Shown here in pieces: positions 1 through 40,565 of a DNA stretch of 40,565 nucleotides. Every line of letters starts with the position of its first letter. Positions within the stretch are counted from its first letter, which is position 1. The notes under the pieces were generated by a model. The model did no database searches, had not been told where the DNA came from, and saw only the letters and a list, made by a program, of their open reading frames with translations. The position numbers and the translations under genes were made by a program. Location of the stretch: the NCBI GenBank assembly GCA_017860135.1, contig JAFNAG010000016.1, positions 1 through 40,565 on the forward strand, in the 5' to 3' direction. Origin of the DNA: Acidobacteriota bacterium. GTDB lineage: Bacteria; Acidobacteriota; UBA6911.

Positions 1-39
1 CAAAACCTGATTCCGCACGCGGGGATGGCCCCCCGATTC

Positions 40-1026
40 TCAGGCCAGGTAGATGGGAACCGGGGTGAAGCAAATGATCAGGATCAGCATCGCCGCAACG
101 CCGATCACTCTGCGGCCGGTCCCGACGGCCTCATCGTCGTACAGTGTAGGTGGATGGTAGAAGCGTGCCCGCAGGCCGACGATCATAATGAGCACCGCAA
201 ACAGCAGGTAGGAGGGAATCGGCCAGCCTGCGAAACTCACCAGCACGAGAGCGACGGTCGCACCGATGGAAACCTTCTTCTGCAGTTCGCGGCCGAGCAT
301 CGCATAGGCGATGTGCCCGCCGTCCAGCTGCCAGATCGGAAAGAGATTCAGGCTGGTCGCCAGCAGCCCGAACCACGCGGCCATCGCGATCGGGTGCGCG
401 ATCATGTCCTGTGTCCCGGAAGAATAGCCCAGCACCGCGGCGCCGATCCAGCGAAACAGAAGCGGCTCTCCGAACGCGATCTCCCCGGCGATGCTGCCCT
501 TCGGAATCAGAGTGGAATAGGCGATGCCGACAATCAGGGCAGGCACGACGAATACAAAGCCGGCCAGAGGTCCGGCAATACCGACGTCGAACAGCGCCCT
601 CTTGCTTTGAAACGGCGATCTGATTCGGATGAATGCTCCCATGGTTCCCGCGATCGAAATCGGCAGGGGCAGGAAATAGGGCGGGGTGCAGCGGATTCCG
701 TAGTGGCGGCACGCAAGGAAATGCCCCATTTCATGGGCCAGCAGAATCATGACGATCGTGAATGAAAACGAAACCCCCTGCAGCAGCAGACTCGGATGCG
801 ATGCGACCAGGATCAGCATGCGAATCAGGCCGACATCCCCGGCGACATAGAAGAGACCGGCGTATGTCGTGCTCAAAATGGTGGCAAGCAGAAGAAAAGA
901 GGGAAGCAGCCATTCCCGCCATTGGAACGGAGCCGTTCCGGGGGGTGGATATTCATGCACCGGAGGCCGCGCGACCCACGTTTGCCCAAGGCGCGCGGTC
1001 GGATCGGTGGGGAAATCACTACTCAC
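40..1026 (-). CDS. M50-family (site-2 type) membrane metalloprotease
   Basis: Polytopic intramembrane zinc protease of 328 aa. The zinc-binding HEMGH lies at residues 98-102 and the third-ligand motif LDGGH at 234-238, preceded by the usual LNLFP stretch. Hydrophobic segments are visible around 40-60, 82-97, 147-175, 190-230, 253-278 and 308-326. It has no PDZ domain, unlike RseP. Family members cut membrane-embedded substrates such as anti-sigma factors; the substrate here cannot be inferred. It lies 65 bp downstream of the HU gene on the same strand, so cotranscription is possible. The proline-rich N-terminal 35 residues look cytosolic. Family call is firm, role open. Confidence 0.9.
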   Translation of the reverse strand: MSSDFPTDPTARLGQTWVARPPVHEYPPPGTAPFQWREWLLPSFLLLATILSTTYAGLFYVAGDVGLIRMLILVASHPSLLLQGVSFSFTIVMILLAHEMGHFLACRHYGIRCTPPYFLPLPISIAGTMGAFIRIRSPFQSKRALFDVGIAGPLAGFVFVVPALIVGIAYSTLIPKGSIAGEIAFGEPLLFRWIGAAVLGYSSGTQDMIAHPIAMAAWFGLLATSLNLFPIWQLDGGHIAYAMLGRELQKKVSIGATVALVLVSFAGWPIPSYLLFAVLIMIVGLRARFYHPPTLYDDEAVGTGRRVIGVAAMLILIICFTPVPIYLA

Positions 1027-1091
1027 AAAACTCCGAACTTTCTTGTAATTCCTACTGGACAGGAAGGATGCCTGCAGCGCTTTCCGCAGGA

Positions 1092-1367
1092 TCAGAAGAT
1101 CTTGTCCGCACGTATTTCCTTGCCGGGCTTGAAGCGGATCGTCTTGCCCGGAGGAATCGCGACCTCTTCCCCGGTGCGGGGATTCCGGCCGACGCCGCTC
1201 TTGCGCGGTTTCACGATGAATACCCCGAATCCGCGCAATTCGATCCTTTCACCACGCTTCAGTGCGCTCTTGAGTGAATTGAAAACGGATTCGACCGCAA
1301 TCTCCGCTTTTACCTTCGTGATATTCAACTGATCGGCAACACGGTTCACGATGTCCTGTTTTATCAC
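1092..1367 (-). CDS. HU/IHF-family DNA-binding protein
   Basis: Nucleoid protein of 91 aa, the normal HU length, which bends DNA as a dimer. The C-terminal half carries the beta-arm signature GRNPRTGE with the intercalating proline, followed by the basic KTIRFKPGK segment. The start is GTG at 1367, placed by a GGAGG about 7 nt upstream; the overlapping upstream ATG is out of frame. A sigma70-like promoter lies just upstream (1395-1423). HU and IHF subunits cannot be separated safely from sequence alone, so no symbol is given. Confidence 0.95.
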   Translation of the reverse strand: MIKQDIVNRVADQLNITKVKAEIAVESVFNSLKSALKRGERIELRGFGVFIVKPRKSGVGRNPRTGEEVAIPPGKTIRFKPGKEIRADKIF

Positions 1368-1394
1368 GCTGATCCTCCATAAGTTCGTGCAAAC

Positions 1395-1423
1395 ATATTA
1401 TTTGTGGCTCGGAAGCCTGTCAA
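1395..1423 (-). promoter_or_regulatory. Sigma70-like promoter of the HU gene
   Basis: On the minus strand TTGACA (1418-1423) is followed after exactly 17 nt by TAATAT (1395-1400). It lies about 28 nt upstream of the GTG start, leaving a short leader that contains the GGAGG ribosome site. The -35 is perfect; the -10 matches 4 of 6 consensus bases. Confidence 0.65.
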
Positions 1424-1956
1424 GCCAATTCTATTTCCCGCATTACACCGTCGACCCTCGTTGCCAGACTCCCGCCTTGCCCGATTCCCTCAGAATCCAA
1501 TATCGGCGTGATGCCGGATGATTGGATCGCTGCAATTGCGCGCCGCGATTAGGATAATCCTCCCTGTTGCCCGCAGCAGGTCTCGTCACGGCAGGATTTC
1601 CTCCGGCGTCAGTCCCTGATCTCACCTGGCGATGGCGCTCCCGTTCCAGTGCGGGTCTATGCCGGCGAAGGCATCACACGAGTGGTCTTCCTGAAAGTGG
1701 ATTCCGGGTGCTGCACCTCCTATGCCGATCGGAAAGGCAAGTGTCAAGCGCTAAGCAACATCGAGGTAATATGGCACGAATACGGGGCTGCTCCGCCGCA
1801 ATCCGCTGATGTTTCCCGATGCCGTCGGCTGCGGCGAAGGAGACCCGGCCCTTGCAATCAGATTCAGGCATCCCGTATCATTCGAGATGCGGAATCAGGC
1901 GGTGAACATTGGATTCTTAACTGCGCACCTGTGCCACGCGACCTCGGAAAAGTCCC
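1424..1956. other. Gene-free spacer between the HU promoter and lptE
   Basis: About 530 bp between divergent genes. Several short ORFs overlap here in different frames (about 60-100 codons), none with a recognisable family, ribosome site or consistent codon bias. The frame around 1620-1800 reads somewhat protein-like (APVPVRVYAGEG...), which could be a decayed gene, but I cannot name it. The lptE promoter should lie here; I could not pick a convincing one. Confidence 0.4.
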
Positions 1957-2475
1957 ATGAGACGGATGCTGCTGCGGGCGTTGAGTATTAGCCTCCTTTT
2001 GTTTCCGGCTGCCTGCGGATACCGGCTCGTCAGTGCGGTGCAAATCCTCCCCGGCGGCGTGCGTTCCCTGGGCATTCCCACATTCATCAACACGACCCGG
2101 CAATACAAACTCGAGCAAGGGATCACCGAGGCGGTGTTACAGGAGTTTTTTCTGCGCACCCGCGTCCCGGTGAATTCGGATGCGAGCGGCGTGGACGCCG
2201 TGTTCCAGGGAGTGATCCGGGACATGAGGTCAAGCCCCGTGAGCTTCGACAAGGAAGGGTTCGCTTCGGAATTCCTCGTGACCGTGCAGATCTCGGCCAA
2301 ACTTGTGCGGGTCAGGGATGGAGCGGTGCTGTGGCAGAATCCGGATTTCGTTTATCAAAACCGCTATGTGCTGAACAGCAGAGTCACTGAATTCTTTTCC
2401 GAGGAAAATGCGGCCCTGGGTCGCCTGGCACGCGATTTTGCTGCGAGCCTGGCCAGCACTGTCCTCACCCGTTAG
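1957..2475 (+). CDS. lptE: LPS-assembly lipoprotein LptE
   Basis: Outer-membrane lipoprotein of 172 aa that plugs the LptD barrel during LPS insertion. A signal peptide with a hydrophobic core (residues 5-16) ends at a lipobox-like PAAC with Cys20, followed by GYRL, the usual beginning of mature LptE. The segment LGIPTFINTT and the later LVTVQISAKLVRVRDGAVLW fit the LptE fold. The gene starts at ATG 1957 without a strong ribosome site. It is followed after 4 nt by holA, the common lptE-holA pairing. lptD is not in the window. Confidence 0.88.
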   Translation: MRRMLLRALSISLLLFPAACGYRLVSAVQILPGGVRSLGIPTFINTTRQYKLEQGITEAVLQEFFLRTRVPVNSDASGVDAVFQGVIRDMRSSPVSFDKEGFASEFLVTVQISAKLVRVRDGAVLWQNPDFVYQNRYVLNSRVTEFFSEENAALGRLARDFAASLASTVLTR

Positions 2476-2479
2476 CCCC

Positions 2480-3472
2480 TTGCCAGTCCTGACCTTCGAC
2501 GAACTGGATGCAGAATTAAGCCGCGGGAAATTCCGTCCCGTCTACCTCCTCTACGGGCCGGAAGAGTATCTGTTGCGGAGGGCGGTAACTTCACTCCGTG
2601 AAAGGGCTGTCGCCGCGGAAGCACGTGCGTTCAATTATCGGGAGTTCAGCGGCGCTTCTGGCGACGCCCGCCGGGTCCTCGAAGAAGCAAGGACATTCCC
2701 GCTTATGGCAGCGCGCCGGATGGTCCTCGTCACAGAGGCCGGAAAATTCGGCGTCACAGGGCTCGAGCTGATTGCAGAGTATGCCGACCGGCCCGAAGCG
2801 AAGACCGTCCTGGCATTGGTGGCGGACGAACTGGATCGCCGCACCGCCTTTTACAAGCGCATGACAGAACGCGCGTGCGTGGTGGAATTCGCGAAAGTGA
2901 AGGGACCTGCCCTCGAGACCTGGGCCTCCAGCCTGCTCTCAAGGAGGGGATATCGCATCGGCGCATCGGTCCTGCACGAGCTGATCGAACTTGCGGGCTC
3001 CGACCTGCTGAGCCTGAACAATGAACTTGAAAAGCTCATGCTGTACGCCGGCAAGGACAAGGAAATCCGGGATGCGGCCGTCAACTCCCTGGTGCGCGCC
3101 AGCCGCCTGCACGGAATATTCGAACTTACCGGCGCCATCGGCCGTCGCGACCGCAAGCAGGCCCTGCGCCTGCTCGGGAATCTTCTCGAAATGGGGGAGC
3201 CCCCCCTGGTCATCTTGAGCATGATGGCCAGGCATTTCAGACAAGTCCTGGCTGCAAAGGAACTTATGCAGAAGGGTCAACCGGTTCAGGAGGTCGGAAG
3301 ACAGATTCAGGTGCCGCCGTTCGCGCTGCAGGAGTTTCTGCGCCAGGCCCGATCCATCGATACCGATTGCGCCCGGGGACTGCTCGAGCGGCTCGCCTGG
3401 ATCGATCGCCAGATCAAATCAACGAGCCCCGACCCGCGCCTGCTGCTCGAACACTGGATCTGTTCTCTCTGA
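2480..3472 (+). CDS. holA: DNA polymerase III subunit delta
   Basis: Clamp-loader delta subunit that opens the beta sliding clamp; 330 aa from the start chosen here. The N-terminus FRPVYLLYGPEEYLLRRAV is the family's nucleotide-fold opening, and the C-terminal half has the helical collar (EMGEPPLVILSMMARHFRQ). The ORF extends upstream to ATG 2408, but that would overlap lptE by 68 bp. Family alignment points to the TTG at 2480, just after the lptE stop, although no good ribosome site precedes it, so the start is uncertain. It converges with rpsT with only 23 bp between stops. Confidence 0.9.
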   Translation: MPVLTFDELDAELSRGKFRPVYLLYGPEEYLLRRAVTSLRERAVAAEARAFNYREFSGASGDARRVLEEARTFPLMAARRMVLVTEAGKFGVTGLELIAEYADRPEAKTVLALVADELDRRTAFYKRMTERACVVEFAKVKGPALETWASSLLSRRGYRIGASVLHELIELAGSDLLSLNNELEKLMLYAGKDKEIRDAAVNSLVRASRLHGIFELTGAIGRRDRKQALRLLGNLLEMGEPPLVILSMMARHFRQVLAAKELMQKGQPVQEVGRQIQVPPFALQEFLRQARSIDTDCARGLLERLAWIDRQIKSTSPDPRLLLEHWICSL

Positions 3473-3495
3473 ATGACCGGCGCCGGGGAGGCGGT

Positions 3496-3777
3496 CTATT
3501 TTTCTGCGGCCGGCACCGAAGTGGCATTGCAGTGCCGGGTGAGGCGTGACTTGTGCCGAGCCGCGGCATTGGCGCTGAGCGCCCCTTTACGGACAGCCTT
3601 GTCGACTTGAGAATACAATCCGCGAAGGCCCGCGGCGGTCTCTTCGGATTTTCCGGAATTCAGCTTTTCGGAAAACTTTTTCAACGCCGTTCGCAGGGTG
3701 CTGCGATTATTGCGGTTCCTGTTCCTACGTCGGTTGCTCTGTCGGTGCGCTTTCAGAGCCGAGGCGTGATTCGCCAT
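3496..3777 (-). CDS. rpsT: 30S ribosomal protein S20
   Basis: Small 16S-rRNA-binding ribosomal protein, 93 aa. The start MANHASALKAHRQ is typical of S20, as is the run of Arg/Asn (NRRRNRNRNNRS) and the C-terminal KGALSANAAARHKSRLT. The ORF track extends 13 codons further upstream; I reject those because the family starts at MANH and an AGGAGG sits about 10 nt before this ATG. A near-consensus promoter is visible upstream at 3840-3868. Confidence 0.96.
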   Translation of the reverse strand: MANHASALKAHRQSNRRRNRNRNNRSTLRTALKKFSEKLNSGKSEETAAGLRGLYSQVDKAVRKGALSANAAARHKSRLTRHCNATSVPAAEK

Positions 3778-3839
3778 TCCCGCTGATCCTCCTGAAAGTC
3801 GTTGCCCGGAGCCCATGTTGGAATTCCGGAAAAAACTTT

Positions 3840-3868
3840 ATAATACAAGCACTTATAATTCATGTCAA
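3840..3868 (-). promoter_or_regulatory. Strong sigma70-like promoter of rpsT
   Basis: On the minus strand TTGACA (3863-3868) and TATTAT (3840-3845) are separated by 17 nt. That is 11 of 12 consensus bases with ideal spacing. The implied leader to the rpsT start is about 55 nt. Confidence 0.8.
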
Positions 3869-3882
3869 TCGGTATTTTGCCA

Positions 3883-3911
3883 TTGACTTGCCCTGCGCAC
3901 AGACCTAAGAT
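3883..3911 (+). promoter_or_regulatory. Sigma70-like promoter of phoH
   Basis: TTGACT (3883-3888), a 17-nt spacer and TAAGAT (3906-3911) on the plus strand. It is divergent from the rpsT promoter, whose -35 lies only 14 bp away, so the two could compete or share a regulator. The implied leader to the ATG at 4020 is about 100 nt. Confidence 0.6.
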
Positions 3912-4019
3912 AGTATCAGAAATGCGCATGATGGATAGTGACCTGAGTCCCGCCGCATCGTGGAGCAATCTGCTGTTCCCGCATATTTCATTCCGAGCAC
4001 GAGGTCAAGCGGCCGTTTC

Positions 4020-5006
4020 ATGAAAAAAGTCCTTCTCTCGGATCGCAGTCTGCAGCTTCTTTTTGGGCCCCTCGACGAAAATATCCGGTTCCTGGAAAAC
4101 CTCTTCGCCGTGACCATCCAGGCCCGCGACTCCTCTCTCGCCATCGAGGGCGAAGAGGCAAACGTCACCCTGCTGGAACGCATTCTGGTGGACTTCGCCG
4201 GGCTGATCGACAAAGGGCACAGCATAAGCAACGGCGACCTCAAGTCGGCATTCAAGCAGATCGCGGAGGATGCTGCCCTGACGCTGAACGATTTTTTCCC
4301 GAAGATGCAACTGCTGGCCGCGGGCAAGAGACAGGTCACGCCCAAGAGTCTGAATCAGCGCCGCTATGTCGAATCGATCCGCCAGAACGACATCGTCTTC
4401 GCCATTGGCCCGGGAGGAACGGGCAAGACGTTCCTTGCCGTGGCAATGGCCCTCACCTATCTGCTGGAGAAAGGCGTCACGCGCATCATCCTGACGCGCC
4501 CGGCCGTCGAAGCGGGCGAGCGGCTCGGATTCCTCCCGGGAGATCTGGAGGCTAAGATCAATCCGTACCTCCGCCCCCTCTATGACGCACTCTACATCCT
4601 GATGGAGTCGGAGAAAATACAGCGCTACCTCGAAACCGGAGTGATCGAGATTGCGCCGCTGGCGTTCATGCGCGGAAGGACTCTCAACGATGCGTTCATC
4701 ATCCTCGATGAGGCGCAAAACACCACGTCAGAGCAGATGAAGATGTTTTTGACCCGCATCGGATTGCATTCCAAGGCCGTAATCACCGGAGACGTCACCC
4801 AGATCGACCTCCCGTTGGGCCGCGGTTCGGGCCTGGTCGAAGCGCGCAATATTCTCAGAGGTGTGGAGGGATTGGCCTTCTGTTATTTCAACGAAGGGGA
4901 CGTGGTGCGCCACCACCTGGTTCGACTGATCATCAAGGCGTACCAGCAGCACGCGCAGAGTGAAACTACCGGGAACTTCAACGGAAATGGCAGCCAAGAA
5001 GCATAA
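4020..5006 (+). CDS. phoH: PhoH-family ATPase
   Basis: Cytosolic P-loop ATPase of the PhoH/PhoL family, linked to RNA metabolism; precise role unsettled. Numbered from the longer ORF start at GTG 3960, Walker A is GPGGTGKT at 150-157 and Walker B is FIILDEAQN ending near 254. The N-terminal region with [14 protein letters not shown] is the usual PhoH lead-in. I chose ATG 4020 because the family begins shortly before LFG, but neither start has a good ribosome site. In many bacteria ybeY follows phoH; here ddl follows and overlaps by 20 bp. Confidence 0.93.
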
Positions 5007-6126
5007 GATACGTCTGGGAGTGATGTTCGGCGGCAAATCCGGCGAACACGAGGTGTCCCTGGCTTCCGCCGCTGCCGTGATCGGCGGGCTGGACCCCGAA
5101 GAGTATGAAGTGATCGCGATCGGCATTACGAAGTCCGGAACGATAGCGAGCGCTTCCGAGGTCCGCACCATGCTGCCGGCGACGCTGCTGCAACGTGTCT
5201 CCCCGTGGGTGGGGGAAGAGGGGGGGAACACTCCGGACCTGAAATCCTCATTGCTTGGGCACGATGGCAGGGGGGACCGGCGTCCGGATATCATCTTCCC
5301 TGTGCTGCACGGCCCCTTCGGCGAAGACGGGACTATCCAGGGCCTGCTTGAGATTGCCGGCATTCCTTATGTAGGCTGCGGCGTGCTCGCCTCCGCCGTC
5401 GGCATGGACAAGGATTTCATGAAACGCCTCTTCCTCCACGCCGGTCTGCCGGTAGTGCCATACTTTGTGGAATCGTCCCGTGGACTGAAGCAGAGGCTGG
5501 CGCAGATTCGTTCGGCTGCGGAGAGCCGTTTCGGGTATCCGGTTTTCTCCAAGCCCGCAAACCTGGGTTCCTCGGTGGGAGTCTTCAAGATACACGATGC
5601 CGGTGAATTCGATCAGGCCGTGCTCGCCTCTGCCCGGTTCGACCGCAAGGTGGTCGTCGAGAAGGGCATCGATGCCAGGGAACTGGAGTGCGCCGTGCTG
5701 GGCAACGAAGAACCGGAAGCTTCGGTTGTGGGAGAGATCATCCCGGCGTGCGAGTTCTACGATTACACCGCCAAGTACCGGAACCCCGACAGCCGGGCCC
5801 AGATCCCTGCCGACATCGCTCCCGAAACCGCACGGGAAATCCGCGACCTGTCGCTGCGCGCATTCCGGGCCATCGAAGGATCCGGGCTCGCGCGAGTGGA
5901 TTTTTTTCTGGATCGCAACACAGGGACAGTCTGGCTGAACGAAATCAACACCATGCCTGGGTTCACGTCCATCAGCATGTATCCGAAGCTGTGGGCTGCC
6001 TGCGGCGCGCCTTTTGCGGACCTGATCCGGCGCCTCATCGATCTTGGTTTCGAGCGTCACCGGCAGCGCGAGGGGTTCACGGCCGTGCGGCCGGACGGGA
6101 GGGACGGCGGCGGCATGGCAGTGTGA
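4987..6126 (+). CDS. ddl: D-alanine--D-alanine ligase
   Basis: ATP-grasp enzyme that makes D-Ala-D-Ala for peptidoglycan precursors; 379 aa from this ATG. The N-terminus has [11 protein letters not shown], followed by [17 protein letters not shown], the ATP-binding [11 protein letters not shown] and the metal-binding C-terminal segment ending [16 protein letters not shown]. An in-frame GTG at 4960 would add nine residues; the ATG fits the family better, though it overlaps the phoH stop by 20 bp and lacks a strong ribosome site. The overlap suggests translational coupling with phoH. Confidence 0.95.
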
Positions 6127-6204
6127 TGTCTGCTTGGATTGTATGATGTTTTTTTGCTTATTGCACCGGTAACTTCCCGGTCAGGCGAAAGGAGGGATAG
6201 CGCT

Positions 6205-6450
6205 ATGAGCGTTCCTTTGGGTGAGGCAGAACTCCGTCAACAGTTGCTCTCGAGGGACGAGGAATTCAGGAAACTGGCCGCCGAGCATCAGTCCTATGAC
6301 GAGCAGTTGGAGCAGTTGAGTCGCCGTCATCACCTGAGTGCGGATGAAAGAATGCAGGAAATTACCCTCAAAAAGAAAAAACTGATGCTGAAAGACCAGA
6401 TGTATTCCATCGTTCAGAGATATCAGAAGGAAACGAATGCCGGATCCTGA
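6205..6450 (+). CDS. Small DUF465 (YdcH-like) protein
   Basis: An 81-aa, highly charged, probably alpha-helical coiled-coil protein of the DUF465 family. The C-terminal LKKKKLMLKDQMYSIVQRY is the characteristic end (KK..LKD.iy.iv). Function of the family is unknown. The ORF track begins 22 codons earlier, but AGGAGG about 9 nt upstream fixes the ATG at 6205. It sits between ddl and psd with 78 and 87 bp gaps. Confidence 0.8.
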   Translation: MSVPLGEAELRQQLLSRDEEFRKLAAEHQSYDEQLEQLSRRHHLSADERMQEITLKKKKLMLKDQMYSIVQRYQKETNAGS

Positions 6451-6537
6451 CTCTCCGGATTCTCCCCTCGAGCGTGACAACCGGGCCGTCGGCCGTCCTG
6501 CCCGTGAACATGCGCGGGAACTGCCGGGCAAACCGCA

Positions 6538-7158
6538 ATGGTACACGACGCGTATCGGTTCCTGATCCCACTTCTCGCTCTGTGCGCGCTATGCCTCTAC
6601 TTAGGGATGGGCGCAGCGGCGGCCGTGATCGCGGTTCTCGCGTGTTTTGTCGCCTATTTCTTCCGCAATCCGGCGCGAAAAATCCCGCCCGGGGATCACC
6701 TGGTGGTTTCGCCCGCGGACGGCAAGGTCGTCAGGATCGGGCGTCTTCCCGACGCGGACAAGGAATTGCCGGGCGGGCACGCCATCAGCATCTTCCTCAA
6801 CATCTTCGACGTGCACGTGAACCGGGCTCCGATTCACGGCGCGCTGGAGCGCCTGGAATACCGCCGCGGCAGGTTCAAGGCGGCTTACGATGACGAAGCG
6901 TCCCGGGTCAACGAGCAGAATGTCCTCACCATCCGCGGCCCCCGCTATTGCATTACAGTCAAGCAAATCGCAGGGCTGATCGCCCGCCGTGTGGTATGCT
7001 GGAAGCAGCCTGGCAGTGCGGTGGAGCGGGGGGAAGTCTTCGGTCTGATCCGTTTCGGTTCCCGTGTCGATGTTCACCTCCCGCAAGATTTCCGGGTACG
7101 GGTTAAAGTCGGGGACCGGGTCAAAGGCGGCAGTTCCGTGATCGCAGAGGTCTCCTGA
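6538..7158 (+). CDS. psd: Phosphatidylserine decarboxylase, short type
   Basis: Converts phosphatidylserine to phosphatidylethanolamine at the inner membrane. The 206-aa length is that of the short Psd class. Two N-terminal hydrophobic stretches (residues 8-40) are followed by FFRNPAR, SPADGKVV and the HVNRAPIHG motif. The C-terminal GGSS (197-200) is the self-cleavage site, where the serine after Gly198 becomes the pyruvoyl cofactor. An in-frame stop at 6505 limits the start; ATG 6538 is the only ATG. It abuts pssA directly, so the two sequential enzymes are made together. Confidence 0.94.
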   Translation: MVHDAYRFLIPLLALCALCLYLGMGAAAAVIAVLACFVAYFFRNPARKIPPGDHLVVSPADGKVVRIGRLPDADKELPGGHAISIFLNIFDVHVNRAPIHGALERLEYRRGRFKAAYDDEASRVNEQNVLTIRGPRYCITVKQIAGLIARRVVCWKQPGSAVERGEVFGLIRFGSRVDVHLPQDFRVRVKVGDRVKGGSSVIAEVS

Positions 7159-7953
7159 ATGAAGTCCCAGGCCCAGCTCTTCGGAAGCATGATGACGCAC
7201 CCGCGCAGGCACCTGGGGCGCACCGTGTTCATCCTGCCCAGCCTGTTCACGGTGAGCAACATCTTTTGCGGATACTATGCGATCATCTCCGCCATGCACG
7301 AGCATTACGATTTTGCGGCGCAGGCTATCGGCATCGCCATCATCCTCGACATGCTCGACGGCAGAATCGCCCGCCTTACAAACTCCGAAACGGGCTTCGG
7401 GCTCCAGCTCGACTCGCTGGCGGACGTGATTTCTTTCGGCATTGCGCCCTCCGTGCTCGCCTTCTGCTGGGGATTGACTGTCCTGAACTACCAACTCGGC
7501 TGGATCGCCGCCTTCACGTTCACCATTTGCGGGGCCATGCGCCTGGCGCGCTTCAACGTGCAGGCCGGGCTGTTCAAGCATTTTGTCGGCCTGCCGATCC
7601 CCGCCGGAGGCGGAGCCGTCGCGGCGGTGGTGCACTTCTGGGTGGAGCCGGTTACGAGCCCGCTTGCATCCGGCCTGCTGGTGGCGGGAATTTTTCTGCT
7701 CGCCTTCCTGATGATCAGCACGTTCCGTTACAGCAGCCTCAAGAACCTCACGCTGGGAAGAAAGTCGCATTTCACGATCCTGATCATCGCCCTGCTCGTC
7801 GCCCTCATTTACAACTATTCCGACTGGACGCTGCTGATCATCGCCCTGACATACGCCGCTTCGGGGCCTGTAGCGAAATTCTATTCCATGGCGCGGCACC
7901 GCCGGCGTTCGCCGGAAGCGTTGCGCGTCCAGGAAGCCGGAAAGGGAAACTGA
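7159..7953 (+). CDS. pssA: CDP-diacylglycerol--serine O-phosphatidyltransferase
   Basis: Integral membrane enzyme making phosphatidylserine, the substrate of the upstream Psd. The CDP-alcohol phosphotransferase motif is complete: D67-G68, A71-R72, G81, D85 and D89. The protein is 264 aa with hydrophobic segments throughout, as expected for this membrane class of PssA. Its ATG immediately follows the psd stop (TGAATG), a sign of translational coupling. Together psd-pssA form a two-step phosphatidylethanolamine module. Confidence 0.95.
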   Translation: MKSQAQLFGSMMTHPRRHLGRTVFILPSLFTVSNIFCGYYAIISAMHEHYDFAAQAIGIAIILDMLDGRIARLTNSETGFGLQLDSLADVISFGIAPSVLAFCWGLTVLNYQLGWIAAFTFTICGAMRLARFNVQAGLFKHFVGLPIPAGGGAVAAVVHFWVEPVTSPLASGLLVAGIFLLAFLMISTFRYSSLKNLTLGRKSHFTILIIALLVALIYNYSDWTLLIIALTYAASGPVAKFYSMARHRRRSPEALRVQEAGKGN

Positions 7954-7960
7954 GTGCCTC

Positions 7961-8554
7961 ATGGCGCGTAGAGCGGTTCTTCCTCCCCTTGCCCTGCTGG
8001 CCTGCGTCTTGATCTCGTGTGCGACGCTCCAGGCGCCGATGCAATCCCCCGTCTACACGCGGGAACAAATGCAGCATGCGGCCCGTGACGGGATCGAGAT
8101 CGCGGTCAGACCCATCGAGGGTGAGGACGAATACCTGGATTTGTTCGACAACGACTTGCCCGGGATCGGGATGGTTGCGGTCTGGGTGGAGGTGCGCAAC
8201 ACGCGCCCGGACGCGATACAGCTGAAGCCGGATTTGTGGTCGATGCGCACCGGTGCGCGCAGAGTCCCTGCCATGAGCGTTGCCGAGGTGTACGAGCGCT
8301 ATTACGAGGGGCGCCGGGTGCGCATGTATGCAGTGCGGACCGACGGCGCAGCGCGCTCAAGAATGCAGCAGGCTCTGCTTGCCGAAGGCCGTATCCCTCC
8401 CTCCGAAACGCGCCGCGGATTTCTCCTGTTCCGGATCGATCCGGCCGCAGCTCCCGGATGGAGCGGCGGCGCAGTGCTGGTGGCACGCGATATCCTGCCG
8501 GATTCCGGAACTGCAACCACGATCGAGATCTCGCTCTCCCATGCCGACCCGTGA
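7961..8554 (+). CDS. Putative lipoprotein of unknown function
   Basis: A 197-aa protein with an N-terminal signal peptide ending in a good lipobox, LISC with Cys20. The mature part resembles no family I can name; it has a beta-rich look (MVAVWVEVRNTRPDAIQL) like an extracytoplasmic domain handling an exposed surface, and an Arg/Tyr-rich middle (EVYERYYEGRRVRMY). It starts 7 nt after pssA and its last 14 bp overlap recO, so it is part of this operon. Envelope location is inferred from the lipobox only. Confidence 0.75.
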   Translation: MARRAVLPPLALLACVLISCATLQAPMQSPVYTREQMQHAARDGIEIAVRPIEGEDEYLDLFDNDLPGIGMVAVWVEVRNTRPDAIQLKPDLWSMRTGARRVPAMSVAEVYERYYEGRRVRMYAVRTDGAARSRMQQALLAEGRIPPSETRRGFLLFRIDPAAAPGWSGGAVLVARDILPDSGTATTIEISLSHADP

Positions 8555-9308
8555 GGTAGAGGCCCTCGTACTGCGGCACTACCCGCTCTCCGAGGGCGAC
8601 CGCATCGTAGTCCTGATGACAAAGGAGCACGGAACACTGCGTGCAGTCGCACAGGGCGCCTGCAAGCCGCGCAGCCGCCTGGGAGGCTGCCTGGAGCCGA
8701 TGACGCACGTCTGCGTGCAGCTCTACGCCAGGGAAGGGAGCGAACTCGCGCGCATCTGGCAGTGCGAGATCGTTCGCTCCTATCTGGGCAGGAACCCGAC
8801 TCTGGACCGGGTCTTCGGGTATTCCTACTTGGGGGAGCTCAGCCAGGAGCTGGCGCAGGAAAACAATCCCAACGCTCTGCTGTTCCGGCTTCTCCTCGCG
8901 GTCCTGGATGCCGGGGAACAGATCGGCCTGAACCAGGCGTTGCTCCGGTATTTCGAACTCTGGGCGCTCCGGCTCAACGGCTGGCTGCCCGATTATGACT
9001 CTTGCCCGGCTTGCGGAAAATGTGTTAAAGATCAGGGGTTTTATGCATGGTTGGAAGCCGGCCAGGGACGCTGCCGGGCCTGCGCGGATCATCGGGGCAT
9101 CAGGGTCGGCCCCGAGGCCGCCTGCCAGCTGCAGGAGATTCTGCAGCTTTCCCCGGCACGGTTCGCCTCCGGCGCCCATTCCGCTGCCGCGCTGCGCGAT
9201 CTGGAGCGTCTGGCGCAGTCCTTGATCGAATGGCATCTGGAGAAGCGGCTCAAGTCCTACGGCACACTCAAGGAGGTGCTGGGCGTCGGCGGGCGGCCGG
9301 AACTCTGA
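8541..9308 (+). CDS. recO: DNA repair protein RecO
   Basis: Recombination mediator that helps RecR load RecA on SSB-coated DNA; 255 aa. The N-terminal OB-fold starts EVEALVLRHYPLSEGDRIV, and the zinc finger shows as CPACGKC followed by CRAC about 27 residues on. The ORF track runs 87 codons further upstream in an alternative frame of the lipoprotein gene; ATG 8541 matches the family start and overlaps that gene by 14 bp. ssb, its functional partner, is at 32624. Confidence 0.94.
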   Translation: MPTREVEALVLRHYPLSEGDRIVVLMTKEHGTLRAVAQGACKPRSRLGGCLEPMTHVCVQLYAREGSELARIWQCEIVRSYLGRNPTLDRVFGYSYLGELSQELAQENNPNALLFRLLLAVLDAGEQIGLNQALLRYFELWALRLNGWLPDYDSCPACGKCVKDQGFYAWLEAGQGRCRACADHRGIRVGPEAACQLQEILQLSPARFASGAHSAAALRDLERLAQSLIEWHLEKRLKSYGTLKEVLGVGGRPEL

Positions 9309-9380
9309 GACGCCCGGAAGGGCGTCCCGCGGAACCTCGGCGCCGGAAATATCAGAAACCGTACCGCCCAGGCAGGCCTT

Positions 9381-10292
9381 ATGCAAAAAAAGAACTTCCA
9401 GCAGATCATTCTCACATTGCAGCAATACTGGGACCGTCACGGGTGCGCACTCCAGCAGCCGTATGACCTGGAAGTCGGCGCCGGCACCATGGCGCCCGAA
9501 ACCTTCCTGAGAGTGCTGGGGCCCGACCCATACCGGGTGGCCTACGTAATGCCTTCGCGCCGGCCCGCGGACGGCCGGTACGGAGACAATCCCAACCGCG
9601 TGCAGAAGCACTATCAATACCAGGTCATCCTGAAACCTGCGCCGCCCGATGCGCAGGACCTGTATCTCAGGAGCCTGGAAGCGCTCGGCATCAGCCTCCG
9701 GGAACACGACCTGCGCTTCGAAGAAGATAACTGGGAATCGCCGACGCTCGGCGCCTGGGGCATCGGCTGGCAGGTGCTGCTCGACGGCCTCGAAATCACT
9801 CAGTTCACCTATTTCCAGCAGGCAGGGGGAATCGACCTCGACCCGGTGAGCTGCGAGATCACCTACGGGCTCGAACGCATCGCCACGTTCATCTCCGAGG
9901 TGGACAGCATCTACGACCTTGCCTGGACGGAAGGGCTGAGTTATCGGGCTGTGCGGCACCGGGAAGAAGTCGAGTTCTCAAAATACAATTTCGAAGCCGG
10001 GAACATCCCCATGCTCTTCAGCCTCTTCAACCTCTACGAGGAAGAGTGCAGGCGGCTCCTGGCGCAGGATCTTGTCCTGCCCGCATACGATTACTGTCTC
10101 AAATGCTCCCACGCGTTCAACCTGCTCGACTCGAGGGGAGCCATCAGCGTCACGGAGCGCGTCGGTTTGATCGCGCGCGTGCGCCAACTTGCCTGCGAGG
10201 TGGCGCGAAGGTATGTGGCAACCTGCCCGCCGCGGGAAGCTCCCGTGCTTCCCGCCGGCGGCCCCAGTGAAACCGCTGCCGGGAACTCCTGA
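9381..10292 (+). CDS. glyQ: Glycyl-tRNA synthetase alpha subunit
   Basis: Catalytic subunit of the bacterial alpha2-beta2 glycyl-tRNA synthetase, 303 aa. The opening [17 protein letters not shown], the segment [12 protein letters not shown] and the motif [17 protein letters not shown] are hallmarks of this class II enzyme. It starts at ATG 9381, 72 bp after recO. glyS follows after 9 nt, so the two subunits are coordinately expressed. Confidence 0.98.
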
Positions 10293-10301
10293 GATTTCTC
10301 T

Positions 10302-12395
10302 ATGGATACTGCCGAACTGCTTGTGGAACTTGGTACCGAGGAGGTCCCCGCCTCCATGCTCGAAGATGCCACCCGGCAATTCGCCCGGCTGCTGATCGAC
10401 GGGCTGCACGCGGAGCGTCTGTCCGCGGAAACCGGAGAGGTCTGGTGCACTCCCCGTCGCATGATCGTTGCCCTGAAATCGGTTCCGAAGCGGCAGGAGG
10501 ACCTCATGGAAACCATCCTGGGGCCGCCCCGAAAGGTCTCCTTTGACGCGGACGGAAAACCGACCCGTGCTGCAATTGCCTTTGCGGAGAAAAACGGCGT
10601 TCCGCTCGCACGGATTCGGATCGTCGACACTCCCAAGGGAGAATACCTGACCGCCCGGCGAAAACAGAAAGGGGAGAGCACCGCGCGTGTCCTGCAGCGG
10701 GTCATCCCCGCCGCCATCGGGGGAATCCAGTTTCCGAAGTCCATGGTGTGGACCGCGGACAAGTTCCGTTTTGCCCGCCCGCTGCGATGGATCGTGGCTC
10801 TGTTTGCGGGGAAGGTTGTGAGATTCACCGTCGCCGGCGTCCCCTCCTCACGCTTCACCCGGGGCCACCGGTTTACGGGAAAGTCCCGGATCCCGGTGAG
10901 CGGCGCCGAGGCACTCCGCGAGTCTCTGCGGGAGAACGGCGTCATCGTGGACCCCGCGCAGCGTGCCCGGATGATTCGCACGGGCCTCGATCAGGCCGCT
11001 GCGGAGGCCGGCGGCAGGCTGCTGCCGGACGAAGACCTTCTGGCCACCGTGGTCAACCTCAATGAGTGCCCCTCCGTGGTGCGGGGCGCCTTCGACAACC
11101 GCTTCCTGGATCTGCCCGGGGAAATCCTGATCACCGTGATGCGGGAGCACCAGAAATACTTTTCGGTCGTGGACCCGGATGGGCGCCTGCTCCCGTATTT
11201 CCTCGCCGTCATCAACACCAGCGGGGATTCTGGCGGCAAGATCCGCGGCGGGCACGAGCGCGTGCTGCGTGCCCGCTTCGCGGACGCCGCCTTCTTCTGG
11301 AATACCGATCGCAAGATCCCGCTGGGAGAGCGGGAATCATCGCTGAAGGGTGTGTTGTTCCAGCAGAGACTCGGATCCTATGCGGACAAAACCCGCCGCA
11401 TTCTCGCCCTGCTGCCCCATTTGACCGGCCCGGCGGGCTGCGGCTCGGCACCTACCGGGGTGGAAACCGCCGCGCACCTGATGAAATGCGATCTCGTGAC
11501 CGAAATGGTCAAGGAATTCACGGATCTGCAGGGTATTGTCGGCGGACTGTACGCTAGGGCGGAAGGATACCCGGATACAGTGTGGCGCGCGATCTACGAG
11601 CAGTACCAGCCGAAGAGCACCGCATCCCCATCCCCTTCCACCCTGCCGGGCGCAGTGCTTTCGCTTGCCGACCGCCTGGACACGGTGTGCGGATGCTTCT
11701 CGGTGGGACTGATTCCAAAGGGGTCGAAGGATCCGTTCGCCGTCCGCAGGCAGGGAAACGGTTTTCTCAAGATCCTCCTCGACCACCATATCCGGCTGTC
11801 ACTGGACCGCCTGATCGCCGCGGGCCTCCAGGCGCTCGACGCCGATTCGCAGGAAACTGCCGCGGAAATCAAGAGGTTTTTCGAGGGGAGGCTGCGATTC
11901 CTGTTTGAGGAAGCGGGATTCTCCTACGACTGCATCAACGCCGCGCTGGCTGCGGGATACGATGACCCCGCCGATGCCGCCGAACGCGTGCGCGCGCTGC
12001 AGGAGCTGCGCCAGGAACCCGATTTCCTGGCATTGGCATCGAGTTTCAAGCGCGTCATGAACATCCTGGCACAGTCGGAAGCATCGGAGGATCTGCCGCA
12101 ACCGGATCTCATGAGCGATGCCGCCGAGATCGCACTCTTTCAGCGCTATCTTGAAATCGTCCCGGAAGTGGAAGCAGCGCGCAACAACCGCCAATACTCT
12201 GCAGCCCTGCGCCTGATGGCCTCGTTGCGGGGAGCCGTCGATGAATTTTTCGAACAGGTGCTGGTCATGGCCGAAGATCCCGCGCTGCGCAGGAACCGCC
12301 TGGCACTTCTCCGCGGGCTTGCCCGCCAGTTTCTCAGCGTCGCGGACATCTCCACTACCTTTGTCCCTTGGCCCGCAGATTTGAACCCGTTTTAG
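10302..12395 (+). CDS. glyS: Glycyl-tRNA synthetase beta subunit
   Basis: tRNA-binding beta subunit of the tetrameric enzyme, 697 aa, the normal length. The N-terminus LLVELGTEEVPASML, the segment FPKSMVW near residue 146, the HD-like core (LVTEMVKEFTDLQGIVGG, then YARAEGYPDTV) and the C-terminal anticodon-binding-type helices (FEQVLVMAEDPALRRNRLALL) are all present. The stop codon itself lies inside a REP-like repeat (cgttttag...), so the gene end is fused to the repeat discussed below. Confidence 0.97.
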   Translation: MDTAELLVELGTEEVPASMLEDATRQFARLLIDGLHAERLSAETGEVWCTPRRMIVALKSVPKRQEDLMETILGPPRKVSFDADGKPTRAAIAFAEKNGVPLARIRIVDTPKGEYLTARRKQKGESTARVLQRVIPAAIGGIQFPKSMVWTADKFRFARPLRWIVALFAGKVVRFTVAGVPSSRFTRGHRFTGKSRIPVSGAEALRESLRENGVIVDPAQRARMIRTGLDQAAAEAGGRLLPDEDLLATVVNLNECPSVVRGAFDNRFLDLPGEILITVMREHQKYFSVVDPDGRLLPYFLAVINTSGDSGGKIRGGHERVLRARFADAAFFWNTDRKIPLGERESSLKGVLFQQRLGSYADKTRRILALLPHLTGPAGCGSAPTGVETAAHLMKCDLVTEMVKEFTDLQGIVGGLYARAEGYPDTVWRAIYEQYQPKSTASPSPSTLPGAVLSLADRLDTVCGCFSVGLIPKGSKDPFAVRRQGNGFLKILLDHHIRLSLDRLIAAGLQALDADSQETAAEIKRFFEGRLRFLFEEAGFSYDCINAALAAGYDDPADAAERVRALQELRQEPDFLALASSFKRVMNILAQSEASEDLPQPDLMSDAAEIALFQRYLEIVPEVEAARNNRQYSAALRLMASLRGAVDEFFEQVLVMAEDPALRRNRLALLRGLARQFLSVADISTTFVPWPADLNPF

Positions 12396-12686
12396 AGCGC
12401 GCGGGCTGAAGAGGGTGTCCAACGGTTGCACCACGGCAAGCTGAGGCGCAAAGCGCCGGAAGTGAATAGCACCGCGCGTCAGCGCGGGGTTAGGGCGCGG
12501 CCATAACCGAGGCCCGAAGGGCCGGCACATACTGCATATTTTCAGGAATTTAGTGCCGCACCTACGGCGCTCAACCACGCTCCATCTCTATCCCGGCCTG
12601 ACGGCCGGGCCTGTTTATTGCCGGCCCTTCGGGCCTCGTCGGACCGTGAAACAACCGTTGGACACCCTCCGAAGCCCATGCTCACT
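12388..12686. repeat. REP-like 36-nt palindrome split by an insertion
   Basis: Left part 12388-12411 (ending ggctGAAG) and right part 12671-12686 (starting GAAGccc) rejoin, dropping one GAAG, to a 36-mer that matches the intact copy at 33204-33239 at 33 of 36 positions. The reconstructed stem is roughly gcgcgggc/gcccatgc around a TGAA loop. The glyS stop codon lies in its left end. Confidence 0.75.
12412..12670. mobile_element. MITE-like foldback element with 17-bp inverted ends
   Basis: A 259-bp element without coding capacity. Its ends are perfect 17-bp inverted repeats: agggtgtccaacggttg (12412-12428) and its complement (12652-12668), plus two unpaired bases at the right. A further five-base match follows after three mismatches. 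Inside are five GC hairpins: ggcgc/gcgcc (12445-12457), ccgcgc/gcgcgg (12472-12487), ggccc/gggcc (12511-12523), cccggcc/ggccggg (12592-12609) and a second ggccc/gggcc (12622-12634). The arms at 12509-12527 and 12619-12637 are also complementary to each other. GAAG flanks both sides as a probable target duplication. No transposase is nearby. Confidence 0.75.
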
Positions 12687-12806
12687 TTCCGGGCGTGGCC
12701 GGAACCACGCTCTGCTTTTCCCGACTCCCGGCTTCTGACTCCGCCGGACCGAATTTGACAACAGAGTCCGGAGACTGGCCGCAGCAAAACGCTCCGCCGG
12801 CCTGCC

Positions 12807-15581
<2,775 letters not shown>

Positions 15582-15725
15582 CGAGACAATCTCCTGAATG
15601 ACTGTGAAGCCGCCTGGCGCATGCCGTCCGCAGCGCTGCGAGTCGGGAACCCGACATCTTTGTCCTGCCGGCCCAGGTCAAACGGCGCCAATAAAAGAAA
15701 TCATCGCTGCATACACAAGTCTTAT

Positions 15726-15755
15726 CGAATACTTGAAATCACCCCCCAAAGTCAA
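15726..15755 (-). promoter_or_regulatory. Possible promoter of ppdK
   Basis: Minus-strand TTGACT (15750-15755), an 18-nt spacer and a poor -10, TATTCG (15726-15731). It lies about 145 nt upstream of the ppdK start. The weak -10 keeps this tentative. Confidence 0.25.
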
Positions 15756-15774
15756 GCCCGCCTCGCATGGTGGG

Positions 15775-16038
15775 TGCGATCGGAAGTGGAACTCACAATC
15801 TTCGGTGGAATTCGGACAAAAGGACGCGTCGCGCAGCGATTCACGACAGAATTTATCAATTGTCAATGGTCATTTGTCATTTGGTGCTGCGAGCTCTTGA
15901 CCTGTGTGGTCGAGGTGCTGCGAATAGGGGCAGGCTCGCGATTCTCCGTGACGAAGCTCCAAATTAATCCAAACGAAAATGACAATTGACAAATGACATT
16001 TGACAAATTTCTTTTTGTTGGATTCCACTCCGATTGCA
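15775..16038. repeat. Foldback element, family TCATTTGTCAT, copy A
   Basis: About 264 bp bounded by inverted ends: tgcgatcggaagtgg (from 15775) and ccactccgattgca (to 16038). Nested inside is a second inverted pair of degenerate heptamer-type repeats: gtcaatggtcatttgtcat (15862-15880) against the complementary run in 15975-16007. It shares a 27-nt block (15854-15880) at 26/27 identity, and a 13-nt block gtcgcgcagcgat (15828-15840) at 12/13, with copy B at 26792-27038, which lies in the opposite orientation. It is bordered by imperfect 12-nt direct repeats gcctcgcayggt (15760-15771 and 16039-16050). No coding capacity. Confidence 0.75.
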
Positions 16039-16077
16039 GCCTCGCACGGTTGCACGGTTTCAGAACGGTCGAAATGA

Positions 16078-16182
16078 GCTTCACCATGGAGAACACGGGG
16101 CACGCCGAGAGCAGCACCGGTTGGGCTTTCGGGTATTACCGGTGCATCTCCAAAACAGACTTCTCTGAATCCTCAGTTCTCT
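16078..16182. repeat. CACAGAG-type foldback repeat, copy 1
   Basis: The left arm gcttcaccatggagaacac (16078-16096) is 18/19 identical to 20118-20136. The right arm around 16161-16182 reads, in reverse complement, agagaactgagg, matching the same arm. The sequence gggaatgagccg after it (16185-16196) also recurs at 20169-20180. An additional perfect 8-bp pair gcaccggt/accggtgc lies at 16114-16145. Confidence 0.55.
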
Positions 16183-16247
16183 CCGGGAATGAGCCGCGCT
16201 GCGGTGATGCGCCGGATCGATTGGTGGGGTGGTGGGAACCTCGCAGG

Positions 16248-16293
16248 CTGGGGGCACCTGGCCGCCGGTCATCCGGCGGGCCTGCGCCCCCAG
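16248..16293. terminator. Strong GC hairpin downstream of lpxD
   Basis: Outer arms ctgggggc (16248-16255) and gcccccag (16286-16293) enclose an inner perfect stem ccgccgg-tcat-ccggcgg (16262-16279). It lies about 65 bp past the lpxD stop. There is no U-tract on either strand, so it is not a textbook intrinsic terminator; it could protect the 3' end or simply be another palindromic repeat. Confidence 0.4.
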
Positions 16294-16359
16294 TCTGAGA
16301 GTCAGCTTCTCGAATAGCCTGATAGACTTATCGGCAGGAAAACCCTCGACTGCAGCCGT

Positions 16360-17400
16360 TTATTCAACTTTGTTCCGCTGCAGGACGCCCCTGAGCCGCT
16401 CCAATTCATTCTCGAGGGCGCGGATCCGCCGCTGCATCTCCGGCAGTTTCGGCAGGGCGATGACGGTTCTTCTCCAGAGGGCATTGTCGAATCCGGGCGA
16501 CCCGGAAAGCACCGCCCCGGCGGCGATTTCTCCGTGCACCCCGCTCTGGGCCGTGATAATGGCGCCGTCACCCACTTCCTGGTGCCCGGCAAATCCGGCC
16601 TGCCCGCCGGCCTGCACGTTGCGCCCGAGCCTAGTCGACCCTGCCAGGCCGACCTGGGCTGCCAGGACCGTATTTTCGCCGACCTGCGATCCATGGCCAA
16701 TCTGGACCAGGTTGTCAAGCTTGGCGCCGCGCCGGATCCTCGTGTCGCCGACAGCGGCCCGGTCGATCGTAGTGTTGGCACCGATCTCCACATCATCCTC
16801 AATAATCACCCGTCCCGTTTGCCGGATCTTGTAATACGTGCCGTCTCCGACCGGCGCGAAGCCGAAGCCGTCGCAGCCGATGATACTGCCATTCTGGATG
16901 ATCACCCTGTGCCCGATCTCGCACAGCTCGCGCACGATGACGCCGGCATGCAGGACTGCGTCATCCCCGATCGTCACGCCCGGATAGAGGATCACGTGCG
17001 GGTACAGCGTCGCGCGCGCGCCGAGCCGGCAGCCGCTGCCGATCACCGTGAACGGCCCTACGCTGGCGTCCGGCCCGAGCGTCGCATCCGCTGCAATGAC
17101 AGCGGTGCTGTGGATGCCGCGTTCGGGTTCCACCGGCGTATGGAAGAGCTCCAGGGCATGCGCGAACGCGAGATAAGGATTGGGCGTCCTGAGGCTCGGG
17201 ACCGCCACCGCGGGCACATCCGGGCCAAGGATGATCGCGGAAGCGCGCGTGTGCCTGATGTGCTGGATATACTTGCGGTTGGATACGAAGGTCAGGTCTC
17301 CCGGCCCGGCTTCTTCGATCCCCGCAATGCCCGTGATTTCGACGTCCCTTTCCGCCTCCATGCGGCAGGAGAGTTTTCTGGCGATTTCTGAGAGTTTCAT
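16360..17400 (-). CDS. lpxD: UDP-3-O-acylglucosamine N-acyltransferase LpxD
   Basis: Adds the N-linked acyl chain in lipid A synthesis (third step). Of the 346 residues, 1-95 form the uridine-binding domain, followed by about ten left-handed hexapeptide repeats (for example GVTIGDDAVLHAGVIV) and a C-terminal helix that is charged and coiled-coil-like (RIRALENELERLRG). The catalytic histidine is in NLVQIGHGSQVGENT (His236). It starts at ATG 17400, and its neighbour murJ is divergent. No other lpx gene is in the window, so it is separated from the usual fabZ-lpxA cluster. Confidence 0.96.
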   Translation of the reverse strand: MKLSEIARKLSCRMEAERDVEITGIAGIEEAGPGDLTFVSNRKYIQHIRHTRASAIILGPDVPAVAVPSLRTPNPYLAFAHALELFHTPVEPERGIHSTAVIAADATLGPDASVGPFTVIGSGCRLGARATLYPHVILYPGVTIGDDAVLHAGVIVRELCEIGHRVIIQNGSIIGCDGFGFAPVGDGTYYKIRQTGRVIIEDDVEIGANTTIDRAAVGDTRIRRGAKLDNLVQIGHGSQVGENTVLAAQVGLAGSTRLGRNVQAGGQAGFAGHQEVGDGAIITAQSGVHGEIAAGAVLSGSPGFDNALWRRTVIALPKLPEMQRRIRALENELERLRGVLQRNKVE

Positions 17401-17568
17401 GTTTCCCAGGATTTCTCAGGCAGCAGGCGAGCCTGGATTGCGCCGCGGAAAAAGCCCGCGCCAGCCCGGTCCTGTGTCGAGGAAAGTCATAAAAATCAAT
17501 GCATTGCCGGTTTGCCAGGCTATGGTAGTATAGGTGCTCGATTCAGTCAAGGAATAGGCCGCGGATTG

Positions 17569-19209
17569 ATGTCCAACCGAACTGGTGACGGTCACTCTCA
17601 GATCTCACAGGAGTCATTGCCGCCGGACTCGGGCCGGGGCTTGGCCGGTGCCGCCGGATCCATAAGCGCTGCCACCATGATGAGCAGGATCCTCGCCATG
17701 GGGCGCGAAATGGTCATGTCGGCATATTTCGGCGCCGGTTTTGCCACGGACGCATTCAACATCGCCTTCCGCATCCCGAACCTGTTGCGAGATCTCTTCG
17801 CCGAAGGGGCACTCAGCTCCGCTTTCGTGCCGACCTTCGTGCGCACGATGACCGAAAAGGGCAGGGAAGAAGCCTGGCTGCTCGCAAACCGGGTCATCAA
17901 TGCCCTTGTCGTCATCCTTTCGGGAGTCACCCTGCTCTTCTTTTTTGGCGCCCATTGGTTTGTCTACCTTTTCGCTTCGCAGTCCGCCTCGATTCCCGGC
18001 AAGTTCGAGCTCACCGTCCAAATGACGCGCATCATGTCCCCCTTTCTGCTCTGCGTCGCACTTGCCGCGGCAGTCATGGGAATGCTGAATGCGCACGGAA
18101 AGTTTTTTATCCCGGCGCTGGCGCCGTGTGCCTTTAACATCTGCTCGATCCTGGCAGGCGTGTTCCTGTCCCCGCTCATGCCGCGCTTTGGTCTGGAGCC
18201 GGTCGTTTCCATGGCTATCGGTGCACTCGCAGGAGGGGCAAGCCAGTTTCTGGTCCAGCTCCCGTCAGCCGCCAGGATCGGGTTCCGTTACCGGCCCATT
18301 CTCAATTTCAAGGACCCGGGAGTCCGCCAGATCGCCGCCCTCATGCTGCCGGCCGTGATCGGCCTGTCAGCCACCCAGATCAACATCGTTGTTGACAGCC
18401 AGCTCGCAACCCGCTTCGGAAACGGACCGGTATCCTACCTGAATTATGCTTTCCGCCTGATGCAGCTGCCGATCGGACTGTTCGGAGTCGCTATCGCGAC
18501 CACCACGCTGGCCGCCGTCTCGATCCATGCGGCCCGTAACAACATGGCCCGCCTGCGCGAAACAGTGGCCGGCAGCCTGCGCCTGGCCGCCTGCCTGACC
18601 TTTCCCGCCACGGTAGGCCTGATCCTCTTCCGGCAGGAAATCATCGAACTGCTCTATCAGAGGGGACGTTTCCTGGCTTCCGATACCCTGCAGACCAGCC
18701 AGGTGCTGTTCCTCTATGCCTTGGCGCTGTTCGCCTATTCCGCGGTCAAGATCCTGGTGCCGACGTTCTACGCCCTGAACGACACAAGGACCCCGGTGCG
18801 CTTCAGCGTGATCACGGTCGCAGTCAAAGTGGCCGTCAACTTCCTGCTGATCATTCCCCTGGGGTTCCTCGGGCTGGCACTCGCTACAGCAGTCGCCTCA
18901 TGGCTCAACTTCCTGCTGCTGGCGCGCAGCTTCATCAGGAAGACCCAGCCGGGCTGGCAGCCCGCCGACCTCCTGGTCTACCTTCGGATCGCGGCTGCAT
19001 CCCTCCTTATGGGACTCATCGCGTACGTTGCACATGCGGGCAGCCGGATGCTTTTGCCGGTGCGGGGAGGCGCGGGACTGGCGCTGCACCTCGGCATCGC
19101 GATCGCCGCCGCCATGGCGGCGATACTCCCCCTGCTGCGCCTCTTCCGGGTGGAGGAGGAGCGGGAACTTTCCGGGATGGTGAGGCGCCTTGCCGGGAGA
19201 TTCCGATGA
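17569..19209 (+). CDS. murJ: Lipid II flippase MurJ
   Basis: Polytopic membrane protein (MVIN/MOP superfamily) that moves lipid-linked peptidoglycan precursor across the inner membrane; 546 aa with about 14 hydrophobic segments. Signature parts are SRILAMGREMVMSAYFGAG, DAFNIAFRIPNLLRDLFAEGALSSAF in pieces, and FYALNDTRTPVR. The ORF track extends 19 codons upstream, but ATG 17569 is the only ATG near the family start; the first 25 residues are a hydrophilic tail. Its stop overlaps the xerD start as ATGA. Confidence 0.95.
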   Translation: MSNRTGDGHSQISQESLPPDSGRGLAGAAGSISAATMMSRILAMGREMVMSAYFGAGFATDAFNIAFRIPNLLRDLFAEGALSSAFVPTFVRTMTEKGREEAWLLANRVINALVVILSGVTLLFFFGAHWFVYLFASQSASIPGKFELTVQMTRIMSPFLLCVALAAAVMGMLNAHGKFFIPALAPCAFNICSILAGVFLSPLMPRFGLEPVVSMAIGALAGGASQFLVQLPSAARIGFRYRPILNFKDPGVRQIAALMLPAVIGLSATQINIVVDSQLATRFGNGPVSYLNYAFRLMQLPIGLFGVAIATTTLAAVSIHAARNNMARLRETVAGSLRLAACLTFPATVGLILFRQEIIELLYQRGRFLASDTLQTSQVLFLYALALFAYSAVKILVPTFYALNDTRTPVRFSVITVAVKVAVNFLLIIPLGFLGLALATAVASWLNFLLLARSFIRKTQPGWQPADLLVYLRIAAASLLMGLIAYVAHAGSRMLLPVRGGAGLALHLGIAIAAAMAAILPLLRLFRVEEERELSGMVRRLAGRFR

Positions 19210-20093
19210 ACCGCGACTGGCTGGCGGAATATGAAGTGTATCTGCGCGTCGAGAAGGGGCTCTCCCGCAACACCTTGATGGCATACCGGCGGGACCTCAG
19301 CTCGCTGCAGGAATTCGCCGGACGAAGCAACCTGTCCCTGATCGAGGTCACTCGCGACGTCGTCGTCGCATGGAGCCAGTCGATGCGGCGCAGCGGGCTT
19401 TCTCCCCGGTCGGTTGCGCGCGCGCAGATCGCCGCGCACGGTTTCTTCCGTTTCATGGTCGGAGACCGTGTCCTGGCCGCGGATCCCACGGAGAACCTGG
19501 AATCCCTCCGGCCTATCCGCAAGCTGCCTCGATACCTCAACAAGGACGAGATCGACCGCTTGTTGCGGACTCCCGATCCCTCCACTCCGCGTGGCAGCCG
19601 AGACCGGGCCATGATCGAAGTCCTTTACGCCTCCGGCTTGCGCGTCGGCGAGCTTGTCGCTCTCAGCCTGGCGCAGATCGATCCCTCCCTCGGCGTTCTC
19701 AACTGCATGGGCAAAGGGAATAAAGAGCGCGTTGTGCCGGTCGGAGCCGAGGCACTCAAGTGGGTGAACCGGTACCTCCGGGAAGCGCGGCCCGCGCTGA
19801 TAAGAAAAAAACAGAGCAACTTCCTGTTCGTCTCCCGTCTCGGGAGAGGAATGACCCGCCAGGGATTCTGGAAAGCCCTGCGCACCTACGGGCGCCAGGC
19901 CGGCATCCGTAAGACGCTGACACCCCATATGCTGAGGCATTCCTTCGCAACCCACCTCCTGGAAAACGGCGCAGACCTGCGGTCGGTGCAGGCCATGCTG
20001 GGCCACGCCGACATATCCACCACCCAGATCTACACCCATGTAACCCAGGAACGGTTGCGGAAGATCTACGAAAAATTCCACCCTCGAGCCTGA
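19206..20093 (+). CDS. xerD: Tyrosine recombinase XerC/XerD
   Basis: Chromosome-dimer-resolving recombinase of 295 aa. The N-terminal SAM-like core-binding domain spans about 1-90. The catalytic residues are all visible: Arg146 (ASGLRVGEL), Lys170 (MGKGNKER), His241 and Arg244 ([11 protein letters not shown]), His267 (LGHADI) and Tyr276 (TQIYTHV). Length, lack of extra domains and the MurJ neighbourhood argue for the housekeeping Xer enzyme rather than an integrase. XerD is preferred over XerC on general resemblance. The ORF track extends far upstream inside murJ; the ATGA overlap at 19206 fixes the start. Confidence 0.92.
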
Positions 20094-20121
20094 ACCCGGC
20101 AAGGCACACAGAACAATGCTT

Positions 20122-20237
20122 CACCACGGAGAACACTGAGGACACAGAGCAACGATGCCTCAGGATCGGGGAATGAGCCGGCGCTCGCATGATTCGACGC
20201 CAGTCAATTCTCTGTGCTTTCAGTGTGCTTTGTGGTG
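20122..20237. repeat. CACAGAG-type foldback repeat, copy 2
   Basis: Two 28-nt arms in inverted orientation: caccacggagaacactga... (20122-20149) and ...tcagtgtgctttgtggtg (20210-20237), matching at about 22 of 28 positions around a 60-nt loop. It lies between the convergent xerD and lptFG stops, so a transcript from either side would form the hairpin. Relatives are at 16078-16182 and 34229-34255. Confidence 0.6.
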
Positions 20238-20259
20238 TATTTTGGAGGTGCAATGACCG

Positions 20260-22599
20260 TCAAGTTCGGATGGTAAGAAGAAGAGCAAGACCCGCAGCGC
20301 CAAATAAGACATTGGGCGCCCAGGCGGCCAATAGCGGTGCCAACATCCCATACGCTCCCAGCTGCTCGAACACGCTGAAGATACCCCAGTACGACATCGC
20401 AATCCCCACGCTTGCCGTTATTCCGTAAAAAGCACCCCTCCGGCCCATGGAAAAAGCGAAGGGTATCCCCAGCAGCGCCATGACAAAACTGCTCAGCGGA
20501 AATGATATCTTCTTGTTGAGCTCTACCTGTAATTCTGTTGCATTGTAGCCAGATTGCTTGAGATAGTTAATGTAATTATTTAGCTCGAGGAAGGTGAGTT
20601 TTGCCGATTCCTTGGGTTCGAAAAACTCCCTCCTGAAGTAATTTGCCTGCTCGGGAAACTCGAAGGTACTCCTGGTGATGGGTCTGAAGCCTGCGTCTTG
20701 CGAACGGAAATCGCGGACCCAGCCGTTTTCCAGCACCCATTTCCCCTGAGGGGAGATAGTCGCCTGCTGTGCGAAGACCCGCCGCCGGATGGACAACCGG
20801 CGCAGGTCGACCTCATAGACATTCAGTCCGACGAAAAGATCCTTTCCGGCATCGAACAGGTCGTAATTGTAAATCCGTCCGGATTCACCGAAAATCCACT
20901 TGCGCGGCCTGCGATAGGTCTGGGGAGGCCTCCCTTTGATGATGTTTCTCAGCTCGTCCTGGCGCTGGTTTGCATAAGGGAGGATGTAGTCCTGCATGAA
21001 GTAAATTCCGGCACAGATGAATCCCGAAAGGAGAAAGACTGGCATGGCGATACGGTACAGGCTCCAGCCGCCGGCCTTGAGCGCGGTAACTTCCGAACCC
21101 TTTTCCAGCACGCCGAACTGGATGAGTATCGCCAGCAGGACGGACATCGGCACGATCAGGAGCAGGATATGCGGCAGCAGGAAGGTGAAATACCGGATCA
21201 GCAGGAAAACGGAGGCCTTGTGGCGGATGATGTCATCGAGCAACTCGAACATGGTAAGCAGAATGTACAGTGTCGTACAGACCGTCTGAGCCCAAAGGAA
21301 GTAGACGATGAATCCCCGGCTGACATAGGCATCGATCACCTTCGGGAATCGCAGCTTGGCGAGCCTGCCGGTAGAAGAGAGCGCCAGGTCGTCCAGGATC
21401 CGGAACACCTTCCGGATCCCCGCGAGGTGGAACCTGACGACGAACGAATCGAACCGAGCCTTCCAGTGGCCGCTCATGGAGCACTGCGTAAGCCACCTGT
21501 TCTGCTCGGCGCTCACGAGCAAGAGGACTCCGATCCCGATCAGCAGGATGTCTGGCCCCCACAATCCCAACCAGGGCGAAATTGAGCCGACCTTCGCCAG
21601 ATTGAATCCGTTCAAGAACAGGACGTAGTACAGGATCACCAGCAGGAGGCCGAGAGCCGAGCCCGAAGTGCGTCCGCCCCGGCGCGAACAGATGCCCAGC
21701 GAGAGGCCAAGCAGGGCGAATCCGAAAACCGAGCAGGGAAGTGCCATCCGGCGGTGCAGTTCAATCAACTGGGACTGACGCTGGGCAGGCGTTTGCGCGT
21801 TCCTTCCCCGCCACAAATCCGCCGTCGGCTGCTCCGTCGGATCCCTGAAGGACGTGCCTTTTGCCTCGGCGCCTGCGCCGCGATTGAAATCGATCGGAAT
21901 GTCCGTCGCCCCGAACACGCTGACGTTGTCCTTGCTCGGGTCCTGCTGATTGACCTCGTAGATCCTGCCGTTCTCCAGATGCAGCTGCAGCCGGCTGCCG
22001 CCCGCATCGCTGATCCACGTGCCTTTCTCCGCCAGCACGATGCGCGGGGCGCGGGGATCGGAATTGTCCGCCAGAAACACACGGTCCCAGTTCTGCCGGT
22101 CGATCGACAACTCATCCAGGTAGAAAACAACATTCGCGAAGTCTTCGTTGAAAACCCGGGGCACGATCTGCGAGGTCGCCATGCGCAGGTTTACCAGCTT
22201 CCTGAGGTTGGCGAGGATATCATTCGTCGCCGGAAGGATAACCAGCGACATGACGCCTGTGGCCAGCCCTACTACGACTGACATCGTGAGAACAGGTTTT
22301 GCCATGCGCCGAAGCGGCACCCCGCAGGTTCGCAATGCGGTGATCTGCTGTTCACCGGCCAACCCGCTGACACCGATCAGGGTGCCGATCAGGTAGGAGA
22401 GCGGGAGAGTCAGGATCATGATCCTCGGCAGTATGGTTCCGGCAATGATCGCCAATGCCCAGAAGGAAGCGTTTTTGGTAATCACCAGTTCCGCCCATTT
22501 GCCGATCTCGTTGAGGAAGACGACGAAGGTTAAAACCGTGAGGGCGATCAGGAAGGGCGGGATGATTTCCAGATACAGCAGCTTGTCGATTTTCCGCAT
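20260..22599 (-). CDS. LptF-LptG fused LPS export permease
   Basis: Inner-membrane part of the Lpt transporter that extracts LPS and passes it to the periplasmic bridge. At 779 aa it is twice the usual permease length and holds both subunits in one chain. Residues 1-370 are LptF-like, with hydrophobic segments near 11-30, 50-75, 100-125, 285-305, 312-332 and 348-366 around a periplasmic beta domain. Residues 420-779 repeat that plan as LptG (VIDAYVSRGFIVYFLWAQTV, then VLEKGSEVTALKAGG). A short cytoplasmic linker (about 372-418) joins them. The ATPase LptB is not in the window. It starts at ATG 22599. Confidence 0.93.
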   Translation of the reverse strand: MRKIDKLLYLEIIPPFLIALTVLTFVVFLNEIGKWAELVITKNASFWALAIIAGTILPRIMILTLPLSYLIGTLIGVSGLAGEQQITALRTCGVPLRRMAKPVLTMSVVVGLATGVMSLVILPATNDILANLRKLVNLRMATSQIVPRVFNEDFANVVFYLDELSIDRQNWDRVFLADNSDPRAPRIVLAEKGTWISDAGGSRLQLHLENGRIYEVNQQDPSKDNVSVFGATDIPIDFNRGAGAEAKGTSFRDPTEQPTADLWRGRNAQTPAQRQSQLIELHRRMALPCSVFGFALLGLSLGICSRRGGRTSGSALGLLLVILYYVLFLNGFNLAKVGSISPWLGLWGPDILLIGIGVLLLVSAEQNRWLTQCSMSGHWKARFDSFVVRFHLAGIRKVFRILDDLALSSTGRLAKLRFPKVIDAYVSRGFIVYFLWAQTVCTTLYILLTMFELLDDIIRHKASVFLLIRYFTFLLPHILLLIVPMSVLLAILIQFGVLEKGSEVTALKAGGWSLYRIAMPVFLLSGFICAGIYFMQDYILPYANQRQDELRNIIKGRPPQTYRRPRKWIFGESGRIYNYDLFDAGKDLFVGLNVYEVDLRRLSIRRRVFAQQATISPQGKWVLENGWVRDFRSQDAGFRPITRSTFEFPEQANYFRREFFEPKESAKLTFLELNNYINYLKQSGYNATELQVELNKKISFPLSSFVMALLGIPFAFSMGRRGAFYGITASVGIAMSYWGIFSVFEQLGAYGMLAPLLAAWAPNVLFGAAGLALLLTIRT

Positions 22600-23044
22600 C
22601 GCCTGAAAAGACTAGCATACCCGCGGACACACAGTAAAGAAAGGCGATGGGAGATTCCAAGTTCAGACTGCAGCAGACTTCAAACCTCCGACCTCTGACT
22701 TCGGGCCGGTGGGCGGGGAGAGCAGGAGGGGGCGCGGCAGAGAGCCGCCAAAGGCGTCCGCAACAGCCTCATTCAACTTCCGATAATATATATTATGTCA
22801 ACTAGAAAGTCACCGGAAAAGGCCCCGGAACGGGACGGCGCAGCATCCCACACCCCGCCCATGCCGTAACTGTAAAATATTGTAAATAAAGATATTAATC
22901 GCTATTCTGAGTCTTCGAGTCTGAAGTCTGGCGGTCTGAGATGTGGTCCGGGAGGCGGGGGGATCTGCCGGCTCTCTTTTTCCGGCCTGAGGGGGTGAGC
23001 CTGAAAAAAAACGGCCTGGCAGACTTCCCCGCCAGAAGTGAATC
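22600..23044. other. Gene-free spacer upstream of lptFG
   Basis: About 445 bp. It holds an inverted pair of CAGACTTCA-type repeats (22662-22685 and 22919-22940, roughly 18 of 22 matching) and a perfect 14-nt AT palindrome ataatatatattat (22783-22796) next to a minus-strand TTGACA (22796-22801). No matching -10 at 16-18 nt was found for that hexamer. An AT-rich block at 22871-22900 is unexplained. No ORF here is credible. Confidence 0.45.
22662..22940. repeat. CAGACTTCA-type foldback repeat
   Basis: Left arm ttcagactgcagcagacttc (22662-22681) and right arm gtctgaagtctggcggtctg (22919-22938) are complementary apart from a two-base gap and a few mismatches, enclosing about 235 bp. It is the same architecture (degenerate short repeats in inverted pairs) as the other spacer elements, but a different sequence family. 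Confidence 0.45.
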
Positions 23045-23542
23045 TCACATCTTGTACTTGCCCAGATCCTCAGGGTTGAGGTTTTCCAGCCACTGACGGA
23101 TCTCTTCGGGCGAGCTGCGATCAGCGGACAAGGTAGTCGCGGATGTGCTGGCGGACTTGGTGATCACTTCATCGGTTACAAAGATCGGCGAATCGGTGCG
23201 CAAAGCCAGAGCGATTGCATCAGATGGTCTTGAATCCACGGTGATGATCTTTCCTGATACGTCGAGGAAGATCATTGCGTAAAACGTGTTGTCTTTGAGT
23301 TCGGTGACGACAATTTTTGTCACCTGAGCATCCAGATGGCCCAGGAGGATCTTGATCAGGTCGTGTGTCATGGGGCGCGGTGTGTCCACTTTTTCGATCT
23401 GCAGAGCGATCGCGTTCGCTTCGAAGATGCCGACCCAGATCGGGAGCAAGGTGTCGCTGGTGGTGTCCTGCAAAACGACGATCGGCGAGTTGGTCAGCGG
23501 ATCCATCATCAGACCTTTAATCTTGAACTCGATCTCTTTCAT
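23045..23542 (-). CDS. Bifunctional nuclease family (DUF151) protein
   Basis: A 165-aa protein of the BFN/DUF151 family. Residues 1-130 carry the core: PIVVLQD, LPIWVGIFEANAIAL and the hallmark ITVDSRPSDAIALALR. The C-terminal 35 residues are a less conserved acidic/serine-rich tail. Plant and bacterial relatives have been reported to have RNase and DNase activity; the role here is not known. GGAGG 4-8 nt before ATG 23542 supports the start. It follows miaB by 13 bp and so belongs to the recN-miaB operon. Confidence 0.88.
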   Translation of the reverse strand: MKEIEFKIKGLMMDPLTNSPIVVLQDTTSDTLLPIWVGIFEANAIALQIEKVDTPRPMTHDLIKILLGHLDAQVTKIVVTELKDNTFYAMIFLDVSGKIITVDSRPSDAIALALRTDSPIFVTDEVITKSASTSATTLSADRSSPEEIRQWLENLNPEDLGKYKM

Positions 23543-23555
23543 GCTCCCTCCGTCG

Positions 23556-24872
23556 TCAGCCGATCCAGGCGCCCTTCAAGCTGTTAGGACTGAATCCAGT
23601 GACCTCCACACTGACTATGCTACCCAGAAGGCTGTCCGGACCGTCAAAATTCACGATCCTGTTGTTGCTCATGCGGCCCGAGAGCCGGTAATTCGCCCGC
23701 GCGCCGCCCTCGGCAAGAACCTCCACCCGCTGCCCCAGGAACGCCGCATTCTTGTTGAATTGAATCAACTTCTGTTGTTCCTGGAGGCGCATCAGCCTTT
23801 CGCCCTTCTCCTCATGAGTAACATCGTCTGACAACATCAGAGCGGCCGTGCCGGGCCGGGGCGAGTACTTGAAGGAGAAGACACAGTCGTATTGTACCTC
23901 ATCGAGGAGGTGAAGAGTATCCCCAAAGTCGGCCGCCGTTTCCCCCGGAAAACCGACGATGATATCCGTGGAGACTGCGATCGCACGCCCCGACCGCCGG
24001 ATCTTGTGGACCGTCTCGAGGTACTTTTTGCGCGTATATCCCCGGCGCATCGCCCGCAGGATCCTGTCGGATCCTGATTGCACAGGCAGGTGCACGTGAT
24101 TGCAGACCTGCGGGCACGACGCGACCACATCGAGCAGCTCATCGTCAAAATAGTTGGGGTGTGGTGCCGTAAAGCGGATGCGTGAAAGCCCCGGCACCGA
24201 AGCGAGGTTGCGCAGCAATCCCGCAAAGGTGAGCCCGGCAGGAGACGGATCCCTGTAAGCATTCACGGTTTGTCCGAGAAGCACCAGTTCGATGTAACCC
24301 TGGCCGGCCAGGTCGGCGGCCTCACGGATGATGTTGCCGCTTTCGCGATCGCGCTGCCGGCCGCGAGTGAACGGGACCACGCAGAAACTGCAGTTGCGGT
24401 CGCATCCCTCGCTGATGGTGATGCCGGCGCGCCACCGGCTTTCGCGCAGCACGAAAGAAGTCTCCAGCGGCTCCGGATCGTCATCCATGCGCAGGTCGAC
24501 GGCAGGCGTCCGGGTCTCCTGCGCCCGTGCGACCAGGCTGCTCATCACGTGACCCTTCTGCGGCCCGGCCAGCACGTCCACGAACGGAGCTTTCTTGAGC
24601 AGCCGATTCCCTTCCAGCTGCGCCATGCAGCCGGCGACGCCGATGATCAGATCCTGGCGCGAAGTTTTCCAGCCCTTGATCTCGCCAAGCCGCCCATAGA
24701 CTTTCTGGACCGCCTTCTCGCGCACGCTGCAGGTGTTCAGAATGATCACATCCGCTCCCGCGGCATCTCTCGCGGGTTCCATACCCGCGTTCTGCAGGTT
24801 GCCGGCGATTTTCTCGGAATCCAGTTCGTTCATCTGGCATCCGAATGTCTCGATGAAATACTTCTTTGCCAT
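23556..24872 (-). CDS. miaB: tRNA-2-methylthio-N6-isopentenyladenosine methylthiotransferase MiaB
   Basis: Radical-SAM enzyme that methylthiolates A37 of tRNAs reading UNN codons; 438 aa. The N-terminal UPF0004 domain starts FIETFGCQMNELDSEK with cluster ligands Cys12, Cys48 and Cys82; the radical-SAM triad is Cys157, Cys161 and Cys164 (GCDRNCSFC); a TRAM domain closes the chain. QMNE distinguishes MiaB from RimO. The ORF track continues into recN by an alternative frame; ATG 24872, two bases after the recN stop, is the family start. Confidence 0.95.
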   Translation of the reverse strand: MAKKYFIETFGCQMNELDSEKIAGNLQNAGMEPARDAAGADVIILNTCSVREKAVQKVYGRLGEIKGWKTSRQDLIIGVAGCMAQLEGNRLLKKAPFVDVLAGPQKGHVMSSLVARAQETRTPAVDLRMDDDPEPLETSFVLRESRWRAGITISEGCDRNCSFCVVPFTRGRQRDRESGNIIREAADLAGQGYIELVLLGQTVNAYRDPSPAGLTFAGLLRNLASVPGLSRIRFTAPHPNYFDDELLDVVASCPQVCNHVHLPVQSGSDRILRAMRRGYTRKKYLETVHKIRRSGRAIAVSTDIIVGFPGETAADFGDTLHLLDEVQYDCVFSFKYSPRPGTAALMLSDDVTHEEKGERLMRLQEQQKLIQFNKNAAFLGQRVEVLAEGGARANYRLSGRMSNNRIVNFDGPDSLLGSIVSVEVTGFSPNSLKGAWIG

Positions 24873-24874
24873 GC

Positions 24875-26605
24875 TTACGCCCGTGATTCCTTCCTGTTCC
24901 CCCTGCCGGCTGCGTGCAGGAACATTTCCCTGGCATGCCGCCGTGTTGTTTCCGTGATCACTTCTCCTCCCATCATCCGCGCCAGTTCCTCGACGCGCGC
25001 CGCCTCGTCCAGGCGCCCGGCAAACGTTTCGGTCCGCCCGTCCACCGTCTCCTTGGTCACCCGGAAATGCTCCCTGGCAAAGGCCGCGATCTGCGGCAAA
25101 TGGGTTACGCACAGAACCTGGCTCCCGGCAGCTGCCTGGCGAAGCTTCTTTCCCACCACTTCGGCCACGCGCCCGCCGATCCCGGCGTCGATTTCGTCGA
25201 ACACAAGGGTTTTTCCGGCTTCGTCCCCTCCGCACAGGGTCTTGATGGCAAGCATGATGCGGGAAAGCTCCCCGCCCGAAGCGATGCGCGCCAGCGGTCT
25301 CATTTCCTCCCCCACATTCGGAGCCAGCAGTAACTCCACCTGATCCACCCCTTCGGGTCCGCAATATCCGGGGATGCGGCCCTGCGCCTGGGCTCCTCCC
25401 GGCCGGTCTTTCGGGTGAAACCTCACGGACAGCTCGGTCTTTTCCATCGCCAGTGCCTGAAATTCCCTGCCGATTTCGCGCTCAAGGCGCGCCGCATCCT
25501 TGCGCCGCTTCGAGGAAAGACGCTCGGCGCGATCGAGGTACTGCTTAAGGCCGGCTTCCAGCTCCGCGGCGAGTTTCGCGGAGCTTTCATCCGACATCGT
25601 GAGCTCTTCCAGGCGGCAGCCGGCCTCGTCGGCAAACGCGAGGACCTCCTCGGTGGATTTTCCGTATTTCGCCGTCAACCGCTCCAGTTCGGCAAGCCGC
25701 CTTTCCACTTGGTCGAGCCGTTCCGGGCTGAAGTCCATGCCGCCCGCATAATCGCGCAGCACGAAAGACAGATCTTCCATCCGGTACAAGCCCTCCCGCA
25801 GAGCATCCAGATGGACAGCCAGGCCGGGATCGAATCCCGACAGCTGTTCCAGGACACGTGCCAGGCGGCCGGTCTGTCCGAGAATCGACTTCTCCCCTTC
25901 ATAGAGCAGCCCGTATGCCTCGTGCGCCCAGGCAAAAACTTTTTCCCGGTTGCTGAGCAGCGAGCGTTCGTTGTCCAGGAGTTCCTTCTCCCCGGGCCGG
26001 AGCCCGGCGCGGCGGATTTCCTCCACCTGGAAACGCAGGATATCCAGAAGCCGGCAGCGTTCCTGCTCGTCCATTGCCAGTGCGTCGAGCTTCCGGGCCG
26101 TGTCCTTCAGCCGTGAGTAGTCCGCGCGAAGTCCGCCCACCGCAGCTTCGTTGCCGCCGAAGCGGTCCAGCCACTCAAGGTGCGAGGAAAGATCGAGAAG
26201 GGCCTGGTGGTCCTGCTGGCCGTGGATGTCGCTGAGGGTCCCGCCGATCGCTTTAAGGAGGGCCAGCGTCGCCAGGTTGTTGTTGATGAACACGCGGCTG
26301 CGCCCGCCGGCAGTGATCTCGCGGCGGATCACGAGCGAGTCTTCTCCGACATCCATGCCGGCGGCACCGAGCTGTTCGCGGATCCTGGGGTTTTCCACGG
26401 AAAAAACCCCCTCGAGAATCGCGACATCGCAGTTGGCGCGCACCATTTCCTGGGACGAGCGCCCGCCGATCAACAGGCCGAACGCGTCGACGATGATGGA
26501 TTTGCCGGAACCGGTCTCACCGGTCAGCACTGTCAGGCCTTCCCCGAAATCGATCCCCAGATTCCGGATGAGCGCAAAATCGCGGATTCTCAGGTATCGA
26601 AGCAT
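24875..26605 (-). CDS. recN: DNA repair protein RecN
   Basis: SMC-like ATPase for double-strand-break repair, 576 aa. Walker A is GETGSGKS at 29-36; the coiled-coil arms occupy the middle; the C-terminal head shows ASGGELSRIMLAIK and Walker B TLVFDEIDAGIGG. It is the first gene of recN-miaB-(DUF151). The upstream spacer holds repeat copy B. No LexA box was recognisable to me in the upstream region. Confidence 0.96.
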   Translation of the reverse strand: MLRYLRIRDFALIRNLGIDFGEGLTVLTGETGSGKSIIVDAFGLLIGGRSSQEMVRANCDVAILEGVFSVENPRIREQLGAAGMDVGEDSLVIRREITAGGRSRVFINNNLATLALLKAIGGTLSDIHGQQDHQALLDLSSHLEWLDRFGGNEAAVGGLRADYSRLKDTARKLDALAMDEQERCRLLDILRFQVEEIRRAGLRPGEKELLDNERSLLSNREKVFAWAHEAYGLLYEGEKSILGQTGRLARVLEQLSGFDPGLAVHLDALREGLYRMEDLSFVLRDYAGGMDFSPERLDQVERRLAELERLTAKYGKSTEEVLAFADEAGCRLEELTMSDESSAKLAAELEAGLKQYLDRAERLSSKRRKDAARLEREIGREFQALAMEKTELSVRFHPKDRPGGAQAQGRIPGYCGPEGVDQVELLLAPNVGEEMRPLARIASGGELSRIMLAIKTLCGGDEAGKTLVFDEIDAGIGGRVAEVVGKKLRQAAAGSQVLCVTHLPQIAAFAREHFRVTKETVDGRTETFAGRLDEAARVEELARMMGGEVITETTRRHAREMFLHAAGRGNRKESRA

Positions 26606-26791
26606 GATTGTGCCTCCCGGGACCGCACCTGCAGGACAGAAGACAGGCTGCCCGATTTCCGCGGATGGAGTTTTCCGCCCGGCAGCAATGGGGAAAATGA
26701 CGCAAGCAGAATCGCTTCCATAGGTCGTATAATCGCTCTTTCAGTGTAGCACATCCTGGAAGCCCCGGGCGCTGCCGGCCCGAAAGCGGCA

Positions 26792-27038
26792 GCAATCGGA
26801 AGTGAGACTCAACCCAGGAGAATCTGTCGATTATCATTTGTCAAATGTCATTTGGGGGCCCGGCAGGTTGGCTCTGTGCTCGGGTACTTCACGCGCTCCG
26901 AACACGATCAGGACGGCACGGACCGAAGGTTTGCAGCGGCCAGATGACAAATGACCATTGACCATTGATACATTCTTTTATCGTTGATCGTTGCGCGACC
27001 TGAATTTTGCGAGCATTGAGCCTCACACTTCCGATTGC
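26792..27038. repeat. Foldback element, family TCATTTGTCAT, copy B
   Basis: About 247 bp with inverted ends gcaatcggaagtgagactc (from 26792) and a near-complement ending cacacttccgattgc (27038). Inner inverted arms lie at 26831-26853 and 26944-26970. Relative to copy A it is inverted: 26944-26970 in reverse complement equals 15854-15880 at 26 of 27 bases, and 26987-26999 equals 15828-15840 at 12 of 13. The centre (about 26860-26940) shows no obvious similarity to copy A. Confidence 0.75.
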
Positions 27039-27142
27039 ACCCCCCGAAAGCGACAGCGGCGGGAGCCGGGCAAGGGCCAAGGAACCGGCATCGAAGTGGC
27101 CATTGACCCGCGGCCGGATTTCGATATCCTGTCAACTCAAAG

Positions 27143-27170
27143 GCGATAGCGATCGCGGTACCGATGCCGG
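27143..27170. repeat. GATAGC-type degenerate repeat, copy 1
   Basis: gcgatagcgatcgcggta followed by ccgatgccgg. The same order of units appears on the opposite strand at 34377-34420, where one extra 12-nt unit is present. Confidence 0.5.
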
Positions 27171-27217
27171 AGTTCGCGTCGGCTTCCGCCGGTATCGCGG
27201 AGTTCTGCCTTATAGGT

Positions 27218-27246
27218 TTGACATCACCTGTAAGCTGTGATACTTC
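27218..27246 (+). promoter_or_regulatory. Possible promoter of the tol operon
   Basis: A perfect TTGACA (27218-27223) is followed at 17 nt by TACTTC, a poor -10, or at 15 nt by GATACT (27239-27244). It lies about 50 nt before the tolQ start region. Only the -35 is convincing. Confidence 0.4.
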
Positions 27247-27273
27247 TTCGCGTTACCGTATTGCTGACGCTGC

Positions 27274-28032
27274 TTGACACGGGAGGATCTCATCATTCCA
27301 TACCTGACCTGGTTCCTGGCATTTCAGGCCGACGCCCCTGGCGCCGGCAGCATCATGGATCTGGTTTTCCGCACAGGTCCGTTTGCATCCGCAATTCTGG
27401 CCATCCTGCTGCTCTTCTCATTGATCTCCTGGACCATCATGGTGCGCAAGTGGCTCAGCTTCCACCAGATCGACAACCAGAGCCGCGGCTTCGTCGCGGT
27501 GTTCCGGAAAAGCTCGCGGCTGAGCGAGGTGAGTACAGCCTGTGAACACTACCGCGGGTCACCCCTGTCCGGGATATTTACCGCCGGATACCAGGAGCTC
27601 AACGCGCAGCTTCAGAGTTCGAAGCCCAGGGAAACCGCCACGAATCCGGGTCATCCGGTTTTGACCGAGAGGAACATCGCCGGGATCCAGCGTTCCCTGC
27701 AGCGGGCGGCCGCCGCCGAACTCTCGGTCATGGAGCGCAACATGAGCTGGCTGGCGACCACCGCGTCGGCCACCCCGTTCATCGGCCTGCTGGGAACGGT
27801 GATCGGCATCATCGACGCATTCATGGGCCTCGGATTCGAGAAAACCGCATCCATTCAGGCGGTGGCGCCCGGGATCGCCGAAGCGCTGATCGCCACGGCG
27901 GCCGGCCTGTTTGCCGCGATCCCCGCGGTTGTGGGGTACAATCAGTTTGTGCACAGGATCAAGAATGTCGCCTCCGAGATGGACGACTTCTCGACTGAGT
28001 TTCTGAACCTGATTGAGAGGAGCTTCGGATAA
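27274..28032 (+). CDS. tolQ: TolQ/ExbB-family proton channel subunit
   Basis: Inner-membrane motor subunit of Tol-Pal, using the proton gradient with TolR to move TolA; up to 252 aa. TM1 is at about 36-57 (FASAILAILLLFSLISW), TM2 and TM3 lie in the conserved C-terminal half (TPFIGLLGTVIGIIDAF, then IAEALIATAAGLFAAIPAV). The start is undecided: TTG 27274 opens the ORF, the first ATG is 27355, but GGGAGG at 27281-27286 lies 8 nt before an in-frame ATT at 27295. Its stop overlaps tolR (TAATG). ExbB is excluded by the tolB-pal neighbours. Confidence 0.93.
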   Translation: MTREDLIIPYLTWFLAFQADAPGAGSIMDLVFRTGPFASAILAILLLFSLISWTIMVRKWLSFHQIDNQSRGFVAVFRKSSRLSEVSTACEHYRGSPLSGIFTAGYQELNAQLQSSKPRETATNPGHPVLTERNIAGIQRSLQRAAAAELSVMERNMSWLATTASATPFIGLLGTVIGIIDAFMGLGFEKTASIQAVAPGIAEALIATAAGLFAAIPAVVGYNQFVHRIKNVASEMDDFSTEFLNLIERSFG

Positions 28033-28457
28033 TGGCATTCACGACCCAGCAGGGACGGACCGCGACGTCGTTGTCGGAGATCAACGTCACCCCGCTCGTG
28101 GATGTCATGCTCGTCCTGCTCATCATCTTCATGGTGACCGCTCCCATCCTCCAGACCGGTGTGGACGTCCAGCTGCCGGAGACACGGACCGCAACTGAAA
28201 CCAATCCCGCTGAGAACGTCGTCCTTTCCATCAGCCGCGAAGGAATCCTGTACTACAACTCAGATGTCGTAAACCTTTTCGATATCGCCGCGCGTCTGAA
28301 GAAGGACATGAAAAGCCCGAAGGATCCAGTGTTTTTGCGCGCCGACAAGGACATCACCTGGAAGTCGATCGTGTCGGTGATCGAACAGGTGCGCGGTGCC
28401 GGGTTCACAGAGCTGAAACTCGTCACGAAGCCTTTTGTAGAGCCAAGGAAGAGATAG
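28032..28457 (+). CDS. tolR: TolR/ExbD-family protein
   Basis: Second motor subunit, 141 aa, with one N-terminal membrane span (PLVDVMLVLLIIFMVTAPIL) carrying the conserved Asp at its start, then a periplasmic domain with the usual PVFLRADKDITW-type strand and ending near TELKLVTKP. Its ATG overlaps the tolQ stop by one base (TAATG), a sign of coupled translation in fixed ratio. Confidence 0.95.
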   Translation: MAFTTQQGRTATSLSEINVTPLVDVMLVLLIIFMVTAPILQTGVDVQLPETRTATETNPAENVVLSISREGILYYNSDVVNLFDIAARLKKDMKSPKDPVFLRADKDITWKSIVSVIEQVRGAGFTELKLVTKPFVEPRKR

Positions 28458-28467
28458 TAACGGAGCC

Positions 28468-29283
28468 ATGAACCGTAACCCGCCGCGAGGAACATTGCTG
28501 CAGTTGCCCCTCATGCAGGAGCGCTACGGGAGCGCGTTTCTCGCATCCATCTGCGTCCACCTGCTGCTCCTGTCCTTCGTGCTTTTCGCACCGCTGCTTT
28601 TCCCCTCGCGCACTCCGATCCTGCTCGGGACCGGCCCGGGAGGAGGCTCGGGCGGGGATTCCTATACCGTGGGAGTTGCCGACGACCTTGGCGGAGGAGC
28701 CGGCTTGTTCAAGCCGGCGCTGACACCGCAGCCCCCTGCGCTTCCCGTCGAAAAGCCTGCCAAGAAAGACACGAGTCAGGACCTCGCCAGGGCAGTGCCC
28801 ATCCCGGACGCGGCCAAGCCGAAGAAATCGACCGCACCGGCCGCGGCGAAAGCCTCCAAGGCAGTGGAGCCGGCGGCCTCGAAAGTCATCCCGGTCGAAG
28901 GGGCCCAGGGGGCCGGCGGCTCCGGCGGCAGGTCCGGCGGATCGGGCGGCGGCGCCGGGGGGGGCACCGGCGTTTCGATCGGATCGGGATCGGGCGGACT
29001 GGTCGATTCCTGGTATGCGCGCGTGGTGGAGGCTCGGGTTAGCCAGGCCTGGATCAAGCCGGTCGGAATCCAGCAGCGCATTGAAATCGTCTACAGCTTT
29101 CTGGTGGCGGATACCGGGCGCATTTACGACATCAAGCTGGAAAAGACTTCGGGGAACGAAGCGCTGGACCTGGCGGCCCGCCGCGCCATCCTTGCGTCGG
29201 ATCCGCTGCTGGCGCCGCCGCCCGAATTGCGCGGCAGGCCATTACAGTTTGTATGCCAGTTCGTCTATCCGCCTAACCTGTGA
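28468..29283 (+). CDS. tolA: TolA/TonB-like periplasm-spanning protein
   Basis: Energy transducer linking TolQR to TolB/Pal; 271 aa. One membrane anchor at about 24-45; a linker rich in Ala, Pro and Lys at 88-145; a Gly/Ser stretch at 146-177 (GSGGRSGGSGGGAGGG); and a TonB-like C-terminal domain at 180-271 (VSQAWIKPVG, GRIYDIKLEKTSGNEALD). Classic TolA has a long helical Ala/Lys domain instead, so this is a shorter variant. The role rests on position between tolR and tolB and on the C-terminal fold. Confidence 0.85.
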   Translation: MNRNPPRGTLLQLPLMQERYGSAFLASICVHLLLLSFVLFAPLLFPSRTPILLGTGPGGGSGGDSYTVGVADDLGGGAGLFKPALTPQPPALPVEKPAKKDTSQDLARAVPIPDAAKPKKSTAPAAAKASKAVEPAASKVIPVEGAQGAGGSGGRSGGSGGGAGGGTGVSIGSGSGGLVDSWYARVVEARVSQAWIKPVGIQQRIEIVYSFLVADTGRIYDIKLEKTSGNEALDLAARRAILASDPLLAPPPELRGRPLQFVCQFVYPPNL

Positions 29284-29304
29284 TCATCATGAGCAAGGAG
29301 TGAG

Positions 29305-30645
29305 ATGCACGCGAGAAAACTGCTGATTGCAGCCCTGTTGTTCACAACCGCCCTGATTCTCCATCACCGGCAAGGGCAATCCCAGTTCACAATCCGGCCG
29401 ACGGCACAGGAAGAACTGATCCTGGCCGTGCCGGATGTCCAGCCATCGCGGCCCGAGCAGGCGTCCGATCTGGCCCAGGTGCTGAAGACGTTCAACGATG
29501 TGCTCTGGGCTGACCTTAAGTTCTCGGGTTTTTTCACGATACCGAGCAAGAGCTTCTACCCGCCCCAGCCGATCGTGCGCACCGAAGACATCAACTATGA
29601 CGCCTGGAGCGTGCTGCCGTTCCAGCTGAGTTTTATGGCTGCAGGAACCCTGGAGCTGGATGGGGGAATCCTGCGCGCCGAGCTGCGCATCGTAGATATG
29701 AAGCAGCGGTCGATGAGTTTCGGACAGCGCATCTCAGGCGACTCGGACCAGGTCCGTTCGATCGCGCATCGGTGGGCGGATGAAGTCGTGTACAAGCTCA
29801 CGGCCGGGGCATCGCGCGGCATCGCTTCAACAAAGATCGCGTACACATCGCGCCGCGGCGCGGCCAAAGAGATCTACACGATGGACTACGATGGCTACGA
29901 CACTCGCCCCTTCACGCGCAACGGATCGCTGAATCTCTTCCCGTCCTGGGCGCCGGACAATTCCAAGCTTGCATTCGTCAGCTATCGGACGGGCAAGCCG
30001 CAACTCAACATTCACTCCTATGTGGATGGATCACGTCTTCCCTTCCCGATTTTCAACTCGATGACTTCCACCCCCGTCATTGCGCCCGACGGCAACCGCC
30101 TGGCCTTCACCATGAGTGATGCCAAGGGAAACCTGGACATTTACATTTCCAGACTGGATGGCACCGAACGGCGCAACATCACCAACAGCCCCGCCGTCAA
30201 TACTTCGCCGACCTGGGCGCCATCAGGCAACCAGATCGCTTTCATTTCCAATCGCGGAGGCACCCCGCAGATTTACATCTGCGACACCGACGGCGCCAAT
30301 ATCAGGCGCATCGTCAAAGAAGGGGGTGACGCCGATTCCCCCGCCTGGTCGCCCGATGGGAGGCTGATTGCCTTCCACTGGAAGCCACGCATGGCAGAAA
30401 ACTACGACATCTTCATCGCGGAAGTCAGCAGCGCCAGGATCTGGCAGCTGACGAGCGATTCGGGAAGCAACGAGTCCCCCTCCTGGGCTCCGGACGGCCG
30501 CCACATCGCGTTTCAATCGAGCCGGAGCGGAAGCGATCAGATTTACATCATGCTCGCGGAGACAAACAGCCGGGAAATCCGGATGGTGACCAGCCAGGGA
30601 GCCAACACGAGTCCGGCTTGGGGAGGCTACGTGCGCAGAGATTGA
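29305..30645 (+). CDS. tolB: Tol-Pal system beta-propeller protein TolB
   Basis: Periplasmic protein of 446 aa that binds Pal. A signal peptide (residues 4-26) precedes the TolB N-terminal domain (about 30-160) and a six-bladed PD40 propeller from about 170 on, with repeated units of the type SWAPDNSKLAFVS, TWAPSGNQIAFISNRGG and AWSPDGRLIAF. AAGGAG-type ribosome site (aaggagtgag) precedes ATG 29305. The operon context makes the call firm. Confidence 0.97.
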   Translation: MHARKLLIAALLFTTALILHHRQGQSQFTIRPTAQEELILAVPDVQPSRPEQASDLAQVLKTFNDVLWADLKFSGFFTIPSKSFYPPQPIVRTEDINYDAWSVLPFQLSFMAAGTLELDGGILRAELRIVDMKQRSMSFGQRISGDSDQVRSIAHRWADEVVYKLTAGASRGIASTKIAYTSRRGAAKEIYTMDYDGYDTRPFTRNGSLNLFPSWAPDNSKLAFVSYRTGKPQLNIHSYVDGSRLPFPIFNSMTSTPVIAPDGNRLAFTMSDAKGNLDIYISRLDGTERRNITNSPAVNTSPTWAPSGNQIAFISNRGGTPQIYICDTDGANIRRIVKEGGDADSPAWSPDGRLIAFHWKPRMAENYDIFIAEVSSARIWQLTSDSGSNESPSWAPDGRHIAFQSSRSGSDQIYIMLAETNSREIRMVTSQGANTSPAWGGYVRRD

Positions 30646-30682
30646 ATCTTGCGTTGCTTTTGGGCTGAATTCGAGTGCTTTA

Positions 30683-30713
30683 TTGACATCGCAAAAGACG
30701 CGTGTGCTATATT
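30683..30713 (+). promoter_or_regulatory. Internal promoter before pal
   Basis: TTGACA (30683-30688) and an extended -10 TGCTATATT with TATATT at 30708-30713. The 19-nt spacer is long, but the TG motif compensates. It lies in the 150-bp gap between tolB and pal, giving an abundant lipoprotein its own transcript. Confidence 0.6.
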
Positions 30714-30796
30714 ATTTTGTGGGGCTCATGCATATTCCGTCGCTGCGTAGAATTTAGACATTGAGACACTTTAAGTATCCGAAGGAGGCCCATCTG

Positions 30797-31564
30797 ATGA
30801 AAAAACCTCTGTACACGCTGGCCGTCATCGCTCTCCTGCTCGCGGGCATCGCCGTTACCGGCACCGGGTGTGCCAAGAAAGCCTCCGCCCCACCGCCGGC
30901 AGCAACGTCCACGACTCCCGCGGCTGACGTACCGGCAACCCCTCCGGCGCCGACCATCAGCCTGACTGCCACGCCGGCCGCCGTAGAACGCGGACAGTCC
31001 ACAACGATCTCCTGGCGGACCACCAATGCCACTGAGGTCTCCATCGACGGCGGGATCGGGACCGTGGAAGCGAGCGGGACGCGTACCGTCGCACCGTCCG
31101 CGTCGACGACCTTCCGCGCACGCGCGGCAGGACCGGGCGGCACCGCCAACGCCGAGGTGCGCATCACCGTCACCGAACCTGCGGATGTAGTTCCACCGAC
31201 GACCCGGAAACTGACCGATGCGGAGTGGTTCCCTTCGACCATCAAAGATGCCTTCTTCAACTACGACGAGTACGACATTCGCCCGGACGCGCGGGAAGCC
31301 CTGATCGGCAACAGCCAGGCACTCGGCGAACGGCGCAACATTCCGGTGCTGATCGAAGGGCATTGCGACGAGCGCGGATCCGAGAAATACAACCTGGCCC
31401 TCGGAGAAAAACGCGCTTCCGCCGCCAGGGATTTTCTTGTTGCGCGGGGAATCGATCCGGCCCGGATCGAGACGGTCAGTCTCGGCGAAGAGCGTCCGTT
31501 CGCACAGGGACACGACGAAGCCTCGTGGCAGCTGAACCGGCGCGCGCATTTCGTGATGCGCTGA
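30797..31564 (+). CDS. pal: Peptidoglycan-associated lipoprotein Pal with an extra N-terminal domain
   Basis: Outer-membrane lipoprotein anchoring peptidoglycan, 255 aa against about 170 for E. coli Pal. A signal peptide ends near TGTGC (Cys25), a Pro/Ala linker follows (30-55), then a domain at about 57-125 (LTATPAAVERGQSTTISWRTTNATEVSIDG), which looks like a bacterial Ig-like fold, then the OmpA-like domain at about 140-255 with GHCDERGSEKYNLALGEKRA. AAGGAGG sets ATG 30797; the ORF track starts 12 codons earlier. cpoB follows. Confidence 0.93.
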   Translation: MKKPLYTLAVIALLLAGIAVTGTGCAKKASAPPPAATSTTPAADVPATPPAPTISLTATPAAVERGQSTTISWRTTNATEVSIDGGIGTVEASGTRTVAPSASTTFRARAAGPGGTANAEVRITVTEPADVVPPTTRKLTDAEWFPSTIKDAFFNYDEYDIRPDAREALIGNSQALGERRNIPVLIEGHCDERGSEKYNLALGEKRASAARDFLVARGIDPARIETVSLGEERPFAQGHDEASWQLNRRAHFVMR

Positions 31565-31702
31565 GGATCGTGCGCAAACTGCTGCAAACGGCCGGAGGAG
31601 GATGCGGTGGGGCACCTGTCTCCGGCCTTGCTTTGTCCGGCTGCCTGCAGCACACTCGGGCCGGAAAAGAATTATAAATCGATCATTCCGGGAGGGTATC
31701 CC

Positions 31703-32590
31703 ATGAAGCGAACGACCCAAATGATTCTGATTGCCATCCTGGGAGTAGGATCCCTGGCATATGCCATCACTTCTTCCGGGATTCCATCTCCATCGCCTGA
31801 CGGCACCAAGGAAGAGATCATGCGCCTGCAGGCGGATGTCCTGGCGCTCAAGAACCAGATCAGCCTGCTCGACAAGACCTTTACCGAACGGACCGACAGC
31901 ATCCGCAGCCTGGTGGTCCAGCTTAACGACCAGGTGGGGAAATCATCGATGGTGCTCGGCAAGGTCATGACTTCGCTGGAAACCCAGTCGTCGGGCGACA
32001 CTTCCATGCAGCAGTCCGTGTTGCAGGAGATCAAAGGACTGTCCTCCAAGATGGACGATGCCAACACGCGCATCTCCGCGCTCGCCCAACAGGTTTCCGA
32101 CATCCAGGTGCAATCGAAGCCGATCACGCAACGACTGTTCCAGACCGCCAGCGACAATCCCGACATGCTGGCCATGGCCGCCGATCAGATTTACGGCGAA
32201 GCCTACAATGACCTGATCCAGGGAAACCTCGAGCTGGCGATCGAGGGCTTCAGCGCGTTCCTCAAGGACTTCCCGACCAACGAAAAGGCGGACGACGCAC
32301 AGTACAGCATCGGGGAGGCGTATTACGCCGGCAGGAAATATCAGGACGCCATCGAAGCTTTCGCCCGCGTGATCTCGAACTATGCTTCCGGGGGCAAAGT
32401 CCCCAGCGCCCTGTACAAACGAGGCAAGGCGGCGATGGCTCTGCAGCAGAAAGACGCCGCCGTCGCCGACTTCAAGAGCGTTCTCGAGAAGTACCCGACC
32501 GCTCCCGAAGCCAATCTCGCCCGGGCCGAACTCGATAAACTCGGCATCGACACTTCCAAGCTGGCGAAACCCGCTGTCAAGCGCAAGTAG
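31703..32590 (+). CDS. cpoB: CpoB/YbgF, Tol-Pal coordinator of cell-division constriction
   Basis: Periplasmic protein of 295 aa. Residues 1-22 are a signal peptide; 35-145 form a coiled coil (EEIMRLQADVLALKNQISLLD...); 165-290 hold three tetratricopeptide repeats (AYNDLIQGNLELAIEGFSAF, AYYAGRKYQDAIEAFARV, AMALQQKDAAVADFKSVL). This is the standard terminal gene of tol-pal operons. GGGAGGG about 6 nt before the ATG supports the start; the ORF track adds 32 spurious codons. Confidence 0.93.
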   Translation: MKRTTQMILIAILGVGSLAYAITSSGIPSPSPDGTKEEIMRLQADVLALKNQISLLDKTFTERTDSIRSLVVQLNDQVGKSSMVLGKVMTSLETQSSGDTSMQQSVLQEIKGLSSKMDDANTRISALAQQVSDIQVQSKPITQRLFQTASDNPDMLAMAADQIYGEAYNDLIQGNLELAIEGFSAFLKDFPTNEKADDAQYSIGEAYYAGRKYQDAIEAFARVISNYASGGKVPSALYKRGKAAMALQQKDAAVADFKSVLEKYPTAPEANLARAELDKLGIDTSKLAKPAVKRK

Positions 32591-32623
32591 ACGGCTCGCA
32601 ACACAACCCGAAAGGCAGGCCGC

Positions 32624-33061
32624 ATGAGTTCCCTGAACAAAGCAATGCTCATTGGACGCCTCGGCAAAGACCCCGAGATCCGCTACACTCCGGACGGCTC
32701 GCCCGTCGCGAACTTCAGCCTGGCCACCAGCGAATTCTGGATTGACAAGAGCGGCGCGCGCCAGGAAAAGACCGAGTGGCACAACATCGTGGCGTGGAAG
32801 AAACTCGCCGACCTGAGCAAGCGCTACCTCGCCAAGGGCCGGCAGGTATTCGTCGAAGGCAGAATCCGCACCCGCGACTGGGATGACCGGGATGGAAACA
32901 AGCGCCGCACGACGGAGATCATCGCCAACCAGATCGTCCTTCTCGGCAGCCGGCCCGAAGGGATGGAAGCCGGGGCGCCCCCGTCGCAGCGCGGCGCGGC
33001 GGAGCCTGCCGATCCGGGCATCGCCGACATCGAAATCACCGACAACGACATCCCGTTTTAA
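32624..33061 (+). CDS. ssb: Single-stranded DNA-binding protein
   Basis: OB-fold protein of 145 aa that coats single-stranded DNA and recruits repair proteins. The fold spans about 1-105 (NKAMLIGRLGKDPEIRYTPDG, WHNIVAWKKLADL). A short linker leads to the acidic tip ending DNDIPF, the partner-binding motif. It is 33 bp past cpoB, so it may be read from the tol operon. recO, one of its partners, is in the same window. Confidence 0.96.
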   Translation: MSSLNKAMLIGRLGKDPEIRYTPDGSPVANFSLATSEFWIDKSGARQEKTEWHNIVAWKKLADLSKRYLAKGRQVFVEGRIRTRDWDDRDGNKRRTTEIIANQIVLLGSRPEGMEAGAPPSQRGAAEPADPGIADIEITDNDIPF

Positions 33062-33143
33062 GCCGCAAGCGCCTGGAAGAGACGATCCTTCGCCGAGGTC
33101 GTGTTCCAATCCCGATTGAGAGGCGCGGGCCTGAGAACACTGG

Positions 33144-33239
33144 GCGCGGGCGAAAGCCCGCGCGCTTCAGTTCTCCTTACGTCTCCATTCTCATGGGTTC
33201 ACTCGTTTTAAAGCGCACGGGCTGAAGCCCGTGCTCACT
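33144..33239. repeat. REPIN-like pair of REP palindromes
   Basis: Copy one, gcgcgggc-gaaa-gcccgcgc (33144-33163), and copy two, gcacgggc-tgaa-gcccgtgc (33215-33234, with wider homology 33204-33239), stand in opposite orientation 51 bp apart between the convergent ssb and DUF58 genes. Copy two is the intact relative of the palindrome split at 12388-12686. Confidence 0.65.
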
Positions 33240-33325
33240 CTCGAATTCCGAGGGGGCGCGGGCGAGAGGAGAACCAGCGGTGTGCGGGGCGGTGGTCTGC
33301 CCCGTGAATCCCCCGGCCCGATCTG

Positions 33326-34219
33326 TCACCTCGGCCTGCGGGTGGCTCTCTCGGACAGAAAGCGCCTCAGCGCGGATTCGTAGCTCGTGCCGGTGCCAAC
33401 CTCGACCCAATCCACCCCCTGGCTGCGCAACAGGTCCGTGAAGCGGGCACGTCGCTCCTGCGCCGTTTTTTTGAAAGCTTCGCGCGTTTGGCCCTTGCGC
33501 ATGCTGATGGTCTGCAGCCGCCCGGTCTCAGGATGCCGGATGCGGACGCGGCCGATCGGGGGCAGCGCCCATTCCCGTGGATCCGAGGCCAGGATGAAGA
33601 CCATTTCGTGCTTGCGACAGGCAGCGGAAAATCCCTGCCCCGGCTCCAGCGGAGCCTGAAAATCGGTGAGAAAAAACACCAGGCTGCGCGGAACGCCCGG
33701 CGAGTTGGCGAAGCTCCAGAGGGCATCCAGCCCTGCAGGCGACCCGCCCGGCTCGAACGACGCCAGCTCCCGCACCAGGCGCGCAGCGTGGTTCCACCCT
33801 TTGGCCGGAGGAACGAATCGCTCCACTCCCGTGCGCACCAGCGCCAGGCTGACGCGGTCCTTGGCATAGAATCCTGAAATCACCAGCAGCGCACCGACCT
33901 CCACCAGGAGATCGAACTTTGTGCGCCGGACGGTTCCGAAAGCCAGCGATCCGGAAGCATCCATGAGCACGAGCACATTGCGCTCACGCTCCTCCGCCAT
34001 GCGCTTTACATAGAGCGACTGGTGCCGCGCCGAGACGTTCCAGTCGATAAGGCGGACTTCATCTCCCTGGGCATATTCGCGCACTTCGGCAAACTCCATT
34101 CCCTGCCCGCGGAATGCGCTGCGATACAGGCCCGAGTATTGCGATCGCGCCAGAAAGCGGCTCTTCAGCTCCAACCGCCGCGCCCGGGCCATCAGGTCTT
34201 CCAGCTCCATACGCGTCAC
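33326..34219 (-). CDS. DUF58 protein with a VWA-like domain
   Basis: A 297-aa protein with the DUF58 hallmark EVREYAQGDEVRLIDWNVSARH (residues about 45-66, quoted in part) followed by a von Willebrand A-like core whose metal site reads MDASGS. No membrane span is evident. DUF58 proteins usually accompany MoxR ATPases, as here, and are thought to act as their partner or substrate. GTG 34219 opens the ORF; ATG 34210 is equally possible. The 240-bp gap to moxR is unusually long for this pair and is repeat-filled. Confidence 0.88.
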   Translation of the reverse strand: MTRMELEDLMARARRLELKSRFLARSQYSGLYRSAFRGQGMEFAEVREYAQGDEVRLIDWNVSARHQSLYVKRMAEERERNVLVLMDASGSLAFGTVRRTKFDLLVEVGALLVISGFYAKDRVSLALVRTGVERFVPPAKGWNHAARLVRELASFEPGGSPAGLDALWSFANSPGVPRSLVFFLTDFQAPLEPGQGFSAACRKHEMVFILASDPREWALPPIGRVRIRHPETGRLQTISMRKGQTREAFKKTAQERRARFTDLLRSQGVDWVEVGTGTSYESALRRFLSERATRRPR

Positions 34220-34228
34220 CAGATTTTC

Positions 34229-34255
34229 GCCACAGAGAACACCGCAGACACAGAG
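34229..34255. repeat. CACAGAG-type repeat, copy 3 (single arm)
   Basis: gccacagagaacaccgcaga followed by cacagag, 22 of 27 identical to 20123-20149. A weak right-arm remnant ttctctgt lies at 34307-34314. Confidence 0.5.
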
Positions 34256-34323
34256 AAAGGCATTGGCCGGCCCTTGGTGTGTTACCGCTGCATCCCAAAC
34301 ATGAGATTCTCTGTACTACTCAC

Positions 34324-34359
34324 CTGAAAATCCTCGCCAAAAAGGAAAGGATTTTTCAG
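34324..34359. repeat. Inverted repeat in the moxR-DUF58 gap
   Basis: ctgaaaatcct (34324-34334) pairs with aggatttttcag (34348-34359) with one bulged base and a 13-nt loop. There is no U-tract after it on the minus strand, so attenuation is possible but unproven. Confidence 0.45.
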
Positions 34360-34376
34360 CACCACGGAATATCGGC

Positions 34377-34420
34377 CGGTATCGGCATCGGGACCGCAAT
34401 CGCAGTCGCAATCGCTATCG
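34377..34420. repeat. GATAGC-type degenerate repeat, copy 2
   Basis: Hexamer-based run (cggtatcggcatcgggaccg, then caatcgcagtcgcaatcgct). On the opposite strand it aligns unit for unit with 27143-27170 apart from one extra 12-nt unit. Confidence 0.5.
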
Positions 34421-34459
34421 AAAACGGTGCATGATCCGACGCCTCCGTGCTGAGGTTTT

Positions 34460-35473
34460 TCAGGGAGCGGGGATCTTCTGCAGGATGCGATCCACGATGT
34501 CCTGGGCATGGATTCCCTCCGCTTCCGCTTCGTAGGTGAGGAGGATGCGGTGGCGCAGCACGTCGGGGGCAACTTTCTTCACATCGTCGGGCGTCACAAA
34601 ACCGCGGCCCTGCAGGAAGGCCTGCGCGCGCGCCGCGCACAGGATGCCGATGCTGGCACGCGGCGACGCTCCGAACCGGATCAGGCGTCCGAGGTCCAAC
34701 TGATGGTCCTGCGGGTTCCTTGTGGCAAACACGATGTCCAGGATGTAGGTCTTGATTCGCTCGTCGACGTAGATCTGCGCCGCGATCTGCCGCATGCGCA
34801 AGATCCGCTCGGGCAGAAGCACCTTCTTGAGCGGGACGCCTCCCCCGCCGGCAAGGTAAGAACTCCCTTCGGCGGCTCCCGCCCGGTTCATGACCTCGCG
34901 CTCCTCCTTGCGATTCGGATAGCCCAGGAGGATTTTCATCAGGAACCGGTCCATCTGGGCTTCCGGCAGAGGATAGGTCCCCTCCTGTTCGATCGGGTTT
35001 TGGGTGGCGAGAACCATGAAGGGCTCGTGCAGCATGTAGCTTTCGTTGCCCAGGGTAACCTGCTTCTCCTGCATGCATTCGAGCAGGGCGCTCTGCACCT
35101 TCGCGGGCGCCCGATTGACCTCGTCCGCCAGAAGGAAATTCGTGAAGATCGGTCCCGGCCGCGGCACGAAATCGCCGTTCCGTTGATCGAACACCATTGT
35201 GCCGACCAGATCCGCCGGCAGCAGGTCGGGAGTGAACTGGATGCGCCGGAACTTGACATCGATGGTCTCGGCCAGGCTTTTCACCGCCAAGGTCTTGGCA
35301 AGGCCGGGTACGCCTTCGAGAAGAAGGTGCCCCCCGGTAAGCAGGGCGACCATCAGCGAGTCCAGCAGGTGGGCCTGCCCGACGATCCGCTTCTGCATCT
35401 CCTGCTGCACGCGTTCCAGATAAAAGGTCTCTTCCTTGACAATCGGCGTCAGATTATCAGCGTGAGGGTTCAT
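34460..35473 (-). CDS. MoxR-family AAA+ ATPase
   Basis: A 337-aa AAA+ ATPase with Walker A GVPGLAKT (54-61), Walker B LLADEVNRAP and sensor segment VLATQNPIEQEGTYPLPEAQMDRF, in part quoted. The C-terminal lid contains GASPRASI, typical of MoxR. Such ATPases act as chaperones in assembling or activating protein complexes, often with a DUF58/VWA partner. Its ATG is 2 nt after the stop of the upstream ATPase gene (TGATCATG). The ORF track extends 77 codons upstream into that gene by a different frame. Confidence 0.93.
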   Translation of the reverse strand: MNPHADNLTPIVKEETFYLERVQQEMQKRIVGQAHLLDSLMVALLTGGHLLLEGVPGLAKTLAVKSLAETIDVKFRRIQFTPDLLPADLVGTMVFDQRNGDFVPRPGPIFTNFLLADEVNRAPAKVQSALLECMQEKQVTLGNESYMLHEPFMVLATQNPIEQEGTYPLPEAQMDRFLMKILLGYPNRKEEREVMNRAGAAEGSSYLAGGGGVPLKKVLLPERILRMRQIAAQIYVDERIKTYILDIVFATRNPQDHQLDLGRLIRFGASPRASIGILCAARAQAFLQGRGFVTPDDVKKVAPDVLRHRILLTYEAEAEGIHAQDIVDRILQKIPAP

Positions 35474-35475
35474 GA

Positions 35476-36204
35476 TCAGAATCTGTAGTTTGCCTGTTTG
35501 ATTTCGTGCCGGAAGTCTTTCCCTTTGACCTCGACCACCTTGCACATCTCGTACAGCCGGGAGCGCAGGCGCACCCCGATGCGGTCCGTCAGCGTTTCCT
35601 CTCCGGCGCGCCCGGCGCCGTCGGGATAGTTCGAGGTGAAAACCGTCAGCTTCCGGTCGTTGTAGCGGCAGTTGATGATGTGGGCGATGGTGTCCCGCAC
35701 CCATTCGGTCGGCTTGTTCGCGCCGAGCTCATCGAGCACCAGAACATCCGCGGTCAGAACCGGGCGCAGGACTTCGAGTTCGGATGCCTGTGACACCGAA
35801 TTCCAGCTGCCCTGAATCTCCCGCAGCAGGTCGCGGAAATCGTAGAAGAGCCCCGAGTCGCCCTTCTCCAGGATTATGTGCTTCAGCAGTGAGACTGCCA
35901 GGTGCGTTTTCCCCACACCGCACGGCCCCAGGAAAAGCAGGCCGATATCGATCAAAGGGTACTTCTCGAGGAAGCGGGCCACGTCCGCCTTCGCCTTCTT
36001 CTGGGTGGGATCGCCGGGCAGGTAAGAATCCAGATCGCAGTGCTCGTACCGCTTCGGGATGCGCGCCTCCCCCAGCATGCGTCCTGTGCGCGCCGAATCG
36101 AGGCATCTGCAGCGCCGCACGCTGATGGTCGCATCGTCGATTCGTTCCCAACCCGAGCCGCCGCAGCGCGGGCAGACATCCTGATCGTTTTCCGACATGT
36201 TCAT
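35476..36204 (-). CDS. DnaC/DnaI-like AAA+ ATPase (helicase-loader type)
   Basis: A 242-aa protein with an N-terminal zinc motif CPRCGGSGW followed by CRC (residues 11-34), Walker A GPCGVGKT (93-100), Walker B VLVLDELGAN and the arginine-finger region GVRLRSRLYEMC. This arrangement is that of DnaC/DnaI replicative-helicase loaders and of IstB-type transposon helpers; no transposase is adjacent, so a loader-like role is preferred. Its ATG overlaps the upstream gene's stop (ATGA) and it is followed after 2 nt by moxR. Confidence 0.85.
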   Translation of the reverse strand: MNMSENDQDVCPRCGGSGWERIDDATISVRRCRCLDSARTGRMLGEARIPKRYEHCDLDSYLPGDPTQKKAKADVARFLEKYPLIDIGLLFLGPCGVGKTHLAVSLLKHIILEKGDSGLFYDFRDLLREIQGSWNSVSQASELEVLRPVLTADVLVLDELGANKPTEWVRDTIAHIINCRYNDRKLTVFTSNYPDGAGRAGEETLTDRIGVRLRSRLYEMCKVVEVKGKDFRHEIKQANYRF

Positions 36205-37298
36205 CGCGGCACACCCCGCTTCTTCACGCCGGCCTTGGCAGGAACGGGCACCTCCAACGCCTTGAGCTCCGCGTACATCTTCTGCAGGTTGGCGGCGAAG
36301 AAATTCCTGAATCCGAAGGTAGAATAGCGCGCCGGGAGCCGCAGATCCGAGACTACCTGCTCCAGCGTGTCTCCACGCTTCACTGCCGGCCCCACCAGCC
36401 CCTTCAACTCCTCGAAGTAGTTGAGGAACAACTCCACGTCACTTTTCGTCCCAACCGGACCGTGTCCCGGAACATAAGTCCTGACATCCAGCTTCAGGAC
36501 TTCCTTCAGGGTTTTCATCCAGTCCAGCACGCAGGCATCTTCGACATTGGGCAGCGCTCCGTTGAAAAAGAGGTCGCCCAGAAACGCGATCTTCGCTTCG
36601 GGCAGGACCATAACGATATCCCCGTCCGTGTGCCCATCCCCCAGGCAGAGCAGCCGCACTTCGCGCCCGCCGTCCATGATGTTCAGGCTGTCGTCGAGAG
36701 TCATGACCGGCGGCAGGATCTTCAGGGCGGACATGCGACGGAGGAAAGCCTGGCGCGCACCCAGTTGGGCACGCAGCGCTTCCTGCAGTTTCGCGTTGGG
36801 CTCCTTTGCGATCTCCCTGCTCAGCTGTTCCACCTGGGCGAGCGCGATCGTCTGCACCTGGTTCAGCGCGGGGATATCCTCCTGCAGCATATCCCGGCGT
36901 GTGTTGCTGCTGCCCACGATCATGCGGGCCCCGGCGAAAGCCTGATTGCCGTGCGTGTGGTCCGGGTGAAAATGGCTGTTGATGATCAGCCGGACGGGAA
37001 GGGGCGTGAGCGACTTGATCCTGCTCATGAGCGCGTCGCCCGCTTCGGGAGTGAAGTGCGTGTCAAAGACGAGTACGCCGCTTTCGAGGATGACCACACC
37101 TGCGTTGCCGACGGCATCGCTGTCCGGGCTCACGATGCGGACGTAGACGCCCTCGGCCAGCCTGCTCATGTCGCCAGGCGCCGGCGGCACGGCAGGATCG
37201 GAAGCCGCTGGGCGCTGCTGCGCCCATGCGGTTTCCGCAAGAAAGACTGCCAATATCCAAACCGAAACGTAAATGGCAAGACTTCTGGATTTGAGCAT
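36201..37298 (-). CDS. Secreted metallo-beta-lactamase-fold hydrolase
   Basis: A 365-aa zinc hydrolase. A signal peptide ends near AETAWA (residue 26). The metal motif is SHFHPDHTHGN with His109, His111, Asp113 and His114; later ligands appear in LGDGHTDGDIV and YVPGHGPVG. A helical insert of roughly 60 residues (about 140-200, VEQLSREIAKEPNAKLQEALR...) separates the halves. The substrate is unknown; relatives include B3-type lactamases and SoxH-like enzymes. The ORF track starts 54 codons earlier; ATG 37298 begins the signal peptide. It overlaps the downstream ATPase gene by ATGA. Confidence 0.85.
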   Translation of the reverse strand: MLKSRSLAIYVSVWILAVFLAETAWAQQRPAASDPAVPPAPGDMSRLAEGVYVRIVSPDSDAVGNAGVVILESGVLVFDTHFTPEAGDALMSRIKSLTPLPVRLIINSHFHPDHTHGNQAFAGARMIVGSSNTRRDMLQEDIPALNQVQTIALAQVEQLSREIAKEPNAKLQEALRAQLGARQAFLRRMSALKILPPVMTLDDSLNIMDGGREVRLLCLGDGHTDGDIVMVLPEAKIAFLGDLFFNGALPNVEDACVLDWMKTLKEVLKLDVRTYVPGHGPVGTKSDVELFLNYFEELKGLVGPAVKRGDTLEQVVSDLRLPARYSTFGFRNFFAANLQKMYAELKALEVPVPAKAGVKKRGVPR

Positions 37299-37429
37299 GC
37301 GGCTATCGGAATTCCCCGGCACCTCTTGTGCCAGTCTGGATCCATCGTCTGCTGCGCTTGCGATGGGGCTCATGAATTGCGCCTGTGGACTTCCGCATGT
37401 CAGCCTGGCAAAAACTGCTAAAGCACCAA

Positions 37430-37468
37430 ACCACGAAATCCACGAAAGGCTTTCATGCATTTCGTGGT
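37430..37468. repeat. CACGAAA-type hairpin
   Basis: accacgaaat (37430-37439) and atttcgtggt (37459-37468) form a perfect 10-bp inverted repeat with a 19-nt loop in the 206-bp gap between the htrA-like stop and the hydrolase start. It resembles a common intergenic repeat type (cacgaaa...cacgaaa) and could end the htrA-like transcript, though it has no U-tract. Confidence 0.4.
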
Positions 37469-37504
37469 GCCGGCCGGCGCCGCCCTTTCAAGGCGGCTCT
37501 CCGG

Positions 37505-38677
37505 TCAGCGCACTCTTCGCGGCTGCTCCATCAGCTCAATCTGCTTCTGGGTTTTTATGCTGCCCCGGTAGAACGTCAGGCGTACCGAATCTCCGGGCCT
37601 CTTGCTCTCCAGGAGCAGATCCAGATCGTCCATGCTGCGGACGGGCTGGCCGTCAATCTCCGTGATGATGTCGCCGCCAACCATCACCCTCTGCATCCGG
37701 AGCCGGATGAAACTGGTCGCGCCGCGAAGTCCGGCAGCGGCAGCGGTGGTACCGGGTTGAATTCTGGCAATGAGGATGCCGCTGTCGACAGGAAGATCCA
37801 GCGCAGACGCCAGATTGGCGGATATTTCATAGCCCTCCACACCCATCCAGGGCCGCAGAACCCTGCCCTCCCGGATCAGATCGGTCACCACGCGCCGCAC
37901 GGTGTTGACCGGAACCGCGAATCCGATCCCGACGTTGCCGCCGCTTGCACCGCCCGGAGAGACAATCATGGTGTTGATGCCGATCATTTCGCCGGCGCTG
38001 TTCAGAAGCGGCCCGCCTGAATTTCCCGGATTGATCGCCGCGTCCGTCTGGATGACATTGTCGATCAGATTGCCGTTGTCGCTCCGGATCCTGCGCCCCA
38101 GCGCGCTCACGATCCCCGTCGTCAGCGTGTTCTGCAGCCGGAAGGGATTTCCGATGGCAAGAACCTTCTGGCCTACCCGCAGGGCAGACGAGTCTCCCAT
38201 CACTATCGGGTGAAGCCGTTCTTTGGCAGCTCCGACGAGGCGGATGACCGCCAGGTCGTTCTGCGGGTCGCTGCCGACCAGTTCCGCGCGATAGGTGGTC
38301 TGATCCGGAAGCGCGACTTCCAGGCTCTGCGCGTTCTCCACCACGTGGTTGTTGGTGACAATGTTACCGTTCAAATCCAGGACCACACCGCTTCCGGCGG
38401 ATGGGCTGGCAAACGGAGTGAAAAAGAAATCGAACTCGATCGCCGTGGACGTGATGTTTACCACACCCGGGCTGGCTTTGCCGTAAACCTGCAGGTTGAC
38501 CTGCTCATCAGCGCTGAGCGGAGGCTGGGACGGAGTGGCTGCTACCGCCAGCTCGACTTCTGGCCTGGTACCTTTTCCACCGAATTCCGGCGCCAGCCTC
38601 CAGCGCAGCAGCAGGTGCACGGCTGCACCGGTCAGCAGCGCCGTGACAAGAATGAGTCGAATAGCGGATCGTTTCAT
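37505..38677 (-). CDS. HtrA/DegP-like serine protease (S1C)
   Basis: Membrane-anchored periplasmic protease of 390 aa for envelope protein quality control. An uncleaved-looking signal anchor lies at 7-24. The chymotrypsin-fold triad is His111 (VTNNHVV), Asp141 (NDLAVI) and Ser220 (NPGNSGGPLLN). One PDZ domain occupies about 285-385 (GVEGYEISANLASALDL, GGDIITEIDGQPV). A single PDZ resembles DegS/HhoA rather than DegP, so no symbol is given. ATG 38677 lacks a clear ribosome site. Confidence 0.93.
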   Translation of the reverse strand: MKRSAIRLILVTALLTGAAVHLLLRWRLAPEFGGKGTRPEVELAVAATPSQPPLSADEQVNLQVYGKASPGVVNITSTAIEFDFFFTPFASPSAGSGVVLDLNGNIVTNNHVVENAQSLEVALPDQTTYRAELVGSDPQNDLAVIRLVGAAKERLHPIVMGDSSALRVGQKVLAIGNPFRLQNTLTTGIVSALGRRIRSDNGNLIDNVIQTDAAINPGNSGGPLLNSAGEMIGINTMIVSPGGASGGNVGIGFAVPVNTVRRVVTDLIREGRVLRPWMGVEGYEISANLASALDLPVDSGILIARIQPGTTAAAAGLRGATSFIRLRMQRVMVGGDIITEIDGQPVRSMDDLDLLLESKRPGDSVRLTFYRGSIKTQKQIELMEQPRRVR

Positions 38678-38862
38678 ATATCAACAGGGGCGACGGGGCT
38701 TCGGCCGCCGCGAGAAAAACTGCGATGCTGTGGCTGTCCCGCCTGCGACGGGCACCAGTGTCACGTTCGCCACTCATCACCGTTCCATGGCCCACAGGGC
38801 CTCGTCAGCCTCACAGAAGCGGCGGGACCGCCCGCGCTCCACAGCGGTTTCCGCAAGGCCCG

Positions 38863-40011
38863 CTATTTCCAGGCGAGGCTGATGGACCCCTGGCCCGTGA
38901 ACGTAAGCGTGAGCGTCAGCGCCGTAACCGGCGTCTTCGCGATTGTCACATCCGCGGTCATCTGGATGCGTGAAAGAGTCAGTTTGTAATCTCCCGGCGG
39001 AATCGGGCTGCTGAACCTGCATCCTCCCCTGACACCTGCATCATCGGTCATGATGGGAGTCGACGTAAACGAACCGTTGGCACCAATGAGGGTTGCGTTG
39101 AAACCGTCAAGCCGATCCAGCCGTACCTGGCTGCCCGAAGCCTTGACCAGGTTGAGCGCCAGAGTCTTGGGGGAGTTCTTGAGCGCCTCGGCCTTGTTCA
39201 GGTCCTCGACCTGCCCTTTCACATCCTTCATGACGCTCTGGAACCACTTCTCACGCCAGGCTTCCAGAGACCCGGCGCTTTTCAGCCGCGCGATCGTCTT
39301 GTTGATTTCCACCAGCAGCTTGGCCTCTTTCGGGCGCACCACGACTGCGAATTGGTTCTGTGTCAGTTTCTCGAACGTGGGAATCAGGTTCGTGGAAAAA
39401 CTCTTGTAGATGCTGTAGGTAATGATCGGCTCGTAGCCTACAACCGCGCTGATTTCGTTGCGGTTGAGCGCGCCCAGCGCGTCGTCGAGCGTGGGGAACT
39501 TGACCAGCGAGACGTTCGCGGCCACCGTCTGCGTCGACATGAAACGGTCGCCGGACCGTCCCTCTTGCACTCCTACCTTCTTGCCCGCGAGAGAAGCGAG
39601 ACTCTTGATTTCAGTGTTGTCGATGCGCCTGGCAATCGTGTTCCCAGTGTCGAAGTAGGGGTCGGAAAAAGCAAACTCCTTCTTGCGCTCCTCCGATATG
39701 GCGATCGTCGAGATAACCATTTCCACTTCGCCGTTTTTCAGGATCTCGAAGAGGCGGTCGAAAGGAATCTTGACCCATTTCGAAGGTTGGCCGAGATCCT
39801 TCGCGATTTCGTTGCCGAGATCCACATCGTATCCCTGGACGTCGGTTCCCTCCCCCATCTCGAAAGGTATGTTGGTCGGGTCGGTTGCGATGCGAACCAT
39901 CTTGTTTTTCTGCATCGAAGCCCACGCATCCGGGCCCGGCGGTTCCCCGCCGCATTGAACAAAGAGCACCGCCACAGTCGCTATCAAGATGCTGATTTTT
40001 CCATTCCGCAA
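38863..40011 (-). CDS. Amino-acid-type ABC solute-binding protein with C-terminal extension
   Basis: Extracytoplasmic binding protein of 382 aa. An N-terminal signal ends near FVQC (Cys20), an atypical lipobox. Residues 35-265 are the family-3 solute-binding fold: VRIATDPTNIPFEM, GYDVDLGNEIAKDL, DVVISTIAIS-like VISTIAISEERKKEFAFSD, and LKSAGSLEAWREKW at its end. Residues about 285-382 form a beta-rich tail (FTGQGSISLAW) that is not part of the usual fold. The start is TTG 40011, set by GAGGAGG about 7 nt upstream. No permease or ATPase gene is next to it. Confidence 0.85.
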   Translation of the reverse strand: MRNGKISILIATVAVLFVQCGGEPPGPDAWASMQKNKMVRIATDPTNIPFEMGEGTDVQGYDVDLGNEIAKDLGQPSKWVKIPFDRLFEILKNGEVEMVISTIAISEERKKEFAFSDPYFDTGNTIARRIDNTEIKSLASLAGKKVGVQEGRSGDRFMSTQTVAANVSLVKFPTLDDALGALNRNEISAVVGYEPIITYSIYKSFSTNLIPTFEKLTQNQFAVVVRPKEAKLLVEINKTIARLKSAGSLEAWREKWFQSVMKDVKGQVEDLNKAEALKNSPKTLALNLVKASGSQVRLDRLDGFNATLIGANGSFTSTPIMTDDAGVRGGCRFSSPIPPGDYKLTLSRIQMTADVTIAKTPVTALTLTLTFTGQGSISLAWK

Positions 40012-40401
40012 GGCAAGTCCTCCTCATTAGGAAACAGGAGTTTCAAGTTGTAATAATTGCGTGCCGGGCTATTCTAGCTAAAACTCGAGTTCTTCCAAAG
40101 CAATTTCCCGCGCCGGATTCATTCGCTGACATCCAAAGGGATCCCGCATCGGGATTCCCGCCAAATCCCTCACAGGAACCGGCTCTTTCGGAACAGTTTC
40201 GCTGCGATACCGGAAGATCCTCTGGCGTGAGTAAACGTCAACCGCGCAACACTCTATCTTACAGCAAATACGATCAAGCCTCAAGCAACCAGAGGGACCG
40301 GACTATGATAAAATGTGTTTGCACACCAAGGTAGCGTGTTTTGCGTATTGCCCGGGAATCGCGGGACGGAATTCTGGCACAGTGCCGTATCGGGAGGATG
40401 C
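40012..40401. other. Divergent spacer before the cupin gene
   Basis: About 390 bp between divergent genes. It holds the promoter proposed at 40071-40098 and, on plus, a TATGAT/TAAAAT stretch at 40304-40314 that could be a -10 without a clear -35. A 68-codon minus ORF (40078-40284, TTG start) has no ribosome site or family and overlaps the promoter, so I do not call it. Confidence 0.4.
40071..40098 (-). promoter_or_regulatory. Possible promoter of the solute-binding protein gene
   Basis: Minus-strand TTGGAA (40093-40098), a 16-nt spacer and TAGAAT (40071-40076), about 60 nt before the TTG start. Confidence 0.4.
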
Positions 40402-40565
40402 ATGAAGGCTCAGTCCTGGCAGGAACTGGAGTGGGAGGTGGTAACAAAGGACTTGTCGCGGAAGATCGTTACCGGGAAGAATGTCATGGTCGCGCAGATC
40501 CGCCTTGCAAAAGGCGCACTTGTGCCCGAACACTCGCACCCGAACGAGCAGATCAGCCAGATACT
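40402..40565 (+). CDS. Cupin-domain protein, 5' part only
   Basis: Reading frame open from ATG 40402 to the window edge (54 codons), so missing from the ORF track. GGGAGG lies about 5-11 nt upstream. The sequence IRLAKGALVPEHSHPNEQ contains the cupin first motif, with the two histidines and the glutamate of the metal site (HSHPNEQ). It is a small-cupin type by appearance; substrate unknown. The 3' end lies outside the window. Confidence 0.75.
   Translation, partial: MKAQSWQELEWEVVTKDLSRKIVTGKNVMVAQIRLAKGALVPEHSHPNEQISQI

Follow-up and report, generated by a model that had tools for sequence, protein, structure and literature searches.

The window analysed here, a stretch of 40,565 bp from an Acidobacteriota bacterium, contains a 257-bp non-coding element (Table 1) that is very probably a non-autonomous MITE inserted in trans at the dyad centre of a REP palindrome, its interior being an inverted pair of Acido-Lenti-1 (RF01687) sequences. 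The first-pass annotation had proposed a mobile element caught in a REP, and this proposal is supported by the presence in the genome of about 40 related loci and about 121 empty REPs, by independent flanking sequences and by a direct duplication of the target. In the mechanism proposed here, a transposase acting in trans, most likely of the DDE type, would recognise the ends of the MITE and cut at its TIRs. Staggered cuts would be made at the dyad of palindromes able to form hairpins, in this case the REP AGCGCGCGGGCTNNAGCCCGCGCTCAC, and the central 6 bp would be duplicated. The interior of the MITE is a REPIN-like inverted Acido-Lenti-1 module, which is also carried by several otherwise different repeat families of the lineage. 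DDE chemistry is suggested by the combination of TIRs and a target duplication.

The TIRs are perfect over 17 bp, as had been annotated. The right end of the element is at 12668 and not at 12670, which makes the element 2 bases shorter than the 259 bp given previously. The arrangement of GC-rich hairpins in two facing halves was described correctly, although six local hairpins are counted rather than five, three per half, with five of them strong and one weaker. As single-stranded DNA, the region from 12390 to 12690 has a predicted fold that is 9.5 standard deviations below dinucleotide shuffles. A scan for reading frames of at least 90 aa gives only frames that enter from the neighbouring sequence, in agreement with the description of the element as lacking an ORF.

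Table 1. Coordinates of the element, its parts, its target and the adjacent genes in the window
Feature	Position	Strand	Description
glyS beta	10302..12395		Stop codon at 12393-12395
Left arm of interrupted REP (K arm, AAAGCGCGCGGGCTgAAG type)	12394..12411	+	Ends in duplicated CTGAAG (12406-12411); overlaps glyS beta stop
Probable MITE, non-coding, 257 bp	12412..12668	.	Bounded by 17-bp TIRs; related to about 40 loci of the genome
Left terminal inverted repeat, AGGGTGTCCAACGGTTG	12412..12428	+	17 bp
Acido-Lenti-1 (RF01687), left copy	12444..12489	-	Hairpins at about 12445-12457 and 12472-12487; cmscan score 39.9 bits (E 1.2e-7), above the gathering score
Third hairpin of left half	12511..12523	.	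GGCCC-GAA-GGGCC
Third hairpin of right half, weak	12555..12568	.	GCCG-CACCTA-CGGC
Acido-Lenti-1 (RF01687), right copy	12591..12636	+	Hairpins at about 12592-12609 and 12623-12635; cmscan score 37.2 bits (E 6.3e-7), slightly above the gathering score
Right terminal inverted repeat	12652..12668	-	17 bp
Right arm of interrupted REP (S arm, CCCRYGCTCAC type)	12669..12686	+	Starts with duplicated CCGAAG (12669-12674)
PEP-utilising PPDK-like enzyme	12807..15581	-	
Intact (empty) REP of the same family	33204..33239	+	

The genome that contains the window is a MAG of 6.05 Mb in 715 contigs and is 92.8% complete. Approximately 40 loci in it match the element, most of the longer ones from end to end, which excludes the possibility that the host has no other copy. 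Past the REP arms, the flanks of the copies are unrelated to one another apart from short dispersed repeats, and the element is present, as a MITE should be, in multiple copies at unrelated sites. Many of the copies are located at contig ends, as expected since repeats break assemblies. Pairwise identity among the 18 full-length copies is 70-92% (median 82%), which indicates that the family is old and its activity not recent; mobility probably belongs to the past rather than the present. Copies at L020 (G000:C198) and L059/L128 (G000:C165) are apparently broken by further inserts inside the element. Relatives possess the core of the element but lack its ends.

The outer palindrome has the properties of a REP in that it falls within the range of 20-40 bp, has a high copy number and forms many inverted doublets about 72 nt apart. 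About 121 intact copies occur in the genome within 3 mismatches of the consensus, compared with none for a reversed control pattern, and these intact REPs account for only about 0.05% of the genome. When the sequences on either side of the element in the window are joined at GAAG, they match the intact REP of the window at 33 of 36 bases, as the earlier reconstruction of an empty site had indicated. About 20 of the 24 elements with both ends readable sit between two arms of this REP, whereas for about 4 a location in a REP is not clear. The REP is asymmetric, with AAAGCGC (K) at one end and GCTCAC (S) at the other. One K and one S arm are found in 14 of the 16 full-length copies with scorable arms, and the other two have S..S arms. 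Relative to the element interior, the order of the arms, as judged visually from the flanking sequences, is K..S in about 9 copies and S..K in about 5. Since K and S arms are paired in both orientations, they derive from one pre-existing REP that was entered either way. It is extremely improbable that no insertion into REPs took place and that REP arms, TIRs and core instead form a fixed composite repeat, multiplied as a unit or through recombination. The two S..S copies would fit such a composite, as would L015 and L016, which have about 40 bp of right flank in common, including REP-linked sequence, but the orientation of the arms is independent of the interior and roughly 121 REPs lack the element.

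Insertion of the MITE is associated with a directly repeated target sequence, and the first-pass annotation had predicted a duplication of 3-4 bp. A duplication is indeed present, although comparison of the copies suggests that it covers the central 6 bp. In the window the two duplicated centres are identical at 5 of 6 positions. Across the MITE copies the 6-bp centre is repeated directly rather than inverted, in many cases imperfectly, and when the central dinucleotides of the two sides are compared, 33 of 50 positions match in direct orientation but only 11 of 50 in inverted orientation. The simplest reading of these sequences would be a duplication of the central 6 bp, CTNNAG, with direct repeats on both sides. 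Since the target site is palindromic, however, the length is ambiguous (2, 4 or 6 bp), and a duplication of 4 bp (TNNA, with a TIR starting with G) or of 2 bp, with longer TIRs, could also give this pattern. An estimated 24,000 CTNNAG sites are expected in 6 Mb. REPs make up a tiny fraction of these, and recognition must therefore extend beyond the 6-bp motif.

What is recognised may be the structure of a hairpin rather than its sequence. A similarly built element in the relative G148, with the TIR AGTCTGTGTGAGAAC and one Acido-Lenti-1 motif, has exact 6-bp duplications (CTTCGG, CCTACG, CTGACG and CTTCAG), and six copies inside another palindrome, GTCCCTACGGGAC, have a 7-bp duplication. These duplications fit an insertion placed symmetrically at the palindrome dyad. 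A rule in which duplication length tracks the hairpin loop, with 6 bp in even and 7 bp in odd palindromes, fits the REP sites of G148, but several of the exact 6-bp cases there are at weakly palindromic sites. Because of these weakly palindromic cases, recognition of hairpin structure is offered here as a hypothesis.

The seven members of the genus or family that were compared have glyS, with broken synteny after it, and downstream of glyS they have no REP, no TIR and no PPDK neighbour. The lineage thus does not carry the element and its surroundings as a fixed block. The first-pass annotation had considered that relatives might share it as one fixed block, which is not the case in these seven; none of them offers an empty allele at the same locus for a direct test.

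The transposase that the first-pass annotation called unseen is still unseen, as none with these ends was found in the genome or its relatives. Together with the age of the copies, the ambiguous length of the duplication, its imperfect copies, the two S..S copies and the approximately 4 copies outside a clear REP, this counts against a MITE in a REP. No transposase gene is present beside the TIR copies read in this MAG (about 93% complete, 715 contigs), and a search of seven relatives gave no TIR-bearing autonomous partner. A scan for the TIR in 85,462 species genomes gave five isolated matches, in unrelated organisms. The DDE transposase families PF01609 and PF05598, examined with their flanks, also gave no element bounded by the TIRs of the MITE. 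An IS1182 element of G001, which has the TIR GAGTCCGTCCGAG and a CTAG duplication, loosely resembles the G148 ends, and its TIR is somewhat similar to that of the MITE, a loose match only; this likeness might at most provide a lead. An IS1182-derived MITE was considered and rejected, as PF05598 (the DUF772 domain of the G001 IS1182 transposase) has no match in this genome and the G001 TIR matches only loosely.

Alternatively, the element could be of the REPIN type and be moved as single-stranded DNA by an HUH tyrosine transposase (RAYT or TIRYT), in which case the REP arms would be its own ends. TIR-flanked tyrosine transposases have been described, with a sharply defined Acidobacteria group (PMC3733652), the cargo of the element is an inverted pair of hairpin units, and the Y1 transposases of this genome are one RAYT and one IS200-like gene. 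Neither of these genes, however, has the TIR or the K/S REP beside it, and single-strand insertion does not predict K..S arms in both orientations around a directly duplicated centre, which makes this explanation unlikely. A REPIN moved by RAYT was likewise rejected, the only RAYT found in the genome being flanked by a different REP family, GTGAGGACCGGTCTCC. The earlier suggestion that the element is REPIN-derived is apt for the cargo, in which Acido-Lenti-1 hairpin units form an inverted pair much as in a REPIN, though not with regard to a linked RAYT. The RAYT gene itself, at L121 (G000:C693:600-3000; positions 879-1463, minus strand, 194 aa, NF047646), has the clustered REP GTGAGGACCGGTCTCCAGACC on both sides, and with its own REP clusters it is a classical REPtron.

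The cargo of the MITE consists of two inverted copies of RF01687 that exceed the gathering score of 37 bits. This genome has 81 matches to RF01687, compared with 0 in 14 control genomes. Where neighbouring matches are less than 400 bp apart, 16 of 20 pairs are arranged minus/plus (P ~4e-7 against one in four), and the spacing of pairs in the genome is mostly about 147 or about 205 bp. All 15 pairs at loci of relatives are also minus/plus, 107-154 bp apart, in a non-random sample since these loci were partly retrieved by likeness to this element. Within the phylum, RF01687 is found in 66 of 247 genomes, with the number of matches per genome being "at least" values in several of them.

Acido-Lenti-1 appears in Weinberg et al. 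2010 as a table entry only, where it is rated a probable RNA (PMC2864571), and it could be argued that Acido-Lenti-1 is a functional small RNA and the element an incidentally repeated RNA gene or regulator. That RF01687 is a curated Rfam family with this rating and that the hairpin columns are well conserved among the copies would agree with such a role. A single genome nevertheless has 81 matches, the inverted pairs have fixed spacing and place one copy on each strand, and RF01687 occurs in repeat families with different ends. No compensatory changes in stem pairs are present among 17 aligned copies, which average 87% column identity, so that the MITE family shows, at this low divergence, no sign of selection on an RNA fold. 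A functional small RNA is highly improbable as the explanation of the element. RF01687 in this lineage seems instead to behave as repeat or mobile DNA, largely as one arm of transposon-borne repeats, and no description of Acido-Lenti-1 as mobile DNA was found in the literature searched, which was poor in subscription journals. The element resembles the Acido-Lenti-1 RNA family in containing two matches over the gathering score, and differs from it in that the motif is one arm of a high-copy inverted-repeat DNA element rather than a stand-alone gene.

At L123 (172-383), L125 and L126 (G000 contigs C26, C308 and C413), the TIR frame of the MITE encloses another cargo, made up of two inverted units that resemble CTGGGAGCGCGGGCGTCTCGCCCGC. 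Of these three, L123 is inserted in a K/S REP, L125 is next to a single REP arm and L126 has no clear REP arm. A second RF01687-bearing repeat family (L093, L094 and L100-L103, on G000 contigs C224, C57, C431, C316, C139 and C682) holds the 205-bp pairs. Its ends resemble CTGCGATTCAGACAGTGG, with a differing TIR, about 290-325 bp lie between the ends, and two copies have duplications of 9-10 bp (L100, GGAGAAACCG; L102, AAACTGTCA). In the relatives G012, G007 and G016, RF01687 lies inside other palindromic frames. Since the TIR frame occurs with another cargo and RF01687 in other frames, frame and cargo are separable. The frames with Acido-Lenti-1 include AGGGTGTCC in REPs (about 6-bp duplication), CTGCGATTCAGACAGTGG (about 10-bp) and AGTCTGTG in G148. 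A tentative and rather doubtful extension is that Acido-Lenti-1 is a widespread hairpin DNA module repeatedly acquired by unrelated transposon frames. If so, the module might be useful for mobility, through host-factor binding, transcription insulation or cruciform extrusion, or be itself mobile. Loci L178-L186 of G024 contain Acido-Lenti-1 inverted pairs of about 63 bits that have flanks in common and no clear terminal inverted repeat.

As a REP-targeted MITE, the element belongs among the variants of kinds already known. Insertion of ISs into REPs is established for five IS families (PMC1525189), and insertions of ISRm22 are at the axis of the palindrome and are flanked by direct repeats (PMC1525189). 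The element shares REP-specific insertion with IS1397, ISKpn1, IS621, ISPsy8, ISPpu9 and ISRm22 (Tobes and Pareja 2006, PMC1525189); these encode a transposase, whereas here the element is 257 bp long and non-coding and no matching IS was found. IS1272, of the IS1182 family, also targets inverted repeats, which are potential stem-loops (Wan et al. 2017, PMC5678879). It takes the place of the stem-loop and makes no duplication, while here the REP arms stay and the centre is duplicated; the model of Wan et al. 2017 includes a hypothetical pathway whose duplication would be confined to the loop (PMC5678879). REPINs and RAYTs (PMC3116915, PMC3733652) similarly involve high-copy inverted pairs of hairpin units, but here 17-bp TIRs surround the pair, the target is directly duplicated and there is no linked RAYT. 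The bacterial MITEs NEMIS, RUP, ERIC and MITEAba12, compared through their descriptions in the literature rather than by sequence, are likewise short, TIR-bounded, non-coding and multi-copy, and differ from the present MITE in its REP-centre specificity and Acido-Lenti-1 cargo.

Of greater interest is that the Acido-Lenti-1 "RNA" is here an inverted-repeat module of repetitive elements, which gives an orphan Rfam RNA a concrete explanation in this lineage. Since Acido-Lenti-1 is in this lineage largely an arm of transposon-borne DNA, caution is needed with its annotation as an sRNA and with functional guesses derived from it (e.g., PMC13298647). The approximately 20 filled and 120 empty REP sites of this one genome provide a natural set for study of how a transposase chooses hairpin centres.

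The host genes on either side of the element are convergent. The stop codon of glyS beta is at the edge of the REP arm, where the sequence is TTTTAG compared with TTTTAA in the intact REP at 33204, and from this overlap the REP appears to abut or supply the stop codon.

What the first reader, a model, noticed from the sequence alone, without database searches (positions are those of the whole stretch)
15775..16038. Two-copy foldback family with nested inverted repeats
This locus and 26792-27038 share outer ends (atcggaagtg type), a 27-nt block at 26/27 and a 13-nt block at 12/13, in opposite orientation, while their centres differ. Each is itself a nested inverted repeat that could fold into a long hairpin. 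Conserved arms with a free centre suggest a structure under selection or a mobile unit with gene-conversion-like arms.
Basis: seen in the sequence. Interest (0 to 1): 0.7.

Follow-up and report, generated by a model that had tools for sequence, protein, structure and literature searches.

The report
Jumping relics of a rRNA-insert gene
The two hairpin-like sequences are two of at least 42 copies of small transposon relics that lost most of a "23S rRNA intervening-sequence" gene but kept its repeat-built stem and the transposon ends; similar genes in five other bacterial phyla carry the same kind of seven-base inverted repeats.

Summary
Observation confirmed: A (15772-16041) and B (26788-27042) share ends, a 26/27-nt block and a 13/13-nt block in opposite orientation. 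"Two-copy" is wrong. The genome (Acidobacteriota MAG) holds at least 42 complete copies (12 A-type, 30 B-type). Each is bounded by GGGTGCAATCGGAAGTGRGACTCAA terminal inverted repeats (TIRs). Across 44 end pairs the target duplication is 9 bp: 75% identity versus 28% in shuffles, 15 perfect; 8 and 10 bp give 41% and 31%, 5-7 and 11-13 bp chance. The same TIR sits at the ends of ISKra4-family transposase genes in other MAGs, but no ISKra4 transposase was found in this genome.

Inside, A and B are different internal-deletion derivatives of one unit: a four-helix-bundle gene (PF05635/TIGR02436, the 23S rRNA intervening-sequence protein, IVP) flanked by inverted arrays of 7-nt repeats (TTTGTCA type). 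An intact gene lies in a same-genus genome; a 590-bp TIR-bounded near-complete pseudogene lies in this genome. Arms show no covariation.

So these are MITE-type non-autonomous transposons built on an IVS-like stem. Of 20 IVP genes from five other phyla, 20 have inverted flanks above the control 99th percentile (19 above every control window), nearly all with period 7 and differing heptads. I found no report of this as a general pattern.

The parts
15772..16041 (-). Copy A: A-type MITE, 270 bp, between LpxD and PPDK genes; strand given is that of the IVP remnant
   Evidence: TIR and TSD; neighbours
15763..15771 (.). Left 9-bp target duplication of A (TCGCATGGT)
16042..16050 (.). Right 9-bp target duplication of A (TCGCACGGT, 1 mismatch)
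15772..15797 (+). Left TIR of A
16016..16041 (-). Right TIR of A
15851..15946 (-). A: remnant of the IVP gene 3' end (about codons 101-127) and 3' heptad array
   Evidence: 77% identity to L139 unit 651-753
15957..15995 (-). A: remnant of the 5' leader and 5' heptads of the IVP unit
   Evidence: 85% identity to L139 unit 276-316
15850..15882 (.). A: left heptad-array arm
   Evidence: (I1)
15977..16009 (.). A: right heptad-array arm
   Evidence: (I1)
26788..27042 (+). Copy B: B-type MITE, 255 bp, between divergent RecN/SMC-like and MotA/ExbB genes
26779..26787 (.). Left 9-bp target duplication of B (CCCGAAAGC)
27043..27051 (.). Right 9-bp target duplication of B (CCCGAAAGC, perfect)
26788..26813 (+). 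Left TIR of B
27017..27042 (-). Right TIR of B
26819..26854 (+). B: 5' heptad array of the IVP unit
   Evidence: 78% identity to L139 unit 253-288
26858..26903 (+). B: IVP gene remnant, about codons 37-50
   Evidence: 80% identity to L139 unit 459-500
26905..26968 (+). B: IVP gene remnant, about codons 112-127 with stop, and 3' heptads
   Evidence: 80% identity to L139 unit 685-748

Best explanation
A and B are non-autonomous transposons (MITEs). SHOWN: 25-nt TIRs, 9-bp target duplications, at least 42 complete copies; and their insides are two different internal-deletion forms of one ancestral unit, a four-helix-bundle (23S rRNA intervening-sequence protein) gene framed by inverted 7-nt repeat arrays. 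INFERRED: an ISKra4-family DDE transposase supplied from another element recognised the TIRs, cut the element out or copied it, and inserted it into a 9-bp staggered target; the IVP unit was captured between such ends (the 590-bp copy is a late stage of this) and internal deletions then made short forms A and B that multiplied. INFERRED: the inverted heptad arrays come from the IVP unit, where in RNA they would close a long stem around the gene, as in 23S rRNA intervening sequences that RNase III removes. In this genome the copies now look like decaying relics.
For: 9-bp duplication, n=44 end pairs including 2 spurious long ones: identity 0.747 vs 0.281 shuffled, 15 perfect, 26 with at most 1 mismatch; 8 bp gives 0.412, 10 bp 0.305, other lengths chance. 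Copies. Same TIR in other genera of the family: G012 63+61 hits, G004 27+20, reversed-pattern controls near 0. Same TIR directly after the stop of ISKra4-like transposase genes in lake, soil and groundwater MAGs (NF033572 E 2e-13 and 5e-6). IVP origin: 590-bp TIR copy (L014, perfect duplication) 78% identical over 478 nt to a G001 unit with an intact gene (PF05635 7e-16, TIGR02436 3e-23); A and B match separate parts of that unit across deletions. Heptad flanks around IVP genes generally: 20 of 20 above the control 99th percentile; independent set 11 of 16.
Against: No ISKra4 transposase gene was found in this genome (MAG, 93% complete) and the full-length ISKra4 genes of G012 and G004 are another subgroup with other ends. 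No single contig shows both ends of a TIR-matched ISKra4 element. No intact TIR-bounded IVP gene was found. The G001 unit has no such TIR, so capture is inferred from sequence alone.
Confidence: 0.82

Rival explanations
1. A conserved structured RNA or regulatory hairpin family kept by selection on its fold.
For: Both copies fold far better than shuffles; both lie between genes.
Against: No covariation in 29 B or 9 A copies; heptad arrays vary by whole 7-nt units on either arm; no Rfam match at these loci; 9-bp duplications.
Confidence: 0.05
2. The mobiliser is a DDE transposase of another family and the resemblance to ISKra4 ends is convergent.
For: No matching transposase in the MITE-rich genomes; the only DDE_Tnp_1 gene here sits between 40-bp repeats holding TCGGAAGTGGG.
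Against: Near-identical 20-24-nt ends immediately behind ISKra4-type stop codons in three unrelated MAGs; the DDE_Tnp_1 element's outermost bases differ.
Confidence: 0.2
3. REP/BIME-type palindromes moved by a RAYT (Y1) transposase.
For: Some same-TIR elements in G012 and G004 hold REP-like Acido-Lenti-1 palindromes.
Against: REP spread is not expected to leave a 9-bp duplication; A and B have long TIRs and no REP core.
Confidence: 0.03
4. The heptad arrays are subterminal transposase-binding sites of the MITE rather than part of the IVP unit.
For: They lie near both ends in inverted order in A and B.
Against: They flank the IVP gene in G001 where the TIR is absent, and other heptads flank IVP genes in five other phyla.
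Confidence: 0.07

Closest known systems
Bacterial MITEs
   Same: Short, TIR-bounded, target duplication, many copies, no transposase gene, internal-deletion origin
   Different: Interior derives from an IVP unit, so a second, inner inverted repeat (heptads) lies inside the TIRs
ISKra4 family insertion sequences (NF033572)
   Same: Ends GGGTG... and 20-24 nt of TIR identical or nearly so; TIR starts right after the transposase stop
   Different: A and B carry no transposase; no matching ISKra4 gene found in the same genome
23S rRNA intervening sequences with S23p/IVP ORF (e.g. Coxiella burnetii, PMC4990558)
   Same: PF05635 ORF enclosed by inverted repeats that form an RNA stem; the Coxiella IVS also has GACAGAT heptamers before the ORF
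   Different: Here the unit is outside rRNA genes, wrapped in DNA-transposon ends, and the ORF is mostly deleted
Heptameric repeats of Xanthomonas/Nostoc (PMC4692102) and Beggiatoaceae (PMC4679880)
   Same: Tandem 7-nt intergenic repeats, in Xanthomonas often as convergent pairs
   Different: The passages of those papers found here do not link them to IVP genes or transposon ends

Membership tests
MITE (non-autonomous DDE transposon) | Terminal inverted repeats | tested here: met
MITE (non-autonomous DDE transposon) | Fixed-length target duplication | tested here: met
   9 bp; 8 and 10 bp score 0.41 and 0.31, other lengths 5-13 chance
MITE (non-autonomous DDE transposon) | Multiple dispersed copies without coding capacity | tested here: met
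MITE (non-autonomous DDE transposon) | Ends shared with an autonomous element (usual but not required in the same genome) | tested here: inconclusive
   no ISKra4 gene in G000 (incomplete MAG); shared ends found in other MAGs
ISKra4-derived | TIR identity with ISKra4-family elements | tested here: met
ISKra4-derived | Mobilised by an ISKra4 transposase | not testable with these tools
   needs a transposition assay
23S rRNA IVS / IVP unit | PF05635/TIGR02436 gene or remnant inside inverted repeats | tested here: met
   remnants in A and B; L014 PF05635 E 4e-4 (below curated cut-off); L139 7e-16 and 3e-23
23S rRNA IVS / IVP unit | Location in an rRNA gene | tested here: not met
   both window copies lie between protein-coding genes
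Acido-Lenti-1 RNA (RF01687) | Covariance-model match | tested here: not met
   no match in A or B; matches at 12444-12636 and in G012/G004 same-TIR elements
REP/BIME with RAYT | No target duplication | tested here: not met
   9-bp duplication

The most novel reading that the evidence does not exclude
PF05635/TIGR02436 four-helix-bundle genes with their inverted, species-specific 7-nt repeat arrays form a widespread class of mobile unit, of which 23S rRNA intervening sequences are one case. The unit inserts in many places, its RNA stem may soften the damage, and transposon ends can pick it up and shrink it into MITEs. The heptad sequence changes freely while period 7 and inversion persist.
Probability: 0.4. 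Interest if true: 0.82.

Novelty: new variant of a known kind. Interest (0 to 1): 0.62.

Why it matters
It gives a traceable origin for a foldback family and ties together things usually seen apart: MITEs, ISKra4 ends, intergenic heptamer repeats and the functionally unassigned S23/IVP four-helix-bundle proteins. If the heptad-IVP link holds broadly, the spread of IVP genes and the source of many bacterial heptamer repeats become directly testable.

Tried and rejected
Autonomous copy of the same TIR in own genome, G012 or G004: none; unpaired TIRs led to ordinary genes or other palindromes. The G012 C614 1.7-kb pair is two separate copies around a PemK/MazF-like gene pair (gene name from reading, not tested). 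DDE_Tnp_1 and IS256 transposases: no matching ends. Viral contigs and plasmids: no TIR or leader match. Selection on the fold: no covariation. ORF-across-empty-site test was uninformative in this GC-rich genome. Literature: no paper in the held library combined ISKra4 with bacterial MITEs or stated the heptad-IVP link generally.

Full report
Observation. The two loci share ends and blocks in opposite orientation as described (26/27 and 13/13 nt), and each is a nested inverted repeat. They are not a pair: searches of the own genome with each copy gave about 20 A-type and 35 B-type places, and the end motif gave 102 hits against 2 for the reversed pattern. Forty-four inward end pairs were extracted; two are spurious long pairings, leaving 42 elements.

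Transposon anatomy. The mean identity between the bases left and right of the elements is 0.747 at length 9 against 0.281 in shuffles; lengths 8 and 10 give 0.412 and 0.305, and lengths 5-7 and 11-13 are at chance. Fifteen duplications are perfect. A has TCGCATGGT/TCGCACGGT and B has CCCGAAAGC on both sides. Elements run GGGTGCAATCGG...CCGATTGCACCC. B copies are 93-98% and A copies 86-96% identical to their consensus, the window A copy being the most decayed. These features define a cut-and-paste-type non-autonomous transposon.

Which transposase. The TIR is abundant in G012, G004 and (fewer copies) G011, other genera of the same family, and absent in the same-genus G001; contig lengths tie these to Acidobacteria MAGs nzgw75, gp18 AA62 and Zod_maxbin.0255. 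In G060-G063 the TIR occurs at the ends of longer elements. In G060, nine places carry GGGTGCAATTAAAGGTGCGAGTCA just behind an ORF ending ...KMLALRVLRANRGWEHYW; G062 and G063 show the same arrangement. The G062 and G063 C-termini match ISKra4 (NF033572, 2.2e-13 and 5.3e-6); the 32-aa G060 piece alone was too short to match. Other ISKra4 subgroups also place GGG-ended TIRs right after the stop. The own genome has no detectable ISKra4 gene, so supply in trans is inferred and these copies may be relics.

What lies inside. A 590-bp copy (L014, perfect duplication) reads as a broken PF05635 gene (E 4e-4, below the curated cut-off). G001 has the same unit intact: a 127-aa four-helix-bundle ORF (PF05635 7e-16, TIGR02436 3e-23; nearest solved structure 2RLD) between inverted heptad arrays and without the TIR. 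L014 aligns to it over 478 nt at 78%. Window A keeps the leader and roughly codons 101-127, B keeps roughly codons 37-50 and 112-127, both with the heptads. So A and B are two independent internal deletions of one unit, which explains the shared arms, the opposite orientation and the free centre. G012 also has A-like elements, while other same-TIR elements there and in G004 hold Acido-Lenti-1 palindromes: the ends wrap different palindromic cargo.

Structure. Twenty-nine B copies give 2 of 59 pairs with double changes (shuffle mean 0.8, 85 of 500 shuffles reach it), and the covariation term is unfavourable for both families. Heptad number changes in 7-nt steps. Selection on a fold is not needed.

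Generality. Twenty four-helix-bundle genes from plasmids of cyanobacteria, Chloroflexota, Spirochaetota, Bacteroidota and Bacillota were tested. All 20 have flanking inverted repeats above the 99th percentile (24) of 1,375 control windows taken from 14 of the regions, and 19 exceed the control maximum (28); one, Anabaena cylindrica, scores 26. Period 7 is the strongest period in 19 of the 20 arms (weak in one, Nostoc UHCC 0870), with a different heptad in different organisms. Six of the regions had only short flanks and no controls of their own, and several Nostoc loci are related. In an independent set from viral contigs 11 of 16 exceed the 99th percentile, though two pairs of loci there are duplicates. 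The Coxiella IVS study reports GACAGAT heptamers before its S23p ORF and RNase III excision of a stem-closed element (PMC4990558), which supports the IVS comparison. I did not find the heptad link stated generally, within a library that lacks most subscription papers.

Judgement. That these are MITEs derived from an IVP unit is close to certain; the ISKra4 mobiliser is likely (about 0.75); the general heptad-IVP architecture is the most novel part and deserves a proper survey.

Noticed in passing
window 12411-12672: Another foldback element: 18-bp perfect inverted ends GAGGGTGTCCAACGGTTG enclosing two inverted Acido-Lenti-1 (RF01687) hits; no target duplication seen.
   Followed up: partly
L196, L197, L198, L124: Same TIR family encloses Acido-Lenti-1 RNA-motif palindromes in nzgw75 and gp18 AA62, suggesting this Rfam motif can travel as transposon cargo.
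   Followed up: partly
L412-L435, L436-L451: Four-helix-bundle genes flanked by inverted heptad arrays, sometimes placed inside operons such as between cas2 and cas1 or type I RM subunits.
   Followed up: partly
L063:1097-1521, L104, L096: A further small element with ends CACTGCTGTCCGGTTAA is inserted inside the heptad array of a B copy (nested insertion); the same start appears in two other copies.
   Followed up: no
L249, L272: Contigs in MAGs labelled Bacteroidetes (CTSoil_037) and WOR-3 (RBG_13_43_14) carry B copies; L249 has the same flank as own contig C114, so probable misbinning.
   Followed up: partly
L099:1448-3326: The only DDE_Tnp_1 transposase gene found in this genome lies between 40-bp inverted repeats containing TCGGAAGTGGG, a partial resemblance to the MITE ends.
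   Followed up: partly

Follow-up and report, generated by a model that had tools for sequence, protein, structure and literature searches.

CACAGAG-type hairpins of an acidobacterial genome as probable gene-less forms of a small element carrying a GxxExxY nuclease gene

Introduction

The nearest concept to the repeats described here is the REPIN/RAYT system, in which REP doublets go together with a Y1 tyrosine transposase (Bertels and Rainey 2011, PMC3116915). Our hairpins resemble REPINs in being short, dispersed, two-armed and inverted, in lying mostly in spacers, in occurring as many gene-less and few gene-bearing copies, and in that the gene encodes a small nuclease and is flanked by matching arms. 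However, the enzyme is a PD-(D/E)XK nuclease and not an HUH tyrosine enzyme, the arms are period-8/9 CRCNRAG arrays without GTAG or CGTC tags, and the RAYTs of the same genomes use other repeats. MITEs offer a further comparison. As in MITEs, short versions that lack the gene but keep inverted ends have multiplied beyond the gene-bearing form, and the hairpins of the genome studied here combine terminal inverted repeats with multiple homologous short copies; unlike in MITEs, the single gene encodes a nuclease of ~120 aa and not a known transposase, and the arms are short-period arrays. With free-standing homing endonuclease genes the element shares a small nuclease gene, often in conserved gene junctions, and a pattern of presence, decay and absence across species, whereas the flanking inverted arrays and the many copies without a gene that accompany it in a genome set it apart. 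Foldback elements are known from eukaryotes. Their long inverted ends of short tandem repeats are a resemblance only, and they differ in size and enzyme.

The small mobile element with a GxxExxY gene between its arms is apparently undescribed. Our searches, which lay outside the subscription literature and support no claim of priority, found no published description of it, and queries with the repeat letters came back empty. Among 5.39 million papers, two name GxxExxY and one names PF13366; where examined, these mentions are incidental. NCBI annotates GxxExxY proteins by motif only.

Results

The window analysed here is the whole 40,565-nt stretch of contig JAFNAG010000016.1 from an Acidobacteriota bacterium (assembly GCA_017860135.1). 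The first-pass annotation had placed three intergenic copies of a repeat at 16078-16182, 20122-20237 and 34229-34255, sharing a 27-28-nt arm, and both a re-reading of the sequence and an unsupervised repeat search (family D2) recovered them. Its idea of a short-period repeat was upheld as well: each arm is a period-9 array built of three CACNGAGNN units, the arms are mutually inverted, and CACGGAGAACACAGAG, with up to three mismatches, occurs four times in the window where 0.34 occurrences would be expected. A partner arm had been seen in two copies. This is correct for copies 1 and 2, but copy 3 likewise has an inverted partner, split by a nested insertion.

Copy 1 comprises a 5' arm of three drifted period-9 units (CCATGGAGAACACGGGGCACGCCGAG, 16084-16109, forward strand), a loop (16110-16160, forward) and a strongly drifted 3' arm (TTCTCTGAATCCTCAGTTCTCTCCGG, 16161-16186, reverse). 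It lies between codirectional lpxD and PEP-utilising-enzyme (PPDK-type) genes and its folding is weak (z -1.9). In copy 2 a 60-nt loop (20150-20209, forward) separates the 5' arm (CCACGGAGAACACTGAGGACACAGAG, 20124-20149, forward) from the 3' arm (CTCTGTGCTTTCAGTGTGCTTTGTGG, 20210-20235, reverse); this copy sits, as had been noted, between the convergent genes xerD and lptFG, and it is a strong hairpin (z -3.7 and -5.4 on the two strands). Copy 3 begins with its 5' arm (CCACAGAGAACACCGCAGACACAGAG, 34230-34255, forward) and loop (34256-34306, forward), followed by the inner part of the 3' arm (TTCTCTGT, 34307-34314, reverse), a CGAT-type repeat of ~128 nt (ACTACTCACCTGAAAATCC..., 34315-34442, no strand assigned) and the outer part of the 3' arm (CTCCGTGCTGAGGTTT, which begins CTCCGTGCTGAGGTTTTT; 34443-34458, reverse), ending beside the moxR stop codon. 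Its neighbours are the codirectional moxR and DUF58 genes, and the uninterrupted part folds no better than shuffles. An Rfam search with nine loci gave no match to a curated family.

The genome of origin is a 6.05-Mb assembly of 715 contigs, whose context statistics come from retrieved stretches and a home-made gene caller. Across all of it, CCACNGAGNNCACNGAGNNCACNGAG with at most two mismatches had 50 matches, about ten of which represent the sibling arm type CACAGATTT, compared to none for a reversed control; two sibling arm types, CCACAGATTTCACAGAT and CCACGAATTTCACGAAT, have a period equal to that of the CACNGAGNN arms. We gathered ~30 CACNGAG loci, in which two inverted arms form a hairpin, dispersed in extragenic space. 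The free-standing hairpins, of ~105-125 nt, are the window copies and those on contigs C41, C344, C276, C462, C343 and C581; the others ride in a larger inverted-repeat element with ends TATACACAGCGTCATAAGT. Copies 1 and 3 and the C276, C462, C344 and C581 hairpins have homologous loops (z 6-10, 0/400 shuffles), and a second, weaker group joins the loop of copy 2 to those of C41 and C343 (z 3.6-4.4). Since hairpins at separate loci have loops in common, the gene-less unit itself has multiplied.

Arms were found in 55 of 297 genomes in a phylum-wide scan, scattered across 35 genera. In genus g49, hairpins occupy identical gene junctions in several species, including secY|adk, sufD|sufS and rpsG|fusA, and at sufD|sufS three of the four species first examined have a loop ORF, which encodes a GxxExxY protein, a PD-(D/E)XK nuclease; the loop ORF between CACAGAG arms matches TIGR04256 (E 2e-46) and PF13366 (E 2e-44). 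For an association test, GxxExxY genes were gathered without reference to arms, giving 51 loci with enough flank. Arms were called where the inverted match between upstream and downstream flanks lay above the shuffled 99.9 percentile, and control positions were set ~700 nt outward in the same loci (n=46). Matching inverted arms were present at 42/51 GxxExxY loci and at 0/46 control positions, leaving about a fifth of the loci without clear arms, and 17% of mismatched flank pairs passed the same threshold, as expected with shared arm types.

The arm unit types vary among these loci (CACAGAGA, CACGAAGA, CGCAGAGA, CACAAAGA, CACCGATGAA and CACGAATTT), and arm similarity follows nuclease identity (Mantel r 0.60, 0/5000 permutations, uncorrected for genome relatedness). 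Across the 297 genomes, 46 have both arms and gene, nine arms only, 60 the gene only and 182 neither, an odds ratio of 15.5 that is likewise uncorrected for relatedness; for period-8 arms among 60 relatives the corresponding counts are 14, 4, 7 and 35, with the same reservation about relatedness. The family to which our genome belongs includes GxxExxY genes with arm types of our genome, CACGGAGGACACGGAG in genome G004 and GCCACGAATT in G013. G004 itself is a case of extreme expansion, with 709 period-8 arm matches and eight GxxExxY matches.

Outside this phylum, named plasmids of Bacteroides finegoldii, Gemmatirosa kalamazoonensis and Bernardetia (Bacteroidota and Gemmatimonadota) carry the same arms round GxxExxY (0/500 shuffles each). 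At a Sphingomonas GxxExxY locus an arm-like array is confined to one side, and at a Persicobacter locus there is none. On Sphingomonas parapaucimobilis plasmid NZ_CP155749 (locus L366) the GxxExxY gene stands between fabD and fabG, in a fatty-acid operon. Where the neighbours are a tandem pair, the GxxExxY gene is codirectional with them in 28/34 cases. The PD-(D/E)XK residues and the G, E, Y motif are kept in 53-54 of 54 proteins, and this conservation of catalytic residues and motif indicates that the nuclease is under selection. Viral contigs yielded no GxxExxY by sequence or profile search, and PDB sequence searches returned nothing credible.

The sufD|sufS junction was followed through genus g49 by searching 41 species with the joined sufD and sufS flanks and extracting the spacer. 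Seven species have the complete arm-gene-arm arrangement, of 426-461 nt. Arms enclose the first 14 codons of the GxxExxY gene in G329, the last ~18 codons in G302 and, in G193, a probable 3' gene remnant that is weak alone; G141 has a bare 74-nt hairpin, G261, G324 and G313 have single-arm scars, and the spacer of G315, G207, G200 and G317 is 0-42 nt long with no arm. Gene fragments are clear in two loops (L381 and L387), while the L277 loop, significant against one of three genes, is by itself only weakly supported as a gene remnant. Given this series from full element through fragments, bare hairpin and scar to empty site, the bare hairpins at sufD|sufS are deletion products, that is, gene-deleted forms of the arm-gene-arm element. 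Some junctions show an old insertion followed by loss, which is evidence for decay and not for spread. Neither target-site duplications nor excision products nor transposition events were seen, and no occupied and empty sites made a clean pair similar enough for a duplication to be read. In three other species (G320, G240 and G179; loci L388, L390 and L386) the junction is taken up by 650-1170 nt of unrelated sequence and is therefore a possible hot spot for insertions.

Discussion

We estimate a probability of about 0.7 that the CACAGAG hairpins represent a gene-less, non-autonomous version of a small element in which a GxxExxY gene lies between an arm and its inverted counterpart. The complete element is about 430-460 nt long, and in each arm a degenerate CRCNRAG-type unit of 8-9 nt is repeated, the two arrays being mutually inverted. 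It is directly observed that arms and nuclease form one genetic unit, that they are associated in several phyla, that arm type varies together with nuclease sequence and that the element decays step by step to a hairpin at one junction. In the genome of origin no GxxExxY gene was detected, so the link of the window to the element rests on shared arms. Between the arms of the window copies there is neither a GxxExxY gene nor a fragment of one, and their loops have no recognisable derivation from it. Given these absences in the copies and the genome, we file the window copies only as presumed gene-less derivatives; they are most likely relics of a GxxExxY nuclease element, copy 3 having been interrupted by the CGAT-type repeat.

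How such an element might move can be sketched from these patterns. We infer that the nuclease confers mobility and that the arms are what it binds and cuts, whether as duplex, cruciform or single-strand hairpin. Elements would spread by copying into short intergenic spacers, through breakage and repair and possibly on extruded hairpins. The gene-less hairpins would have been spread in trans by a nuclease since lost from the genome or missing from the assembly; as our genome has no detectable GxxExxY gene, its hairpins may now be orphans, or the assembly misses their source. On a wider scale, GxxExxY nucleases and their short-period inverted arms may be a separate class of bacterial mobile element, widespread among phyla. 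A lone PD-(D/E)XK nuclease would here copy itself and many gene-less hairpins into intergenic spacers by acting on DNA in hairpin or cruciform form, so that the system would parallel REPIN/RAYT while using an unrelated enzyme. This broader proposal is tentative, and we place it a little short of even odds. The link to CACAGAG/CACGAAG-type hairpins gives a likely and testable role to the very common and unstudied GxxExxY family, and would explain why the repeat recurs in distant bacteria of many phyla. It also sets beside REPIN/RAYT another, independent system in which a small nuclease is surrounded by a cloud of hairpins lacking the gene.

Among other explanations, the first-pass annotation had raised a function in RNA, proposing that copy 2 could serve as a bidirectional terminator or stability hairpin and that drifted arms which still pair hint at constraint or at a degenerate short-period process. 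A selected role as transcription terminator in both directions, or as a hairpin that stabilises mRNA, would fit the place of copy 2 between convergent genes, its strong fold on both strands and the occurrence of hairpins at several g49 gene junctions in several species. We nevertheless consider it very improbable. There is no excess of convergent pairs, with 14 tandem, 5 convergent and 2 divergent copies in our genome against a background of 238/59/58, and the g49 hairpins divide into 43 tandem, 2 convergent and 5 divergent. Many copies are inside operons: g49 hairpins lie tight between the stop and start codons of codirectional genes, and the spacers within secY-adk, sufD-sufS, rpsG-fusA and moxR-DUF58 are filled by copies. 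At copy 2 (20124-20235) we found no terminator-like site and no T run or U-tract after the stem, and its convergent xerD|lptFG junction is kept in six relatives without the hairpin. Nor do the arms covary within families. In our genome, arm identity at variable positions was 0.564 against 0.413 in shuffles (0/2000), a signal that we had to reject as a sign of constraint: under within-family shuffling it was 0.653 against 0.658 for copies carried by the larger repeat, and the three free-standing copies in which both arms are clean gave 0.524 against 0.492; since covariation vanishes under this stratification we read the signal as shared ancestry. In 53 g49 elements the arms are uncoupled (0.356 against 0.398 shuffled). 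Their agreement is, if anything, slightly below chance, with 1959/2000 shuffles at least as high, which perhaps reflects selection against perfect palindromes. Intergenic hairpins of this kind should not be read as terminators, though an effect on mRNA stability is conceivable.

The remaining alternatives concern origin. The hairpins could be an independent repeat family and GxxExxY a site-specific parasite, a homing-type nuclease gene entering their loops, with the bare hairpins being targets or vacated sites. The window loops, which are not gene-derived, and a genome with many hairpins and no gene would suit this reading, as would the targeting of arms by other repeats, for the CGAT-type element sits at CTCTGT in several copies. 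We think it unlikely, however, given that arm unit type tracks nuclease sequence, whereas a parasite entering pre-existing hairpins could have a history separate from theirs, and that several short sufD|sufS hairpins hold gene fragments and are therefore younger than the gene insertion. Replication slippage with template switching could by itself make period-8/9 inverted arrays with no element involved; the arms are indeed degenerate short-period arrays, and several further arrays of this sort exist in our genome. Such a process would leave unexplained the tie to one nuclease family in several phyla, the tracking of the protein by arm type and the shared loops at distant loci, and we regard it as highly improbable. 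Scarcely credible, finally, is the view that the repeats are REPINs moved by a RAYT (Y1 transposase). The outward likeness of dispersed hairpin doublets with many gene-less copies speaks for it, as do RAYT-type genes in 6/7 genomes searched, two of them in our own, but many RAYT genes are flanked by their own GC-rich palindromes, which shows that the flank test can detect the repeats of an established system, and a CACNGAG arm lies within 350 nt of only 1/30 RAYT genes, on one side, compared to both sides of 4/6 g49 GxxExxY loci checked likewise. Moreover, G142 has 21 arm matches and no RAYT.

Several other repeats were met along the way. The CGAT-type repeat consists of inverted arrays of GATTCC/GATAGC-like units and is found repeatedly in hairpin arms at CTCTGT/CACAG(A/C)G, in the window (34315-34442) and at L051, L063, L069, L071, L076, L077 and L080; a CGAT-related repeat fills the xerD|lptFG spacer of the relative G007 (L125). 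Repeats are nested at L055, L056, L066, L067, L054 and L051, where the TATACACAGCGTCATAAGT-ended element contains a CACAGAG hairpin and this in turn a GC-rich hairpin. A CCACGAATTTCACGAAT hairpin is found inside a second inverted-repeat element, whose ends are GTTTAGCCAGCCCGAAGAAG (L074:3404-3572, L057, L052 and L062). Several other short-period inverted arrays are present in the same genome. In the window, another repeat occurs on opposite strands at 15769-16041 and 26792-27045; its outer ends, GGTGCAATCGGAAGTG..., are inverted, and period-7 arrays (TGTCATT) lie within. Finally, 12394-12488 and 12592-12686 form an inverted repeat adjoining a gene end, with 95-nt arms that are 71% complementary.
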